Assembly (NCBI RefSeq): GCF_000378165.1
Contig: NZ_KB899339.1
Location: forward strand, 1-64,000
Direction: 5' to 3'
Source of the DNA: Saccharibacter floricola DSM 15669
GTDB lineage: Bacteria; Pseudomonadota; Alphaproteobacteria; Acetobacterales; Acetobacteraceae
Length of the DNA stretch: 64,000 bases
This document shows, piece after piece, positions 1 to 64,000 of the stretch. How positions within the stretch are numbered: the first letter of the stretch is position 1; the number at the start of each line of letters is the position of its first letter. The notes under the pieces were generated by a model, which was given only the letters and a program-made list of their open reading frames with translations, had not been told where the DNA came from and searched no databases. Position numbers and translations under genes: made by a program.

Positions 1-197
1 CGAAACCGAACGTAGACGGAATTCCATTTCCCGTAACGTTCATACATGTCTCGCCAAGGACAACCGACACGCAGGACATACAGCATTCCGTTGAGAAAAA
101 GCCGATTATCGTGTGCTGGACGTGACCAGCGACCGCGCTCAGGCGGCAAAAGCTCACCAATAATCGCCCATTCTGCGTCTGTTCAATCACCGCGCAT
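1..197 (-). pseudogene. IS5-type transposase N-terminus with early stop
   Basis: Reading left from the ATG at 197-195 gives MRGD, then an in-frame TGA at codon 5, then TDAEWAIIGELLPPE and onward through GMLYVLRVGCPWRDMYERYG to the window edge. This is the N-terminal helix-turn-helix-like region of an IS5-family DDE transposase. The second copy at 25878 has TTA (Leu) at the same codon, so the TGA is a point nonsense mutation. No good internal start precedes the conserved part, so this copy is probably not translated in full; an alternative start outside this frame cannot be excluded. Confidence 0.7.
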
Positions 198-263
198 ACA
201 CTCTTTCCTTTCCGATGATAAGGGAGGGCATCATATGCAAAAATATTTTTTGTCAACAGCTCC
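1..263 (-). mobile_element. IS5-type insertion element, copy 1 (cut by window start)
   Basis: The element end and the first 66 codons of its transposase lie on the minus strand. The outer end carries GTCAACAGCTCC at 252-263, which matches the end of the second copy (GTCAACAGAACC, near 26513-26524); both are followed by TAA. The coding part is nearly identical to 25878-26074. The rest of the element is outside the window. Confidence 0.75.
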
Positions 264-401
264 TAAACCGCTGGATCTAGAAGAGCGCTCATTCTGTTTT
301 CTTACATATAAAAGCCTATAAACACGCGGGAAGAGCTAACCCTTCATGCGCGATTTCTGTGAAATTCGCACAGTTGCGCACTCAAGAAGCCTTTTCTGCT
401 G

Positions 402-447
402 ATGTATTATCATATTATGTTGCATGATACATAATATGATAATACAT
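402..447. promoter_or_regulatory. large inverted repeat, likely operator of the OhrR-like regulator
   Basis: Two perfect 19-base arms, ATGTATTATCATATTATGT (402-420) and its complement (429-447), are separated by 8 bases. The repeat ends 43 bases before the ATG at 491. MarR/OhrR proteins bind AT-rich palindromes over their own promoters, so autoregulation and control of the downstream catalase-like gene is the simplest reading. The stem is AT-only with no following T-run, so a terminator is unlikely. Confidence 0.7.
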
Positions 448-490
448 AAATGAGAGTTTCTTACTCCATTCCCATGAGAAGGATAGAGCG

Positions 491-961
491 ATGGTTGATG
501 AAGCGCCGAATGGGCTCAGTTTAGATGAGCAAGTGTGCTTCCCGTTTTATGAAGCGTCAAATCTCTTGCAACGACTTTATCGGCCTCTTTTAGAGCCTTT
601 TAACCTGACCTATGCGCAATATTTGGTCATGCTCGTCCTGTGGGAGTATGACGGAACAAGCGAGGTCACGGTTGGAATGATCGGTGCACGGTTGGGGTTT
701 GAAACCGGGATATTGTCTCCGCTCCTTAAGCGCATGGAAGCACGTGGTCATGTGATACGTAAGCGCAGCAAAGATGATGAAAGACGCGTTATTATTACGC
801 TTACTCAGCATGGCCGCAGCCTGCGCGACAAAGCACAGACGATTCCTGAGCAACTGCTTCGTCACTCTCGTTTAAGTGAGAGTGACACACATCGTCTCCG
901 TGAGAATGCACAGAATTTTACACGTTGCTTGCGTGACATGCTGCGTTCTCGCTCGGTTTAA
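491..961 (+). CDS. ohrR: MarR-family regulator, OhrR-like peroxide sensor
   Basis: A 156-residue winged-helix repressor. The N-terminus LDEQVCFPFYEASNLLQRLY followed by LTYAQYLVMLVLWEYD is the OhrR signature, and Cys16 sits where OhrR proteins carry the cysteine oxidised by organic hydroperoxides. The recognition helix lies around VGMIGARLGFETGILSPLLKRME and the wing around RKRSKDDERRV. The ATG at 491 has an AGAAGGA site just upstream. The 19-base palindrome at 402-447 is a likely self-operator. The gene is followed after 26 bases by a catalase-fold gene rather than the usual ohr peroxidase, so the target is inferred, not shown. No ohr gene is present in the window. Confidence 0.85.
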   Translation: MVDEAPNGLSLDEQVCFPFYEASNLLQRLYRPLLEPFNLTYAQYLVMLVLWEYDGTSEVTVGMIGARLGFETGILSPLLKRMEARGHVIRKRSKDDERRVIITLTQHGRSLRDKAQTIPEQLLRHSRLSESDTHRLRENAQNFTRCLRDMLRSRSV

Positions 962-987
962 TCTGATATTTTTTAGGGAGTATCATC

Positions 988-2064
988 ATGAAAACCCCAA
1001 TTACGTACCATGACGGTATCGAACATATCTCTTCAGACGAAGGAAGAGTTCATCAAGGGCTGCGGAAAGAGTTTCATAAGATTATTTCTACGACTCATCG
1101 AGATCATGAGTGGGCAGCGCGTGGGGTGCATGCCAAAAGTCATGCATTGCTTGAGGGGACGCTTCGTGTCCATGATGACCTTCCAGAGGTTCTCGCTCAA
1201 GGGTTATTCTCTCGCCCTGAGACCTATTCGGTTGTTATTCGTCTGTCAGCTATTCCGGGAGATCCGCTGCGGGATGCCGTCTCTGGGCCGCGTGGTTTTG
1301 CTTTGAAAATCAACGATGTTAAAGGCCCATTACTGCCCGATAATGAAGGTGTTCCGGTGCAGGACTTCCTGTTTGTGAATGGCCCTGTTTTTGCAGCGCC
1401 AGATGCAAAGGGATTTTTGCGTACATTGAAGCTTCTGACACTGACGACAGACCGTTTTGAAGGACTGAAAGCCAAACTGTCACAGTTTTTACGGGTCATT
1501 CAAAAACGCTTAACGCGTCTTGGGCGTTCAAACGATACAATTGGCGTCTTGGGGGGATATCTTCCTTCTGTTCCTGTTGCCGATCGTTTCTTTAGTCAAG
1601 TTCCTCTTCGATTTGGGCAGTATATTGCTAAGTTTGACGTTGTTCCGTCGTCTGAAAGCTTTCAATCTCAGCAAGGCAAGCTACTGGACATTGATAAAGA
1701 CCCATTGGCTATTCGTCATGCGTTAGAGGAGCTGTTTCGCACTGAAGGGGGCAGTTGGACGCTGCGTGCGCAGTTATGTCGGGATGTAACAGAAAACTCA
1801 GTCGAGGATGCGGCGCACGTATGGCCGGAAGAGAACAACCCTTACTTACCGCTTGCAACCATCACTGTGCCGCCACAAGAGGCATGGTCAAAAGAGCGAG
1901 CGCATCTTTTGGAAGACACTCTGTCGTTTTCTCCGTGGCATGGTCTAGAGGCGCATCGTCCATTAGGGAATATTATGCGGGCACGGCGTGAGATGTATGC
2001 TTTTTCTTCCAAATTGAGAACACGCCTTAACGGATGCCCCCTTCATTTCAAGAGGTCTCGTTAG
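988..2064 (+). CDS. catalase-fold haem protein (catalase family protein)
   Basis: 358 residues, much shorter than a true monofunctional catalase (about 480 or more). It keeps the distal-His segment RGVHAKSHALLEG (about residues 47-59), the haem-pocket stretch PRGFALKINDV, the NGPVFAA segment and a C-terminal PLGNIMRARREMY with the proximal Tyr. This matches the minimal catalase-like family, some members of which act on lipid or organic hydroperoxides. No signal peptide is visible, so it is probably cytoplasmic. It starts 26 bases after the OhrR-like gene with GGGAG upstream, so the two probably form one peroxide-inducible transcript. Whether it dismutates peroxide or uses lipid hydroperoxides cannot be read from the sequence. 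Confidence 0.8.
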   Translation: MKTPITYHDGIEHISSDEGRVHQGLRKEFHKIISTTHRDHEWAARGVHAKSHALLEGTLRVHDDLPEVLAQGLFSRPETYSVVIRLSAIPGDPLRDAVSGPRGFALKINDVKGPLLPDNEGVPVQDFLFVNGPVFAAPDAKGFLRTLKLLTLTTDRFEGLKAKLSQFLRVIQKRLTRLGRSNDTIGVLGGYLPSVPVADRFFSQVPLRFGQYIAKFDVVPSSESFQSQQGKLLDIDKDPLAIRHALEELFRTEGGSWTLRAQLCRDVTENSVEDAAHVWPEENNPYLPLATITVPPQEAWSKERAHLLEDTLSFSPWHGLEAHRPLGNIMRARREMYAFSSKLRTRLNGCPLHFKRSR

Positions 2065-2074
2065 GTCGATTGAA

Positions 2075-2122
2075 TTTTATACTGTATCAGAGCATCTATG
2101 AGAGAACGGATACAGTATAAAA
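2075..2122. terminator. 14-base inverted repeat after the catalase-like gene
   Basis: TTTTATACTGTATC (2075-2088) is repeated as its exact complement at 2109-2122, with a 20-base loop, 11 bases past the stop codon. It is AT-rich but begins and ends in T/A runs, so it could terminate in either direction. A regulatory site is less likely because no gene starts next to it. Confidence 0.45.
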
Positions 2123-2198
2123 ATTATACTATACATCATGATTACTATGGGGGAGGTCACAACATCTTTGTATTTCCTGAGAAAATCATCTCAAAAAA

Positions 2199-2274
2199 TG
2201 GTGTCCCGTACGGGATTCGAACCCGTGTTGCCGCCGTGAAAGGGCGGTGTCCTAGGCCTCTAGACGAACGGGAC
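2199..2274 (-). tRNA. tRNA-Glu (anticodon UUC)
   Basis: On the minus strand the cloverleaf starts GTCCCGTTCGTCTAGAGG, has an anticodon loop CTTTCAC (anticodon TTC), the T-loop GGTTCGAATCC and an acceptor 3' strand closing the GTCCCGT stem, followed by A and an encoded CCA. The length is 76 bases. Confidence 0.95.
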
Positions 2275-2323
2275 ATAGAGGCGATGTCGTTGAGGGGGTT
2301 AATAGGCTAAAGGGAGGGGGCGG

Positions 2324-4138
2324 TCAACAGGGAAAAGCATCAAAAATGAAAAAAGTTAAGTTTTCTCGCTCTTGCCAGTATTCCAGCCGTAATTGCCCCG
2401 CGACATGGAGTAATGGCTGAGAGCGATCCTCAAGCACGTCGGCAAAGGCTTTGTCGCCTGCACGAAAGACAAGACCCTTGAGGCGGCTATAGCCGTCCTC
2501 GCCCTGTAAGATAACGCGGAGTGTATTGCCATCACGGCCAATGCGGTCGGCTTTGACACAGCGCACATGGCTGATAGCGAGCAAAGGCTCCTCGTTACCG
2601 GGGCCAAAGGGCGCGAGCTGGGAGAGCTGGCGGGCAAGTGTTGGCGTTGCGGCTTGGATGGAGATCACCCCATCAAGAAGCAGGTCTTCTTGCGGCGGGC
2701 GGTTTTGGGCTGCACTAAGCTGCTCATCAAGGAACGCGTGAAGGGCTGTGACGTTCTCTTCAGCTACGGAGAAGCCGGCGGCCATTGCGTGGCCTCCCCC
2801 TGTGATGAGCAAGCCTGCCTGCCGGGCTGCGATAATAGCGGCGCCGAGGTCGAGCCCCGGAACAGAACGGGCTGACCCTTTAACCGTTCCGTCTGTCAGA
2901 GCACCGACGAGGGTGGGGCGGTTAAAGCGCTCTTTCAGCCGCCCGGCGACAATCCCCACGACGCCGGGATGCCAGCCTTCACCGTGAAGAAAGATAACGG
3001 CGTGGCCTGTCTGAATTTGCGCTTCGGCTTGGCGGGCAGCGTCGTCCAGAATATGACTTTCGACGGTTTGGCGCTTGCGATTAACCTCATCCAGCTCTTC
3101 GGCCAGTATATGGGCCTCACCTTCGTCGGTGCTGAGCAGCAGGCGAAGCCCTTGGTCGGCTTTGCCAATGCGCCCCCCGGCATTGATGCGCGGGCCAAGC
3201 GCGAAACCACAGCTCATCGCGCTGCTGTCATTTTTAACGCCGGCGACATCGGCCAGTTTAGTGAGCCCCAAACGCTTACGCCCATTCATGATCTTGAGCC
3301 CTTGGGAGACGAGGGCGCGGTTGATGTCCCGAAGGGGCATGACATCGCACACCGTGGCAAGGGCTGTGAGATCCAGCAAAGCCATTGGGTCGAAAGGGGG
3401 ATGTTTGGCAAAAAAGCCGCGTTGGTTGAGCGTGCGCCGCAGAGCAATGACCGTCAGGAAAGCCACGGCGGTGGCGCAAATATGCCCAAGGCCTGACGTG
3501 CAATCAAGGCGGTTGGGGTTGACCACAAAGCCTTTGGGCAGCATCGCGCCGTCTGGTTTATGATGGTCAAGCACGACCCGATCCACACGGCCTTCAAAAT
3601 GATCCAGCACATCAATGGCGGCGGTGCCGCAATCCACACAGATGAGCAGCGTGCTGCCTTGGGTGAGTAGATTTTCAAGTGCTGGAATATTGGGGCCATA
3701 CCCTTCCTCAATACGGTCAGGAATATGGGTATGAACAGTGCAGCCAAGTTGGCGGAAAACGCTGGTGAGCAACGTGGTACCACAGGCCCCGTCCACGTCG
3801 TAATCGCCTAAAATCCCGATTGTCTCACGTTTTTCGACCGCATCAGCAAGCCGCTCGGCCGTGCGATCCATATCCATCAAACATGACGGGTTAGGCAGCG
3901 CTGTGCGAAGGCGAGGTTCAAGAAAATGCGCGACATCATCAGCTGTTAAACCACGACCAGCAAGGATACGGGCGGGCAGCTCGGCAATATCCAGCTTTTG
4001 GGCAAGCTGGAGGGCGATGCGGTTTTCATGCTTCGCTAAGGACGGATGCCGCCAGACCCAACGACGCTTCCCGGCACTGCGCTCCACATGGAGCACGGTA
4101 GGATGGGACATAGACGTCTGCGGGGTGTTCGGCAGCAT
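2324..4138 (-). CDS. recJ: single-stranded-DNA 5'-3' exonuclease RecJ
   Basis: 604 residues, normal for RecJ, which degrades ssDNA 5' to 3' in RecF-pathway recombination, mismatch repair and base excision repair. The DHH phosphoesterase motifs are visible: GDYDVDGACGTT (motif I, about residues 110-121), VCVDCGTAA, and VVLDHHKPD (the DHH triad). The DHHA1 region follows with GPRINAGGRIGKAD and GIVAGRLKERFNRPT, then TGGGHAMAAGF. A start nine codons in (MSHPTV, 4111) is also possible. In many alphaproteobacteria recJ directly follows glpX; here a Sel1-repeat gene on the other strand lies between them. Confidence 0.93.
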   Translation of the reverse strand: MLPNTPQTSMSHPTVLHVERSAGKRRWVWRHPSLAKHENRIALQLAQKLDIAELPARILAGRGLTADDVAHFLEPRLRTALPNPSCLMDMDRTAERLADAVEKRETIGILGDYDVDGACGTTLLTSVFRQLGCTVHTHIPDRIEEGYGPNIPALENLLTQGSTLLICVDCGTAAIDVLDHFEGRVDRVVLDHHKPDGAMLPKGFVVNPNRLDCTSGLGHICATAVAFLTVIALRRTLNQRGFFAKHPPFDPMALLDLTALATVCDVMPLRDINRALVSQGLKIMNGRKRLGLTKLADVAGVKNDSSAMSCGFALGPRINAGGRIGKADQGLRLLLSTDEGEAHILAEELDEVNRKRQTVESHILDDAARQAEAQIQTGHAVIFLHGEGWHPGVVGIVAGRLKERFNRPTLVGALTDGTVKGSARSVPGLDLGAAIIAARQAGLLITGGGHAMAAGFSVAEENVTALHAFLDEQLSAAQNRPPQEDLLLDGVISIQAATPTLARQLSQLAPFGPGNEEPLLAISHVRCVKADRIGRDGNTLRVILQGEDGYSRLKGLVFRAGDKAFADVLEDRSQPLLHVAGQLRLEYWQERENLTFFIFDAFPC

Positions 4139-4440
4139 GAAGGGCCTCTGTTAAATGCGCTGTAGATTGGGGAAGGTCTGTGTTTAGACGGAGGCCTAAA
4201 AGCGTGAGAGCCCCTCCCCATCAGTGAAGGGGAGAGCATGAGGGAAACGTCTCTTTCTGGCAAGATGTGCGGTGTTTGATCCATAGAGGCGGTGCCCAGA
4301 ACCCTTTCAAAATAGAAAGAGTATTATTCCACTAAATTTCACGATCAAACGAAAATTGGCACATAAAACCTATCAAGACATGGTGTTTCATGTATTCGTT
4401 TTGTATCTTTTTCTTTGTGCGAATAAATGAAAAGGATCAT
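4139..4440. other. divergent intergenic region between recJ and a Sel1 gene
   Basis: About 300 bases holding the promoters of recJ (left) and the Sel1-repeat gene (right). A short stem CTCCCC/GGGGAG lies near 4215-4232. No convincing gene or strong promoter consensus is visible. The right half is clearly more AT-rich than the coding DNA around it. Confidence 0.4.
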
Positions 4441-5349
4441 ATGATGAAAAATATATTATCGACTATTTTTATGATTGCAGGGTTTTCCCTATCGCATGCC
4501 CAGTGTGCAGCTGCAGATATAGGAAAGGTGCAGCATCTTGCCAGTCAGGGGGACGTAAAAGCTCAGCATGAGCTGGGGATTATGTATAGTGAGGGGCAAG
4601 GTATTCCCCAGAATAATGAGAAAGCCTTTGAGTGGTTTCACAAAGCCGCAGATCAAGGAGATGCAGACGCTCAGTTTGCTTTAGGGCTTATGTATAACGA
4701 AGGGCGAGGGGTTCCCCAGAATGATGGAAAAGCGGTTGAGTGGTTTCACAAGGCCGCAAATCAGGGGGATGCATACGCTCAGTATAACTTAGGGATAATG
4801 TATCATACTGGGCGAGGTGTTCCCCATAGTGATGAGAAAGCGGTTGAGTGGTATCAAAAATCTGCAGATCAAGGGAATGCAAACGCCCAGTGTTCTTTAG
4901 GAGGTGCGTATCGTCATGGGCGAGGTGTTCCTCATAGTGGCGAGAAAGCGGTTGAGTGGTTTCAGAAAGCTGCAGATCAGGGAGATGCAGACGCCCAGTA
5001 TGAGTTAGGGCTTATGTATGGCACTGGGCAAGGTATTTCCCAGAATGATGAGAAAGCTGTCGAATGGTATCAAAAAGCAGCAGATCAAGGAAATGCAAAC
5101 GCTCAATCTAATTTAGGAAGCATGTATGGCACTGGGCGAGGTGTTCACAAAAATGATGAGAAAGCGGTTGAGTGGTATCAAAAGGTCGCAGATCAAGGAG
5201 ATGCGGACGCCCAGTATGAGTTAGGGTTTATGTATGGCACTGGACGAGGTGTTCCTCAGAGTGATGAAATAGCGGTGAAGTGGTTCCGAAAAGCTGCGGC
5301 TCAAGGAAATGAAGCTGCCCAGAATACTTTGAGACAGTTGTTACGATAA
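4441..5349 (+). CDS. exported Sel1-like repeat protein
   Basis: 302 residues. The N-terminus MMKNILSTIFMIAGFSLSHAQ is a signal peptide (cleavage near residues 20-25), so the protein is periplasmic or secreted. The rest is seven tandem 36-residue Sel1 (TPR-like) repeats of the form AQYxLGxMYGTGRGVPQNDEKAVEWYQKAADQGDAD, which build an alpha-alpha superhelix used for protein contacts. I chose the ATG at 4441 because AAAGGA lies just upstream and the signal peptide then sits at the true N-terminus. The partner is unknown. It sits alone on the plus strand between recJ and glpX, in a place where these two genes are normally adjacent, which suggests a later insertion. Confidence 0.85.
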   Translation: MMKNILSTIFMIAGFSLSHAQCAAADIGKVQHLASQGDVKAQHELGIMYSEGQGIPQNNEKAFEWFHKAADQGDADAQFALGLMYNEGRGVPQNDGKAVEWFHKAANQGDAYAQYNLGIMYHTGRGVPHSDEKAVEWYQKSADQGNANAQCSLGGAYRHGRGVPHSGEKAVEWFQKAADQGDADAQYELGLMYGTGQGISQNDEKAVEWYQKAADQGNANAQSNLGSMYGTGRGVHKNDEKAVEWYQKVADQGDADAQYELGFMYGTGRGVPQSDEIAVKWFRKAAAQGNEAAQNTLRQLLR

Positions 5350-5725
5350 TGGTTTAAAGCAGAATTCTCGCTCCCGCTTTAAAGGTAAGTTACGGCAGGT
5401 TGAATGAGCGGGATGAAACGTTTTGATTCTGACTGAAAAAGAAGATCAAACAATTTTCTCAGTATCTTGCGGATATGTGTGAGAAGAAACTGATGTTGTT
5501 GCTTTGACATTTCTGGTGAGATGATGAATGGGCTTGATCCGAGCCTATTCATCGTCATGGAAATTGTTGAGGGTCTTTCTCAGTCAACTTTTGCCTTAAA
5601 GGCCGTTATTGCCCTGTGAGGAAAAGGGGCGTGGGGAGGATGTGGTGCCGTCAGGGGGTTGGTGGCCTGTTTCTTTACGAGGCCAAGAGAGCGCACAGCA
5701 CGGAGCCGTGCGCTCAACTCCTTTG
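5350..5725. other. convergent intergenic region with two hairpins
   Basis: No gene seen. TTTAAAGC (5353-5360) and its complement (5376-5383) form a short hairpin directly after the Sel1 gene. GATGAATGGGCT (5523-5534) pairs with 5542-5553 with one mismatch and could end glpX transcripts reading leftward. Neither has a clean T-run. Confidence 0.4.
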
Positions 5726-6715
5726 TCAACTGCGCGGGTGCACGTGGTGATAGGTGTCCATATAGCGGATGGTTCCACTTTCAGAACGCATCATGACCGA
5801 ATGCGTGCGGATATAATCATTACGGAGCCACTCAACCCCTTTGAGCATATCGCCTGATGTCACACCTGTTGCACAGAAGAAGACTGGGCCATCGGCCATG
5901 TCGGTTAGTGCGAGGGTGCGGGTTGGGTCGCGGCCTGCGCTCATCTGACGTGCACGCTCGGCTTGGGCAGCGTCATCAAAGAGGAGCTGGCCTTGCATCT
6001 GCCCGTGGAGGCAACGAATAGCCGCGGCTGCGAGAACACCTTCAGGCGCGCCGCCGCTTCCGGCATAAAGATCGACCCCGCTTTCGGGCATGCAGGTGGC
6101 GACAACACCGGCGACATCGCCATCGCTCAATAGACGCACACGGGCGCCGGCTTCGAGTGTTTTTGCGACGAGTTCCTCATGACGCTCGCGCTCAAGGGCA
6201 CAGAGGGTCAGGTCTGAGACAGCACATTTTTTGGCCCGTGCGAGTTCACGTAAATTGACCTCAATAGAGGCGTTGATGTCGATGAGGTCATCAGGGAGGC
6301 CCGGCCCTACAGCGAGTTTTTGCATGTAGATATCAGGTGCGTGCAAAAACTTCCCACGTTCGGCCAAGGCGACGACCGTAATGGCGTTGGGCATGCTGCG
6401 GGCGCAGAGATTGGTTCCTTCGAGTGGATCAACAGCAATGTCCATTTCATCACCACCGCAGCCGACCTTTTCCCCAATATAGAGCATGGGGGCTTCGTCC
6501 ATCTCGCCCTCACCGATGGTCACGGTGCCGTCAATGGCGACCGTGTCAAAGGCGGTCCGCATGGCCTGCACGGCGGCACCATCGGCGGCGTTCTTTTGCC
6601 CCCGCCCTGTCCAGCGGGCGGAGGCAATGGCCGCAGCTTCAGTCACGCGGGCGAGGTCCAACCCCAGATTGCGTCCTGTAACGCGATAGGGGCGGACGGA
6701 GGACGCCGTGCTCAT
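5726..6715 (-). CDS. glpX: class II fructose-1,6-bisphosphatase
   Basis: 329 residues, full length for GlpX. It hydrolyses fructose 1,6-bisphosphate to fructose 6-phosphate in gluconeogenesis and the Calvin-type or pentose phosphate sugar interconversions, in the cytoplasm with Mn2+ or Mg2+. Visible metal and substrate motifs are IGEGEMDEAPMLYIGE (about residues 66-81), VDPLEGTN, LSDGDVAGV and GSGGAPEGVLAAAA. The ATG overlaps the 3' end of hom by four bases, so the two are translationally coupled in one operon. Confidence 0.95.
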   Translation of the reverse strand: MSTASSVRPYRVTGRNLGLDLARVTEAAAIASARWTGRGQKNAADGAAVQAMRTAFDTVAIDGTVTIGEGEMDEAPMLYIGEKVGCGGDEMDIAVDPLEGTNLCARSMPNAITVVALAERGKFLHAPDIYMQKLAVGPGLPDDLIDINASIEVNLRELARAKKCAVSDLTLCALERERHEELVAKTLEAGARVRLLSDGDVAGVVATCMPESGVDLYAGSGGAPEGVLAAAAIRCLHGQMQGQLLFDDAAQAERARQMSAGRDPTRTLALTDMADGPVFFCATGVTSGDMLKGVEWLRNDYIRTHSVMMRSESGTIRYMDTYHHVHPRS

Positions 6716-8034
6716 GGCATCGCCTCAATTTTGAGCGCTAATGGAGCAGTGCTGAGACTTTCATGGCGGCCAAGGGCGTAGAGGGTGCTGTGCAATGTCC
6801 CTGCAAGGACAGGATGCGTGACGCAGACGAAATGGAGGGAACCATTCGCTTCTTTGCGCAGGCTTGCGTGCTTGAGAGGGATTTTATGCTCATCAAGCAG
6901 GGCGTTGATGCTCTCTTCCGTGACGTTGTCCGCCAGAGAGAGACGGAGATAATAGGCTCCCTCAACCGTGTCGCTCGGCACACAGAGCGCAGCTTTTTCA
7001 GGGGGCTGTTGGCCCCAAAGTGGCAGATGATGGCCCCGACCGAGGTCGATCAGATCCGCCATGACAGCCGTGGCGGTAGGGCCTTCGCCGGCTCCTTGAC
7101 CAGAGAGGGTGACAGCACCGCTAAAGGCACCGACGGTGGTTAGCGCGTTAAAGGCGCCGCCAACCTGTGCAAGACCAGAGTTAAGCGGCACGAGGCATGG
7201 CTGAACGGAGGCATCCACCCCGCCATCTTTTGTGCGATGTGCCACACCGAGGAGTTTGATGCGATAGCCGAGCTCTTTGGTATAGGCGATATCGGGGCTG
7301 GTCACACCGCGAATGCCCCGGACATCAAGGCTTTCAAAGTCGATCGGTTGGAAGGCAATACCAGTCAGAATGGCCAGCTTATGGGCGGTGTCCCATCCAT
7401 CCACATCGGTGGAGGGATCAGCTTCAGCAAAGCCTTTTTCTTGTGCTTCTTTGAGGACATCGCCAAAGGCACGGCCTGTTTCTTCCATCTCTGAGAGGAT
7501 GAAGTTGCAGGTACCATTCATGATGCCGCCAAGCTGGGTGAGCTGATCGCCAGCGAGAGCTTCACGCACAACTTTCACAGCAGGGACAACGCCCGCCACA
7601 GCGGCTTCATAGTAAAGCGGGGCGTTGTGCTCTGCACTCAATTGAGCGAGATGAGCCCCATGCAACGCGATGAGCGCCTTGTTGGCGGTGACAACGGCTT
7701 TGCCATTTTCCAGTGCTGTGGTGACAAGCTTGCGGGCGGGGTTGTTGGCTCCACCAATCAATTCCACCACGACATCCACGTCTGGGTCACTCGCTAGGGA
7801 AAGCGGGTCTTCATGCCACCGAAAAGCGGAGAGGTCTTCCCCACGGTCACGCTGGCGGTTGCGCGCACTGACGGCCACAATTTCTAAAGAGCGCCCCGTG
7901 CGTTGGGTAATCAGCGCGGTATGGGCGCGGAGGAGGCGGATCACCCCAATCCCCACCGTGCCAAGGCCGGCAATGCCCAGACGGAGGGGGGTGGAGTGTG
8001 AGCGTTTAAGAGGGGCGCTATCAGTGTTTGTCAT
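6712..8034 (-). CDS. hom: homoserine dehydrogenase
   Basis: 440 residues. It reduces aspartate semialdehyde to homoserine with NAD(P)H, the branch to threonine and methionine. The N-terminal Rossmann motif GIAGLGTVGIGVIRLL (about residues 18-33), the catalytic-domain signature GIMNGTCNFILSEMEETGR and the region AEADPSTDVDGWDTAHKLAIL are all present. A C-terminal ACT domain (from about YYLRLSLADNV) suggests allosteric feedback by threonine or a related amino acid. The gene start overlaps the end of the aminotransferase by 14 bases. Confidence 0.95.
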   Translation of the reverse strand: MTNTDSAPLKRSHSTPLRLGIAGLGTVGIGVIRLLRAHTALITQRTGRSLEIVAVSARNRQRDRGEDLSAFRWHEDPLSLASDPDVDVVVELIGGANNPARKLVTTALENGKAVVTANKALIALHGAHLAQLSAEHNAPLYYEAAVAGVVPAVKVVREALAGDQLTQLGGIMNGTCNFILSEMEETGRAFGDVLKEAQEKGFAEADPSTDVDGWDTAHKLAILTGIAFQPIDFESLDVRGIRGVTSPDIAYTKELGYRIKLLGVAHRTKDGGVDASVQPCLVPLNSGLAQVGGAFNALTTVGAFSGAVTLSGQGAGEGPTATAVMADLIDLGRGHHLPLWGQQPPEKAALCVPSDTVEGAYYLRLSLADNVTEESINALLDEHKIPLKHASLRKEANGSLHFVCVTHPVLAGTLHSTLYALGRHESLSTAPLALKIEAMP

Positions 8035-9265
8035 GAGGTTTGCTCCCTAACGGATCAGAAGACGCGGCCGATGCAGGCGTGCCGGCATTATGATGGTTCA
8101 TGAAGGCTTTTATTGAGCGGATAGCCTGGCGAAGGCGTTGGGTATTTTCCACCAAGCCGATCCGCACAAAGCCGTCGCCATGCTCACCAAAGCCGATACC
8201 GGGGGCAACGGCAACTTTGGCTTCCTTGAGCAGCATTTTGGAGAATTCCATACTGCCAAGATGCGCAAATTTTTCAGGAATGGGGGCCCAAGCGAACATA
8301 GAGCTTTCAGGGGTTGGCACATGCCACCCGGCTGCATGAAGGCCGCTGATAAGCACATCGCGGCGGTCTTTATAGAGGGCGCGCATGTCATCGACATAAT
8401 CTTGCGGGCCATTCAAAGCGGCAACAGCGGCAACCTGCACTGGGGTAAAGGCCCCATAATCGAGATAAGACTTAATGCGGGTGAGCGCTTGGATCAGGTG
8501 CTTATTGCCCGCAGCAAAGCCAATACGCCAGCCAGCCATGGAGTAGGTTTTGGACATGGAGGTAAATTCTACCGCAATGTCCTTTGCCCCCGGCACAGCG
8601 AGGATGGAGGGTGGTGGTGTGTCGCCAAAATAGATCTCAGCATAGGCGAGATCGGACAGAATCCAGACATTTTCCCGCCGTGCGAAAGCAACAATTTCCT
8701 TATAAAACTCCTCCGTGGCCTGCATGGCTGTCGGGTTGGAGGGGAAATTGATAATCAGCGCGGTAGGTTTAGGCACGGAGTGACGTACGGCGCGATGGAG
8801 GGCTTCCAACATCGCTTCACCCGGCTCGGCAGGGATAGAGCGCACCGACGCCCCGGCAATGATAAAGCCGAATTGATGGATCGGATAAGAGGGGTTCGGC
8901 ACCAAAATCGTATCGCCCGGGCTCGTAATTGCTGAGGCCAGATTAGCCAGCCCCTCTTTAGAGCCAAGGGTGGCGATAATTTCGCTCTCAGGGTCGAGGT
9001 CTACCCCAAAGCGGCGCTGATAATAGGCTGCTTGAGCTTTGCGCAGGCCGGGAATACCACGGCTAACAGAATAGCCATGCACGCGCGGATTGCCGATTGT
9101 TTCGCGCAATTTCTCAATCACATGCTGAGGGGGCGGGCTATCAGGGTTGCCCATGCCGAGGTCAATAATATCCTCACCGGCCGCTCGGGCGGCAGCCTTG
9201 GCCTTGTTGACTTCTGCGAAGACATAGGGCGGGAGGCGGCGGATCCGGTGGAATTCTTCAGTCAT
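8021..9265 (-). CDS. class I/II aminotransferase, AlaC / LL-DAP aminotransferase type
   Basis: 414 residues, a PLP fold-type I aminotransferase. The PLP lysine lies in TSMSKTYSMAGWRIGFAAG. Other landmarks are DLGMGNPDSPPP near the N-terminus, GSKEGLANLASAI, VPNPSYPIHQ and INFPSNPTA. Relatives are annotated as alanine (AlaC), LL-diaminopimelate or methionine-recycling aminotransferases; substrate specificity cannot be decided here. First gene of an operon with hom and glpX, which is a common arrangement in Alphaproteobacteria and favours a role in aspartate-family or alanine metabolism. Confidence 0.85.
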   Translation of the reverse strand: MTEEFHRIRRLPPYVFAEVNKAKAAARAAGEDIIDLGMGNPDSPPPQHVIEKLRETIGNPRVHGYSVSRGIPGLRKAQAAYYQRRFGVDLDPESEIIATLGSKEGLANLASAITSPGDTILVPNPSYPIHQFGFIIAGASVRSIPAEPGEAMLEALHRAVRHSVPKPTALIINFPSNPTAMQATEEFYKEIVAFARRENVWILSDLAYAEIYFGDTPPPSILAVPGAKDIAVEFTSMSKTYSMAGWRIGFAAGNKHLIQALTRIKSYLDYGAFTPVQVAAVAALNGPQDYVDDMRALYKDRRDVLISGLHAAGWHVPTPESSMFAWAPIPEKFAHLGSMEFSKMLLKEAKVAVAPGIGFGEHGDGFVRIGLVENTQRLRQAIRSIKAFMNHHNAGTPASAASSDPLGSKPHDKH

Positions 9266-9500
9266 GGGGTCCCATCGTGCAGCGCTAAGGCTGAGTTAAG
9301 CATAAAAACAAGACGGTCATTTTTATAAAACGACCAAAGCCATGTTTCATCACCAGAGCCGTGCAGACAAGAGACTTTTGGTCAGAAAAGATGGTTTTTA
9401 TGAATTTCTTACAAAGATGGCCTCTTAAATAGGGTAATAAAAGGAAAAGAATTGGTGCGATGATCGTCCCTTGATCCCTTTGTCTATAAGGAAGGAAGCC

Positions 9501-10958
9501 ATGTCCTCTCCCTCTGATGTTTTTAATGATACTTTGAACGCTGCGGAACAAGGTGATGTAGAGGCGCAGTTTCATGTGGGGCAAATGTACGCATCCGGAT
9601 ACGGCGTTGCATCAGATGACGTGCAAGCGACCGAATGGTTCCATGTGGCGGCTGAGCGAGGCCATGCAAAAGCGCAGTGTAATTTAGGGTGGCTGTACCG
9701 GACGGGACGCAACGTCGTGCAAGATGCACCAAAGGCCGTGGAATGGTATCGCCAGGCGGCACAACAGGGTGAGCCTTATGCGCAATCTAGCCTCGGTGCG
9801 ATGTATGAAGCTGGGCAAGGCGTTGCACAGGACGATGAGCAGGCTGTGCAGTGGTTCTGCCGAGCGGCAGAGCAGGGATACGCGGACGCGCAATGTCGCT
9901 TGGGGTGGCTCTATTGGACAGGGCGAGGCGCTGTCCAAAATAACGAGCGCGCTGTGCAGTGGTTTGGTAAAGCGGCTGAACAGGGGAATATAGATGCGCA
10001 AGTCGCGTTGGGGACGATGTACCAGCACGGGCAGGGCGTCGCTCAGGATGATAAAAAGGCCGCCCAATGGTATCGCAAAGCAGCCGAGCAAGGAGATGCG
10101 GACGCTCAGTGTACCTTAGGGGTGATGTATCGCGAAGGGCGTGGCGTTGCTCAAGATAATGTTCAGGCTGCGGCATGGTATCGCCTGTCGGCTGAACAAG
10201 GAGATGCGAACGCGCAATGTAATTTAGGGAATATGTATGCCTTTGGACAAGGCGTTGCTCAAGATGATGAGCAGGCGGTTTATTGGTACCATCAGTCTGC
10301 CAAGCAGGGCTACGTAGATGCACAGTGCAATCTCGGGGCGATGTATCAGCACGGGCGTGGCGTTGCGCAGGACGATGAGCAGGCCGTCCGGTGGTACCGT
10401 AAGGCTGCCGAGCAGGGATGTGCGACAGGGCAGTTTAATGTAGCGGTAATGTATGAGAATGGGCGTGGCGTTGCGCAGGATGATGAGCAAGCGGTGCGTT
10501 GGTATCGCCTGTCTGCCGAGCAAGGCTATGCGGCGGCACAGTGCCATTTGGGATGGATGTACGATCAGGGTCGTGGCGTTGCGCGGGATGAGGAGCAAGC
10601 CGTGCATTGGTATCGCCTGTCTGCCGAGCTGGGCCATGTGAACGCGCAGTGTAACTTAGGGGTAATGTATGAGAATGGGCGCGGTGTTGCGCAGGATGAT
10701 GAGAAAGCGGTGGCGTGGTACCATCAAGCCGCTCAGCGGGGCAGCAACGTCGCCTTATATAATATGGGAGAAATGTATCGGCGCGGGCGTGGTGTGCCCT
10801 TAGACCGACAGAAGGCGCTCACATATTATGGTCTGGCGTGTGATGGAGGGATAAAGCAGGCGTGCCAGCGGCAAGCGGCTCTTCAGCAGGAAAGTGCGGA
10901 GGAAGGGGTTACTGTGGGTAAGAGCATTAAAGCGTTCTTTTCTAAGTTTTTCTCTTAA
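9501..10958 (+). CDS. Sel1-like repeat protein without signal peptide
   Basis: 485 residues with about twelve tandem 36-residue Sel1 repeats (AQCNLGxMYxxGRGVAQDDEQAVxWYRxxAEQGxxx), then a short tail ending in KSIKAFFSKFFS, which could form an amphipathic helix at a membrane. Unlike the Sel1 protein at 4441, it begins MSSPSDVFNDTLNAAEQGD and has no signal peptide, so it is probably cytoplasmic. The ATG at 9501 has AAGGAAGG upstream, which rules out the ATG ten codons earlier. Role unknown; Sel1 arrays usually scaffold other proteins. Confidence 0.85.
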   Translation: MSSPSDVFNDTLNAAEQGDVEAQFHVGQMYASGYGVASDDVQATEWFHVAAERGHAKAQCNLGWLYRTGRNVVQDAPKAVEWYRQAAQQGEPYAQSSLGAMYEAGQGVAQDDEQAVQWFCRAAEQGYADAQCRLGWLYWTGRGAVQNNERAVQWFGKAAEQGNIDAQVALGTMYQHGQGVAQDDKKAAQWYRKAAEQGDADAQCTLGVMYREGRGVAQDNVQAAAWYRLSAEQGDANAQCNLGNMYAFGQGVAQDDEQAVYWYHQSAKQGYVDAQCNLGAMYQHGRGVAQDDEQAVRWYRKAAEQGCATGQFNVAVMYENGRGVAQDDEQAVRWYRLSAEQGYAAAQCHLGWMYDQGRGVARDEEQAVHWYRLSAELGHVNAQCNLGVMYENGRGVAQDDEKAVAWYHQAAQRGSNVALYNMGEMYRRGRGVPLDRQKALTYYGLACDGGIKQACQRQAALQQESAEEGVTVGKSIKAFFSKFFS

Positions 10959-11033
10959 AAAGGGAGAGAGGTGCTTTCCCCGAAGCTCATGCGGAGCGTC
11001 CTATAGAGGGGGAACGCCGTATGGATGGAACAA

Positions 11034-11057
11034 GGGAGGGGCTCTTTGGCCTCTCCC
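11034..11057 (+). terminator. candidate terminator hairpin after the Sel1 gene
   Basis: GGGAGGGGC (11034-11042) pairs with GCCTCTCCC (11049-11057) with one G-U pair and a six-base loop, 76 bases past the stop codon. No T-run follows, so confidence is limited. Confidence 0.35.
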
Positions 11058-11111
11058 TGTGTCCATTATGGCGCTGATCGTCTGTTTAGAAGGCAGAATA
11101 GGCGTTCTTTT

Positions 11112-11897
11112 TTACCCCATCACGCCTGATGTTTGGCCGCCATCAATGGCGATGGCGCTGCCGGTGAGGTAGGCGGTGGCAGGGTTGCACATGGAGACGA
11201 CCATTTCAGCAATTTCTTCACGTTGGCCGAGGCGCCCGATGGGTTGGGCTTCTTTTGTGCGGCGGAGCCCTTCAGCGCCACCGAGGAATTTTTCAATCAT
11301 GGGTGTTTCAATAGGGCCCGGGCAGATAGCGTTAATGCGGATGGCCTCGCGGGCATAATCCATCGCTGCTGCTTTGGTCAGGCCAACAACGCCGAACTTG
11401 GCCGCTGTGTAAGCCGCAGCAGTGCGGAACCCGACAAGCCCTGCTGTGGACGCGCTGTTCACAATCGCACCGCCGCCGCTTTTGAGCATGAGGGGGATCT
11501 CATATTTCATGGACAGAAAGGTGCCGGTGAGGTCAATATCCACCACGCGTTTCCATTCTTCGGTCGAGATAGAAGCAGCCGGTGTGCCGCCTTGGCCGAT
11601 CCCTGCATTATTAAAGGCGGCATCAAGACGCCCCCATTCTTTTTCTATGAGAGAAAGCGTACGGGCGAGGTCGTCTTCGTTGGTGACATTGCAAGGGAGG
11701 CAGAGGGTTTCGGTCCCGCCTAGAGTGGCGATACGCTGGGCAGTGTCATGTAGGGGAGCTTCTGATGAACCAGCTAGAGCAAGCTTGGCACCGCGCTGGG
11801 CAAAAGCAAGGGCTGTCGCTTGGCCAATTCCTGTGCCTGCTCCTGTGATGAAGACGACTTTTCCATTCCATGAGTGATCGTGAGGGGAAGGCATCAT
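11112..11897 (-). CDS. SDR-family oxidoreductase
   Basis: 261 residues, a classical short-chain dehydrogenase. TGAGTGIG (about residues 18-25) binds the dinucleotide, NNAGIG follows strand 4, catalytic Ser is in NSASTAGLVG and the YxxxK pair is YTAAKFG. The C-terminus PATAYLTGSAIAIDGGQTSG is the usual SDR end. The fold does not fix the substrate; close relatives are annotated as glucose or 3-oxoacyl reductases. Monocistronic, convergent with the Sel1 gene. Confidence 0.85.
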   Translation of the reverse strand: MMPSPHDHSWNGKVVFITGAGTGIGQATALAFAQRGAKLALAGSSEAPLHDTAQRIATLGGTETLCLPCNVTNEDDLARTLSLIEKEWGRLDAAFNNAGIGQGGTPAASISTEEWKRVVDIDLTGTFLSMKYEIPLMLKSGGGAIVNSASTAGLVGFRTAAAYTAAKFGVVGLTKAAAMDYAREAIRINAICPGPIETPMIEKFLGGAEGLRRTKEAQPIGRLGQREEIAEMVVSMCNPATAYLTGSAIAIDGGQTSGVMG

Positions 11898-12283
11898 TTT
11901 TTCCTTTATCGATGTGTCTTTATCGTGAGGAGGGCGTGCTCAAGCATCCCTCATTGTAAAATGATCGCCCCCCGCCATCAGTGCGGGTTCTCTGAGACCA
12001 GAGGGAATGTGTCTATCGTGATAACGCCGCATGATCCTGCCTAAGGAGCGTCTCATGATGAGGGACGATCTAAAGGGAGGATGATGGAAAATCCTTTGGG
12101 AGGGGTAGAATATTTCTGTAAAAAACTTGCCTTATTTTCCGTTTTTTTAGGTCGTGGAAAAGCAAGCGTCTTGTGTTGTTACAGCTGTGAGAAAGAGGGT
12201 ATCATACTGAGAGAATGTTGACTTTTCCGTGCATGTGCTGGAGTCATTCTTAATGACATTATTGGTGTGGTGAGATTGTCTAC
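11898..12283. other. intergenic region, possible 46-codon ORF
   Basis: Divergent region between the SDR and the glycosyltransferase. A short frame at 12081-12221 (+) starts MMENPLGG and ends with the Cys-rich CCYSCEKEG; AGGGAGG directly precedes it but the spacing is too tight, so I do not call it a gene. Nothing else clear. Confidence 0.3.
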
Positions 12284-13285
12284 GTGATTGTTACGTTCTT
12301 TAATACATTCTTCTGTATCAATCATGATACGTTATTTCATGTTAATATGTGTGATTATAACGATCACAAAGAGCAGATTGCCTCATTGGAAGATATGATG
12401 CGCTGTGGATATAAAATAATTCCCCTTAATGATTATGGTGTGTTCTGTTGCGCGCAGGATGGCGCGTTTCTATCCCCACAACCTGATGGAACCGTAGCCC
12501 ATGCCGCTCGTCCTCTCGGATGGGAGCAGTTTCGTTTCTGTGATGGTGGAGAGCCTCTCCAAGTGGCTCCTGTGGACGAAGGGGCGACCATTCCTAAGAT
12601 TATTCATCAGACAGAAGAACCTTCAACCATTAGAGAGCAATTTATACCGAACATCAATCAGTTAAAGAGGCTTAATAAAGACTATAAATATATTTATTAT
12701 TCAGAAAAAGACCGTCATGATTTTATATACCAACATTATGGATGGGATATATTGAAAGTATATTTACGAATCAATCCAAGATATGGAGCAGCCCGAGCGG
12801 ATTTATTTAGGTATTTGTGCCTCTACCGTTATGGGGGCATCTATTTAGACATGAAGTCGGGATGCGATCGACCTTTTTCAGATATTATCCAACAGAACGA
12901 CACACTTCTTTTATCGCATTGGATGTCTGCTCAATCGACGCGTTATCATAGCTTTGGGAAATCCCCCGTTATTGGGCATCTTCCTTATGGTGAGTTTCAA
13001 CAATGGTTTATGATAAGCGCTCCTGGGCATAAGCTTATCAAGAACGTCATAGATCAAGTCATCTCTAATATCATGCTTTATGATGAGCGTATTTTCTCGG
13101 TCGGAAAAGACGCCGTGCTTGGTCTTACAGGCCCGCATGCGTTTACCCGCGCACTCATGAACCATGTGACATCGGATAATGCGCGATTGATTGATTCAGA
13201 GCGTGAGGGGATCATTTATGAACAGGTTGAACCCTATGAGCGATTGACTGACTATCGTCATGAAGGAACGCCCATCGTTCTGTGA
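12284..13285 (+). CDS. GT32-like glycosyltransferase (DXD sugar-binding type)
   Basis: 333 residues if the GTG at 12284 is used; ATGs at 12347 and 12395/12398 are alternatives and no start has a strong ribosome site. The catalytic region begins at PKIIHQT and carries YGAARADLFRYLCLYRYGGIYLDMKSG, the OCH1/capsule-type GT32 signature in which the DXD-like element is DMK. The segment before it (GYKIIPLNDYGVFCCAQDGAFLS, then GWEQFRF) resembles one fascin-like beta-trefoil repeat. It probably transfers a sugar to an envelope polysaccharide or glycolipid; donor and acceptor are unknown. It stands alone, with base composition more AT-rich than neighbours, which hints at transfer. Confidence 0.75.
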   Translation: MIVTFFNTFFCINHDTLFHVNMCDYNDHKEQIASLEDMMRCGYKIIPLNDYGVFCCAQDGAFLSPQPDGTVAHAARPLGWEQFRFCDGGEPLQVAPVDEGATIPKIIHQTEEPSTIREQFIPNINQLKRLNKDYKYIYYSEKDRHDFIYQHYGWDILKVYLRINPRYGAARADLFRYLCLYRYGGIYLDMKSGCDRPFSDIIQQNDTLLLSHWMSAQSTRYHSFGKSPVIGHLPYGEFQQWFMISAPGHKLIKNVIDQVISNIMLYDERIFSVGKDAVLGLTGPHAFTRALMNHVTSDNARLIDSEREGIIYEQVEPYERLTDYRHEGTPIVL

Positions 13286-13366
13286 AAGCAGCTGATAGAT
13301 GAGCGTGGTGGCTCGTTATACACTTTAGTCATAATGTCTTTAATGCGGTCCATAAGGAGGTCAGTG

Positions 13367-14293
13367 ATGGCGTCAGAACTGTGTCAGACTCTCCAGCAGG
13401 CTGTGAGCCGTCATTGTGTGGATAAAGTGACGAAGACAGCCCTTGAGAGCGTCACACTTTACCGAGCGGAAAGCCCCACAGACCCTGTTTTGGTGGTGTA
13501 TGAACCACGTTTTTACGTGGTGCTACAGGGCCAGAAGACGCTCCTCCTTAACGATCAGCCTTTTACTTATGGGGAGGGAGAGTATCTGATCTCAGGGTTG
13601 GAGTTGCCTGTTTCAGGCCGTATTACGCGCGCCTCTCTTCAGAAACCTTATCTCGCCCTATGCTTGTCATTTTCTCCTGCAGAGATTGACGCGGTTTTGC
13701 AAAAAAGTGTCGGGTTTGTGCATAAACCTATGCATTCTCGCCCAGCGATGGGGGTGAGTGAGACGAGCGTCGTGGTGATGGAGGCGTTAGTACGTCTTAT
13801 GGCGCTGTTGGACGATGATGAACCGTCTCCTTTCTTGGCAGAGCTTATCAAGATGGAGCTGCTCTATCGTTTATTGCAGGAAGAGCAAGGCCCGATTTTG
13901 TATGGTATGGCGCGTGAGCAAAGCGATGTGGCGCGTATCACGAAAGCGTTGGACTGTCTTAAAGAACATTTCCGCGAACCCTGCGAGATTGGCGCGTTGG
14001 TGGCACAAGCAGGAATGGGGCATTCTCAGTTTTATAAACATTTTAAGATGTTAACAGGGATGACGCCGGTTCAGTATCGCACGCGCTTACGGCTTCAAGA
14101 AGCGCGGCGTTTGATGGTCTGGGAGGGGTCGAAAGCAGCAGATGCAGCGTTTGCTGTGGGCTATGAAAGCCCATCGCATTTTAGTCGCGATTACCGGAAG
14201 ATCTTTGGCCGCCCCCCACATGCGGACTTAGCCTTTATCTGCAGCATTGGAGTGGAGCGCTATAGCGCGCTCCATGAGGAAGTGTGGCGATAG
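13367..14293 (+). CDS. AraC-family transcriptional regulator
   Basis: 308 residues. The N-terminal half fits the AraC_N cupin-type domain (VLVVYEPRFYVVLQGQKTLLL). The C-terminus has the two helix-turn-helix motifs, CEIGALVAQAGMGHSQFYKHFK and AADAAFAVGYESPSHFSRDYRKIFGRPP. The ATG at 13367 is preceded by AAGGAGG with six bases spacing, a strong site that excludes the upstream ATGs. The ligand and target genes are not evident; the neighbouring glycosyltransferase and lipoprotein do not share an obvious theme. Confidence 0.88.
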   Translation: MASELCQTLQQAVSRHCVDKVTKTALESVTLYRAESPTDPVLVVYEPRFYVVLQGQKTLLLNDQPFTYGEGEYLISGLELPVSGRITRASLQKPYLALCLSFSPAEIDAVLQKSVGFVHKPMHSRPAMGVSETSVVVMEALVRLMALLDDDEPSPFLAELIKMELLYRLLQEEQGPILYGMAREQSDVARITKALDCLKEHFREPCEIGALVAQAGMGHSQFYKHFKMLTGMTPVQYRTRLRLQEARRLMVWEGSKAADAAFAVGYESPSHFSRDYRKIFGRPPHADLAFICSIGVERYSALHEEVWR

Positions 14294-14303
14294 ATAGCGG
14301 CGG

Positions 14304-15248
14304 TTACGGTAGGCGATAGAGCACACGTACGCCGTCTCCAATGGGGTCTGCGCGGAGCTCGATCTTTTCTGCTGGGACGCCACGAGCGATGAGCTGCTGG
14401 GCGACGGTTTTGGCGCGGAGCAGGCCGAGCGCCATCCCATTGCGTTGATCTTCTGGGTTAAGGCCAGAGGAATCGCCAAGGGCGGTACCAAACCCATGGA
14501 TGAGGATAATATTATCGTGACGATTCGTGCTGAGGTCATTCAAGCGTGATTCTTGCCCGTCTTTCAGATGGTCTGTGTCTGTTTGAAAGAGAAGCAATGT
14601 GCCAGCCGGTGTGCGGTTATCAAAGTCTGGCACGCGCGTGGTGATGGCCGCAGGAATTTGGAAGCCTGGGAAGGTTAAGGGAGGTGGAGGCGCATTATCG
14701 ACATGCGGCAATGTGGCGGGTAGCCGGTGGTCAATAGGCTGGTATGTGAGTGATGAGGGCGTTCCCTTACCCGGCCCTTGCGTGTCGTGTGTGAGGGGCG
14801 GTGGTGGCGGTGATGATCCTTGATTTTGGCTCACCATTGTCATGCTGTTGCCGTTGCCCGGTGCAGGTGGGAGGGGGTTGAGGCGATTGGTGCGTTGGAG
14901 TGGGCCGCTGGCGGCACTCAAGCGTTGGGCGCGGTTACGCTGTTCTTCCAACTGTTGGGTGAGCTCTGTGCGGGCTTCAGCGCTTGGAAATTCTGGCGTG
15001 GTGGTTGGGGTGCGGCCAATATGAGGGTAAGGCTGCCCATAACCGGGCGCAGGGGGCTGGAGGCGGTACACTTCACCGCCTTCAATCCCATGAACCCAGT
15101 CCGCTGTTGTAGTGGCGGCACTGCGATGTTGGCACCCGGTGAGGAGCGTCATGCAGGCGCTTAGTCCCAGTCCTGCACAGATCAGCTTTGCCCATGATGA
15201 GGGAGCGCTGATGGGTAAGGAAAGGGATGAAACGCGCTGAGAGGTCAT
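14304..15248 (-). CDS. OmpA-domain lipoprotein
   Basis: 314 residues from the ATG at 15248 (GAGAAG lies upstream). The lipobox LLTGC (cysteine near residue 39) follows a hydrophobic signal segment, so the mature protein is lipid-anchored. The middle is proline-rich and low complexity (EFPSAEARTELTQQLEEQ, PPPPPLTHD). The C-terminus, from GTLLLFQTDTDHLKDGQ to the end, fits an OmpA/Pal-type peptidoglycan-binding domain: IILIHGFGTALGDSSGLN then GLLRAKTVAQQLIARGVP. It likely tethers the envelope to peptidoglycan; the N-terminal region is not recognised. Confidence 0.75.
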   Translation of the reverse strand: MTSQRVSSLSLPISAPSSWAKLICAGLGLSACMTLLTGCQHRSAATTTADWVHGIEGGEVYRLQPPAPGYGQPYPHIGRTPTTTPEFPSAEARTELTQQLEEQRNRAQRLSAASGPLQRTNRLNPLPPAPGNGNSMTMVSQNQGSSPPPPPLTHDTQGPGKGTPSSLTYQPIDHRLPATLPHVDNAPPPPLTFPGFQIPAAITTRVPDFDNRTPAGTLLLFQTDTDHLKDGQESRLNDLSTNRHDNIILIHGFGTALGDSSGLNPEDQRNGMALGLLRAKTVAQQLIARGVPAEKIELRADPIGDGVRVLYRLP

Positions 15249-15447
15249 GGTCCGTCTTCTCATTAGAGTGGCATTATCGAAAAGCCCTTACGGGGCGAAA
15301 TGAGGGCACGATAACGGGTTGGCAGCCTATCAGGCAATCATCCCCTGTGGTTTTCTTGTCGTAGTTATCATAAAAAGCAGTCTGTCAGTGAAGAAGAAGA
15401 CCGTTTTATGGCTTGGCATGACGAGAAAGCAGGAGCAGGATAGGGCC

Positions 15448-16146
15448 ATGATGACATATGACGAACGCAACCAACAGCCCTCCTTTCAGAACGCCCAGCA
15501 GGATGTCACTGGACGGGAGGCATTATCTGTTATGAGCGCGGCCCCGCATACGCTGGACGATGAGCCGGAAGAAGCGGACAAAGACAAAGCCCAGCCTTCT
15601 GTAGAGGTGGATAAACACCTCTTTGAGCAGCGGAAGGTTTTGATCTTCGGTGGGGTCAATGACCGTCTAGCGCGTGAGGTAACGGCCCGTCTGCTGGCCC
15701 TTGCTGGGACATCAGACAAGCCGATTGACGTTTACGTTAATTCCCCCGGTGGTCATGTGGAAAGTGGTGACACGATTCACGACATGATCCGTTTTGTGGA
15801 TTCTCAAGCGCCTGTAAATATCATTGGCACAGGCTGGGTGGCCTCTGCTGGTGCTCTGATCTTTGCAGCGGGACGGCCGGAACGCCGTCTGTGTCTTCCC
15901 AATACGCGTTTCCTCCTCCACCAGCCAATGGGCGGGGTGCGTGGTCCGGCAACCGATATTGATATTGAGGCCCGTGAGATTATCAAAATGCGCGAACGTC
16001 TAAACCGGCTTTTCGCGCGTGAAACAGGACAACCCTACGAGAAAGTGGCCCGTGATACGGACCGCAATTATTGGATGTCAGCACATGAAGCGATCGAGTA
16101 CGGGCTGGTGAGCCGCGTCATCACTTCAGCGGCTGATCTTGGGTAG
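15448..16146 (+). CDS. clpP: ClpP-family serine protease (ClpP paralogue)
   Basis: 232 residues from the ATG at 15448, with AGGATAGG upstream. The catalytic triad is visible: Ser in GTGWVASAGALIF, His in RFLLHQPMGG, and Asp in VARDTDRNYWMSAHEAIEYGLV. It differs from the housekeeping ClpP in having an N-terminal extension of about 50 polar residues and ASAG instead of ASMG around the nucleophile. There is no clpX, clpA or tig beside it, which suggests a second ClpP rather than the main one. It would form the barrel peptidase of a Clp complex, alone or mixed with ClpP1. Confidence 0.85.
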   Translation: MMTYDERNQQPSFQNAQQDVTGREALSVMSAAPHTLDDEPEEADKDKAQPSVEVDKHLFEQRKVLIFGGVNDRLAREVTARLLALAGTSDKPIDVYVNSPGGHVESGDTIHDMIRFVDSQAPVNIIGTGWVASAGALIFAAGRPERRLCLPNTRFLLHQPMGGVRGPATDIDIEAREIIKMRERLNRLFARETGQPYEKVARDTDRNYWMSAHEAIEYGLVSRVITSAADLG

Positions 16147-16185
16147 TTTTGGCTCCCATAGACTTGAGTAAGGAAGGAGCACGCC

Positions 16186-17193
16186 GTGAGCGACGTGAAG
16201 AATGCTAAGGGTGGTAAAAAGACACTGGCTGATATTTACTCTCATCTGCCAGACAAACCGTCAGACCGTACGCTTGAACAAGTAGATTATGAGGCTCGCC
16301 ATTGGAGCAGCCCTGTTAAAGGGCCGATCAAGCCGGGTTCTGTGGAACATAAAAAAGCCATGGCCGATATGTTCCGCGAGACGTTTAACCCCTACAAGCC
16401 GTCTGTGATTCCGTGGCCAGATCTAGACCCTGACACGCTTCATCGTATCACTTCGTTGCCGATTTGGGACATTGCCGTGCAAACGGAGGGCAAGGCCCGT
16501 CTGCGTATGGCGGCTTATGCTGAGGTGATTGATGACCCCGATGTGCGGGATGCTATTTCTCGTAATGCGTGGGAAGAAAACCGCCATAAAGAAGTGCTTT
16601 CTCGTATGGTGGAGCATTATAACATTCCGCTGGCGCCGGAACCTCCTTACAAAGAACCACGTGATACGGAATGGGCTTATCTGGTGACAGGCTTCTCAGA
16701 ATGTTGGGATAGCTTCTTTGCCTTTGGCCTGTTCGCGCTCGCTGAGCAAGCGCATCTTTTCCCACCGGAATTGATCGAGACATTTGAGCCTGTGATGCAG
16801 GAAGAATGTCGTCATATTTTGCTATTTGCAAACTGGCTGGCCTATCATCGTGCCAATATGCCGCTCTGGAAGCGCCCATTGTTTGAGGCCCGCGTGGTCG
16901 GTGTGTTGTTCTTCCTGCTTTATGAGCGTTTGAGCCTCGTGCGTTCATTCGATGACCAAGGTGTTGAGCATACGCAAGACAATAACTTCACCGTGACGGG
17001 TGCGAGGAGCATGACCGATCAGGACATCGACTTTGTGAACCTGATGGAACTGTGCTTGCGTGAGAATGAACGCCGCTTTGCCGGTTATGATGCTCGTTTG
17101 CTTCGCCCGCAGATGGCCCCTTTTGCGGCACGTCTCGCTATTGGTGGTGTAAAGCTTTGGAAGCGCTTTCGTGGCCAAAAGGCGGCTGTATAA
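16186..17193 (+). CDS. ferritin-like di-iron domain protein
   Basis: 335 residues from a GTG with AGGAAGGA upstream. The pattern E...EENRHKE (about residue 128), then SECWDSFFAFGLFALAEQAHLF, then QEECRHILLFANW, is that of a four-helix-bundle di-iron carboxylate protein, each helix supplying Glu and ExxH ligands. The family is widespread in Acetobacteraceae under the name ferritin-like domain protein; I know no demonstrated reaction. It could be an oxidase, an iron store or a demetallating hydroxylase. No transmembrane helix is obvious. A strong terminator follows, so it is probably monocistronic. Confidence 0.7.
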   Translation: MSDVKNAKGGKKTLADIYSHLPDKPSDRTLEQVDYEARHWSSPVKGPIKPGSVEHKKAMADMFRETFNPYKPSVIPWPDLDPDTLHRITSLPIWDIAVQTEGKARLRMAAYAEVIDDPDVRDAISRNAWEENRHKEVLSRMVEHYNIPLAPEPPYKEPRDTEWAYLVTGFSECWDSFFAFGLFALAEQAHLFPPELIETFEPVMQEECRHILLFANWLAYHRANMPLWKRPLFEARVVGVLFFLLYERLSLVRSFDDQGVEHTQDNNFTVTGARSMTDQDIDFVNLMELCLRENERRFAGYDARLLRPQMAPFAARLAIGGVKLWKRFRGQKAAV

Positions 17194-17243
17194 ACGCTTT
17201 TTAACGATGTGATGGTGTGGGAACACGCCTGACATTGTTGAAA

Positions 17244-17276
17244 CCCCGCCTCGACACAAACGAGGCGGGGTTTTTT
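17244..17276 (+). terminator. rho-independent terminator
   Basis: A perfect ten-base stem, CCCCGCCTCG (17244-17253) with CGAGGCGGGG (17261-17270), a seven-base loop and six T residues immediately after. It lies 51 bases past the ferritin-like gene. Confidence 0.92.
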
Positions 17277-17397
17277 GTATGAGCTCTTTAGGGAGACGTC
17301 AGAGCTTGGCGGTTACGAGAGCGATGGATGAAAGCTGCTCGCATGATTAAGTATTGAGAGAGGCTTATATCTGCAAAAAGGTGACATGCTCTGACCG

Positions 17398-18594
17398 TCA
17401 CGTCACTTTCTGAGGGGCTTTGAGCAGGAGGAGGAAGAACACACCAAGCAAGGAAAAGCCTAAGATAATGGCGGTCATGGGTTTTGGTGTGCCATTGGCA
17501 AAAGCGCCCACTAAAGCGGAGCCGAGGATGCCACTGCCATAATGGATAGCCCCCACCAAAGCTGAGACAGCCCCTGCGCGGCGTGGGTGCTGATGCAGAG
17601 CGCCCGTGAGAGAATTAGCGACGATAAAGCCAGAGGTCGCTGTGTAGAAGAATAGGGGGATTGCCAGTCCCCACAAGCCATCCCAGCCAGTGTTTCCTGT
17701 TACGGTAAGGGAGAGAGCAGAGGCAATGGCGATCCCTCCTCCTAGTGTGAGGAGCCGGTCACTGCCAAGGCGGTGGGCAAGGCGTGCATTTATGGCGTTT
17801 GCGCCCATAATCCCGATAATATTGAGCCCAAAAAGCAGTCCATAATAGCTGGGGGATACGTGATAATAGTTAATATAGGCTGCAGGTGAGCCGGAAATAT
17901 AGGCAAACATCCCTGCATACAGACATCCCCCAGCACCGGCGTAACCAATGAGGCGCGGCTGTAGGAGGAGGTCTTTATAATGGGCAAAGACACGCGCAAG
18001 AGGCTCATGATGGCGTCGGTTAGGCGGGAAGGTTTCAGGCAGGGTAAAGAGCAACCCAAAGATGAGCACACCAATAACGGTGAGCACGGTGAAGATGCTT
18101 CGCCAACTTCCAAAAGCGAGAATTTGCCCACCGATGGTTGGAGCGAGCAAGGGTGTTGCAGCCGTGATGGTCATAAGATGAGACATCATGGCGGTAGCGC
18201 GGGCGCCTTCGTAAAGATCGCGCACCATCGCACGCGCGAGCACAACACCGGCACACGCACCGACGGCCTGCACAACGCGCCAGCTAATCATGATCGTAAT
18301 GGAGGATGACAGCGCGCAGCCTAAAGACCCTATGATGAACAAAACGAGTCCGCAGGCTATGGGGATACGTCTGCCAAAGCGATCACCAATAGGCCCCCAG
18401 AAGAGCTGACCGACACTAAATCCCGCCAGAAAGCCCGAGATCGTGAGGGCTAATGCTTCTGGGCTGGCGTGCAGGCTGCGGGCCATGGCTGGCATAGCGG
18501 GAAGGTAGAAGTCCGTCGAAATAGCCGCAAAGCCCATGAGAAGGCTTAGGACAGCGAGAAGACGCCAAGAGGGAGCAGATGGGGACGATGTCAT
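17398..18594 (-). CDS. MFS drug-resistance transporter, Bcr/CflA type
   Basis: 398 residues with about twelve hydrophobic membrane segments. The N-terminal STDFYLPAMPAMARSL and the loop GDRFGRRIPI (motif A) are characteristic of the Bcr/CflA family of proton-driven exporters (bicyclomycin, sulfonamide and other drugs). It lies in the inner membrane. The gene stands alone with no linked regulator. The exported compound cannot be told from sequence. Confidence 0.88.
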   Translation of the reverse strand: MTSSPSAPSWRLLAVLSLLMGFAAISTDFYLPAMPAMARSLHASPEALALTISGFLAGFSVGQLFWGPIGDRFGRRIPIACGLVLFIIGSLGCALSSSITIMISWRVVQAVGACAGVVLARAMVRDLYEGARATAMMSHLMTITAATPLLAPTIGGQILAFGSWRSIFTVLTVIGVLIFGLLFTLPETFPPNRRHHEPLARVFAHYKDLLLQPRLIGYAGAGGCLYAGMFAYISGSPAAYINYYHVSPSYYGLLFGLNIIGIMGANAINARLAHRLGSDRLLTLGGGIAIASALSLTVTGNTGWDGLWGLAIPLFFYTATSGFIVANSLTGALHQHPRRAGAVSALVGAIHYGSGILGSALVGAFANGTPKPMTAIILGFSLLGVFFLLLLKAPQKVT

Positions 18595-18924
18595 AATGGA
18601 CGAAAAGGGGTCTTTCAGCCTCGGAGCAGATGATCCCTCAAAGGTAGGGGACGTGTGCTCGCTCTTCTAGAGGGAAATGGGTGATGTCTGTTATGTGAAA
18701 CATATTCTGCGCGGTTTGCCGGGTGTTTGTGAGATGAGGCTGCTGAGGGTCTTTGGTTTATCTCACATCAATATCTCTTCCCTTGCAGGAAGGTTCTTTA
18801 TGGAGGAAGGAGAGGCTCTCTATAATGCCCGACTATATAGTAAAAAGAGCCTTGGGTTCTGTGTAAGGGTGTTTAAATGGAGGCTTCCCGTCTCATGAGA
18901 AGCGTGCAAAAGGGAAAAAAGACT

Positions 18925-19245
18925 ATGATGCGCTATCGCATCCTTATTGAGCGTGGCGATCAAAACACGGCTTATGGCGTGATTGTCCCAGATCTTCCCG
19001 GTTGCTTTTCAGCAGGTGATACGGCTGATGAGGCCATCATAAACACGACTGAAGCGATAACGTTATGGATTGAAGAGGAAATAGACGCAGGGCGCTCCAT
19101 CCCCCAGTCCTCTCCTCCTGCGGCTTTTACACCCATTGAGGACGATCAGAGTGAGCAATGGATGTGGGGGTGGGCTTATGTTGACAGAGCCGTGCTTGAT
19201 GTAAGCGCCGAATGCTCCAAGAGCACAGGCTCACAGACCGACTGA
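18925..19245 (+). CDS. orphan HicB-like antitoxin-fold protein
   Basis: 106 residues. The first 70 (MMRYRILIERGD, then YGVIVPDLPGCFSAGDTADEAI, then TEAITLWIEEEIDAGRSIP) match the HicB N-terminal partial RNase-H-like fold. HicB normally neutralises the mRNA-cleaving toxin HicA, encoded next to it; no HicA-like frame (short, with a GSH catalytic segment) is present on either side. The C-terminus lacks a clear ribbon-helix-helix or HTH DNA-binding segment. It may be a solitary HicB of unknown role or the rest of a lost toxin-antitoxin pair. Confidence 0.75.
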   Translation: MMRYRILIERGDQNTAYGVIVPDLPGCFSAGDTADEAIINTTEAITLWIEEEIDAGRSIPQSSPPAAFTPIEDDQSEQWMWGWAYVDRAVLDVSAECSKSTGSQTD

Positions 19246-19347
19246 CTTGATAGAGGATATCTGCCTGCTTTTGGGCCTTTCCTAGCATGTGATTGGCTAG
19301 GAAAGACCGAGCAGAGAAGAGGAGAAAGACTGTCTTTCTCGAGTGGG

Positions 19348-20409
19348 TTATACGTCGTCTTCCTCGCTGGGCTCGGTAACGAGCGCATCGGCGATTAAGC
19401 CAGCATCGGCACGGATGCGGTTTTCGATCTCTTGAGCGACTTCGGGATTGGCGCGCAGATAGTTCTTGGAGTTTTCGCGGCCTTGGCCAATGCGGGTGCT
19501 GTCGTAAGAGAACCAAGCACCGGATTTCTCCACGATATTGGCCTTTACCCCTAGGTCAAGAAGCTCACCCATTTTGCTGATGCCTTCGCCATACATGATG
19601 TCGAATTCCACCTGCCGGAAGGGCGGGGCCATTTTGTTTTTAACGACCTTGATCCGTGTTTGGTTCCCCTTCACCTCGTCTTTGTCTTTAATCGACCCGA
19701 TGCGACGGATGTCCATCCGGATAGACGCGTAGAATTTCAACGCGTTCCCACCGGTGGTGGTTTCAGGGCTGCCGAACATCACACCGATCTTCATCCGAAT
19801 TTGGTTCAGGAAGATGACGGTGGTTTTGGAGCGAGAGACCGAGCCTGTCAGCTTACGCAGCGCTTGGCTCATGAGGCGGGCATGCAGACCGACATGGCTA
19901 TCACCCATATCGCCTTCAAGTTCGGCACGCGGCACCAGAGCAGCGACCGAGTCAACAACCAACACATCAATGGCGCCAGAGCGCACCAACGTATCGGCAA
20001 TCTCAAGGGCTTGCTCACCGGCGTCTGGCTGGCTGAGGAGGAGTTGGTCAACCTTTACGCCCAAGCGGCCTGCATAGAGTGGGTCTAGGGCGTGCTCGGC
20101 ATCAATAAACGCAACGGTTCCGCCTTTCTTCTGCGCTTCTGCGAGCGCATGGAGGGCGAGTGTTGTTTTACCCGAGCTTTCCGGCCCGTAAATCTCGACA
20201 ATACGCCCACGGGGGAGGCCGCCAATGCCCAGCGCAATATCCAGCCCTATGGAGCCGGTAGAAATGACTTCAGGCTGCTCTTGTGGGCGGTCGCCCATCC
20301 GCATGATGGCTCCCTTCCCAAAGGAGCGCTCAATCTGGCTGAGAGCCCCATCAAGGGCTTTAGCTTTGTCAGTCGGTTTGTCAGTGGCCTTATCTGTGGC
20401 CATATCCAT
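19348..20409 (-). CDS. recA: recombinase RecA
   Basis: 353 residues, full length. RecA polymerises on ssDNA, drives strand exchange and stimulates LexA self-cleavage. The Walker [10 protein letters not shown] is at about residues 75-83, Walker B is in [13 protein letters not shown], loop L2 has [15 protein letters not shown], and the acidic tail ends EPSEEDDV. An alternative start two codons in (20403) has better Shine-Dalgarno spacing. I do not see a GTTC-N7-GTTC type SOS box upstream; the promoter region instead holds imperfect stems. Confidence 0.97.
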
Positions 20410-20543
20410 TAATCCTCATGAAAACAGAAACGGCAAAGCGGTGCCCTATAACAGAGCGCCTATCCTTTGAGAGAGTGTAGGATAAACCCGCCTTTCTCTA
20501 TTGGTAAAGGGCGGAATGTCTTTGCGTTCTTCTTAGCAAAAAT

Positions 20544-20595
20544 CCTTTCAAAAAACGCTGCCTTAGCTGTTGTTAATAGAGCGTTTTTTGAAAGG
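20544..20595. terminator. 16-base perfect inverted repeat between recA and the GGT-like gene
   Basis: CCTTTCAAAAAACGCT (20544-20559) is repeated as its exact complement at 20580-20595. It lies 15 bases past the stop of the leftward GGT-like gene; on that strand the stem is followed by ATTTTTG, so it most likely terminates this gene before recA. Confidence 0.6.
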
Positions 20596-20609
20596 GGGAA
20601 TGAGTTTTC

Positions 20610-21971
20610 TTAACGTGATAGCGTATGGGCACTCATGCCATTGCCCTGCGGGTCTGCATTGCCTTGGCAGGAAGAGGGCGTGCGGCCACAGCTGATGCTG
20701 TTGAGGCGGCCTTCTCCGTGGCGTGGCGTGATGGGCTGGTCTGTGCTGACCTGACGAAGAGCTTGGGCGAGCGTATCCGCTGCTTCATTTTGACCGGAAG
20801 CGGCCAGCGCTGCGCGTACACGGCCACGACGATCATGCACAATAGCGGCACTCAGCAGAGGGTGTGGGTAACGTGGTGAGCCAGCGCCGAGGATCACGCC
20901 AGTGGTGCCAGCCATGCGCCCTGTGCCGAACAAATTATTCTCACTCAAGGCGCAGCTGACCGTCATCCCATCGCCATCAGTCACGACGAAGGAAGTTGAC
21001 GCGGGTAGTGGTGGGAGACCAGCGGCGTCATTATGGTTCTGGGTAATGAAGCCCTGCGCGTCAGAGACGGTATGAAGGCCCGAACGGCGCCATGCGCTGA
21101 CAGTATTTTGGGCGCTTCCTCCAGTGCGATAGGCTACGGCACTTCCGATTCCACCATCCGCTGGTGGGGCGAGCAGGCTGGTCTGGTATGGGCCTGTGCT
21201 GAGTGTCAGAGCACCTGTTTGGAGTGGGAGGGCACGGCGAAGGTCTTCGCGTGTGAGGCCACCGCCCGCTTGATTGGCTTGGGTGACAAATGTTTCTGCC
21301 AAGGCGCCATTATAGAGGTCGCCAATCCCGACAAGCTTGAGGCGTGAGAGGAAGGAGGTCAGGCGGGTTTGGGTGATGCGGTCACCCATTTGCACAGCCC
21401 CCGCGCCGCTATCACGCCCGAAAACGGAGAGGGTTGGTCCATTGCTTAACAGAGCGGTGCCGACAACGGTCAGGTCACGCGATAGAGCTTGGCTGACGGT
21501 CATCCCTTGTTGAGCAAGGGTAATGGCGGGGTCGAGCGTGTCGTCAAAGGCCACGCTGCCATAGCGCGTTTGGAGGGCGTAGAGCCCGCGCGCCATCATT
21601 GGAACAGTGGCGGGGCGATCACCCGTGCTGGAGCCTGCACTGGGGAGGAAGCTAATGGTTTGTGCTGTTTCATGCGGGCGCGAGACAAGGCAAGCTCCGC
21701 CGCCGCCCAAAGAGGCACGAGAGGGCAGCGTGACGCCAAGGGCGAAGCCTGTGGCGGTCGCGGCATCGGCGGCATTACCACCGCGGGCGAGGACATCACG
21801 CCCTGCCAGAGCGGCCTGTGGTTCATCAGCGACGACGGTGCCGCTATTGGGGGCATTCACCTTTTGCGTCGGGCCGAAAAGATGGTGATGCAGGCTATGC
21901 ATAGAGGAGCAGCCCGTTACCGCACTACTGGTGAGCAGTAAGGTGCCCAGCAAAGAGGTCGCCCGGAGCAT
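20610..21971 (-). CDS. gamma-glutamyltransferase-like lipoprotein with altered active site
   Basis: 453 residues from the ATG at 21971, chosen because MLRATSLLGTLLLTSSAVTGC is a complete lipoprotein signal with the cysteine at residue 21; the frame stays open upstream to 22238. GGT features are GTVVADEPQAALAGRDVLARGGNAADAA and LGGGGACLV. The Ntn-nucleophile segment is STSFVVTDGDGMTVS, where the usual catalytic Thr-Thr-His reads Ser-Thr-Ser. The glutamyl-binding SSM and GSPGG stretches of true GGTs are replaced (PLLSAAIV, AASGQNEAA). The fold is therefore clear, but self-processing and glutathione hydrolysis are doubtful. It may be a divergent amidase or an inactive relative. Confidence 0.7.
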   Translation of the reverse strand: MLRATSLLGTLLLTSSAVTGCSSMHSLHHHLFGPTQKVNAPNSGTVVADEPQAALAGRDVLARGGNAADAATATGFALGVTLPSRASLGGGGACLVSRPHETAQTISFLPSAGSSTGDRPATVPMMARGLYALQTRYGSVAFDDTLDPAITLAQQGMTVSQALSRDLTVVGTALLSNGPTLSVFGRDSGAGAVQMGDRITQTRLTSFLSRLKLVGIGDLYNGALAETFVTQANQAGGGLTREDLRRALPLQTGALTLSTGPYQTSLLAPPADGGIGSAVAYRTGGSAQNTVSAWRRSGLHTVSDAQGFITQNHNDAAGLPPLPASTSFVVTDGDGMTVSCALSENNLFGTGRMAGTTGVILGAGSPRYPHPLLSAAIVHDRRGRVRAALAASGQNEAADTLAQALRQVSTDQPITPRHGEGRLNSISCGRTPSSCQGNADPQGNGMSAHTLSR

Positions 21972-22256
21972 GGAGGGGCGTTTACGAGGGGCAGGGCAGG
22001 GCAGTAAAAACCGGCTCTGAGACTGTGCCACGATGGCGTATCTCCCGTTCCAAAGAGGGGGCGGCCTGAGCATAGAGGCGCGCGCGGTACTCATAAAGAC
22101 GTTATCATTGATGGGTGACCTTACCCTAGCCTCAATTCTGGCACAATGGGAGGGGTAAAACGGCTTTCTTACGGGATAATTTGACGCCGGGCCGGCAGGT
22201 TGCTTTCTTGGTGAGCCTTTTGGGGAACGCTGTTCCACGATGTATGGAGTGAAGAC

Positions 22257-23018
22257 GTGAAATTTCGTGTGTTACCATCGGCTTTAGCCGCGATGATGGG
22301 CCTCTCGCTAGGTGGGGCGTCAGCGCAAGCGCAGCAAGCGGGCTCTCATGTATTTAATGCCCAGCAGTGTGGGGCTATTGTGGATATTGTGCGTCAGGCA
22401 CTTAAAGATGACCCCAGTATTTTGGTCGATGCGATGCAGTCTTTGCGTCAAAAAAGCATGGAACGCCAGCAAGCGCAGAATCTTGTGGGGGTGCGGGCGA
22501 ATTGGCAGGCGATCTCCACGGCGCCTTCGTACAGTGTGCGGGGGAATCCGGCAGGATCGGTCACAGTGGTGGAGTTCTTAGACCCACGCTGTGGCTATTG
22601 CCGTCGTATGGCACCATTGGTGGATGCGTTTATTGCGCGTCATCCTGATGTGCGGTTGGTTGAAAAAGTCGTGCCTGTTCTTGGCCCTGCGAGCGTTTTG
22701 GCCAGCCGGGCGATTTATGCGGCCGCGTTGCAAGGCCATTATGATGGAATGCGTCGGGCTGTGATGGAAGAGACCAGCAAGCCAGATGAAAACGCGCTTA
22801 AGGATATGGCCCGTCAACAAGGGTTGAATGTCGCGAAGTTCATGCAAGATTTGAGTAATCCTGCCGTTGCGGGGCTCATCACGACGAATTTAGGCCAAGC
22901 ACAGGCTGTGGGGCTGGATGGCACGCCAACCTTTGTGTTCGGCCAAGCGGCGGTGGCGCCGGGCGCGATGAGTGCTGAGCAGATGGATCGTCTCTTTGAC
23001 GCTGCGAAAGGTCGTTAA
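22257..23018 (+). CDS. DsbA-family thiol:disulfide oxidoreductase
   Basis: 253 residues from a GTG with GGAGTGA upstream. A signal peptide (MKFRVLPSALAAMMGLSLGGASAQA) sends it to the periplasm. An alpha-helical N-terminal stretch (about 30-95) precedes the thioredoxin domain, with CGYC at residues 112-115 and the cis-Pro loop GTPTFVFG. The N-terminal helical region plus CGYC resembles Com1/ScsC-type DsbA proteins. It likely makes or shuffles disulfides in exported proteins. Its stop codon overlaps the folP start by one base (TAATG), so it is the first gene of the folate operon, an odd pairing of functions. Confidence 0.85.
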   Translation: MKFRVLPSALAAMMGLSLGGASAQAQQAGSHVFNAQQCGAIVDIVRQALKDDPSILVDAMQSLRQKSMERQQAQNLVGVRANWQAISTAPSYSVRGNPAGSVTVVEFLDPRCGYCRRMAPLVDAFIARHPDVRLVEKVVPVLGPASVLASRAIYAAALQGHYDGMRRAVMEETSKPDENALKDMARQQGLNVAKFMQDLSNPAVAGLITTNLGQAQAVGLDGTPTFVFGQAAVAPGAMSAEQMDRLFDAAKGR

Positions 23019-23842
23019 TGTCTCTAATGGAGGCTGTCCATGCAGCAGATCGTGGGGAGCGCGCCCCGCTTCTGATGGGCATTGTGAACATCACGCCGGA
23101 CTCTTTTTCTGACGGCGGGCGGTATCTCGCCCCGCAAGCGGCGATAGACCATGCCCAGCATTTAAGCGCTCAAGGAGCGGATGTGCTGGATCTGGGCGCG
23201 GAATCCACACGCCCCGGCTATGAGCCTGTCCCGGCGGAAGAAGAATGGCAGCGGCTGGCCCCTGCGGTAGTGGCGCTGAAGGGGGCGGGCGTGCCTTTGT
23301 CCATCGACACGACCAAAGCGTTCGTTGCACAAAAGGCCTTGGCGGCTGGCGCGGAGCTCATCAATGATGTCTGGGGGTTTCAGGCTGACCCCGACATGGC
23401 GGCGACGGTCGCGGCGGGGGGGGCGTCAGCAGTCGTGATGCATAATCGCCACGAGATCGACCCTCAGCTGGATCTATGGGAAGATTGGCGCCGGTTTTTT
23501 GACCGTTCTCTCTCATTGGCGGACAAAGCCGGTGTGTCCTCCGATAAGCTCGTGCTGGATCCGGGTGTGGGCTTTGGAAAAACACCCGAGCAAAACCTAT
23601 GGGCAGTGCGGTCTTTAGGGCGTTTGAGGCAGCATTATAAGCTGCCCGTTTTGCTGGGATTGTCGCGTAAATCCTTCTTCGGGCATTTCTTGGGACGGCC
23701 AACGGATGAGCGTCTTCCCGCCACGCTGATGGCTAATTTGTATGGGCAAGAGCAAGGGGCGGCGCTTTGGCGTGTGCATGATGTGCAGGCCCATTATGAT
23801 GTGCTCCATATTCAGCGGTTATTAGCGGGTACGGTGCCATAA
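23018..23842 (+). CDS. folP: dihydropteroate synthase
   Basis: 274 residues. It condenses p-aminobenzoate with hydroxymethyl-dihydropterin diphosphate to give dihydropteroate, the sulfonamide target. Landmarks are MGIVNITPDSFSDGG (about residues 20-34), LDLGAESTRPGY, SIDTTKAFVA, INDVWGFQ, LDPGVGFGKTPEQN and LLGLSRKSFFG. It is followed by folBK and folE, and the whole unit is read with dsbA. The last codons of the gene and its downstream flank are copied again at 23952. Confidence 0.95.
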   Translation: MSLMEAVHAADRGERAPLLMGIVNITPDSFSDGGRYLAPQAAIDHAQHLSAQGADVLDLGAESTRPGYEPVPAEEEWQRLAPAVVALKGAGVPLSIDTTKAFVAQKALAAGAELINDVWGFQADPDMAATVAAGGASAVVMHNRHEIDPQLDLWEDWRRFFDRSLSLADKAGVSSDKLVLDPGVGFGKTPEQNLWAVRSLGRLRQHYKLPVLLGLSRKSFFGHFLGRPTDERLPATLMANLYGQEQGAALWRVHDVQAHYDVLHIQRLLAGTVP

Positions 23843-24060
23843 TATCTTTGCTCTTATGCACTTTTGGTGCGGCTTAAACGGTGCCGATGGTGTGCAGAAG
23901 GATGGCTCATCTGTATAGGCAAGAGCACGCGGGGTAGTGTGGTGGCATGAGTATGATGTGTTCCATATTCAGCGGGTATGAGCAGGTACGGTGCCATAAT
24001 ATCTTTGCTCTTATGCGTTTTTGGTGCGGCCAAACGATGCCGTTTTTGTGCGGAGGGATA
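23795..24060 (+). repeat. direct duplication of the folP 3' end
   Basis: The segment 23795 to about 23900, which includes the last 15 codons and stop of folP and the following bases, recurs at 23952 to about 24060. The central stretch, from GTACGGTGCCATAATATCTT through TTTGGTGCGGC, is almost base-identical. The two copies are about 157 bases apart. The second copy is not in a continuous folP frame, so it is a local duplication with divergence. Confidence 0.85.
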
Positions 24061-24159
24061 GCCCTTGTTGGCTTGCTGGGGGCGAGTTTCGCTGTCATGG
24101 CCCCATCACTGGCGCTGGCGGCGCGTTATGATGAACCTATAGTAAAGGATAGACTGTGA
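24014..24159 (+). CDS. possible small exported or membrane peptide before folBK
   Basis: A 48-codon frame (coding bases 24016-24159 with ATG near 24014) reads MRFWCGQTMPFLCGG and then a hydrophobic stretch ending ALALAARYDEP; its stop overlaps the GTG of folBK (CTGTGA). It lies in the duplicated folP tail, has no clear ribosome site and is unlike any family I recognise. It could be a leader that couples translation to folBK, or chance. Confidence 0.25.
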
Positions 24160-25013
24160 TTACGCCTCCTCTAACCCGCGTAAACGTGCGCGATCTGTGC
24201 TTTTTTGGTCATCATGGTGTGCTGGAAGAAGAAAAGCGCCTTGGGCAGCGTTTCTTTGTATCGCTTGAGATCGGGGCGGATTTGAGCGCGGCCATTGAAG
24301 GCGATGCGTATGAGCAGGCGGTTTGTTACGCCGAACTCAGTGAGATCGCTTCTGAGATTGTCACAGGGCCGCCGCTCAATCTTATTGAAACCGTCGCTGG
24401 GCGGATTGCCCAACGTATTTTAAAGCGTTGCCCTTTGGTGCAAGAGGTGACGGTGGAGGTGCGTAAACCGTCCGCTCCTGTGCCGCATGTTTTGCAGGAG
24501 AGTAGTGCGACGGTAACGCAGGTGCGTCATCATATGGTGGGGTTCTCGCTTGGGGCTAATCTGGGTGAGCGCGAGGCGGTGCTGATGGGCGCGGTCAATG
24601 CGCTGTCACGCTGTGAGGGCATCGCGATTGAGCAAGTGTCGGACTTTTACGATAGCGCCCCTTGGGGGGTGGAAGACCAACCGCCTTTTGTGAATATCGC
24701 TGCGATCGGCCAGACTGTTCTACCGCCTCATACATTGCTAGAGCGCTGTAAGCAGATTGAAAGCGAGCTTGGCCGTGTGCCGGGCCGTCGGTGGGGGGCG
24801 CGTGCGGTCGATATTGATATTCTCTTCTATGGTGAGCGTCATCATGAAAGTGCGGTGCTGACGCTGCCGCATCGTCATTTATGGGAGCGCGCTTTTGTGC
24901 TAGAGCCCTTGGCGGAGTTAGACCCTGAGCGTAAGATTTCTGGACGTCGTGTGAAGGACGCGCTAGCACAGCTTCCACGCACGCTAGGAGATGTGACGCG
25001 GCGTCGGTCGTGA
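24156..25013 (+). CDS. folK: fused dihydroneopterin aldolase / HPPK
   Basis: 285 residues from a GTG with AAAGGAT upstream. Residues 1-120 are dihydroneopterin aldolase (FolB): VRDLCFFGHHGVLEEE, then VCYAELSEIA and LIETVAGRIAQRIL. Residues about 128-285 are 6-hydroxymethyl-dihydropterin pyrophosphokinase (FolK): SLGANLGEREAVL, YDSAPWGVEDQPPFVN, and the pattern RWGARAVDIDILFYG with LPHRHLWERAFVLEPLAEL. The fusion joins two successive steps between folE and folP products, all encoded in this operon. Fused folBK occurs in several bacteria and eukaryotes. Confidence 0.93.
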   Translation: MITPPLTRVNVRDLCFFGHHGVLEEEKRLGQRFFVSLEIGADLSAAIEGDAYEQAVCYAELSEIASEIVTGPPLNLIETVAGRIAQRILKRCPLVQEVTVEVRKPSAPVPHVLQESSATVTQVRHHMVGFSLGANLGEREAVLMGAVNALSRCEGIAIEQVSDFYDSAPWGVEDQPPFVNIAAIGQTVLPPHTLLERCKQIESELGRVPGRRWGARAVDIDILFYGERHHESAVLTLPHRHLWERAFVLEPLAELDPERKISGRRVKDALAQLPRTLGDVTRRRS

Positions 25014-25034
25014 GAGGGGAGCAAGGATAGGTTC

Positions 25035-25682
25035 ATGTCAGCCAACGATCAGCAGGATGCGGCCCCTATGCCGCTACAGGCGACACCTGAGGGGAAAGCC
25101 GGGGCGATTGCATGCCCACAGGATGCGCAAGAGCGGATCGCCCGCAATGTGCGCGAGATTCTCACGGCTGTGGGGGAAGACCCAACGCGTGAAGGCTTGC
25201 GCGATACGCCTGATCGTGTGGCAAAGATGTATCTGGACGTCTTTTCAGGCCTGTATGAAGACCCGCGTGAGCATCTACGCAAGCAGTTCAGTGCGGACCA
25301 TCATAGCGGTGTGGTGTTGGTGAAAGATATCCGCTTTCATTCAATGTGTGAGCATCATCTTTTGCCTGTTTTTGGTCGGGCACATGTGGCTTACCTCCCT
25401 GATGGTGGCCGTCTGACGGGGCTGAGTAAGCTGGCGCGTTTGGTGGAAGGCTATGCTCGTCGTCCACAGCTGCAAGAACGGCTGACAGACCAGATTGTGC
25501 AAGGCATGGTCGATGTGCTGGCACCACGAGCTGTGTTGGTGATGTTGGAAGCAGAGCATATGTGCATGAGCCTTCGTGGTGTACGCACGCCGGGCTCTAC
25601 GACGGTGACAACAGGCGCACACGGGCTATGGGCCGAAGATTTCCAAGCACGGCAAGAAATTATGAGCTTGATGCGCGGTTAA
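25035..25682 (+). CDS. folE: GTP cyclohydrolase I
   Basis: 215 residues. It opens GTP to dihydroneopterin triphosphate, first step of folate and of queuosine synthesis. The zinc and active-site motifs are SMCEHHLLPVFGRAHVAYLP and the C-terminal VMLEAEHMCMSLRGVRTPGS. Residues DPTREGLRDTPDRVAKMY form the family's N-terminal signature. About 35 N-terminal residues are extra and low complexity. Last gene of dsbA-folP-folBK-folE. The queDCE genes that use its product are about 9 kb to the right. Confidence 0.95.
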   Translation: MSANDQQDAAPMPLQATPEGKAGAIACPQDAQERIARNVREILTAVGEDPTREGLRDTPDRVAKMYLDVFSGLYEDPREHLRKQFSADHHSGVVLVKDIRFHSMCEHHLLPVFGRAHVAYLPDGGRLTGLSKLARLVEGYARRPQLQERLTDQIVQGMVDVLAPRAVLVMLEAEHMCMSLRGVRTPGSTTVTTGAHGLWAEDFQARQEIMSLMRG

Positions 25683-25794
25683 GCTGGGTCGTGTCTGGAT
25701 GTGATGGGGCGTGCGGCATGGTGAGGGCTCTTATGGGGAAAACGAGCAAGCCAACTTAACGTCAGGCCGTCATCATATCGCTGATGAATGGGTG

Positions 25795-26524
25795 TGTTCT
25801 GTCGAACAGGGCACGGCCATTGCTCAAGGAACAATGAACGCTGGGCGTGGATATTTCCTGAGATTGATGTGGCGCGGATGCGCGGTGATTTAACAGACGC
25901 AGAATGGGCGATTATGGGTGATCTTTTGCCGCCTGAGCATGGTCGCTGGTCACGTCCAGCACACGATAATAGGCTTTTTCTCAACGGAATGCTGTATGTC
26001 CTGCGTGTCGGTTGTCCTTGGCGAGACATGTATGAACGTTACGGGAAATGGAATTCCGTCTACGTTCGGTTTCGTCGATGGGCCGAACGAGAGGTCTGGG
26101 ATGCTTTGCTCGACACACTGGTTGACCTCGGTTTGACCGATGATTGGCAACCAACATATGATGGATAGCACCGTTGTCCGGGCTCACAGCCAGGCCGCTG
26201 GCGCAAAAGGGGACATATAAGGAGGGTTTTGGTCGCACCCCTTCGTCGATTTCTAGCCGACAAGGGGTATGATAGCGATAACATACGAGAAACCTTGCTT
26301 TTCCAAGCGGTTCTGCCCGTTATCCCGCTGCGATTATACTGTAAAGAGAATATTCCCTACGACATCCATGGTTATAGGGATCGCAATCATAGTGAGCGCA
26401 TGTTCAAGACACTAAAGCAGTTTTGTCGTATCGTCACACGGTATGACAAAACACGAAAATCCTTCCTTGCCTTTCTCAACATAGTAGCCGTGAAAATCTG
26501 GATCCCATCATGTGTCAACAGAAC
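25795..26524 (+). mobile_element. IS5-type insertion element, copy 2 (decayed)
   Basis: The right end is GTCAACAGAACC (26513-26524) followed by TAA, as at the outer end of copy 1. A plausible left end is TGTTCTGTCGAACA (25795-25808). The body is shorter than an intact element of this type because the centre of the transposase gene is deleted. The left boundary is a best guess. Confidence 0.6.
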
Positions 26525-26527
26525 CTA
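25878..26527 (+). pseudogene. IS5-type transposase, frameshifted and internally deleted
   Basis: From ATG 25878 the frame gives MRGDLTDAEWAIMGDLLPPEH and continues through WNSVYVRFRRWAEREVWDALLD to 26168. The next part, DSTVVRAHSQAAGAKG, is in another frame (from 26162). After that the text jumps to LRRFLADKGYDSDNIRETL and PYDIHGYRDRNHSERMFKTLKQF, ending KIWIPSCVNRT at 26525. The DDE catalytic core between AAGAKG and ADKGYD is lacking (some 80 residues in intact relatives), so the copy is dead. Confidence 0.85.
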
Positions 26528-26545
26528 AAGGTGACTGAGATCGTT

Positions 26546-26812
26546 ATGGCCGATGACCTTAAACCCAATGCGAAGACATTTGAGGCCATTAACAGCCTCA
26601 ATGCTGGGGGAGGGAAGCGCTCTTCTAGTTCAGAAGAGATGTTTGCTGATTTGGACGCCCCCAGTGACAAAGCGCCTTCTGTTAGTTCTGAGTTCTGTGA
26701 GTAGAAACGGTTCGGTTGTTTCGACAACGATTAGAGTGAAGCGTATGCGGCTGCCGAACATTTTGAAAAGCGTTTGAGAGAGTCACGCTGCATGGATTGG
26801 GAGTGTTACTGA
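26546..26812 (+). pseudogene. unrecognised ORF with in-frame stops next to the IS
   Basis: The first 52 codons read MADDLKPNAKTFEAINSLNA and on to SSEFCE, then TAG at 26702. In the same frame nine sense codons (KRFGCFDND), TAG at 26732, and 25 codons (SEAYAAAEHFEKRLRESRC to DWECY) run to TGA at 26810. The charged, helix-like composition on both sides suggests one decayed gene of about 88 codons, but I do not recognise a family. The 52-residue part might still be made alone. It starts 21 bases after the IS end. Confidence 0.35.
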
Positions 26813-26843
26813 CGCAAAAGTATAGCTGTAGCGCTTTTTTATT

Positions 26844-26878
26844 GGCCTGAACCCCTACAATGTAATGAGGTTCAGGCC
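26844..26878. terminator. hairpin between the decayed ORF and cytochrome b561
   Basis: GGCCTGAACCCC (26844-26855) pairs with GAGGTTCAGGCC (26867-26878), with one G-U pair and an 11-base loop. It sits between converging genes. There is no good T-run downstream on either strand, so it is a likely but not proven bidirectional terminator. Confidence 0.5.
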
Positions 26879-26902
26879 CTTCTTATAAGAAGCAAATGGG
26901 TG

Positions 26903-27451
26903 TTATTTTCCACTCACCATGGAAGACAGCACATGGTCACGGCGGATCAATCCGTGGAAGAGTGCTGCGACGATATGAAGCAAGATGACGGCAATAAAGC
27001 TATAGGCAAGGATGGTATGGAGTTGCCGTAGATTGGCCCAAAGTGCTGGATCAGGCGCAATAAGCGGCGGAAGCGTCACACTGCCGCCAAGTGTAATGGG
27101 ATAACCACCAGCAGAGAGCATGGCCCAGCCCACGAGCGGTTGAGCGATCATGAGCCCATAAAGTGCGAGATGAGCCCCGATAGCACCAAGACGCATAGGC
27201 GTGGTGAGATCCGTTGGGAGCTCAGGCGTTGGGACGACAAAACGATTGAGAAGCCGCACAATAACCAGCACTAACAGGCTGACCCCGGTAATCAGGTGAA
27301 GATGCAACAAGGTGACATAGTGCGTTGTGGAACTATGGGCGATAAAAAGCCCGAGCCCTAGCATTGCAAGAATAAGGACGGCCATGACCCAATGGACAAG
27401 CCGCGAAGAAAGCGCAAAACCGCGCGGTGATGATGAAGAAGACATAATCAA
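26903..27451 (-). CDS. cytochrome b561
   Basis: 182 residues, four transmembrane helices, inner membrane. Haem-ligand histidines are in SSRLVHWVMAVLI, LLHLHLITG, and LHTILAYSFIAVILLHIVAALFH. Family members (CybB type) pass electrons from quinol, often to a periplasmic acceptor. It starts eight bases after the stop of the SrpA-like peroxidase gene, so the two are one operon; this suggests it feeds quinol electrons to that peroxidase. MSSSSS two codons in is an alternative start. Confidence 0.9.
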   Translation of the reverse strand: MIMSSSSSPRGFALSSRLVHWVMAVLILAMLGLGLFIAHSSTTHYVTLLHLHLITGVSLLVLVIVRLLNRFVVPTPELPTDLTTPMRLGAIGAHLALYGLMIAQPLVGWAMLSAGGYPITLGGSVTLPPLIAPDPALWANLRQLHTILAYSFIAVILLHIVAALFHGLIRRDHVLSSMVSGK

Positions 27452-27459
27452 TCCTACGC

Positions 27460-28527
27460 TTAATGAGGCTGTGTCATAGCGGGTGTGATGCTGCTGGGGT
27501 CTTTGGCTTCTCCCGAGCGTTTCACAAAGGAGCGCATATAAACCGCAGAGCGCAGAGCGGGGAGGGGGTCTCCCGAGAGTGACAGGCCACTTGGTAGAAT
27601 CGTGGGATCAAATACCATGCCACCACAGGGGCTGTTATCCTCACTGGCACTGCTGTGCAGGGTGAGGGTTCCGGCCGTTATGGTGCGGTCTGTGGGTGCC
27701 CAAGGTTGGCTTGGGTCGTTCACAGGGTCGCTCGGGTTGGCGATGGTAACGACAAGGTTCCAGCGCAAAGGCTGTTGATGTAAGGAAGCGATCGCATGCG
27801 TGAAGAGGACGTTAGGGTCATGCGCGTCTTCTGGCCGCACAGGAGCATCCGGCGGGGAGAGAGGCACCATGCTCCAGCGCACCGTGTGATTTTCCCCTTG
27901 AGCGTTGGTCACTTGGAAGCTGTCGAGGCTGTTAAACGTATCATTGGCAAAGTCAGACGACATGACATGAGCACGGTTAGCTGCATAGGCTGTTTTGAGC
28001 CATGGACGCGCTGCTTCATACGCTTTTGCAAGGCGAGGGTCGGGTTTATGTGTGACCGGATCGCGTTGGTTGGCGCTAAAGGAGGCAAACGCATCCTGAA
28101 TGTCGCGCATTGGTTGCAATGGCGGATCATTCATTGTGGTGCGCCATTCCTGTGCATGGTCAGGCTGAAGGCGGAGGGCCATGCTGCGTACAATACCTGG
28201 CCCATCAACAATATGAGGGAAAGGAGGGGCAAGAGCCAGCCGCCCTGTGACGGGGATATGGGATTGTGAGAAAACCGAAGCGCTAGAATAGGCGGTCATA
28301 GCGCCAGAGGCATCAAACTGCCCTAAAACACAGAGACCTTTTGAGTGTGCGCGCCGGAAACCGGGAGCCGCCCCGCCACCATTTTCGAGCACCGTCATAA
28401 AACGGGCGGTTGAAAGACGATGCGGAGAAAATAGCCCTGCTGCCCAAGCAAAACCTGCCGCTAAAAGAGCCGGTGGAAGAAGCACACAGCCCCAACGAAG
28501 GAGGCGTGAGGACGATGTTTGAGACAT
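27460..28527 (-). CDS. membrane-anchored catalase-related peroxidase, SrpA-like
   Basis: 355 residues. The N-terminus (LLRWGCVLLPPALLAAGFAWAAG) is an uncleaved anchor or signal, so the enzyme faces the periplasm. The catalase-fold core has the distal histidine in FRRAHSKGLCVLG, then GAMTAYSSASVF, PGIVRSMALRL and a C-terminal GMVFDPTILPSGLSLSGDPLPALRSAVYMRS with the Tyr haem ligand. This is the short catalase-family peroxidase group (SrpA of cyanobacterial plasmids). Two such proteins and b561 partners occur in related bacteria. It lacks the NADPH-binding part of large catalases and probably works as a peroxidase with electrons from the adjacent b561. Confidence 0.85.
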   Translation of the reverse strand: MSQTSSSRLLRWGCVLLPPALLAAGFAWAAGLFSPHRLSTARFMTVLENGGGAAPGFRRAHSKGLCVLGQFDASGAMTAYSSASVFSQSHIPVTGRLALAPPFPHIVDGPGIVRSMALRLQPDHAQEWRTTMNDPPLQPMRDIQDAFASFSANQRDPVTHKPDPRLAKAYEAARPWLKTAYAANRAHVMSSDFANDTFNSLDSFQVTNAQGENHTVRWSMVPLSPPDAPVRPEDAHDPNVLFTHAIASLHQQPLRWNLVVTIANPSDPVNDPSQPWAPTDRTITAGTLTLHSSASEDNSPCGGMVFDPTILPSGLSLSGDPLPALRSAVYMRSFVKRSGEAKDPSSITPAMTQPH

Positions 28528-28794
28528 AAAGATTCACGCTAACAAGTGGGGGAAAGAAGAGAATAGAAACATACCACTCTATGGGGGGTATGCGTAGGAG
28601 ACAAGGGAAAGGATGATCGGAATCATATGTATCACTGATTAGAGTGAGGCTATTCTCTGAATAACATTCCTATATAAAAACAATATCTTATAAAATAGTT
28701 TCGATAAAAAAATGATATTTTGATCTATATCAAATCTTTTCAAAAAGACTTCTTTGTAAAGTAAAAAGGTCACACAGCAAAAAGGAGTGACATC

Positions 28795-28968
28795 ATGGAA
28801 CAGTCAAAGAAAATCATCCTCGCAGCCCCTGCCGCTGCTCCTCTTTTAACCGCAGCGAGTGGTCAAACTCTTGCAAGCTCAGCACAGGATGAAAAAGTCG
28901 ATGTGGCATAAAGCCATATCACTGTGGGTTATTTCGGACGCCCTTCAGTGAATGGCTTGTTTGCTTAA
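28795..28968 (+). pseudogene. short precursor-like peptide gene interrupted by a stop (RiPP candidate)
   Basis: ATG 28795 follows a strong AAAGGAGTGA site. Codons 1-38 read MEQSKKIILAAPAAAPLLTA, then a stretch ending DEKVDVA, then TAA at 28909-28911. In the same frame 18 more codons (SHITVGYFGRPSVNGLFA) run to TAA at 28966. A 57-residue peptide with an Ala-rich leader and a short Gly/aromatic C-terminus, just before an S41 peptidase and a radical SAM/SPASM gene, is the layout of a cyclophane-type RiPP locus. If so, the TAA removes the core. As it stands only the 38-residue leader part would be made. The homology is inferred from layout, not from a recognised family. Confidence 0.55.
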
Positions 28969-29096
28969 GGCTGTCGTGAAGGATTCTCCTGATGATCTTT
29001 TGGAGAGACTGCTAAGTATGAGTGTTAATATAGGCCATTGTGAGAAAAGTCTGAATTAATAAGCATACATAATGTAATGGGTGGGATAGATATAAC

Positions 29097-30473
29097 GTGA
29101 ATAAGACTTTTCTTCTTATATATATAACAGCTTTTTTTCTGACCCCTTCATATGGGGTGGCGGAAACACCAACAGCATCATGCCCAACGTCTAAGGATTT
29201 TGCGACTTTAGCGGCCCCTTCAATGGCTGACAGGTTTTGGATTGCGAGTCGTATTTATGCGTCTGTTACGGCGCGTTTTGCGCATTGGAGCTCGTTAGAT
29301 CCATCATATGACTTCGATGAGCATTATCAAGATTATCTAAAATCGCTTTCGACAATATCTACACGGCTCGACTTTGACAAGAAAACAGCAAAGCTTTTTG
29401 CAAGTCTTCATAATACTCATACGAGTTTTAAGGATCAACTTGTGCACTGCTACCCCGGCCTTCCTTTCCGAGTAGGTTTTATTGAGGGAAAGTGGATTGT
29501 TACACGCTCTTGGACAAAGTCAGTCCCTGTAGGAGTAGAAATTAGCGCGATTAATCATGACGTTTTTTCAACATGGGCCGATCAACAAGTCGCGTTTATT
29601 TCGGATAGTTCTTTAAGGGACCAAAGACAAGATCTGACCTCTATGAAGTATGGGGTATGGCTGTGGCCACGAAAGTTCACGCTCACTTTCCATTTTCCGG
29701 GGAAGAAGGATGTATCAGTTGATGTAGATCGTAATCTTTCAGATTCTTCTGAAAAAAATCCTCCGATTAAGGGGCGTTATGTGGCTGTAAAGGGTGTCTC
29801 CGTGTCGCAGATTGCCCCTGGAATAGAGCGTATTACGGTCTCTGATTTTTCTCATCCTGAGAATGAGAAAAAAATGGTTCAGGCGGTGAGAGATCATCAG
29901 GATGTTCCCGCATTATTGTTTGATGTCAGAGGGAATGGCGGGGGGAGTGCACCCAATGATTTAATACAGTCTCTTTTGGAAAAACCAACGAAAGATGAAA
30001 TTGGGATGAGCCCGCAGCATATCGCGGTTAATGATGCTTACAGTGATGTAGCCCTATCAGATGTTCTGTCTTATTCGCATACATGGTTTCGCTTTGGTGG
30101 GGACGTCATAAAACCGAAGACATTGTACCATGGGAAGGTTTTTGTTCTCACAGATGACGGTTGTGCGTCAGCTTGTGAGGATTTTTTGATGATAATGAAA
30201 TCATCTAAGAGAGCTGTCATTATGGGGGAAGAAAGCGCGGGAGGGTATGGCCTTCGTTCTGATGTTTTTTTCCCAAAACAAAATATGAGATTTAGTGTCG
30301 GGGTCATCAATGTGTTGTGGCCTGATGGAACTGAGGCGGAAGGGAAGGGAATAATGCCGGATATTTCAATCCCTCTAACGCAAGAAGAGCTTTTAGCGGG
30401 GAAAGACGATGTCTTAGAAAAAGCTGTCAAATATATCAATACCGTTATGAAGAAAGAACATCATGGACAATAA
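29097..30473 (+). CDS. S41-family (C-terminal processing-like) peptidase
   Basis: 458 residues from a GTG with GGGATAG upstream. A signal peptide (MNKTFLLIYITAFFLTPSYG) exports it. The C-terminal half is a peptidase S41 domain: ALLFDVRGNGGGSAPNDLI, VFVLTDDGCASACEDFLM (Ser nucleophile in CASACED), GEESAGGYGLRSDVF, and WPDGTEAEGKGIMPDI. The N-terminal half (about 25-230) is not a recognisable PDZ domain. Its stop overlaps the radical SAM gene by 11 bases, so both are made from one transcript with the precursor-like gene upstream. It may trim a modified peptide outside the membrane; that is inference. Confidence 0.85.
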   Translation: MNKTFLLIYITAFFLTPSYGVAETPTASCPTSKDFATLAAPSMADRFWIASRIYASVTARFAHWSSLDPSYDFDEHYQDYLKSLSTISTRLDFDKKTAKLFASLHNTHTSFKDQLVHCYPGLPFRVGFIEGKWIVTRSWTKSVPVGVEISAINHDVFSTWADQQVAFISDSSLRDQRQDLTSMKYGVWLWPRKFTLTFHFPGKKDVSVDVDRNLSDSSEKNPPIKGRYVAVKGVSVSQIAPGIERITVSDFSHPENEKKMVQAVRDHQDVPALLFDVRGNGGGSAPNDLIQSLLEKPTKDEIGMSPQHIAVNDAYSDVALSDVLSYSHTWFRFGGDVIKPKTLYHGKVFVLTDDGCASACEDFLMIMKSSKRAVIMGEESAGGYGLRSDVFFPKQNMRFSVGVINVLWPDGTEAEGKGIMPDISIPLTQEELLAGKDDVLEKAVKYINTVMKKEHHGQ

Positions 30474-31445
30474 GATTGCATGTGCGCTTGATCCTTCTTA
30501 TCTCGGGTTGACGCTTTTCCCGACAGAGAAATGCAATTTTCGATTCACCTATTGCTATGAAGATTATACGCAAGGGAGGATGAGTGAGGAGACGGTAGAG
30601 GGGGTGAAAAATCTTCTCACTATGCGTGCACCGGACCTGTCTCTTCTCAATTTGAGTTGGTTTGGTGGGGAGTCTCTTCTGACTAAAGATATTTTGATTG
30701 ATGTGTTGTCATATGCTCAAAGGAGTATGGGTTCCGCCTTATATCGTCAGCGACGACTAATGGTTACTTGCTGGACGAAGAGACGTTTCTTGTTCTGGGG
30801 GAGTTAGGGATAACGGATTATCAAATCTCTTTTGATGGAGCGCGAGATTTTCATAATGTGATGCGCTTCATTAATCACCCCGACCGTAGTTTTGATAAAA
30901 TATGGGCGAATGTTCTTTTATTTAATAAACTAAGAAAAGAAGGGCGTCTTACAAAGGGGAAAATCCTTTTAAGATTGCATCTTCATGCAGAAAATCACGC
31001 TTCGTTATTAGAATTATCAGCTTTGATTAAAAAACATCTAGATCCCGCGTTTTTTAGTGTGTTGCTCAAAAATATCGCTCATTTAGGTGGTGAGCATGAC
31101 CATACTTTTGAAACGGTCGATCATAAAAGCCAGACATCAGCGCAACGTCACCGTGAGTTGACACAAATCTTGCAGGATTTTCAACCAACGGACCCGAATG
31201 AAGAGGGGGCAGGCTATGTCTGTTATGCGACGATGCCCAATAGCTTTGCGATCCGGTCAGATGGCGGATTAGCTAAATGCACGGTTGCACTTAATAGTGC
31301 GAAAAATCAACTAGGACAGCTGACAAAAGAGGGGAATTTTTCCTTTGACGAGGGGACAATAGTGCCATGGATCCGAGCCTTGCAAACGCTGGATAAACAG
31401 ATCGTGGCGTGTCCTCTCTCTTTTGTGGAAAAATATGCGGCTTAA
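30463..31445 (+). pseudogene. radical SAM/SPASM peptide maturase, inactivated
   Basis: The first frame starts GLTLFPTEKCNFRFTYCYED. The radical SAM motif CX3CX2C should have Cys at residues 24, 28 and 31, but residue 28 is Phe (TTC at 30544-30546, one base from TGC). The frame then breaks near 30735, where one base appears deleted; the other frame resumes with SSATTNGYLLDEETFLVLGEL. It runs to 31445 with YQISFDGARDFHN and SPASM-type cysteines in GYVCYATMPN, LAKCTVAL and VACPLSF. The similarity to SPASM maturases is clear, yet it should not hold its [4Fe-4S] cluster nor be translated in full. Confidence 0.85.
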
Positions 31446-31454
31446 GAACATGTG

Positions 31455-31479
31455 GCTCCCCAGATGATGTCTGGGGAGC
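31455..31479. terminator. bidirectional hairpin between converging genes
   Basis: GCTCCCCAGA (31455-31464) and its exact complement (31470-31479) are separated by five bases, between the radical SAM pseudogene and the leftward CPBP gene. No T-run on either side, but position and perfect pairing fit a shared terminator. Confidence 0.6.
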
Positions 31480-31489
31480 TAAGGCATCG

Positions 31490-32215
31490 TTAAGAGGTTG
31501 TCAGAAAGAAGTTTGTGAGATTGGCCATGTTATGGGCGACCATGCCACTGAAGACGGATCCTGTGCGATAACGAATAACATAAAGTCCTATGCTGATCGG
31601 GAGAACGCCTGCAAGAGTGCTTAACCAGTTGAAGCTGACATGTCCGTGAGAGATTGAAAAGAGGTGGAAAAGCGCGAACATGCCGGTTGTGATGGTAAAA
31701 GGTGCAACCCATTGCGGGATATTAAAGCGTAATTGGGGAAAGGCTTGCGAGGTGACCACGATTGCGACACCACGGAAAAAGAGTTCTTCATCTATGCCCG
31801 GAAGTGTTGCTTCAAAGAGCCAATTTTCTAGGGGATTGGGCGAAGAAGGATCACCTGAGACAAAGACAATTACACTCATATAGACCATTAACACCATAAT
31901 GCCGAGGGCTGTATCCCTCCATTGACGAGCTGTCTGTGGCAAACGCAAACCAACAGCGTTTGGAGAAAGTTTGAGCACATAGATGAGGATAATTGAGAAG
32001 AGGAGGGCGAGGGTTTTACCAATCCAGTTCCAGTGGCCGATATGAAGCGAAAGATGAACAGGTGAGACAGTGACGATGATGTCACCGAGAAGAATGGCAA
32101 AAAGAAGTATGATATAACGATACTGTCGTTGTGGAGAGAGGAGAATAAAAGGGAGGATGAATATAATCTCCCCTAGGAACATGGCTGCACAATATAGGGA
32201 AAAATCATTCATCAT
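31490..32215 (-). CDS. CPBP-family intramembrane metalloprotease
   Basis: 241 residues, about seven or eight transmembrane segments, inner membrane. The Abi/CPBP (Rce1-like) motifs are present: GIDEELFFRG (EExxxR), FALFHLFSISHG and MVAHNMANL. Such proteins often accompany bacteriocin or RiPP loci as processing or immunity factors. It converges with the precursor/S41/radical SAM genes and is intact while the maturase is broken, as expected if it had its own use (for example immunity). The link to the cluster is inferred from position. Confidence 0.8.
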   Translation of the reverse strand: MMNDFSLYCAAMFLGEIIFILPFILLSPQRQYRYIILLFAILLGDIIVTVSPVHLSLHIGHWNWIGKTLALLFSIILIYVLKLSPNAVGLRLPQTARQWRDTALGIMVLMVYMSVIVFVSGDPSSPNPLENWLFEATLPGIDEELFFRGVAIVVTSQAFPQLRFNIPQWVAPFTITTGMFALFHLFSISHGHVSFNWLSTLAGVLPISIGLYVIRYRTGSVFSGMVAHNMANLTNFFLTTS

Positions 32216-32379
32216 GGCATCCTTATTGACGAGACGATAAATAAGTATTGGTCATTTAATTTTGATAGTGCAATAAGTTTTTGTCGCGTTTTGTAGGACG
32301 ATCAAGAATAAGGATGCTTGCGGAGGAGAACAATCAGCCTAACGGTTCATTGTGAGCATGATACAATCAGCTTTTCTGA

Positions 32380-32842
32380 TCCAATTTGCTCTTTGGGAGA
32401 GCCACTGATTGAGACAGTTCCTCCAGTGGAAAAACCGCGCTCAAATAACGATAGTCGTGATTTTCTGGCGGCCTTAGAATAGCGCGACATGGCGGGCTCT
32501 TTCCCTTTGAGTTTTAGTCCTTGGTGGATGGCGCCCAGTTTTTGTTAAAGTTGGGTGTATGGCAATGTTTTTGCCTTGGTCAGCTGTAAAGCCCCGGGTT
32601 CTAGGTATGGTCTTTCTTGATGGTAAACGATCCGTTTCCCAAAAGTGTGACACTCTTGGTTGCTCACATGGGGAATTTTGGCGCCAAAGTCTGTGACCGA
32701 GGATAGGCGTCGCATAAATTCCATGAAGAGCTTTGAAACCTTAGATCGCGTTCTGTTATTTCATCACGGAGAACTGATGTCGAAGTCACTTTTCTATTAT
32801 GGGCGTATGGGTACCTTCCTGCGGTCGAATATTAAGGGGCTA
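32380..32842 (+). pseudogene. heavily decayed IS5/IS427-type transposase on the plus strand
   Basis: Fragments of the transposase typical of the elements at 32843 and 50770 can be read forward: SRDFLAALE, stop, RDMAG around 32455-32495 (compare CDFLAASERCEMACLAPEF), MVFLDGK near 32610, and LTWGILAPKS near 32670. Several stops and frame changes interrupt them. This is an old copy lying tail to tail with the next element. Confidence 0.55.
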
Positions 32843-33621
32843 GGCTCTGTTAGGTCTTGAGGTAATCTGCTGTAGCAGCGATGAGGATCATGGAGAGAAA
32901 GGAAAGAGCGGTCTTTTCATATCGGGTTGCAACAGCCCGCCACTCCTTGAGCCTTGCCCACAGGTTTTTAATCAGATGGCGGTGTCTGTAAGTCCATTTT
33001 GGACAACTGATGTCAGGGTCGTTTCGCCGTGTTGGGCTAACAGGACACGCTCCATCGTTCCAGAGAGCGCTTTGGAACTTTTGGGAGGGATACCCACGGT
33101 CACAGACGACATAACCCGGTTGGTGAGGCAGGTTATCAAGAAGAGCATAAGCAGACGGTAATTCATGGGCCTGCCCGGGTGGAAGCATGAAAGACAGCGC
33201 TTTCCTGTGTCTGTCCGCACCACCGCAGACCTTGGTGACAAAATCTCTCATGTGAGCGGCTAAGAGCGTTACGACTTCTCTGGCTGCTTATGTATTTCCC
33301 TTTTTGGCCGCCCCGACTTCCTTATGATGAGCACGAATGATCGTACCATCAAGGAAGACCATGCCCACGGCTGGGTTTTTGCGGCTGCCCTTGTCGAAAA
33401 GACGTTGTCAGACACCACGTCTCGCCATGTCGCACTGTTCTGATGTCGCCAGAAACTTGCAGAAATTGTCTGCCGACGGTTCTTGGGCGGTGTCTTTCCT
33501 TTTGGGGGACTTCCTCAATAAGAGGCTCCCAGAGGAACCAGCTCTGATCAGAGAAATGGTCTCACTCACACTTATGACAGACAATAGGAAGCCTGCCCGT
33601 CGTTCAAAACCTAACGGATCT
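32843..33621 (-). mobile_element. IS5/IS427-type insertion element with terminal inverted repeats (decayed)
   Basis: The left end GGCTCTGTTAGGTCTTGA (32843-32860) pairs with the right end, whose complement reads AGATCCGTTAGGTTTTGA (33621-33604): 14 of 18 bases agree. Both ends are flanked by TA, which fits a short target duplication. At 779 bases it is somewhat short for such an element, so part is deleted. Confidence 0.75.
32850..33560 (-). pseudogene. IS5/IS427-type transposase, frameshifted
   Basis: The C-terminal part (33251 to 32850) is open and reads SFMLPPGQAHELPSAYALLD, VVCDRGYPSQKFQSAL, then HLIKNLWARLKEWRAVATRYE; the DDE glutamate region is there. The N-terminal part lies at 33252-33560 in other frames, where MVFLDGTIIRAHHK can be recognised around 33330-33370 (complement of the GATCGTACCATCAAGGAAGA region). 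A stop and a frameshift near 33290 separate the two halves. Not functional. Confidence 0.75.
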
Positions 33622-33813
33622 TAGTGCAAACCATGTTGGTTGGTAAAAATAAGCCCCTTTAATACGCGGCGGTCATTAAGGCATGGTTTGCCGTGGTTCT
33701 TTGAGGAAAGGGCGTAGATGACGTGTCATGCGTTCATCTTCAGTCTTGTCTTTTAAGGAAACTGAAACATCCTTGAGCCCTCACATCGACCGGCCTGAAC
33801 CCAAGGAAATGCC

Positions 33814-34161
33814 GTGCCTACTTCTGTTGCACAGCATCATGTGTTTCTTTTTATCATGAGCATGGGGGCGCTCTATTGTGGGGCAGCACTGTCTTTCTAT
33901 GTAACCACAGCTTCATCTCTTGAAGCAGAGAGAATGATGAGATCTCTTACAAACTGGGTCGAGATGCTTGAGAATGTGGCCCGTAAAAGCCAGATACAAA
34001 TGCCACCCGTATGTTCTCTACAGATGGCTCAGTGGGGAGGGTGTCAAAAAGGTAACGCAACAGTTGATGTCTCTCTGACCTCTTATATCCCATCAGCGAT
34101 CGTATCATCGGCTCTATTCCACCAGACGCTTTCTAATGGCCCCTCTATAGGCGGCAGATAG
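33814..34161 (+). CDS. hypothetical membrane-anchored protein
   Basis: 115 codons from a GTG with AAGGAAA seven bases upstream. The start MPTSVAQHHVFLFIMSMGAL leads into one transmembrane helix (VFLFIMSMGALYCGAALSFYV), then a soluble part with two cysteines (MPPVCSLQMAQWGGCQKG). The last 26 codons run antisense to the queD 3' end, so the original C-terminus may be lost. Not recognised; a type IV pilin-like or phage-derived small protein is possible. It lies between IS wreckage and queD and may itself be a fragment. Confidence 0.35.
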   Translation: MPTSVAQHHVFLFIMSMGALYCGAALSFYVTTASSLEAERMMRSLTNWVEMLENVARKSQIQMPPVCSLQMAQWGGCQKGNATVDVSLTSYIPSAIVSSALFHQTLSNGPSIGGR

Positions 34162-34640
34162 TGTTGCGGGTTTCCGTGAAGGCGCACTGTGTTGGTGGGT
34201 GTTTCTTTGATCTCAATACTCAGCACTGTGAGCAGCTCACCTTGATCGCGGAGAAAAGCCCTGAGTTTTGACATAAGAACAGCGGCGAGCATTTCAGTCG
34301 TGGGGTCTCCCGGTGTGATGAGGATGCGGTCAAGGCGCTGGGGTTCATGCTGGGCAAACCAACGGACGAGCGGGTCTTTGTCTGAGAGCTGAAAGCAATG
34401 ATCCACCCGCTCATCAATAAAGCGGTGCCAACGGCCTTTTGCTTCTGCGAAGGGGAGCAGCATATTCGTGTGGCCATCAAGGCGGGTGTGAGGGTTATTG
34501 GGGCCTGTGCCGAGTGTGACGGTTACATATTCATTATGCCCGTGGGGAATCGCACAGCGCTCACTTGCTCCGGCAATGAGACGGTGAGCCATGCAAAAGC
34601 GACGGGTAAAAACGAGTTCTGTCTGGGGTGTATCGGTCAT
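34083..34640 (-). CDS. queD: 6-carboxytetrahydropterin synthase (QueD)
   Basis: 185 residues from the ATG at 34640, which forms an ATGA overlap with the queC stop. QueD turns dihydroneopterin triphosphate into 6-carboxytetrahydropterin, the second step to preQ0. The zinc histidines are in [12 protein letters not shown] and [10 protein letters not shown], and the active Cys is in [10 protein letters not shown]. An extra segment after WWNRAD and the insertion around [14 protein letters not shown] are in line with longer QueD relatives. The start nine codons earlier (34667) would destroy the neat overlap. Confidence 0.9.
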
Positions 34641-35350
34641 GAAAGCCCTTCCTGAAAGCGACGCCACCCTTCTGCACGGAGGTCACAGGCGGGGCAGTCT
34701 CCACAGCCATACCCCCATGCGTGCTCATGGGTGCGGTCTCCCTTATAGCAGGAATGGCTTTGCTGGCGGATTGTGTCGATCAGCGGGGCACCCCCGAGTT
34801 CTTCGCAGAGCTGCCACGTTTGGGCTTTGTCGATCCACATTAAGGGCGTGTGCAGGACGAAGCGTTGTTCCATCCCGAGGTTTAGGGCGACTTGCAGCGC
34901 TTTGATGGTGTCATCACGGCAGTCTGGGTATCCAGAATAATCGGTCTCACAGACGCCGGTAATGATATGTTTCATCCCACGGCGAAAACCGAGGGCAGCG
35001 GCAAAAGTCAAGAAGATGAGATTGCGCCCCGGCACGAATGTGTTGGGAAGACCGTTCTCGCTCATGGTGATCTCTGCATCACTGGTGAGGGCTGTGTCAG
35101 ACAAAGCCCCAAGGCTGGCGAGATCAATCGTGTGGTCTGGGCCAAGCCGTTCTGCCCATAATGGGCTGAGAGCGGCGAATGAGCGGCGTAACGTCTCACG
35201 GCATTCAAGCTCGACAGCATGACGCTGCCCATAAGCAAAGCCGACGGTTTCAACATGGTCAAAGCGAGCGAGGGCCCAAGCGAGGCAGGTGGCCGAATCC
35301 TGGCCGCCTGAAAACAGGACCAGGGCGCGGTTCTGAGAGGACGCGGTCAT
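34637..35350 (-). CDS. queC: 7-cyano-7-deazaguanine synthase (QueC)
   Basis: 237 residues. QueC converts 7-carboxy-7-deazaguanine to preQ0 with ATP and ammonia. The PP-loop [14 protein letters not shown] is at about residues 14-27, and the C-terminal zinc cysteines are in [30 protein letters not shown]-type order (four Cys). It overlaps queE by four bases upstream and queD by four downstream, a tight operon. Confidence 0.95.
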
Positions 35351-35997
35351 GGAATTCCGATCAATTTATGTGTTTGCAGACTAAGGCGCCATTGCGGATG
35401 CGTTTGGCAATAGCGTACGGCCTGTTCAGTATGGCGAAGGCGGTTCTCATTATCGAGAGGCTGGAGCCACAAATGTGTAAAATCCATCGCTTCAAAAAGA
35501 GACGGGGGCAGGGCTTCTTGTGGGTAGACGAGCTTGAGCTCATCGCCGCTTGTTTGAACAAGCTCGGGGCCGGGCTTGGGGCTTACGCACAGCCAGTCGA
35601 TTCCCGTTGGGGCGGGGAGGGTTCCGTTCGTTTCAACAGCAATGGTAAAGCCGTGCGCTTTGACGGCTTCGATCAAAGGTGGGTCGAGCTGAAGGAGGGG
35701 CTCTCCCCCTGTGAAGACGACATAACGATGCTGGTGGCTTTCGTCATCATGAGTAGCACATTGCCAGCAGGCTTGAAGGGCGGTTGCCAGAGCTTCGGGA
35801 GTTGAGAATCGTCCTCCGCCGGGGCCATCAAGGCCGATGAAGTCCGTATCACAGAACGTGCAATGCGCTTTGGCACGATCTTGCTCGCGCCCTGACCAGA
35901 GATTACAGCCGGTGAATCGACAAAAGATCGCTGCACGGCCGCTTTGTGCCCCTTCCCCTTGGAGGGTGGCAAACATTTCCTTCACAGAATAAGACAT
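35347..35997 (-). CDS. queE: 7-carboxy-7-deazaguanine synthase (QueE)
   Basis: 216 residues from the ATG at 35997; a TTG 12 codons earlier is less likely. QueE is a radical SAM enzyme that contracts 6-carboxytetrahydropterin to 7-carboxy-7-deazaguanine. [20 protein letters not shown] is the family start. The cluster cysteines are Cys in FTGCNLWSG and Cys-x2-Cys in HCTFCDTDF, a long-spaced CX14CX2C form known for QueE. GGEPLLQ and ETNGT complete the core. First gene of queE-queC-queD. Confidence 0.93.
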
Positions 35998-36129
35998 AGG
36001 CAGACATGTCGGGGACAGGCCGTTGAGATGCAAGGTTTTTCTTTAGACAGAGTGAAGAGAAAAGTCGTTTTGCATTCAGTGGAAGGAATGTCGGGGATTT
36101 TAGAGGTTTTCTTTTTAGAAAGCGCGCAT

Positions 36130-36150
36130 AAAAAAACCTTCCATGGAAGG
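36130..36150 (-). terminator. rho-independent terminator after tRNA-Asp
   Basis: On the minus strand the palindrome CCTTCCATGGAAGG (36137-36150) is followed by seven T residues (36130-36136). It would end the tRNA-Asp transcript before queE. A second, AT-cored palindrome (CCACTC / GAGTGG, 36181-36205) overlaps the tRNA 3' end. Confidence 0.75.
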
Positions 36151-36202
36151 AAGGTCAAAAGCCACTACTCTATAAAAGTGCCACTCATTTTTTAAAAAAG
36201 AG

Positions 36203-36279
<77 letters not shown>

Positions 36280-36970
36280 AGACTGCTTATCCTTAACACC
36301 CTCTTTAGGAAGGTTTGGAAGAGCACCCCGTGTCGGGATGAGCGGTTATCTATCAGTCAGTTATGAGTGTGGCAAGGGGCTTTTTTCATTTTTTTCATTT
36401 TTTTCAAATTTTTATGAAGACGCTTTTTTAAAGTTATCACGGTAAGGGCTTCTATGTTGCAGGTTATTATGGGTGTGTAGGGTGCGTTTCTATGTTAGAG
36501 AGAAGGTGAGACAGGTCAGCTTACAAGACTGCTCATCAGCTTCTCTAGGGTATGCTTGTAAGCGTCTCGTGTATGTCTTCCTGAAGAGTGGCGTCTATAG
36601 GCTAGTATGAATTGTGACCCTATGATTGGTCTTAATAATAAGAGAAAATTTTAATAGAGCGCTGTTATTATGGCTTTTAAAAGACGCGTTTTTCCAAGGT
36701 AATTCTTGTCCAAAAGGTTTGAAGTTAACGTCTTTTAAATGTAGAATCGCTTTTACACAGAGGAGGTGTTGCGTGAGGCAGAGCCGATTACTAGCGAAGA
36801 TAACTTATAAGAGTTATTTAAAATAGCTATTGGCCTTCCTCGTGCTCTCTAGCTAGTATAAGATCGTAATGTGTAGCACTCACTTAATGGCTTGATCCTC
36901 AGGCCAGAACTGTTGTTGCTATGTAGCTTGCAAAGATTTTCAATATCCACCGAATAGGGAATTGATCAGG
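36280..36970. other. long AT-rich leader region upstream of katG
   Basis: About 690 bases between tRNA-Asp and katG. A T-rich stretch with repeated TTTTTTCA lies at 36380-36415. I see no credible gene; a 66-codon frame at 36626 has no ribosome site. The length suggests a regulated katG promoter, but I find no clear operator. Confidence 0.4.
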
Positions 36971-39217
36971 ATGAAACTGAAAAATTTCGGGGCGGCTCTG
37001 CTTATTGCCAGCACAACCCTGACATCCTTCGCTTCAGCTGCTATGGCAGCCGATGTTCCGGGTCCAAACCAGTATTACTGGCCAAAGGGCATGAACCTGT
37101 CCAAGCTGCGTGATCACGACTCTGAGTCTGATCCGTACGGTTCAAGCTATTATACGTCTTACCACAAGAAGTTTGAGCAACTTAACCTGAAAGAAGTTCG
37201 TAAGGACATCGAAAAGGTTATGTTGACCTCACAGCCTTGGTGGCCGGCTGACTACGGCAATTATGGGCCGTTCTTCATCCGTATGGCTTGGCATAACGCT
37301 GGTACATACCGTGCTCTTGATGGTCGTGGTGGTGAGGAAGGTGCTCAGCAGCGCTTCGCTCAGCTTAATGACTGGCCAGATAACGCAAGCCTTGATAAGG
37401 CGAAGCGCCTTCTGTGGCCTGTTAAGAAGAAATACGGCGAGAAACTCTCCTGGGGTGACCTTATCATCCTGACAGGTGATGTTGCGCTGAACCAGATGGG
37501 CTTCAAAACCCTCGGCTTCGTGGGTGGTCGTCCAGATGATTGGCAGTCTGAGCTGATCTATTGGGGGCCAGGCACTTCATTCTTCCCGAACAAGGCCTCT
37601 TTCCAGGTTAGCAAAGACGGGAAGCTGAAACACCCAATGGCAGCGACCCATATGGGCTTGATCTACGTGAACCCAGAAGGGCCAAACGGTGATCCTGATC
37701 CAACCAAGTCTGCTGCAATGATCCGTCTTGCATTCGGTCGTATGGCTATGAATGACGAGGAAACAGCGGCTCTGATCGCCGGTGGTCATACCTTCGGTAA
37801 GGCTCACGGTGCACATCCAAACTCCTGCCTGAGCGGTGCTCCAATCGCTAACGGCGTTGAGAATCAGGGTCTTGGTTGGGCTGATCACTGCATTAAGGGC
37901 AAGCGTACAGCAGATGATGCATCAACCAGTGGTCTAGAAGGCTCTTGGTCTGCTGATCCGATCCACTTCACGACGCAGTACCTTGATAACCTGCTGAACA
38001 ACGATTGGGTCCTGACGCAGAGCCCAACGGGTGCTCATCAGTGGCGCACGAAAACGAACGACAACATCGCTCCGGATCCAGCTAATCCGAACGATCCGTC
38101 CAAGTTGCGTCCGATCATGATGTTCACAACGGATATCGCGCTGAAGACTGACCCTGTTTACCACAAGATCATTGCACGTTGGGCTGAACACCCCAATGAG
38201 TTCGCTGATGCGTTTGCTCGTGCATGGTTCAAGCTTGTCGTCCGTGATATGGGGCCAAAGAGCCGCTATTTCGGGAACGAAGTTCCTAAGGAAACCTTCG
38301 TTTGGCAAGATCCGGTCAACACGCCAGCTAAGATCATCAACCAAGCTGACGTTCGTGAGCTGAAGAAGATGGTTGCGGGTACAGGCCTGTCTGATCGTGA
38401 ACTGATCAAAACAGCGTGGGCTGCAGCGTCCTCTCATCGTGTGACAGACCATCGCGGTGGTGCAAACGGTGGCCGTCTGGCTCTGATGCCGCAAAATGGC
38501 TGGGCTGTGAACGACCCAGAAGAGCTGAAGACCATCCTGCCGAAGCTTGAGCAGATCCGTGACAAGTTCAATGCTGGACGTCATGGTGGCCGCAAAGTGG
38601 CTTTGGCTGATATCATCGTTCTCGGTGGTAATGTGGGTCTGGAAAATGCCGCTAAGAAAGCTGGCGTGAACATCCAGGTTCCATTCGCTCCGGGTCGTGG
38701 TGATGCCACACAAGAGCAGACAGATGTTGCTTCCTTCAACTTGCTGGAGCCAACCTCTGATGCATTCCGTGACTATCACCGCGCTGATGCCGATGGTACG
38801 CCACCTCTGAATGCGTTGGTTGACAAGGCCAGTACGCTGAACCTGACTGTTCCTGAGATGACCGTCCTTCTGGGTGGTATGCGTTCTCTGGACGTCAACA
38901 CCGGTCATTCTTCCAACGGTGTGTTGACGAAGACACCTGGCACACTGACGCCAGACTTCTTCAGCAATGTTCTGACAATGGATACACGTTGGCAGAAGGT
39001 TCCAGGTCAGGAAGACCTGTATGAAGGCTTTGACCGCGCATCTGGTCAGAAGCTGTGGAACGCAACAGACGTTGACCTCGTCTTCGGTGCTAACCCTGAG
39101 CTGCGTGCTGCTGCTGAGGTCTATGCGTCCGACGATGGTAAAGCGAAGTTCTACAACGACTTCGTGAAGACCTGGACGAAGGTGATGAACCTCGATCGTT
39201 TCGATCTGCAACGATAA
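36971..39217 (+). CDS. katG: secreted (periplasmic) catalase-peroxidase
   Basis: 748 residues from the ATG at 36971, class I haem peroxidase with two homologous halves. The N-terminus ([20 protein letters not shown], cleavage after AMA near 26) is a signal peptide, unlike cytoplasmic KatG. Distal Arg104, Trp107 and His108 are in [11 protein letters not shown]. The Tyr of the Met-Tyr-Trp adduct is in [13 protein letters not shown], its Met in GRMAMND, and the proximal His in [10 protein letters not shown]. Two extra cysteines (HPNSCLSG and WADHCIKG) could form a disulfide in the periplasm. It is like the periplasmic KatP type. Downstream lie a cupredoxin and a cytochrome b561, plausible electron donors for peroxidase turnover. 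Confidence 0.95.
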
Positions 39218-39305
39218 GAGACGTTTCTCTTCGATAAGAGAAGAGCGCTTGATCACTCATTCCGCCGGGGGGTTCCCTCGGCGGGGTGTCGAAATGGAGA
39301 TTAGC

Positions 39306-39752
39306 ATGTTCAAGTTTATTGGTGGGGCTTCTGCCCTGTTAATGGCGACAGTTATGTCCGCTTCCGCAGCGACGGTTGATGTGAAAATGCTAAGCCATAG
39401 TAGCCAAGGTGGTTATGGCTTCGAGCCGGCCGTTGTACATATTCACTCTGGCGATAGCGTTCACTTCATTCCAGCGGACAAAGGCCATAACGCCCAGTCC
39501 ATTCCTGGGATGATCCCTGATGGAGCACCGTCCTTCAGTGTTCCGTTTAGTCAGGACAAAACCGTGCAATTTACGAAGTCCGGTGTGTACGGTTACAAAT
39601 GCCTGCCTCATGCCATGCTTGGTATGGTGGGGTTGGTTGTTGTTGATAATGCCAACAACGAGGCTCAGGCACGCAAGGCTCCGATGTTTGGAGCACAGAA
39701 GCGTCGCTTTAATGAGCTGTTCCAGCAGGTAGACAGCAACGGCGGTCACTAA
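39306..39752 (+). CDS. pseudoazurin-type blue copper protein
   Basis: 148 residues from the ATG at 39306 (GGAG upstream). Signal peptide MFKFIGGASALLMATVMSASA, then one cupredoxin domain. The type 1 copper ligands are His61 (KGHNAQ), Cys99, His102 and Met107 (KCLPHAMLGM). Pseudoazurins shuttle electrons in the periplasm, classically to nitrite reductase; no denitrification gene is in the window. The position, 88 bases after katG and before a b561 gene, suggests electron delivery to KatG or a related peroxidase. The C-terminal tail (AQKRRFNELFQQVDSN) is usual for pseudoazurin. Confidence 0.9.
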   Translation: MFKFIGGASALLMATVMSASAATVDVKMLSHSSQGGYGFEPAVVHIHSGDSVHFIPADKGHNAQSIPGMIPDGAPSFSVPFSQDKTVQFTKSGVYGYKCLPHAMLGMVGLVVVDNANNEAQARKAPMFGAQKRRFNELFQQVDSNGGH

Positions 39753-39875
39753 CCGTGTTGCTCTCAGGGGAGGGAAGAGGTTGAGAATGATCATTAGCCT
39801 CTTTCCTCAGCCTTGTTAAAAAGACGTTTCTTTTCCAATGTGTTATGGAAAAGCAGTTTTAGAGGAAACGGATAA

Positions 39876-40442
39876 ATGACGGAAACACCAGAGCGTTACG
39901 GTACAGTTGTTATCGTGTTGCATTGGGTTATTGCGCTCCTCGTGCTTTTTCTGATCGCTTTGGGTTTGTATATGGACCATGCGTCCATTGATGATCCGAC
40001 GGCTTTGCATACGCTGCATAAGTCTGTTGGGATTACGACAATGGTGCTGATTATTGTCCGCATTGTTTGGCGGCTAACACGCAATCTGAAAGCACCGGCT
40101 TTTCCACCGTCTGTTCCAAAAGTGCAGCGTGTTGCTGCGGGCAGTGTGGAAGGCATTTTGTATCTTTTCCAAATTTTGTTACCCGCAACAGGGTGGCTTG
40201 CCATGTCTTCTATGGCGATGCCAATCGTCCTATTTGGTTGGGTCTCTTGGCCGCTTATCCCTCTGCCTGAGAGCGTGATGGATGATGGCGATTTGCCAAT
40301 GTTCCTGCTGCAGCTGCATCAGTGGTTTTCATGGGCGTTTGCTGGGTTCATTGCCCTGCATATTCTAGCGGCTCTCTACCATGCTGTGGTGAAGCGTGAT
40401 GGTGTGGTTGCCCGGATGATGGTACGTCGTCCGTCTAAGTAA
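39876..40442 (+). CDS. cytochrome b561
   Basis: 188 residues with four transmembrane helices. Haem-binding histidines are in VIVLHWVIALL, LHTLHKSVG, LLQLHQWFSWAF and IALHILAALYH. It is a paralogue of the b561 at 26903. It probably oxidises quinol in the inner membrane and passes electrons outward; the katG-pseudoazurin-b561 order makes these its likely partners. AGAGGAAA lies upstream of the ATG. Confidence 0.9.
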   Translation: MTETPERYGTVVIVLHWVIALLVLFLIALGLYMDHASIDDPTALHTLHKSVGITTMVLIIVRIVWRLTRNLKAPAFPPSVPKVQRVAAGSVEGILYLFQILLPATGWLAMSSMAMPIVLFGWVSWPLIPLPESVMDDGDLPMFLLQLHQWFSWAFAGFIALHILAALYHAVVKRDGVVARMMVRRPSK

Positions 40443-40522
40443 GGCAAATATTTCTTTATCATCATGCTATACTGAGGATCACATTCTATAAGACTGTAGG
40501 ATCGTTGGTCTGGGAAAGTATT

Positions 40523-40672
40523 ATGCACGATGATGGCTATCTGTGTCCTGTGTGTGAACAGCAGCTCGTCTTCGGGGAAGATGACTTGTCCCAACGAGCC
40601 CGTCCTGATTCAGGAGGCGGCTCTAATGTCTTGAGTTTAAATGACTCCAAGAAAGCGTATCATAAGCAATAA
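40523..40672 (+). CDS. possible small protein with CPVC motif
   Basis: 49 codons reading MHDDGYLCPVCEQQLVFGED, then a polar Ser/Gly-rich tail ending KKAYHKQ. GGGAAAG lies five bases before the ATG. The single CPVC pair could bind half a metal site or be redox-active in a dimer. It follows the b561 gene by 80 bases on the same strand. No family recognised; codon use looks normal. Confidence 0.4.
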   Translation: MHDDGYLCPVCEQQLVFGEDDLSQRARPDSGGGSNVLSLNDSKKAYHKQ

Positions 40673-40772
40673 AATACTTTTCTTACTCTTTCATAGAAGA
40701 CTGTAGAGTCTTATTTTTTCATGTATTGTGGCGGTCTAAGCGTGCGTTTCCACGAGCGAAGAAAGCCCCGCC

Positions 40773-41189
40773 ATGACGATTAAATGGGATGAGCAGACAC
40801 AGAATGCGGTCATCTTGCTGGGGATAGCGCTCGGTTGCTTGATAACAGGACTCGGTGGGTATTATACCGCATTAAGAAAAGGCCGTTCTGTCCCTTTATG
40901 GGCGATGGTGTGCACAGCGTTTCCGCCGGCTTATCTCCTGCTTTTTAGGAAAAGTTCTAATAGGGCGGAGACCGATAGGCTGCATCCTATTGAATATGTT
41001 GCTTTGCTGCTGTCAGGTGCCTCAGCTTTGTTGATCATTCTCCTCTTTTTGCTGCTCTGTGTGATCGCCGGGTCGCGCGGTTCTACCCGTAGCAGAGGAC
41101 AACAAGGGTCATCTTTCTTTTCCGGTGGGGGTGATTGTTGCAATGGTGGAAGCGGCAGTAGCGATTGTGGTGGAGGTGATTGCTGCTAG
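40773..41189 (+). CDS. small membrane protein with Cys/Gly-rich tail
   Basis: 138 residues. Three hydrophobic segments: AVILLGIALGCLITGLGGYY, WAMVCTAFPPAYLLLF and YVALLLSGASALLIILLFLL. Between the first two is YTALRKGRSVPLWAMVC. The C-terminus FFSGGGDCCNGGSGSSDCGGGDCC has five cysteines in Gly/Ser-rich sequence. It is related to the proteins at 55727 and 56072, which share the (R)KxRxxxxWAxxC loop but lack the tail. The tail might bind metal. Function unknown. Confidence 0.65.
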   Translation: MTIKWDEQTQNAVILLGIALGCLITGLGGYYTALRKGRSVPLWAMVCTAFPPAYLLLFRKSSNRAETDRLHPIEYVALLLSGASALLIILLFLLLCVIAGSRGSTRSRGQQGSSFFSGGGDCCNGGSGSSDCGGGDCC

Positions 41190-41611
41190 GGGCCTGCCAA
41201 ATGACAGCATGATGGTGTGATACAGTGAGATGGTGCGGCCTGACACATGCAAGACATGTGGGGTACAAAGCTGCATAAGGGTGCCGAACACCCAGTGGAT
41301 CCCGTCCTGATAGCGTCAAAGAACCGTCAATGGGGCCGCTGCGTGTCTTTTGACGACGTTTCCCGGGGCTGGACGACCTTCACTCAAAAGTTCCGATACA
41401 GACACAGGCTATACGTCATCAGAAAACGCAGAGTGCATCATAGAGGGGCTTGCCATGCCCTCTTGAACCTTGAAGAGCGAGTAGGTTCCAACATGTCACG
41501 CATGCTTTCGTTCTTATGCCTCCCTATAAGGGGCTAAGTTCTCGTAGTGAGTGTGCGGATTGTATAAAAATAGCTTGCAGGACGCGTGCGAAGATGTCTA
41601 TTTACAATAAA
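41190..41611. other. intergenic region without clear genes
   Basis: About 420 bases. A 96-codon frame (41247-41537, +) is open but has no ribosome site, unusual composition (very Arg-rich) and no recognisable domain, so I leave it out. Nothing else stands out before the palindrome at 41612. Confidence 0.35.
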
Positions 41612-41631
41612 TAGACTGACCGGTCGGTTTA
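41612..41631. promoter_or_regulatory. TetR-type operator palindrome
   Basis: TAGACTGACCGGTCGGTTTA is a near-perfect 20-base palindrome with the ACCGGT core and TAGAC/GTTTA flanks common in operators of TetR-family repressors in proteobacteria. It lies 70 bases before the HbpS-like gene at 41701. No tetR gene is in the window, so the repressor must act from elsewhere. Confidence 0.65.
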
Positions 41632-41700
41632 TTTTTATCGTGTTGGGATGGCCGAGAAAGTGTCCACCCATACAGTCTGAGTATGAAAGGGGCCGTGGGG

Positions 41701-42087
41701 ATGACCCTCTCGTTACTATTAGCCGATGCCCAAAAAACCTTGGATGGTTTTAGTCGGCACTATTGTTGCGCTGTCCTCAACAGTGAAGGGCGGCTTCTCT
41801 TGTGGTTTCGCAGTGATGAGATCACGCCGTGTAGTGAAAAGCTGAGTACACAAAAGGCATACACCGCTTTTTCCTTTCAGGCAGATACCGATAAGCTTGC
41901 AGAACAGTTGGGGGCCTCAGGCCTTGCTGCCATGACGAGCCCTGACTATTGTTTTCTGCCAGGTGGTGCCGTGGGCCGCACAGTAGATGGGAAAACGGCG
42001 TATTATGTTGGTGTTTCGATGGAAAACCCTGAGATTGACCAGCCTGCTGCTCACGCTGTTATGAACGCTGTATCATCGTATTTTTAA
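41701..42087 (+). CDS. GlcG/HbpS-family small protein
   Basis: 128 residues from the ATG at 41701 (AAAGGGG eight bases upstream); an ATG six codons earlier is possible. The pattern LSLLLADAQKTLDGF, AYTAFSFQADTDKLAEQL, GGAVGRTVDGKTAYYVGVSM, and the end PAAHAVMNAVSSYF fits the DUF336/GlcG/HbpS alpha-beta fold. Members bind haem or cobalamin or sit beside oxidoreductases. It is 12 bases upstream of an SDR gene and both lie behind the TetR-type operator, which suggests an inducible two-gene operon. Confidence 0.65.
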   Translation: MTLSLLLADAQKTLDGFSRHYCCAVLNSEGRLLLWFRSDEITPCSEKLSTQKAYTAFSFQADTDKLAEQLGASGLAAMTSPDYCFLPGGAVGRTVDGKTAYYVGVSMENPEIDQPAAHAVMNAVSSYF

Positions 42088-42099
42088 GGAAGTCTTGAT

Positions 42100-42864
42100 A
42101 TGTCAACAATCCTCGTCACAGGGGCCGGGACAGGCCTTGGTAAGTTCCTTGCTTTTTCTTTGGCGCGTCGTGGTCATGAGGTTTATGCGGGCGTGGAAAA
42201 TAACGCTCAGGTGAGTGCTTTGCGTCATGAGGTGGCAGAGGCGGGGCTGTCAGTTGAGGTGCTTCGTCTTGATATCACCAATGAGATGGATCGGACATAT
42301 GCCAGTCGTCTTGAGGTGGATATTCTCGTCAATAATGCTGGGATCGGGGAAGGGGGCTCGCTGGCCGACATGCCTGCGGCGGTTCTCCAACGTCAGCTCA
42401 ATATCAATTTCTTCGCAACGATTGAACTGACCAAACTATTCTTGAAAAAGTTCGTGCGTAAGAATGCTGGACGCGTTGTGTTTGTGTCCTCCATCGCAGG
42501 GGTCATAACCCCACCCTTTGGAGGGGCTTATTGCGCGTCTAAACATGCGCTGGAAGCGGCAGCGCAAGCCTTGCATCAGGAGTTTGCGGATAAGCCAATT
42601 TCCTTTGCGACGATCAATCCGGGCCCTTATCAGACGGGCTTTAATGATCGGATCATGGAAGGAGCGAAATATTGGTATGATCCTGAGACCGCTATCTTCC
42701 CTCAAGGGGAGTTGACCTTCCCGATGGAGCAGTTCGATCAGGAGCAGGATATAGAAGGGATGGCGGATGTCGTGGACAATCCAAAATCGCCTTTCCGCAA
42801 CCTGTTCCCAAAAGATATGGAAGACGCCATTAAGCAGCAAGAAGCCGCTGTGTGGACATGGTAA
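42100..42864 (+). CDS. SDR-family oxidoreductase
   Basis: 254 residues. LVTGAGTGLGKFLAFSLARRG binds NAD(P), NNAGIG follows, catalytic Ser is in VSSIAGVITPPF, and YCASKHA holds Tyr-x3-Lys. The C-terminal part (YWYDPETAIFPQGELTF and the following) is unlike classical SDRs and may form the substrate lid. AAGGAAG lies upstream. It is co-transcribed with the HbpS-like gene. Substrate unknown. Confidence 0.85.
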   Translation: MSTILVTGAGTGLGKFLAFSLARRGHEVYAGVENNAQVSALRHEVAEAGLSVEVLRLDITNEMDRTYASRLEVDILVNNAGIGEGGSLADMPAAVLQRQLNINFFATIELTKLFLKKFVRKNAGRVVFVSSIAGVITPPFGGAYCASKHALEAAAQALHQEFADKPISFATINPGPYQTGFNDRIMEGAKYWYDPETAIFPQGELTFPMEQFDQEQDIEGMADVVDNPKSPFRNLFPKDMEDAIKQQEAAVWTW

Positions 42865-42904
42865 GGGCGTAAAAAACGCTTGTACATAAAGGTGTGTAGA
42901 GGGG

Positions 42905-43852
42905 TTAATGCCCCTCTACACCCTGCACAAAAACATGACCCGTCGCAGCGGAGAGCCATAGCCGATGCGTTTGGAACCATTCTGCTCCCAGTAAAATATC
43001 AGCATGGTCATGCACAGGGGCGACGGTTAAGGTTGGGGTCGTCCAATCTTCTGTGCCGATGCGGAGGAGATGGAATTGGTGCCAATGATAGCTGTGTTCT
43101 TTGAGACCAAGCCCAGCAATTTCCCCTCCGGGGTCATGCGCGAGCTGGGCGTCTGTAATCCCCAGTTGATGGGCGAAATATGTACTTACGACAGTTGAGC
43201 GAGACCCGCTGTCGATGAGGGCGAGGCCTGGATGGTTATCGAGGGTGAAAGGTACGAGGAAGCGCCCATGATAGCGTTGAGCCGGTAGGTTAAGCCACAG
43301 ATGAGACCATAATGGTGGGTGCTGACACAATGTTGAGCCAACCTGCACAGTCCATAATGCCATGCGATGATGGGCAAGGTCGAGTTCTAGGTCATATTGG
43401 CCGAGGAGATCCATTCCAATCAGGCCCAGAAGCGGCGGCTGAACTGTAGGAAAGGGCGGCAGCGCTCCCATTGGCACCGTGATGGCCTCACGATGGACGT
43501 TCCCTAAGGCGAGCTGTTGAACGAGGACATTGGGCACTAGATGAGGGTGGGCATCCGGCCCTAAGATAGCGGTGTGGTGATCAGGGTCTGTATGGAGATG
43601 AAAGCGCACGAGCGCTTCAGGGGTAAGAAGACTTCCCTCCGAGCCTGTATCTACCATGAGTGAGACAGGATGACCGTCTATGTGGGCGGGGCTACTGACG
43701 GTATGGTCTGCATCGCTTAAGGGAAGCGTGGCGGCTTGTTCCATACGGCAAGAAGGTGCGGCCTGAGCTGTGGAGAAGACCATAAGCGCACTATAGAGCA
43801 GAGCGGCGGCCGTATGGCGGGTGTGTCGCCTCCAATAGAAACCATGTTTCAC
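42905..43852 (-). CDS. exported retropepsin-like aspartyl protease
   Basis: 315 residues with signal peptide (HTAAALLYSALMVFSTAQA). Two aspartate motifs are visible, SLMVDTGSEGSLL (about residue 67) and ALIDSGSRSTVV (about 213), each in a half of an aspartyl-protease fold, so a single chain could form the two-Asp site. LLGLIGMDLLGQYDLELDL and ADILLGAEWF are the usual hydrophobic-hydrophobic-Gly partners. The gene starts within the last four bases of xerC, so it is co-translated. Its substrate is unknown. Confidence 0.8.
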   Translation of the reverse strand: MKHGFYWRRHTRHTAAALLYSALMVFSTAQAAPSCRMEQAATLPLSDADHTVSSPAHIDGHPVSLMVDTGSEGSLLTPEALVRFHLHTDPDHHTAILGPDAHPHLVPNVLVQQLALGNVHREAITVPMGALPPFPTVQPPLLGLIGMDLLGQYDLELDLAHHRMALWTVQVGSTLCQHPPLWSHLWLNLPAQRYHGRFLVPFTLDNHPGLALIDSGSRSTVVSTYFAHQLGITDAQLAHDPGGEIAGLGLKEHSYHWHQFHLLRIGTEDWTTPTLTVAPVHDHADILLGAEWFQTHRLWLSAATGHVFVQGVEGH

Positions 43853-44874
43853 GAGGAACTCTCCTCAGAATGTGCAGGTTTGTCTGCATGGGGATGTGCT
43901 TTTTTCCAGACATCCATAAGCCTGTGCTCATCGGCAAGAGTATAGATTTGCGTACTCGAGAGGCTGGCATGGCCCAGCAATTCCTGAATAACGCGGAGGT
44001 CAGCACCGTTTTGCATGAGATGGGTGGCAAAAGCATGACGTAGCGCATGCGGTGTGGCTGTATCGGGGAGGCCCTCCATCTGTCGCCATTGACGCATTGT
44101 GCGTTGAGCAATGGCGGGGTTCAGCCGGCCACCGCGCACCCCGCAAAAGAGCGGCGCTTGAGGGTGCGGCGCGGGGTGAGCAGCGCGCCATGCTTCCAGC
44201 TTTCGCTGCACGACGGGAAGAATAGGGACAACGCGTTCTTTTTGGCCTTTTCCCATGATGGTCATGAGCCCATCATGGAGCCGGTCAAGGTCACGCACAT
44301 TCAAGCTGAGAGCTTCACTAATGCGTAAACCAGCGCCGTACAGCAGCGTAAAGAGCGCTTCATCACGGAGGGCTACATGAGGGGATGAGACAATATCGGC
44401 AATATCCCCAGGGGCTTTACGGGCATCTTCTGGGTTGAGGGGGCGTGGCACGCGGGGCTTGAGCCGTGGGCTACGCAGAAGCGAGAGGGCGGGGTTGCTG
44501 ACCCCATAATGACGGCGCAAGAAGGTGTAAAAGGAGCGCAGGGATGATACACGACGCGCCCGGCTCCGTGCTTGCCCATCGTGACTATGAGCGCGTTGAG
44601 GGGTGCGCTGCGCTCGGGCTTCAGCTTGTGCGGCGTCATGAGCGAGCCATGCGCGGAAATCGACAAGTTTGAGTGACCCCAGACCAGAAAGAGACAAGTC
44701 CCCACCAAAATGCTGCGTGAAAAAGCCTAACGCTTGGGCAACATCATGCTGATAGGCAATGACGGTTTTTTCAGCTGAGCGCTTTTCATAACGCAACCAA
44801 GACACCCAGCTTTCGAGCGCTTGCTGGGCTGTGTGAACGGAAGAGGGAGGCAATGTTTCTGGTAAAGGTTTCAT
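43849..44874 (-). CDS. xerC: tyrosine recombinase XerC
   Basis: 341 residues from the ATG at 44874 (MKPLPETLPP, GAGAAAG upstream); the frame also has an ATG at 44907. XerC with XerD resolves chromosome dimers at dif. The SAM-like N-terminal domain spans about 20-160. Catalytic residues are Arg in YGAGLRISEAL, Lys in MGKGQKERVVP, His-x2-Arg in HALRHAFATHLM, His in LLGHASLSSTQIY and Tyr in that same stretch. The C-terminal PHADKPAHSEESSS is extra. It is followed by the retropepsin-like gene. Confidence 0.93.
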   Translation of the reverse strand: MKPLPETLPPSSVHTAQQALESWVSWLRYEKRSAEKTVIAYQHDVAQALGFFTQHFGGDLSLSGLGSLKLVDFRAWLAHDAAQAEARAQRTPQRAHSHDGQARSRARRVSSLRSFYTFLRRHYGVSNPALSLLRSPRLKPRVPRPLNPEDARKAPGDIADIVSSPHVALRDEALFTLLYGAGLRISEALSLNVRDLDRLHDGLMTIMGKGQKERVVPILPVVQRKLEAWRAAHPAPHPQAPLFCGVRGGRLNPAIAQRTMRQWRQMEGLPDTATPHALRHAFATHLMQNGADLRVIQELLGHASLSSTQIYTLADEHRLMDVWKKAHPHADKPAHSEESSS

Positions 44875-45173
44875 GGTCTTTCTCGACCGCAACAAGGAAA
44901 GGATCATAGTGATAAACCACGTTATGTTACCACTATGATAAGCAATGCACCAGAAGGGGGCATCGCGTTACGGGAGGTCTTTTTCGTAGAGTGGCTTCTT
45001 GTCGCCAAATAAGATCTTGGCTGCATATAGAGGACACATGTAATATTTAAATAATAAAAGATGCTGATGAAAATTGTTTATATGTCTAAAATGTTAAAAA
45101 ACAATAATATTGGATTATATTGATTTTCTGAGTGATAATAGGGATGTAAAAGACAGGACAAAGGAGAGTTGTC

Positions 45174-45632
45174 ATGTCATATTGTCGTTCTGTTTTTAGT
45201 ATTTATTTATTAGCTATTCCTCTAATGCTGTCATCTGTAGCGCATGCTACGGATGGTACGTCTATGGGTGGAGAGGTTGAGGATCAATATCATAGCACGA
45301 TTGGCCATATTGAGAGCGACGGAACGGTTGAAGATCAATATCATAGTACGGTTGGTTATATTGGGAGCGACGGAACGCTTGAAGACCAGTATCATAGTAC
45401 GATTGGTTATGTTGAGAGTGACGGAACTATTGAAGACCAGTATCATAGTACGATTGGTTATGTTGAGAGTGACGGAACTATTGAAGACCAGTATCATAGT
45501 ACCATTGGTTATCTTGGGAGTGATGGCACCGTTGAAGATCAGTATCATAGTACAGTAGGTAACGTTCCATCGGGAAGTGGTATTGCGGCTTTTGAGATGC
45601 TAACGCATTATTTCAAAAACCATAAGCAGTAA
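45174..45632 (+). CDS. secreted protein of 17-residue tandem repeats
   Basis: 152 residues. Signal peptide YLLAIPLMLSSVAHA (cleavage near residue 26). The mature part is six consecutive 17-residue units of the type VEDQYHSTIGYVESDGT, followed by IAAFEMLTHYFKNHKQ. The units are almost invariant: DQYHST is constant, and two adjacent ones are identical in protein and DNA. AAAGGAGAG precedes the ATG. I know no family with this unit. The Asp/Glu plus His/Tyr pattern could bind metal or form a beta-solenoid; a multi-core peptide precursor is also imaginable. Base composition is more AT-rich than neighbours. Confidence 0.75.
   Translation: MSYCRSVFSIYLLAIPLMLSSVAHATDGTSMGGEVEDQYHSTIGHIESDGTVEDQYHSTVGYIGSDGTLEDQYHSTIGYVESDGTIEDQYHSTIGYVESDGTIEDQYHSTIGYLGSDGTVEDQYHSTVGNVPSGSGIAAFEMLTHYFKNHKQ
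45276..45581 (+). repeat. 51-base tandem repeats within the gene at 45174
   Basis: Units start at 45276, 45327, 45378, 45429, 45480 and 45531. Units 3, 4 and 5 are nearly identical in DNA, so recent slippage or unequal exchange is likely and the copy number may differ between strains. The sixth is degenerate at its end. Confidence 0.9.
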
Positions 45633-45637
45633 CATCT

Positions 45638-45856
45638 ATGACTGATGTCTATTGTAGATTTTGTGGGGATTACGTACTTTGGTATCTGAAGCCTCTTTCA
45701 AATTTGACTGAATATCGTGGTTCACTGGAAATGAAGGGGCCTCATGGAGGTTTTTTCAGCCAAAAACAGTTTGAGAAGCTCTTAAATACGTCGCGGCTAA
45801 CATATGATGAGACGATCAATATGAGCTTTGGCTATAATGGTGGAAATGACGGATAG
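45638..45856 (+). CDS. hypothetical small protein
   Basis: 72 codons starting five bases after the repeat-protein stop. It reads MTDVYCRFCGDYVLWYLKPL and ends INMSFGYNGGNDG. A CRFC pair near the N-terminus could bind metal. No ribosome site is apparent, so translation would rely on coupling to the upstream gene. Not recognised. Confidence 0.4.
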   Translation: MTDVYCRFCGDYVLWYLKPLSNLTEYRGSLEMKGPHGGFFSQKQFEKLLNTSRLTYDETINMSFGYNGGNDG

Positions 45857-46058
45857 TAACCTCAGTCTTGTTAAGGATATAGCTCCCTTTTTCGTAAGTT
45901 TATTTGGTATATGTAATGATATTGAGGATATTGATCCGCGTTATACGTGACGTATGGGCCCGTAACGTGGCATTCATTATACTGCACCTAAGAGGGCAAA
46001 GCGTTTTTTAAACAGACGGTTCATGGTTTTCTATCCCTAAACGGGCTATGTTTACAAC

Positions 46059-48308
46059 ATGGTCATAGAGTCCTCCCTCATGTCACCGCGTGTTTCCAAC
46101 GATCACACGCATCGTGTTTCGGTGCTGGTGCCGCGTCCTTTTGCGGGGCCGTTAGATTATCGCAGTGCGTATCCCTTGCCGCCGGGCACGTTGGTGCGGG
46201 TGCCGTTGGGGAAGAAAGAGGTCGTAGGGTGTGTATGGGGGCCGTCTGCCCCGTCTCTTCCACCTGATTTACGCCCAGCTCCACCGAAACGTATCGTGGC
46301 ATTGGCAAAGTTGCGGTCTATTGAGGGGTTGGTGGAGCATATGCCGCCTTTGCCGGAAAGTTTACGGCATTTTGTTGATTGGGTCGCGGCTTATGGCATG
46401 AATGCCCCGGGCATGGTGCTGGCGATTGCCATGCGTGTTCCCGCTGCAGGCGGGATAAAGCCGGTCACAGGTTGGGTGCGGTCAGAGGCGTCTATGCCGG
46501 CTGGGTTTCGTCTGACACCGGCACGGCAAGCGGTGCTGGACGCTGTGTCAGAAGAGCAGCCCCATACCGTAACAGAGCTGAGTGAACGCAGTGGGGCGAG
46601 TGCAGCGGTGATCCGGGGACTTGCCCAAGCAGGTTTGCTTGAAGAGCGTATGATAGACCGGCCAAGCGTGCAGAAGCGGCCTGATCCTGACTATCATCCC
46701 CCCATTTTATCGCCCAATCAGGCCGCGGTGGCAGAGGCGCTTGTGCATTCTGTGCAGGCCCAACGCTTTGAGGTCACGCTGTTGGAGGGGGTGACAGGGT
46801 CGGGCAAGACGGAAGTCTATTTTGAAGCGGTAGCGGCCTGTCTGCGTGAGGGTAAGCAGGTGCTGGTTTTGCTTCCTGAGATTGTCTTAACCGCCCAATG
46901 GACGAGCCGTTTTGCTGCGCGTTTTGGCGTAGAACCTGCCGTGTGGCATTCGGAACTTGGGCATAAAACGCGGCGTGAAACGTGGTGCGCGGTTGAATCA
47001 GGCCAGACGCGTGTTGTGGTTGGGGCGCGGTCGGCGTTGTTCCTTCCTTTTACGGATCTCGGTCTGGTTGTGGTCGATGAAGAGCATGAGAGCACGTATA
47101 AGCAAGAGGAAGGCGTGCTGTATCATGGGCGCGATATGGCCATTGTGCGGGCCCGCATGGCGCGTGCCGCTATTGTGCTTGTCTCTGCAACGCCTTCAAT
47201 GGAGACGCTCGCCAATGTGGAGCAGGGGCGTTACCGTCATGAGCAGCTTGATGCGCGGCATGGTGGGGCGCAATTACCTGAGATCTCACTGCTTGACCTT
47301 CGCGAACATGGGCCAGAGCGCGGGCTGTTTCTCTCACCTGTGCTGTGTGACGCGATTGAAAAGCGTCTCGAAGCGGGTGAGCAGGCCATGCTGTTTCTCA
47401 ATCGCCGTGGCTATGCCCCTCTGACGCTTTGCCGAGCCTGTGGTCATCGCATTCAATGCCCGAATTGTTCGGCTTGGATGGTGGAACATCGTGCGCGTCG
47501 GGTCTTTGCGTGCCATCATTGTGAACGGGTCGAGCCGCTCAAGCCTGTATGTCCTGAATGTGGGGCAGAGCATAGTTTGGTGCCGATTGGCCCGGGGATT
47601 GAACGCATTGATGAAGAAGTGCGTGCGCGTTTCCCGCAGGCTAAGCTGCTCAGTATGGCATCAGACACGTTGACCTCGCCTGCGGCTATGGCAGAGGCAG
47701 TGGGGCGTATTGCCAATAATGACGTGAACCTCATTATCGGCACACAAATTGTCGCGAAAGGCTGGCATTTCCCCAATCTTACGTTAGTTGGCGTGGTGGA
47801 TTCAGACTTAGGCTTGGGCGGAGGCGATCTGCGTGCTGCTGAACGCACAATGCAGCTTCTCCATCAAGTCGCAGGACGTGCAGGCCGTGGGGAAAAACCC
47901 GGGCAGGTGATGTTGCAAAGCTATGTGAGCGATCATCCGGTGATGCAGGCTCTTCAACATAACGATTTTCAAGCGTTTATGGAGCAAGAAGCCGCACAAC
48001 GCCGTCCGGGCTTTTGGCCTCCTTATGGGCGGCTAGCTGCGGTTATTGTGAGTGCCCCTAAGGAAAGCCATGCTGAGCAGCTTGCACGTCACATTGCCCT
48101 CAATGCTCCTGAGGGTGAGGGCATACAGGTGCTTGGCCCTGCACCGGCGCCTTTGGCGTTGCTGAGGGGGCGTTACCGCTTTCGCCTGCTGCTACGCACG
48201 CGACGTGGTATAGCAGTACAACCATTATTGCGGCGTTGGCTGGGGGATGTAAAGCTTAGTAAAGAAGCCAAGCTGGAGATTGATATTGACCCCGTGTCGT
48301 TTATGTAA
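46059..48308 (+). CDS. priA: primosomal helicase PriA
   Basis: 749 residues. PriA reloads the replicative helicase at stalled forks. The N-terminal 3'-binding domain starts VSVLVPRPFAGPLDY, the Walker A is EGVTGSGKTEVYFEA (about residue 245), Walker B is VVDEEHESTYKQEE, and the FLNRRGYAPLTLC segment leads to eight zinc cysteines (CRACGHRIQCPNC, CHHCER, CPECG). HQVAGRAGRGEKPG is motif VI. A start at 46080 (MSPRVSN) is also possible; neither has a clear ribosome site. Confidence 0.95.
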   Translation: MVIESSLMSPRVSNDHTHRVSVLVPRPFAGPLDYRSAYPLPPGTLVRVPLGKKEVVGCVWGPSAPSLPPDLRPAPPKRIVALAKLRSIEGLVEHMPPLPESLRHFVDWVAAYGMNAPGMVLAIAMRVPAAGGIKPVTGWVRSEASMPAGFRLTPARQAVLDAVSEEQPHTVTELSERSGASAAVIRGLAQAGLLEERMIDRPSVQKRPDPDYHPPILSPNQAAVAEALVHSVQAQRFEVTLLEGVTGSGKTEVYFEAVAACLREGKQVLVLLPEIVLTAQWTSRFAARFGVEPAVWHSELGHKTRRETWCAVESGQTRVVVGARSALFLPFTDLGLVVVDEEHESTYKQEEGVLYHGRDMAIVRARMARAAIVLVSATPSMETLANVEQGRYRHEQLDARHGGAQLPEISLLDLREHGPERGLFLSPVLCDAIEKRLEAGEQAMLFLNRRGYAPLTLCRACGHRIQCPNCSAWMVEHRARRVFACHHCERVEPLKPVCPECGAEHSLVPIGPGIERIDEEVRARFPQAKLLSMASDTLTSPAAMAEAVGRIANNDVNLIIGTQIVAKGWHFPNLTLVGVVDSDLGLGGGDLRAAERTMQLLHQVAGRAGRGEKPGQVMLQSYVSDHPVMQALQHNDFQAFMEQEAAQRRPGFWPPYGRLAAVIVSAPKESHAEQLARHIALNAPEGEGIQVLGPAPAPLALLRGRYRFRLLLRTRRGIAVQPLLRRWLGDVKLSKEAKLEIDIDPVSFM

Positions 48309-48649
48309 GGATTAACACCAAAATTTTCATTGTATCTTAATGGTATTTCTACCTAAAGGCACATCTCATACATCAGAATATAATAATGTCATAACTATTT
48401 TATGATGCATGAATTCTATAAGTATCATTTATAAAATGGTTAGTATTATATAATAACTGTATTTCATTTAGAAAATATTTTGTCATTATTCATATATGGT
48501 ATCTTTTTAGCACTAGAAAAAGGATAGAGCACTTAAATAGCAGTATTGCAATGTCAATGTGGCTGAAAATAAATTTTTGTTGATATTATGATGATACGAT
48601 AATATCGTCTTATAGGTTGTAACTTCTAAATTCTATTAAAGGATAGACA
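48309..48649. other. very AT-rich leader of the FkbH-type gene
   Basis: About 340 bases of strongly AT-rich DNA with no gene. A small palindrome ACGATAATATCGT is at 48596-48608, 42 bases before the next ATG, and AAAGGAT precedes that ATG. The sharp drop in GC begins right at the priA stop. Confidence 0.45.
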
Positions 48650-50488
48650 ATGGGGCATCATTTTCCAAGGTTAAAGAATGGAGATAATTTTTTATCACCA
48701 GTGGAGTTGGAACCGCTTCGTTTTTTACTTGTTTCAACGTGTCAGTTAGCTCCCGTGCACGGTGCGCTTCTTGAACTTGGACATACTGCAGATACCCTTT
48801 TATGGATGAATCATCCGTGGGTGGACTTTCCTGACATTGATCCTTCTGGTGAATATGATGCGAATGTCCTAGGCCTTACCCTGCGCCATATTTTCACGCG
48901 TTCGGCTCTTGATACTTTTCCTAATATTCCAGATCAAGTTATTGAAGTGGAGCCTCTGTGGGTACGTGCTGTTGAAGAGCACAAAATTGAAGATTTCTTC
49001 GACGCCTGCAAGAAGAATATTCGTGATTTACTGCGGAAAGTACAAGCATCTGAAAATTTTATAGGAAAAAGACCAACTTTTTTTGTTTCCTTTTTGGAGC
49101 CACGGCGAAATTATTTTGGCAATCTCTTCCCAAGATATGATCTTAATAATATATCTTATTTTGTACAATCTTTAAATGAATATTTGTACAAAAAAATAGA
49201 AAATATGGAAAATTGTTATTTTTTCGACATGAATGAAGTTATTGAAGAGTATGGAAGAATATATACTCAGGACGATTACCTTCTACAAGTAGCACATGCG
49301 AGTTTTATTCATGATTTTGATGAAGATATTGAGTATGAATCCCAACGTATGACGCCACTTACGCGAATGCATGATATGTATAAGAATGGAGATTCTTATA
49401 ATCATGCAAGCTACGCGGTTGCGCAACGCCTAGCTGATAATACTCGGATTGTTTTAGATCCTTTACATATCAAGCTAATTATCTGCGACCTTGATGATAC
49501 GTTATGGAGCGGTATTTCGGGTGAAAAAGAACATATGACCTGGAAAGAAACCGGAACTTGGGCGTTAGGTCTTGCTGAGGCCTTGATGATTTATAAAGCG
49601 CGTGGGGGTATGTTGGCTATTTGTTCTAGGAATGATTATGAGCCTACTCTTGAGAAATTTAAGCAAGCATTTCGCGACGGTCTACAGATTGAAGACTTTG
49701 TTTCGGTAAAAATTGATTATGAACCCAAGTCTGACAATATTCGTCGGATATTGTCAGAGGTTAATATCCTGCCTGAAAATGCGTTATTTATTGATGATAA
49801 TCCACGGGAAGTTGAAGAAGTGCGCAAGGTATTTCCCGATATTCATATCTTGCATACTGAACCTTATGATTGGCGTCGTAAGATTTTGTTCTCTCCCCTA
49901 ACACAAGTAGCGAAGGTGAGTGGTGAGGCACGGCTACGTACGGCTTCGGTTCGGGCAAAAATACAGCGTGATATGGCCCATACAAGTGGTTCTCGTGAAG
50001 ATTGGCTTGGTTCGCTGAAGATTGAACAGAGCTATAGTCTTGTTGATAGTCCCTCACATCCTAACTACGATCGTGCTTTTGAGTTGGTCAATAAGACCAA
50101 CCAGTTTAATACAACTGGTCAACGTTGGACAGACGAAGAAATGCGAGTATTTTTAGGAAATGGAGGCCGTATTCTTTGCACATTCCTAAAAGACCGTATG
50201 GCTGATAGTGGATTAATTGGTGCAGTTATATTTAAAGGTGAGGAGATATTGCAGCAGGTTCTTTCCTGCCGTGTGTTTGGACTTGGTTCTGAACAAGCTA
50301 CTTTACATCATGTAGCTAAAATTATTCTTGCAGACTATCCGAAGGTTGTGGCTAAAGTTGTTGATACGGGGCGTAATTTTACGTGCCATAATCATTTTTC
50401 TGTAGCAGGGTTTGAAGAAGAGCTAGAAAATCCTGGTACTTTTACAGCTGTCAATCCGCCTTCAGTTCCCTTGCATATTGATGGTTAG
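48650..50488 (+). CDS. FkbH-like HAD-IIIC protein with SGNH-type N-terminus
   Basis: 612 residues. The HAD core starts IICDLDDTLWSG (Asp280 and Asp282), then ARGGMLAICSRND, YEPKSDNI and ALFIDDNPREVEEVRKVFP, the FkbH/HAD-IIIC signature. The C-terminus (LVNKTNQFNTTGQRWTDEEM and the following) is the acetyltransferase-like FkbH tail. The N-terminal 270 residues are SGNH/BF1531-like. FkbH enzymes load glyceryl or related groups on an acyl carrier protein, or occur in glycan clusters; here no ACP, ketosynthase or sugar gene is adjacent. It is AT-rich and bounded by IS relics on its right, so a transferred island is likely. Confidence 0.8.
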   Translation: MGHHFPRLKNGDNFLSPVELEPLRFLLVSTCQLAPVHGALLELGHTADTLLWMNHPWVDFPDIDPSGEYDANVLGLTLRHIFTRSALDTFPNIPDQVIEVEPLWVRAVEEHKIEDFFDACKKNIRDLLRKVQASENFIGKRPTFFVSFLEPRRNYFGNLFPRYDLNNISYFVQSLNEYLYKKIENMENCYFFDMNEVIEEYGRIYTQDDYLLQVAHASFIHDFDEDIEYESQRMTPLTRMHDMYKNGDSYNHASYAVAQRLADNTRIVLDPLHIKLIICDLDDTLWSGISGEKEHMTWKETGTWALGLAEALMIYKARGGMLAICSRNDYEPTLEKFKQAFRDGLQIEDFVSVKIDYEPKSDNIRRILSEVNILPENALFIDDNPREVEEVRKVFPDIHILHTEPYDWRRKILFSPLTQVAKVSGEARLRTASVRAKIQRDMAHTSGSREDWLGSLKIEQSYSLVDSPSHPNYDRAFELVNKTNQFNTTGQRWTDEEMRVFLGNGGRILCTFLKDRMADSGLIGAVIFKGEEILQQVLSCRVFGLGSEQATLHHVAKIILADYPKVVAKVVDTGRNFTCHNHFSVAGFEEELENPGTFTAVNPPSVPLHIDG

Positions 50489-50639
50489 CATTCAGCTTTT
50501 GTCCGTTGGTCGAAAGAGGGTGTTTGTTACAAACTTCTTCATTATCTTGGCTGACAGAACCCAGCTCTGAGCATGGTCTTTAACGTGAGGACACAATGAT
50601 TCGTGTCCATCACAAGCCAGCCGGGATTACCAAATAGGG

Positions 50640-51485
50640 GATATAGAAAATGTTGTAGGGATAGTGAAGCTCTTGGCCGCTCATGTGGAGGCTTTGGTAC
50701 CAAAGTCTATGGTGCTGGGCTGATAGACGCGACAGGGCTTTTCCCTTTATTATAATTTCAGCCGGAAGGTGCACGAATTTATACCTGTGCCCTGCTTGAG
50801 GATCTGTCTCATTCACCAATTTATGTTGTTTGTGAGTGAGAATATGCCTCACATAGATTCCGTGAAGAGTTCGGGCCCTGTGGAGCGCATTACGAAACTT
50901 CTGGGAAGTAGAGCTATGATCGCAGACGATATAACCTGCTCGGTGAGACACGTTATCAAGGAGGGCATAAGCAGACGGTAATTCATGTGCCTGCCCGGGA
51001 GAAAGCGTGAAAGACAGCGCTTTACCGCGTCCATCAGCTATATGTCGCAGGCCTTGGTAACAAAGCCTCCACGTGAGCGGCTAAGAGCTTCACGATCTCT
51101 CTGGCTTCTTGTGTATCCTCTTTTTTGGCCGTCCCGGCGGCCTTGTGATGAGCGCGAATGATCGTACCATCAAGGAAGACCATGCCTAAGGCTGGGTCTT
51201 TGCGACTCACTCTGCTGAAAAAGCGTTGCCAAACACCACGTTTTGACCACCGAGTGAACCATTGCGCAGTGATCCACCAAGGGCCGAACTCAGGGGCAAG
51301 GCACGCCATTTCGCACCGTTCCGATGCCGCCAGAAAATCACAGAAATCGTCCACCGAAGGTTCTTAGGCGACCTCCTCAATAAGAGGCACCCAGAGGGAC
51401 CCATTCTCATCAGAAAAATGGACTCACTCATACTCATGATAGACAGATAGGAAGCTTACTCCGTCTTTCAAAATCTAACAGGGCC
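50640..51485. mobile_element. rearranged IS5/IS427-type insertion elements (same family as 32843)
   Basis: The right end, TTTCAAAATCTAACAGGGCC (51466-51485), followed by TAG, matches the end at 33621. About 50770-51437 is a minus-strand transposase remnant. At 50660-50705 a piece of the same gene (AAGCTCTTGGCCGCTCATGT) lies in the opposite direction, so two copies are fused head to head. No clean left end is seen. Confidence 0.7.
50770..51437 (-). pseudogene. IS5/IS427-type transposase, broken
   Basis: The minus strand shows an N-terminal part (51354-51034) with CDFLAASERCEMACLAPEFG, TRWSKRGVWQRFFSRV, and MVFLDGTIIRAHHKAAGTAKK, ending in a stop. A second frame (51034-50849) reads CLSRFLPGRHMNYRLLMPSL, the equivalent of the PGQAHELPSAYALL part of the other copy. 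Beyond that the homology fades near 50770. Nonsense and frameshift mutations make it nonfunctional. Confidence 0.75.
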
Positions 51486-51624
51486 TAGTCGTTCAATGTG
51501 GCGGAGGAGATGGGTCTGTTTAGCCTCTGAGGGACGAGGAAAACTACTGGATTCGTGAGGCTCATGAATTGCTATAGGCCTGCGTTCTTCTTTTATGTCT
51601 CTATATCGCTGCCTTAGTAGATTA

Positions 51625-51643
51625 TTAAAAGTCTAACAGACTC
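51625..51643. repeat. solitary IS end at the 3' end of the TPR gene
   Basis: TTAAAAGTCTAACAGACTC resembles the right ends at 33604-33621 and 51466-51485 and is again followed by TAG, which here supplies the region of the stop codon of the leftward TPR gene. It is a scar of a further element or part of a larger composite. Confidence 0.5.
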
Positions 51644-52272
51644 TAGTCTTCCCGCCCCAACGCGCGCTGTTTGTAATGAGCAAGCCGTTTGTCTTTATCG
51701 GGGAGGTAGGGCGTGCAGCTTATGGCTTCTTCAAAAGCATGAAGAGCAAGGTCGGAATGGTGGAGCTTTTCTTGAGCTTCTGCGAGCATCATCCATGCGG
51801 TCGGGTCGCGTGGGTCTTCATTAAGGCTGATGCCAATGTCTTGCACCGCACCTGTTGGGTCATTGCCTAACAGGCGAATAGCGGCGCGCTGGCGGCGTAG
51901 AAAAGCATTGTCGGGTTGCATTGTGAGGGTGGCTGAAAGTTGGTGCTCTGCACGATCGACCTCACCCTTTTGCGCTTGCTCTAAGCTGTCTTTGACCATG
52001 AGTTGAACGCCTGGGCTTAGGGTGCGTTGGCGGAGTTGTTCGGCATGGTTCCATGCGCGTTGGGCGTCATGGTCATTTTGCGCATGATGGAGGTCATGCT
52101 CTGCTTGCTGGAGTCGTTCGCGCAGAGAGCGTCTTTTGGGCGGGGGCGCTTTGGCAGAAGAGGCGTGAGTGCCTGTGTGTTCATGCGCTATCGCTGGGTG
52201 TGGTGTCGCCAGCGCTGGGCTAAAGGCGGTGTACAGAACAAAAGCCCCCAACCCGAAGGCAGGAGGCTTCAT
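51643..52272 (-). CDS. exported TPR-containing protein
   Basis: 209 residues from the ATG at 52272, chosen because MKPPAFGLGAFVLYTAFSPALA is then a signal peptide; the frame is open to 52362. A charged spacer (SLRERLQQAEHDLHHAQND) leads to tetratricopeptide repeats: DSLEQAQKGEVDRAEHQLSA, LGNDPTGAVQDIGISLNEDP and LAEAQEKLHHSDLALHAFEEA. It likely holds protein contacts in the periplasm. The stop codon lies against an IS end scar, so the C-terminus may have been changed by insertion. Confidence 0.7.
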   Translation of the reverse strand: MKPPAFGLGAFVLYTAFSPALATPHPAIAHEHTGTHASSAKAPPPKRRSLRERLQQAEHDLHHAQNDHDAQRAWNHAEQLRQRTLSPGVQLMVKDSLEQAQKGEVDRAEHQLSATLTMQPDNAFLRRQRAAIRLLGNDPTGAVQDIGISLNEDPRDPTAWMMLAEAQEKLHHSDLALHAFEEAISCTPYLPDKDKRLAHYKQRALGRED

Positions 52273-52373
52273 GGCTGCTAGAGCATGAGCAGCCAAGCGG
52301 CCCAAAGGCCGCTTAAACCCACGGGGATGTTGCCCATCAGACAAGGGAGCACACCACCGCATCCGTCGGAGCC

Positions 52374-52499
52374 TTAGCCCTGACGTGCTTTCATGCGAGG
52401 GTTCTGCTTGTTGATGACATACATACGGCCACGACGACGGACAATGCGGCAGTTCTTGTCACGTAATTTAGCAGACTTCAGGCTGTTACGAATCTTCAT
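52374..52499 (-). CDS. rpmJ: 50S ribosomal protein L36
   Basis: 41 residues, [20 protein letters not shown] followed by a basic tail ending NPRMKARQG. This is the short L36 with only one cysteine (zinc-free type), the form usual in Alphaproteobacteria. The frame continues upstream to 52556, but only the ATG at 52499 gives the correct N-terminus. Confidence 0.95.
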
Positions 52500-52683
52500 A
52501 ATCTTCGGGCTCCCGACAGAAAAGACGGGCCCGATGCTCATGAACGCCGGACCCACGACAGGTTGCAGGGCTATAATGCCCGCGAAATTGGCGTTCGAAT
52601 AGCGTGATTTTCACCTATGAGTCAAGAAAAACGACGATAAAACCCTCTTTTCTTTGAGAGCTTTTCTGGCGTATTCTCACAGC

Positions 52684-53115
52684 ATGATGCGTCTTAGTGC
52701 TGTTTCCCCCCGTTCTTTTGTCTTTTCTGCCCTGTGCATGACACTGTTCTGCACAGCTGCAGGTGCGGCTCCTGCCAAGACTGATGATGATGACCCTAAC
52801 GTCAATGCGCGTGGTACAGGGGTGAATCGTCTCTTAGAGACGTTACGCTATAGCCCAGATTCGGCGAGTGAATCGTGCCTTCATGCTTTGGGTGAGATGC
52901 ATAAAATGCAAAAGCAGCTTGATGATGTTGAGGGCCGCGATAACGACTCTGACACCAATTTGGTGCGTGATGTGCTGGCGTCTGACATGGAAGATGTGAT
53001 CACGATGTGCGGTGCTGATGCACACCGACTATGCCGCGAAAAAGCGGATACGGATGATAAGTTAAGCAAGCTATGTGCGGGTCTGCCGGGCGACCCTGCG
53101 GATGATCCCGGCTAA
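52684..53115 (+). CDS. exported small acidic protein
   Basis: 143 residues from the ATG at 52684 (a TTG at 52654 is an alternative). The start MMRLSAVSPRSFVFSALCMT through AAGAAPA is a signal peptide. The mature protein is acidic (KTDDDDPN, GRDNDSDTN) and has four spaced cysteines (SCLHAL, TMCGAD, LCREK, KLCAG), suggesting two disulfides. It is helical in composition. Family not recognised. A weak ribosome site makes the exact start uncertain. Confidence 0.6.
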   Translation: MMRLSAVSPRSFVFSALCMTLFCTAAGAAPAKTDDDDPNVNARGTGVNRLLETLRYSPDSASESCLHALGEMHKMQKQLDDVEGRDNDSDTNLVRDVLASDMEDVITMCGADAHRLCREKADTDDKLSKLCAGLPGDPADDPG

Positions 53116-53526
53116 TAAAAAAGCTTCGCAGAGAGGGCGTCGCATGGGGTTATAATTGACGGAAAAAGCGGGGGGCCTTTTGTCTGAGATAGGCTGATGA
53201 GACTGTTAGTGAACCTATATGCGGCTCCATAGCAGCTGTTATTCTGGTATCGTTGACGGTGGCTGTACGCTTTATAAGTGGACAGAAGCGTAAGAGATGA
53301 GTGTTCGTATGGTCTATAATGTCGGACGCGTCAGAGTCTCACCTGTGACTGTGCTGCGTATTTTGGCAGGAAGATACCAACCCAACCGCTGCCTTATGGG
53401 GGCCAATGGAGCCCCACAGAATCACTGATAAGGCTTCTGTGGGGTCTCGTGATGACGGGTAAGGTGGCGGTGCCCCTTAACCAACCCTGCTGGGCGCAAT
53501 AGCCCAGCAACATTTTAACGACCGTT
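53116..53526. other. intergenic region with a hairpin
   Basis: About 410 bases without a gene between converging genes. CCCCACAGAA (53412-53421) and its exact complement (53435-53444) form a ten-base stem, a likely terminator for the leftward ptrB, 83 bases past its stop. Confidence 0.5.
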
Positions 53527-55656
53527 TTATTCTGCTCTATGTTGGGGTTCTCGTGCGACACTCCAGAGGGCAAAAGCCTGCACGAGAGCAACTTCCTTGA
53601 GGCGTGTGAAGCGCCCTGAGGAGCCGCCATGACCGGCATCCATATTGATCCGGCAGAGGAAGGGGCCGCCTTTGGCTTCTGCACGGAGGCGGGCGATCCA
53701 TTTAGCGGGTTCCCAATAGGTGACGCGTGGGTCAGAAAGCCCGCCCATTGCGAGGATAGGGGGATAGGTCACGGGGCGGATATTATCGTACGGCGAGTAG
53801 CTGGCGATGAGGTCATAGGCCTCAGGGTCTGTCAGCGGGTTGCCCCATTCTGGCCATTCGGGAGGGGTGAGTGGCAAGGTCGTGTCTGACATCGTGTTGA
53901 GCATATCGACGAAGGGCACTTGTGCAGCGATCCCAGCAAAGAGCTCGGGCTCCATATTCGCGATGGCCCCCATCAGCAACCCACCTGCCGAGCCGCCATG
54001 AGCCACGATGCGTTTAGGGGCGCTATAGCCTGTGTTGATGAGGTGATGGGCGCATGCAAGATAGTCGGTAAAGCTGTTGGTTTTGGTCTTTGCGCGTCCG
54101 TCTAGGAACCAGCTCCAGCCTTTTTCAGACCCGCCACGGATATGAGCAGTGGCATAGACCCAGCCACGATCCACCAAGCTCAGTGCTGAGGTGGAAAAGC
54201 CTGCGTCCATAGAAATGCCGTAAGAGCCATAGCCATAGAGCAGCATGGGGTTGGAGCCATCAAGTTCGGTGCCTTTGCGCATCAGAACGGTGATGGGTAC
54301 TTCTTGGCCATCGTGAGCAGTAGCGAAGAGCCGGCGTGTTTCATAGGCCGCAGGATCGTGCCCAGAGGGAACGTCACGCACTTTGCGTAAGGTCTTCTCC
54401 CCCGTGGTCATGTCATAATCATACCAATGGGCGGGCGTTGTGGGGGATTGGTAGATATACCGCAAGACAGGCTGGTCATATTCCAAAATACCAAGCAAGC
54501 TGAGATCGTAAGCGGGCTCTTCCATACTGATCCGCTGCGCATGAGTCCGAATAGTGCCTTCTGTTGCTGCGGTTGCGGAGAGCACGTAGAGATGCTCATT
54601 GCCGTTTTGGCGTTCACTCCAGACAAGATGGTGGCGTCCTGCGCTGACACCCAGCACAAAATGCTCTTCCTTATAGGGGAGAAAGTCCTGCCAATGCTCC
54701 CGCCCAGTGGCGTTTTCTGGTGTGGACATCAGCTTGAAGTCAACAGCACCATCGCGATTGGTGAGGATGATGAAGCGATCATTCCAATGGGTCAGGCTAT
54801 AACGCTCCCCACGGACAAGAGGGGCAGCGACAACGGGCTCTGCCGTTGGAGTGTGGGCAGGGATCAGCCAAGTTTCGTTCGTGTCATGGTCGCCGCGTTC
54901 AATAGCGATCCATTTGCGGGACGAGCTGACACCAATGGTAATGAAAAAGCCGGGGTCGGTTTCATCAAACACCAGCACATCGTCACCACCACAGAGCGGG
55001 CGGCGATAAATACGGGAAGGGCGGCCAAACTCATCGCGATAGACCCAGAAGAGCCATTGGCTATCGGGTGACAGCGTAAAGCTACCTGTCGTGCTTTCAA
55101 CAGCAGGGGCGCAGAGTTCCCCCGTGCTCAGGTCTTTGACCTGAATGCGGTACACTTCAGAGCCCTGCACATCTTCGGCATAGACATAATAGCGATGGTC
55201 ATCGGTATGGGCCGCTTGAGCAAGGCTGTAGAAGCTATGTTCTTTGGCCAGCGCATCCACATCCAGAAGAATTTCTTCTTTCCCACCATCGCGCGGGCGG
55301 CGCACATGCTGGGGATATTGGGCGCCTTTTTTAAAGCGTAACGTATAAAGCCACGGCCCGTCTGGGATAGGCACAGCTTCTTCTGCTGGGGGAATACGCC
55401 CGACCATTTCCTCAAACAGGGTCTTCTGGAGGCTTTCTGTTTCCTTCAATGCTGCGTCTGCATAGGCATTTTCGGCCATCAGATGGGCGCGGATATCCTC
55501 ACGCAAAACGGAGGGATCACGCAGAACGTGCTGCCAGTTTTCATCTTTCATCCACGCATAAGGGTCTTGGCGCGTGCGGCCAAGCTGCTCCAGCGTGATG
55601 GGATTACGATGAGCCGCAGGGGCTTGGGGAAGGGAAGACGTCTGTTGAGTACTCAT
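53527..55656 (-). CDS. ptrB: oligopeptidase B
   Basis: 709 residues, prolyl-oligopeptidase family (S9A), cutting short peptides after Arg or Lys. The beta-propeller part spans about 75-430. The hydrolase domain has the nucleophile in AHGGSAGGLLMGAI (Ser), the Asp in AMGGLSDPRVTYWEPAKW, and the His in NMDAGHGGSSGR. GSYGISMDAGFS and ATAHIRGGSEKGWSWF are typical. No signal peptide, so cytoplasmic. Monocistronic. Confidence 0.93.
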   Translation of the reverse strand: MSTQQTSSLPQAPAAHRNPITLEQLGRTRQDPYAWMKDENWQHVLRDPSVLREDIRAHLMAENAYADAALKETESLQKTLFEEMVGRIPPAEEAVPIPDGPWLYTLRFKKGAQYPQHVRRPRDGGKEEILLDVDALAKEHSFYSLAQAAHTDDHRYYVYAEDVQGSEVYRIQVKDLSTGELCAPAVESTTGSFTLSPDSQWLFWVYRDEFGRPSRIYRRPLCGGDDVLVFDETDPGFFITIGVSSSRKWIAIERGDHDTNETWLIPAHTPTAEPVVAAPLVRGERYSLTHWNDRFIILTNRDGAVDFKLMSTPENATGREHWQDFLPYKEEHFVLGVSAGRHHLVWSERQNGNEHLYVLSATAATEGTIRTHAQRISMEEPAYDLSLLGILEYDQPVLRYIYQSPTTPAHWYDYDMTTGEKTLRKVRDVPSGHDPAAYETRRLFATAHDGQEVPITVLMRKGTELDGSNPMLLYGYGSYGISMDAGFSTSALSLVDRGWVYATAHIRGGSEKGWSWFLDGRAKTKTNSFTDYLACAHHLINTGYSAPKRIVAHGGSAGGLLMGAIANMEPELFAGIAAQVPFVDMLNTMSDTTLPLTPPEWPEWGNPLTDPEAYDLIASYSPYDNIRPVTYPPILAMGGLSDPRVTYWEPAKWIARLRAEAKGGPFLCRINMDAGHGGSSGRFTRLKEVALVQAFALWSVAREPQHRAE

Positions 55657-55726
55657 ATGTTCCTATGTGGCGGTTACTGAGAAAGCGTCAATAGTGTGGG
55701 GAAGGAAAACTCTGAGGAGCAGCCTA

Positions 55727-56020
55727 TTACCCATCAAGAAAAGGCACAGGGACGTCAAGATAGTCTAGAATAGCCAGCACAATAACGATGATGACGAGGA
55801 CAATACCGGCCATCTCCATCACGCGTTGAAACGGCGATAAACGATAGGGAGGTTCTGTGGGGGAGCGGCGGTTGGGGAGGAGCTCAAGGAAGAGGAGACT
55901 AAAGGAGACCAACAAACAGAGGATCGCCCATCGCCGAGCGTGCCGTCCCTTGCGCAGGGCGCAGAGATAAGCAGCGTAAGAGGCGATCAGCCCGATGAGG
56001 AGGGAAAGAATAATCGTCAT
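55727..56020 (-). CDS. small membrane protein (paralogue of 56072 and 40773)
   Basis: 97 residues with three hydrophobic segments: ILSLLIGLIASYAAYLCAL, WAILCLLVSFSLLFLELLP and VMEMAGIVLVIIVIVLAILDYL. The loop LCALRKGRHARRWAILC matches ICAQRKNRHVVLWAVLC in the next gene and YTALRKGRSVPLWAMVC at 40773. It ends VPVPFLDG. Function unknown. Confidence 0.6.
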   Translation of the reverse strand: MTIILSLLIGLIASYAAYLCALRKGRHARRWAILCLLVSFSLLFLELLPNRRSPTEPPYRLSPFQRVMEMAGIVLVIIVIVLAILDYLDVPVPFLDG

Positions 56021-56071
56021 AATATGTATCTGTTGTGATGAAAGGAGCGTGATGGAAAGATCATCCTAGGA

Positions 56072-56413
56072 TTATTTCTTCAAAAGCAAGGCGGATAGAG
56101 CAATTAAGCAGGCGATCAGAAGGGAGATGACCAGAAGGATGGTCAGGATGCAGACGACTGAAACGCCAATCCATTCTAGGAGAGGAGGAAAGCGCGGTGT
56201 TGTTTGAGAGGCGTTGGTAGTGCGGTTTTTAGGTGGGAGCAGCTCAAGAAACATCACGATGACAGGGCAGGCAAAGCAGAGAACCGCCCATAACACGACG
56301 TGGCGGTTCTTACGCTGGGCACAGATAGAGCCCGATAGCCCCGCGAGAACACAGACCGTCAACGGCGCGACCCATTGTAAGATCACGAAGAATAAGGGAA
56401 ATGTTGGCTCCAT
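56072..56413 (-). CDS. small membrane protein (paralogue of 55727 and 40773)
   Basis: 113 residues. The three membrane segments (VILQWVAPLTVCVLAGLSG, AVLCFACPVIVMFLELLP, LLEWIGVSVVCILTILLVIS) and the loop RKNRHVVLWAVLC make it a sister of the gene 51 bases downstream on the same strand; the pair is a local duplication. No enzymatic motif. Confidence 0.6.
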   Translation of the reverse strand: MEPTFPLFFVILQWVAPLTVCVLAGLSGSICAQRKNRHVVLWAVLCFACPVIVMFLELLPPKNRTTNASQTTPRFPPLLEWIGVSVVCILTILLVISLLIACLIALSALLLKK

Positions 56414-56485
56414 GATGATGCTCCCTGATCGGTTCTTTGGGGAAAGAATGACATAAGGCTTTTATCATAGGTCACAGGGAGGAAT

Positions 56486-56686
56486 ATGAATTTCCGTAGA
56501 AATTTATTGGATTATATAGACGATAAAAATTTGAACGAAATATGTGGCATATTAAATCATGATAGTATGAATTATACTGTTTCTCTTGGTGTATTCACAT
56601 GTCATCTGGGGAAAAGTCATACAATAGAGCAGATTATAGGAAAAGCTCTTGGGAGAGACGTCATCAATTTTGTTGATCGGATCTAG
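56486..56686 (+). CDS. hypothetical protein
   Basis: 66 residues, MNFRRNLLDYIDDKNLNEIC to the end ALGRDVINFVDRI. The strong AGGGAGG five bases before the ATG argues that it is real. It has a mixed alpha-beta composition and two cysteines, and is AT-rich compared with its surroundings. I recognise no family; a small cargo gene of transferred DNA is possible. Confidence 0.55.
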   Translation: MNFRRNLLDYIDDKNLNEICGILNHDSMNYTVSLGVFTCHLGKSHTIEQIIGKALGRDVINFVDRI

Positions 56687-57013
56687 CTCTGATTAAACAT
56701 AGTGTATGTTGTTAAAATATATGAATATTTGACGGCATGATTTATGTGTTCACACGTTATTATATGGCCTACTCTGATGATACAGGGGTGTCATATTTTC
56801 AGTGCTCCTAGGGGATGATGCGCTTCTCAATATGTTTCGGTATAGACCTAAAATTCCATCCTATTTCGACTAAGTAAGTCATCTTTTGTAGCACAAGGCT
56901 AGAGTATCGTGGCCTTTCCGCAGTGATGTAAATGGTGCTGGAATTTTGGTGAGTTTAGGCGCGTGGCAGAGGAAAATAATGTGGTATTTGCTCATGTATG
57001 ATCCTAGAGGCCT
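56687..57013. other. intergenic region
   Basis: About 330 AT-rich bases between the small ORF and the lipid-kinase gene. I see no gene, tRNA or strong hairpin. Confidence 0.4.
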
Positions 57014-57919
57014 ATGATGTCTGTAACGAAGAAGCGTATCTTTTTCTTAGCAAACCCTAGAGCGGGGCAGTTTTCACACCAGCGTGTTCAGCGTTTTGCG
57101 CGGTTGTTAGAGCGTGCCGGTGCTGATGTGACGTTGTGCGTCAGTCCAAGCCGGCAAGAGGCCCAGAAGCAGATGCGTTATGCTGTGGCGGAACAGCATT
57201 TTACCCATTATGTCATTGGGGGAGGGGACGGAACGATTGCTGATTGTGCAGCTTTCTTAGTGGGCACGCCTTTCGTGCTGTGTCTGCATCCCATTGGCAC
57301 GGCGAATGTCTTGGCGCATGAATGGGGAGTTCCCCAAAAAGATCACGACAATGTGGCGCATATTATGCGTGGGGACGCACGTATGATTTGGCCCGGTCAG
57401 GCTGTTTTTCCTCACAGGACAGAGCTTTTTGTGCAAATGGCTGGTTTAGGGTGGGATGGTGCCATCGTGCAGGCTGTGTCGTTGCGGCTGAAACGTTGGA
57501 TGGGGCGCTATGCCTATGGTGTGAGTGCATTAAAGGTCGCGCTGTTTTATCGCCCGCGTCCCTTTAAAGTGATCTGTGACGATGGAACGGTGCATCAGGT
57601 TGTTTCGGCTATTATATCCAAAGGGCGCTTTTACGCGGGGAGTTATCAAATCACGCCGGTCAGCCAGATGGGGCATGCGCGCTTTCATATTATTTTGATA
57701 AAGAAACAAGGTGTTGGAGCGATAATACGCCTCATCATAAGTGTGTTGATGAAGAAAACAATGATGGTGCCGGGGCTGTCTGAGGGTGTGGTCACGTCCT
57801 CAGTGCGCATTATGTCGTCGGGAGACGTGCCCACTCAGCTTGATGGCGATGGGCAGGATGGAACGCCACATGCCTTTCAGGTGGCCAAGGCACCTCTATG
57901 GGTGGGGTATCGTGAGTAA
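57014..57919 (+). CDS. diacylglycerol-kinase-family lipid kinase
   Basis: 301 residues. The DAGK catalytic domain has FFLANPRAGQFSHQRV at the start, then HYVIGGGDGTIADCAAFLVG (GGDGT nucleotide-binding loop), HPIGTANVLAHEWG, and VQMAGLGWDGAIVQAV. The C-terminal beta-sandwich ends in QLDGDGQDGTPHAFQV. It would phosphorylate a diacylglycerol, sphingoid or other lipid at the membrane (YegS/BmrU-like). No partner gene is adjacent. AGAGG lies upstream of two adjacent ATGs (57014 and 57017). Confidence 0.85.
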   Translation: MMSVTKKRIFFLANPRAGQFSHQRVQRFARLLERAGADVTLCVSPSRQEAQKQMRYAVAEQHFTHYVIGGGDGTIADCAAFLVGTPFVLCLHPIGTANVLAHEWGVPQKDHDNVAHIMRGDARMIWPGQAVFPHRTELFVQMAGLGWDGAIVQAVSLRLKRWMGRYAYGVSALKVALFYRPRPFKVICDDGTVHQVVSAIISKGRFYAGSYQITPVSQMGHARFHIILIKKQGVGAIIRLIISVLMKKTMMVPGLSEGVVTSSVRIMSSGDVPTQLDGDGQDGTPHAFQVAKAPLWVGYRE

Positions 57920-58133
57920 GGCTATATGACATGTTCGGAACTTATCGTGTGCGCGGTGTATGTTCTCTGTCACAAGGGCGACAGACAAGGGTTGGGTCTT
58001 ACGAGGGCCGCAGCGTATTAGAGGTGATGTTGAATGGCCATGTTATGTGCCACGATCGTGCCTCTTATAAACGCAGCGTGTCAGAGCAGAATTATTGCCC
58101 ATGAGGCCGAAAGCGGTGGGTAGAAGCGTGGTC

Positions 58134-58952
58134 TTATGAAAGCCCGTAGAGGAATTGGCGCAGGCGCTCTGTTTCGTTTTCCCATACGGGTAAGGGATGG
58201 TCATCAATGGCGATAATGGGCGTTAGGCTCAACGCCGTGACCAGCCATGCAGCAGGAAGAGTGGCGAGCGCGTCATTGGTGAGTGAGCGTTCGTTACAGT
58301 GTCCAGCTTCCAGCAGGCGTGCTCGTGAAATGCCCGGTAGAACACCATCATGGAGAGGGGGCGTGATAAGCTGCGTGCCATCATGAGCGAGGAAGGTGGC
58401 CGCGCTGGCTTCGGTGACAGAGCCGTGGTGATTAAGCATTAAGGCATCATCAGCGCCCTGCTCTTGGGCTTCCAGACGCGCAAGAATAGCGGGGAGAACA
58501 CTCAAAGACTTGACCTGACAGAGGGGCGATAAGGCATCGCGCCGATGCGTGCTGATACGCACGCGCACAGGTGCAAGGGTTGTGCGTGGCGGAGGCGACG
58601 CGGTGAGGAGCTGCGTTGGTTGCGGCGTTTGCGGTGGTGTGAGCCCCCGAGGGCCGGGGCCTCGGCTGAGAGTGAAGCGGATAGAGCCTTCATGGAGGGT
58701 GCAGGCTTCTAGAAGGGTGTGGCAATCATGGCGCATATCTTCCAGAGCAGGCGGCGGAAGGCGTAGCAGAGCACAGCCGTGACGAAGGCGCTGATAATGG
58801 CGGTCGAGGAGGGGAACCTCACCATTTGAAACGCGCATCGTTTCAAACAGCCCATCACCCAGTAAAAACCCACGGTCAGCAGGGGTAATCCCGGCCTCAT
58901 CAACGGGAAGCAGGGTGCGGTTAAGCAAAAGAAAAGGCGCAGCGATGGTCAT
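58134..58952 (-). CDS. pabC: class IV aminotransferase, probably aminodeoxychorismate lyase
   Basis: 272 residues, PLP fold-type IV. ADRGFLLGDGLFETMRV, LDRHYQRLRHG, the PLP lysine in CQVKSLSVLPAILARLEAQ, and DDALMLNHHGSVTEASAATF are the family landmarks. Branched-chain and D-amino-acid aminotransferases share them; the neighbour pabB favours the lyase that makes p-aminobenzoate from aminodeoxychorismate. The two genes are on the same strand, 835 bases apart. Confidence 0.8.
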   Translation of the reverse strand: MTIAAPFLLLNRTLLPVDEAGITPADRGFLLGDGLFETMRVSNGEVPLLDRHYQRLRHGCALLRLPPPALEDMRHDCHTLLEACTLHEGSIRFTLSRGPGPRGLTPPQTPQPTQLLTASPPPRTTLAPVRVRISTHRRDALSPLCQVKSLSVLPAILARLEAQEQGADDALMLNHHGSVTEASAATFLAHDGTQLITPPLHDGVLPGISRARLLEAGHCNERSLTNDALATLPAAWLVTALSLTPIIAIDDHPLPVWENETERLRQFLYGLS

Positions 58953-59787
58953 GGAAGAAGCCGTGATGGAGCGAGAAAAGGGCTAGGTCTGAAGCGGAAG
59001 GGAACTATATCGTGACATAGAACGCTCTCCAAGCCTGTGATTGGGCTTTGTTGATACAATCTGGTCGTTACCATTTGGCCGCTGTGAGACTGAGAAAGGC
59101 GAGTAATTTTTAAGGTGTTATCGACGTTTCATATTGTCGTAATGGGTAGTGATCTCTGTAAAAACGACCATCATAGGGGCTATTTTTGTGCGGTTTGAAC
59201 GCGTTGGAATGACAGGGTGGATGGCTCGAAAAACATCCTTTCTCGACCCTGTCACCATCGTACTCTTTATCATCTGGAAGTCGGCGAGGTATTGAGGTGG
59301 AGAGTTTCATGAGGGCATCAACACTGGCATGGATTTTTCTCATAAAGCCATTGTTGCTTTGACTAAAGCCTTCCTTTGCTCATTGGTGAAACTGTAGCAA
59401 ATATAGGAAGTTTCATTGACTTTAGCGTGCATGTATCTCTCGCCATGCGTATCCAACATGTAGAACATGGGGAAATAGACGATTATCTTGTATGAGCCGA
59501 GCCTAGATTGCAGAGGGGCTGGATTACGTGATGAGCTCTTCTAAAAGGCAGGTGAGAGGATAGGTGCCATTGAACATATTCGTGTGCCATTGTCTCCTAT
59601 TATAGTTTTATTGGCACTGATTTTGTCGACAAGCAAAGGAGTGATGGCGTGCCGTTCTGGAAGCCTTTAACAGCATGTCAGATGTTTCGTTATTATCGTG
59701 TAGAGGAGCAAGAGGAGCCGGCAGCCTGTAGCATCGGAGAGGGTTCGCTGGGTTGGTGATATAGGCCTCTCCAAGCCTTGTCCGTTG
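58953..59787. other. pabC-pabB gap containing an IS relic
   Basis: 835 bases between pabC and pabB. The part 59040-59400 is an insertion-element remnant (listed separately). The remainder (59400-59787) shows no gene; it may hold further decayed IS DNA or the old pabC promoter. Confidence 0.5.
59040..59400 (-). pseudogene. IS5-group transposase C-terminal relic
   Basis: The minus strand reads DDKEYDGDRVEKGCFSS, then PHKNSPYDGRFYRDHYPLRQ, equivalent to the (A)DKAYDSD and PYDxxxYRDRN parts of IS5-group transposases, followed by fragments near the end such as AFLSLTAAK in another frame. The outer end GGGCTTTGTTGATACAA (59045-59061) looks like the terminal repeat of this group. It differs from the two element types seen elsewhere in the window. 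Confidence 0.6.
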
Positions 59788-61110
59788 TTAAGAGGAAGGT
59801 TCCGTCAGTGCTAACAAGGGGGCCGCCTTTAATAAGGTTTCATGATATTCCCGCTGGGCATCAGAAGGCCAGGTGATCCCTCCACCTGCACCAAGAGAAA
59901 GCTGGTGAGCGGTGGCGCTGATACTGCGAATAATAACCGAACTGTCGAGGCTGCCATCCCACCCAAGACGGAACAGCGTGCCGCAATAAGCCCCGCGGGA
60001 TGAGCGTTCGACCTCATCAATAATCTCTAATGCGCGATGTTTAGGGGCTCCGGTGACAGAACCGGGCGGGACTGTTGCTGCGAGGAGGTCTATCCCGTCG
60101 AGTGTGTTTTTAAGTATGCCTTGAACAGAAGAGACAAGATGATGGACATGCTCAAACCGTTCGACCGCGCATAGTTGTGGGACTGTGACAGAACCTAGCG
60201 CACAGACGCGCCCAATATCATGGCGCATCAGGTCGGTAATCATGAGGTTTTCTGCGAGTTCTTTGGTGTCTTGAGCCAGAGCGGAACGCAGGGCCTCATT
60301 GCGCGTTGGGTCTGGGTCAATTCCAGTTGTGCCTTTGATGGGGCGTGTCTCGATCGTGCCATCAGGCGAGAGGCTTAAAAATCGTTCAACAGACGCGCTC
60401 AGGAGGCTGATATTGGCGGTATGGAACCATGCGCCAAAAGGGGCAGGGCAGCGCGTGCGCATGCGTTGATACAGTGAAAGGAGGTCAAGCCTTTCAGGGC
60501 GAGAGCTGTGCCAGCGCATGGTGATATTCGCCTGAAAAATATCGCCATGTTGAATGTAAGAGCGCACCTTGTCGATCGTGTGATGCCAGGCTTGCTCATC
60601 ATAGTCTGCCTGCCAGTTTAAGGGTGGCAGAGTGGACGAAGGAAGAGGCGTTTCAGGTAAAGGCGGCGGGGGCGTTCCGTCAGGGCTGACCCACCATAGA
60701 GCCTGTTCACGGCGATCAATCACAAAGAGATCACGGCAGGCGAGTGCTGTCAGGGGCGGTGTGGACAGAGGATGGCGCGAGCGCAGGCCTTCACAGGCGA
60801 GGCCCGCTTCATAACTGGCAAGACCGATGACGCCGCCGCTAAAGGGGAGGTGCTCACAGTGAGGAGAGGCGGGGGGTGTGTGCTCACGCCAGAACTGGCG
60901 CAGCGTGTTCCAATAGGCTGAGGGGTCAAACCCAAGGATACTCAAAGAGGCCGAAGGGCGTGGGCAGAGAATGCTCCACCGGTGGCGGTCTTGCTTGGGG
61001 TCGCCTCCACTATCGAGAAAGACGCTCTGAGGCTGGTTATGACACAAGGCGAGCAGGCGTTCCGGTGGGCACCAAGGAAGCAATGTGCAGAGCGGCGCTG
61101 AAGTGGGCAT
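59788..61110 (-). CDS. pabB: aminodeoxychorismate synthase component I
   Basis: 440 residues, chorismate-binding enzyme family. PabB adds ammonia from PabA to chorismate for p-aminobenzoate. The catalytic end has YIQHGDIFQANITMRW, ETRPIKGTTGIDPDP (PIKGT with the PabB lysine), LMITDLMRHDIGRVC, and PPGSVTGAPKHRALEIIDE. The PIKGT lysine marks PabB rather than anthranilate synthase (usually PIAGT). No PabA glutaminase gene is in the window. Together with pabC it supplies folP. Confidence 0.9.
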   Translation of the reverse strand: MPTSAPLCTLLPWCPPERLLALCHNQPQSVFLDSGGDPKQDRHRWSILCPRPSASLSILGFDPSAYWNTLRQFWREHTPPASPHCEHLPFSGGVIGLASYEAGLACEGLRSRHPLSTPPLTALACRDLFVIDRREQALWWVSPDGTPPPPLPETPLPSSTLPPLNWQADYDEQAWHHTIDKVRSYIQHGDIFQANITMRWHSSRPERLDLLSLYQRMRTRCPAPFGAWFHTANISLLSASVERFLSLSPDGTIETRPIKGTTGIDPDPTRNEALRSALAQDTKELAENLMITDLMRHDIGRVCALGSVTVPQLCAVERFEHVHHLVSSVQGILKNTLDGIDLLAATVPPGSVTGAPKHRALEIIDEVERSSRGAYCGTLFRLGWDGSLDSSVIIRSISATAHQLSLGAGGGITWPSDAQREYHETLLKAAPLLALTEPSS

Positions 61111-61496
61111 GGGCAGAGGACAACATCACCAGAAAGAATGAAATAGGGGCTACTGTGTCAGGACGGGATGTCCTCTGGCAAGCCCCCTTTGGTCGTTCCA
61201 ATCGTGTAGAGATACTGGCGTGTCATAATGGCGTGATATGGGGCGATTAAGAATATCACGTAAAATATTCACCCGATTGGGAGGTCGTGAGTGTTTCATA
61301 ACCATTGTTTTTTTCTGAGATGTGACGTCTCAATTTATTGAGTGGTTACACTATGGATTGCACGTTAATTATGTGTAAGAATTGTTGATTTACAGGATGT
61401 TAAGTTGTCAGGAAAGAAAAGGGATGTTTCTTTACTCTCCAAGAATAGAGAGGCTGTTTTGCTTGGCGCATGAAGGCCTCATGAGAGGAGAGAAGC
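61111..61496. other. divergent intergenic region
   Basis: About 385 bases between pabB and the lipoprotein array. It becomes AT-rich from 61240 on. No gene or clear element found; presumably promoters of both sides. Confidence 0.4.
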
Positions 61497-62294
61497 GTGA
61501 AGAAAACCTCGTCTATGAGAACATCCCTTGCCATGTTGGTTGGTATCGCAGGGCTTATGAGTGGCTGCGCAGGGGTGGATGGATCGTCTAACCGTCCACT
61601 TTTCTCCACTCAGCCACCGCTTGATTATGACGACCCCGTTTTAGCGACGGAAGAGGCGGTTCTGCAATGCCGGAAAGGCTATGAGGGAAAGGAGGGGCAG
61701 CCTCCTTTATGGGCCGGCTTAGAGACGTGTGAAAAGTCGTCATTTGTGTATTGGACGATTGATCATTCTTTGGACAAAAGCACGATAGACGGGGTGACAA
61801 CACGTAATCATACGCTTTTGGCGCAGGCCCAACAAGGGCGCCTTTCGGCAGAAGAGGCATGGTTGCAGTTTATGATGGCGATGGAAGGAGCGGCGGTTGA
61901 TCGTTCCGCTTCAGAACGCACGTCTTATGCAGCTGAGTATGATCAGGCAGAGACGCAGCAACAACATGCCTGTGCGCGTCGCTATAGCGGGCATGAAGCG
62001 CCGAACCCGCATTACAGGGCTTTATGTCATAACATTGCTTATCTGACCTGGGCACGTCGGATGGGGGGCTATCGTCTGTCAGATTTAACGCCCGTTTTAG
62101 ACGCAAATCTTGCGAATGCGCAGGATGAACAAGACGGTCATTACGATATGAAAAAATCTCTAGACCGTTTGCAACAGGCGCATGGTCAGGTCAATCAACG
62201 CGCTGGGCAGCATGCAGAAGCACCTCCTTCAGAGCAGCAAGGCACTGTTCATTATGCAGGAGTAGACTCTGTTTTGCGTGTTTGGCACCAGTGA
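61497..62294 (+). CDS. lipoprotein, first of a tandem family
   Basis: 265 residues from a GTG with GAGGAGAG upstream. LAMLVGIAGLMSGC is a lipoprotein signal, Cys24. The mature part has QCRKGYEGKEGQPPLWAGLE-TCE, then DGVTTRNHTLLAQAQQGRLS, AEEAWLQFMMAMEGAAV and YLTWARRMGGYRLSDLTPVL-DANLA; the same pattern recurs in the next gene. Four or more cysteines are conserved between the two. No enzymatic motif. A glutamine-rich tail follows. I know no named family. Confidence 0.7.
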   Translation: MKKTSSMRTSLAMLVGIAGLMSGCAGVDGSSNRPLFSTQPPLDYDDPVLATEEAVLQCRKGYEGKEGQPPLWAGLETCEKSSFVYWTIDHSLDKSTIDGVTTRNHTLLAQAQQGRLSAEEAWLQFMMAMEGAAVDRSASERTSYAAEYDQAETQQQHACARRYSGHEAPNPHYRALCHNIAYLTWARRMGGYRLSDLTPVLDANLANAQDEQDGHYDMKKSLDRLQQAHGQVNQRAGQHAEAPPSEQQGTVHYAGVDSVLRVWHQ

Positions 62295-62358
62295 TGGTGT
62301 TTGGAGGATCAAGAGAGGGTAACAGTCCTACATATTGTTTTGAAGATGGAATAATAAA

Positions 62359-63753
62359 ATGATGAATATGTCAAACGTAAAGTGGTCGGCCTTATTGCTC
62401 GGAGCCACGTTTCTGCTGAGCGGTTGTGAGAGTGCGGGGATGCGTTCTCATCCTGAGAGAAACGCGGAAAAAGGGGGGACGGCTGGGAGAATTGCAGGCT
62501 GTATTATATGGGCTCCGTATTGTGTGCCGTATGAGGTCGTCAAAAATATTCCGACATTGTTCCCAAAGGTGGACCCGAAAGATGAGAGTGACCCCGTGCG
62601 GTCAACGCGGGGAGACATTCAAAAGTGCCGTGTGCATTATATGGGAAAAGAAAACCAGCCTACGCAATGGGAAGCTCTGGAACGGTGTGAAAATGATGTC
62701 TTTGACCAATGGGCTGCAGGTGGGCCATTGACCTACGATGCGATTGAGGCGGTGCATCGTGAAAATAACGCTCTTATTACGGCGCAATCACAGGGGAAGA
62801 TGTCCACTGAAGAGGGGTGGTTGCGCCTGAATATCGCGATGGAAATGGCAACCGTGCCCATAACGGACACAGCGCACCTCAATCCCGAGATTGACCGAGA
62901 TAAGCTGCGAGACTGGCAGAACGAGCAATGTGATTCTCGTTACGATGGCCGCACAGAGCCTGTGGCGCATGACAGGGCGCTTTGCCGTATGGTGGCTTAT
63001 ACAGCGTGGGCACGGCGTTATGGGGGTTATCAAGCGTCTGATCTCTCTCCCATGATGGAGGCCAATATCGCTCTTGAGAATGACACTCGTCATGATGAAG
63101 ATTATATCAAAGCCAACCTTCAATCTGCGCAACAGCAGGTGGATATTAAAAGGAATGAGCGTGAGCAGGAGGCTGCCCGTCAGGAGCAGGAAGACAAAGA
63201 GAAAGAGGCCCAAGCTCAGAAATTAGCAGAATGGCAGGCATCACCCGCCTATAAGGCGCAAGTGCGTGACGAGACGTTGGGGCATTGCGCGCATATCGCC
63301 TCTGCTCATGCTCAGGAACAATGTGGGGTAAATGCGTGGTATCGTTGGGGAAAAGACAGTGACGTGCCCGTTGCGATTATCACAGCGGCGGTTCATGGCA
63401 CGCAAAGCATCGCTCAGCAGCGTGAGCAAGGCACCTTGTCTGCTGAGCAAGCTCAGAGAGCATTAGCGCGTGTGAAAGCAGAAGCAACGGCGCGGTATGA
63501 GGCGCATATGCGGCAAGTTGAGGCAGAGCGGGCGAAGGAAGCGCAACAGCAAGCCGAAGCCCAAGCCGCTCAGGAGCGTGAAGCAGAGCGTGCGCAAGAG
63601 GAAGAGCAACGTCGAGAGGCCGCAGAGCAAGAGCAAGTGGATCGGATTAAATCCGCTGTGAGGTCGGAAGTTTCCAGCGCGCTGGATGATGCGCGCTCAA
63701 GGGGCTTTACGTGCGATCATGTTGGTTCATCTGTGCGCTGTACGCCTAACTGA
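62359..63753 (+). CDS. lipoprotein, second of a tandem family, with coiled-coil tail
   Basis: 464 residues. LLLGATFLLSGC is the lipoprotein signal (Cys near 23). The region KCRVHYMGKENQPTQWEALE-RCEN, then TAQSQGKMSTEEGWLRLNIAM and AYTAWARRYGGYQASDLSPM is paralogous to the first gene. It adds a long Glu/Gln/Ala-rich helix (about 255-285 and 365-425: QEQEDKEKEAQAQKLAEW and RAQEEEQRREAAEQEQ), likely a coiled coil reaching into the periplasm, and ends with a Cys pair (GFTCDHVGSSVRCTPN). Function unknown. Confidence 0.7.
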   Translation: MMNMSNVKWSALLLGATFLLSGCESAGMRSHPERNAEKGGTAGRIAGCIIWAPYCVPYEVVKNIPTLFPKVDPKDESDPVRSTRGDIQKCRVHYMGKENQPTQWEALERCENDVFDQWAAGGPLTYDAIEAVHRENNALITAQSQGKMSTEEGWLRLNIAMEMATVPITDTAHLNPEIDRDKLRDWQNEQCDSRYDGRTEPVAHDRALCRMVAYTAWARRYGGYQASDLSPMMEANIALENDTRHDEDYIKANLQSAQQQVDIKRNEREQEAARQEQEDKEKEAQAQKLAEWQASPAYKAQVRDETLGHCAHIASAHAQEQCGVNAWYRWGKDSDVPVAIITAAVHGTQSIAQQREQGTLSAEQAQRALARVKAEATARYEAHMRQVEAERAKEAQQQAEAQAAQEREAERAQEEEQRREAAEQEQVDRIKSAVRSEVSSALDDARSRGFTCDHVGSSVRCTPN

Positions 63754-63874
63754 GAGGGGAAGGCATCTTCTCCATTGCCAGAGGGACGGAAGAATGGTTG
63801 TCTGCAATCATCAAAGACGTTGTTAGGCATGCTGGATGAGGCGTGTTTATTATTGAGTGAAGAGACGGCCATTT

Positions 63875-64000
63875 ATGACGACCATACACACTGTTAAGTC
63901 ACTCATTATGTCGCTTGGGGCGGCGGCTTTATTAACAGGCTGCCTCAATGCAGGGGTGCATAATGCAGGTCTTAATGATGGTGCTGGGGGGGAGCGAGGT
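63875..64000 (+). CDS. lipoprotein, third of the array (cut by window end)
   Basis: The first 42 codons read MTTIHTVKSLIMSLGAAALL, then TGCLNAGVHNAGLND, and the frame is open at the window edge. LLTGC is a lipobox (Cys23). Position and signal suggest a third member of the tandem family, but the diagnostic CR...GKE motif is not reached. Confidence 0.6.
   Translation, partial: MTTIHTVKSLIMSLGAAALLTGCLNAGVHNAGLNDGAGGERG

Follow-up and report, generated by a model that had tools for sequence, protein, structure and literature searches.

The closest described systems are the PapB-family ranthipeptide maturases (NF047865), in which a small radical SAM/SPASM enzyme adjoins a short precursor with a C-terminal Cys; PapB is reported to make Cys to Asp/Glu thioethers (PMC9413430). 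Cyclophane-forming maturases (YhhB, FxsB and GrrM types) are also radical SAM/SPASM RiPP enzymes. Two further named models, TIGR04463 (maturases near Cys-rich peptides) and Clo7bot (TIGR04334), score best against the enzyme considered here, and the only solved structure that its sequence retrieves is 5wgg/5why, the thioether-forming CteB (SCIFF maturase). No paper describing the present gene set, or joining radical SAM, ranthipeptide and Xanthomonas, was found in the open-access literature.

The window analysed is a stretch of 64,000 nucleotides from Saccharibacter floricola DSM 15669 (contig NZ_KB899339.1, positions 1 to 64,000), a flower- or bee-associated acetic acid bacterium with a genome of 2.38 Mb. 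Within this known RiPP class, the locus it holds is a decayed representative of a branch that has been little described and whose members are scattered horizontally. As judged by alignment with its relatives, the locus is the remnant of a recently inactivated radical-SAM RiPP cassette, whose homology, motif and decay, with its recent and independent loss, can all be read from the DNA. A sequence-only reading had already proposed a decayed radical-SAM RiPP locus, which is borne out by homology to an intact gene pair in Saccharibacter sp. 17.LH.SD and by the visible decay. The features, compared with the copies in 17.LH.SD and in Saccharibacter sp. EH611, are as follows:

28783..28788, + strand: ribosome-binding site of the precursor gene, AAGGAG, identical in the EH611 copy
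28795..28908, + strand: precursor N-terminus, comprising a Sec-like signal segment (MEQSKKIILAAPAAAPLLTAASGQTLASSA) and a linker, 81% identical to the EH611 copy
28909..28911, + strand: premature TAA in the precursor, a sense codon in both congeners
28912..28956, + strand: decayed putative recognition motif SHITVGYFGRPSVNG, aligned with SHITVDHLG in EH611 and GHLSVDHLGRPHLNG in 17.LH.SD (0/5000 shuffles)
28957..28966, + strand: precursor frameshift immediately 3' of the motif, where DNA alignment places about one base more than in 17.LH.SD
28961..29059, + strand: out-of-frame rest of the precursor, LLKAVVKDS...VNIGHCEKSLN, which retains the conserved C-terminal Cys and matches the 17.LH.SD tail
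29097..30473, + strand: S41 peptidase with N-terminal signal (PF03572, E 1.4e-20), still possessing the conserved GE motif and the conserved catalytic residues His (in HTSF) and Ser (in CASACED)
30463..31445, + strand: radical SAM/SPASM maturase pseudogene, now split between the frames 30463-30807 and 30738-31445, delimited by open reading frames and alignment to relatives
30544..30546, + strand: Phe codon (TTC) where CX3CX2C should have its second Cys
30673..30675, + strand: codon 71, GGEP changed to GGES, the Pro being invariant in 10 aligned relatives
30720..30723, + strand: site where the maturase has lost 10 bases and with them its reading frame, seen by comparison with relatives
31490..32215, - strand: converging CPBP membrane protease (PF02517, E 1.4e-9), its membership of the cassette unproven

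The two congeners were found with the C-terminal half of the maturase as query. Saccharibacter sp. 17.LH.SD encodes an intact maturase of 325 residues (CNFRCLYC and GGEP; PF04055, E 1.2e-12), with the CX3CX2C motif and radical SAM fold present, and 5' of it an intact precursor of 90 residues, MLKKTQKLFGLLAALPIATVGSSAALISSAHANTTSAVNVAEGHLSVDHLGRPHLNGQLMKFIVKDSATDDSDDPFEVLDVNGICSTKQF; the intact homologues to be sought in other acetic acid bacteria thus exist at least in this apparently complete pair. The EH611 cassette occupies the same site as that of the window, flanked by the same genes. Its precursor is open across the position of the TAA, where it reads CAG, but from the motif onward the first part of an IS5-like element stands in its stead. 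Also missing are the S41 gene and the initial 30 codons of the maturase, and the CPBP gene is frameshifted. The insert is called IS5-like because transposases of the window and of Neokomagataea anthophila (L021) have a similar DUF4096 start; the fragment alone found no match in a Pfam search. The window itself has, at 25788-26528, an IS5-like transposase with a DUF4096 start, split over two frames, which lies between folE and a cytochrome b561 gene and is absent there in EH611, and a DDE transposase fragment at 32850-33251, just past the CPBP gene and not seen at that EH611 site.

The short gene described by the sequence-only reading is present in every detail: an ATG at 28795 behind AAGGAG, 38 codons, a TAA at 28909-28911, then SHITVGYFGRPSVNGLFA in frame. 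The suggestion that the 18 codons beyond the stop are not chance also holds, given the CAG codon of EH611 and a search of the whole genome with the precursor of 17.LH.SD as query, whose single match in the window genome is the 28795 locus with the TAA read through (E 4.5e-4). These codons do not form the end of the peptide, as had been thought: LFA is frameshifted sequence, and the original runs on in the next frame as LLKAVVKDSPDDLLERLLSMSVNIGHCEKSLN, about one extra base having entered after NG. The score of LLKAVVKDSPDDLLERLLSMSVNIGHCEKSLN against the 17.LH.SD tail was reached by 0/2000 shuffles, and the other downstream frames did not match that tail. Besides the TAA and this frameshift, the motif Asp has become Gly. 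No model was matched by the precursors in an NCBIfam profile search, or by the window peptide in a Pfam search.

The maturase has fared similarly. Loss of the middle Cys of CX3CX2C is confirmed, TTC standing at 30544-30546 where 9/9 relatives aligned there have Cys; the one-base deletion formerly placed near 30735 is actually the 10-base deletion at about 30721. Peptide and maturase do carry several independent lesions (TAA and frameshift; Cys to Phe and 10-base deletion). That the locus nevertheless functions as it is, through TAA readthrough, frameshifting or a two-piece enzyme, is barely credible: the S41 reading frame is intact and the maturase fragments are largely open, but an otherwise conserved cluster Cys is lost, GGEP has become GGES, the deletion breaks the frame, a precursor gene of about 90 codons has two separate lesions, and no second maturase copy was found in the window genome.

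The inactivated cassette died recently, as had been proposed. The maturase dN/dS between the window and EH611 is 0.15 (flanking genes, 0.03-0.12), which indicates that purifying selection held on through most of the period after the two lineages split, and 54/70 changes in the 3' part of the maturase fall at third positions. Because their lesions differ, the two lineages lost the system separately as well as recently: sister strains have lost it twice, one by point lesions and small indels, the other by an IS fragment and a deletion. The third strain retains an apparently intact copy at another chromosomal site, a pair suited to expression.

The enzyme resembles the described maturases at a distance. 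The best NCBIfam scores of the intact 17.LH.SD enzyme are 122.9 bits for TIGR04463, 101.5 for Clo7bot and 99.7 for PapB, with 46 for YhhB; all are far below the curated cut-offs (525 bits for TIGR04463, 600 for Clo7bot and 340 for NF047865), so that the chemistry is not assigned by family even by the best of them (123 vs 525 bits). Matches start at position 80-88 of the TIGR04463 and Clo7bot models, whose N-terminal part is thus missing in the congener enzyme. This enzyme likewise lacks the extra N-terminal part of CteB (325 vs 453 residues), the match to 5wgg/5why being limited to residues 16-153 (E 3.1e-10). Unlike the PapB type, its precursor has a Sec-like signal, an h-D-x-x-G-R motif and, in Saccharibacter, one Cys. 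Candidates for the C-terminal auxiliary-cluster cysteines are three Cys invariant in the maturase alignment (254, 273 and 317 in P0005), but no SPASM model scored above cut-off. A thioether is the likeliest product, to go by these resemblances.

The precursors give a clearer picture of what the enzyme may recognize. Upstream of this maturase clade, in several phyla including Proteobacteria, Cyanobacteria and Actinobacteria, lies the motif h-x-h-D-x-x-G-R/K, carried by short genes just upstream of the enzyme in Sphingomonadales (SHISLDQYGRPAVKG), on an Acetobacter tropicalis plasmid (ASISFDAHGRATVAG) and a Sinorhizobium meliloti plasmid (SISLDESGKVVIS), and in Streptomyces canus (DVELDDAGRIVLN), Nonomuraea (DVSVDEEGKVTIQ) and Nostoc (LVNIDETGKVVIN). 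A regular expression for the motif, composed after examples had been seen so that the contrast is descriptive, finds it upstream of the enzyme at 18/36 loci and in 4/1075 control reading frames. Its variants include DHLGRP in 17.LH.SD, DHLG in EH611, DQYGRP in Sphingomonadales, DAHGRA in Acetobacter tropicalis and DEEGK or DDAGR in non-proteobacteria. Common to the precursors 3' of the motif is a C-terminal stretch with at least one Cys (NGICSTKQF, GVNCHTCHMPTA, NGNCKGVCMPHVV, NINCVAGCG and NNCFGGNCTSGC); the Saccharibacter core has a single Cys, as against the multi-Cys cores of other members. Since the motif is shared across loci and followed by this Cys stretch, it is most simply read as a recognition sequence, on which the enzyme probably docks, and the C-terminal Cys segment is most likely the core. 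The motif provides a testable link between precursors from Proteobacteria, Cyanobacteria, Actinobacteria and others.

On this alignment the window's YFGR is what decay has left of DHLGR, and SHITVGYFGRPSVNG is a decayed copy of the recognition motif, not a core. The sequence-only reading had instead suggested YFGR as the core of a three-residue cyclophane (aromatic-x-Arg). VGYFGRPS does place aromatics shortly before an Arg, but such a product is very unlikely: no conserved aromatic-x-x core was found at this position in the relatives' precursors (DHLGR, DQYGR, DAHGR, DEEGK), nor is an aromatic conserved among the motif variants; the motif lies N-terminal to the conserved Cys tail; and profile scores for the cyclophane-forming types (YhhB, FxsB, GrrM) are low, the YhhB model giving 46 bits vs 100-123 for the thioether and Cys-rich-peptide models. 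As a side observation, the enzyme has matches in 13 Bradyrhizobium plasmid records, and on a plasmid of the soybean symbiont Bradyrhizobium barranii (L098:3690-5843) a motif-bearing precursor ending NNGGCQCN occurs with a maturase and a DUF4097 protein.

Leaders differ among the precursors. A hydrophobic, signal-peptide-like N-terminus is present in Saccharibacter, Sphingomonadales, Caulobacterales and Acetobacter (best 15-residue mean hydropathy 1.75-2.46) and is lacking in Sinorhizobium, Bradyrhizobium, Streptomyces and Nostoc (0.47-0.67), while several other precursors have double-glycine leaders beside C39-ABC transporters. The Sec-like signal 5' of the motif, judged from sequence and hydropathy, is found in alphaproteobacterial precursors and is lacking in most others. 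We suggest, as a tentative proposal rather short of an even chance, that the locus points to a horizontally scattered RiPP family without a name, whose defining traits are the h-x-h-D-x-x-G-R motif and a small radical SAM/SPASM enzyme, with a Sec signal in place of a double-glycine leader in its alphaproteobacterial members; if so, a radical-modified peptide would leave the cell by the Sec route. Separately, in Neokomagataea anthophila (L021:4514-13093; also L038) a maturase relative is clustered with a protein of 567 residues in which C39-like, Fic and 2OG-Fe(II) oxygenase domains are joined, a fusion unusual in a RiPP cluster, and with an aspartyl protease and a C39-ABC/HlyD exporter.

The part played by the two proteases is less certain. 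Their arrangement is as first described, the S41 frame (29097-30473) sharing 11 bases with the radical SAM frame (start 30463) and the CPBP frame (31490-32215) converging, but their standing as necessary components is not upheld, as no S41, CPBP or exporter gene was found beside the intact 17.LH.SD locus. S41 was also rejected as a marker of the system, its homologues in three other Acetobacteraceae (about 38-40% identity) being orphan genes. There is close to an even chance that S41 and CPBP are unrelated neighbours that never belonged to the peptide pathway, which would be compatible with the explanation favoured for precursor and maturase. This would fit the orphan S41 homologues, the presence of S41 near only 3/~66 other relatives (L085, L065 and L037), and the fact that all close relatives lack both genes, as does the neighbourhood of the 17.LH.SD cassette; it sits less well with an S41 gene that separates precursor from maturase, shares their strand and overlaps the latter, and with S41 genes adjoining relatives in Bacteroidales (L085) and Elusimicrobia (L037). 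A CPBP neighbour is confined to the window and EH611.

Overall, a recently dead radical-SAM RiPP cassette is a likely explanation of the locus, with its chemistry, motif docking, export route and S41 role inferred. Modelled on the intact congener, the ribosome would have made a precursor of about 90 residues, consisting of a Sec-like signal peptide, a short linker, the h-x-h-D-x-x-G-R motif, an acidic spacer and a C-terminal Cys core. The freestanding radical SAM/SPASM enzyme would probably have docked on the motif in the cytosol and used radical chemistry to build a link, in all likelihood a thioether, at the Cys of the core, after which the peptide would have been exported and trimmed, in the ancestor of the window perhaps by the co-transcribed, exported S41 peptidase. 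Now the locus is dead: a frameshift and a nonsense codon interrupt the precursor, while the maturase lacks one cluster Cys and is thrown out of frame by 10 lost bases.

The family is rare and patchy, with the maturase in 4/397 Acetobacteraceae genomes and in 1/385 of a sample of the class (the window's own), and it also occurs on plasmids and viral contigs. Its position varies inside the genus. In 17.LH.SD the cassette lies between leuS and a transporter gene. The counterparts of these flanks are about 4.6 kb apart in EH611, which has its cassette at another place, and fall on different contigs in the window genome. The gene of 17.LH.SD that corresponds to the window's queD neighbour lies about 240 kb away from its cassette. 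Among the viral contigs, a maturase relative adjoins phage-type genes in L102:3941-5138, where a short, motif-like, Cys-containing gene follows 3', and near 4001 in L107. In three others (L108:3732-5029, L110:3686-5074 and L111:3621-4999) maturase relatives have phage-like genes as neighbours, and immediately 5' of each is a small gene with a signal-peptide-like start and a Cys tail; these may be phage-borne RiPP cassettes.
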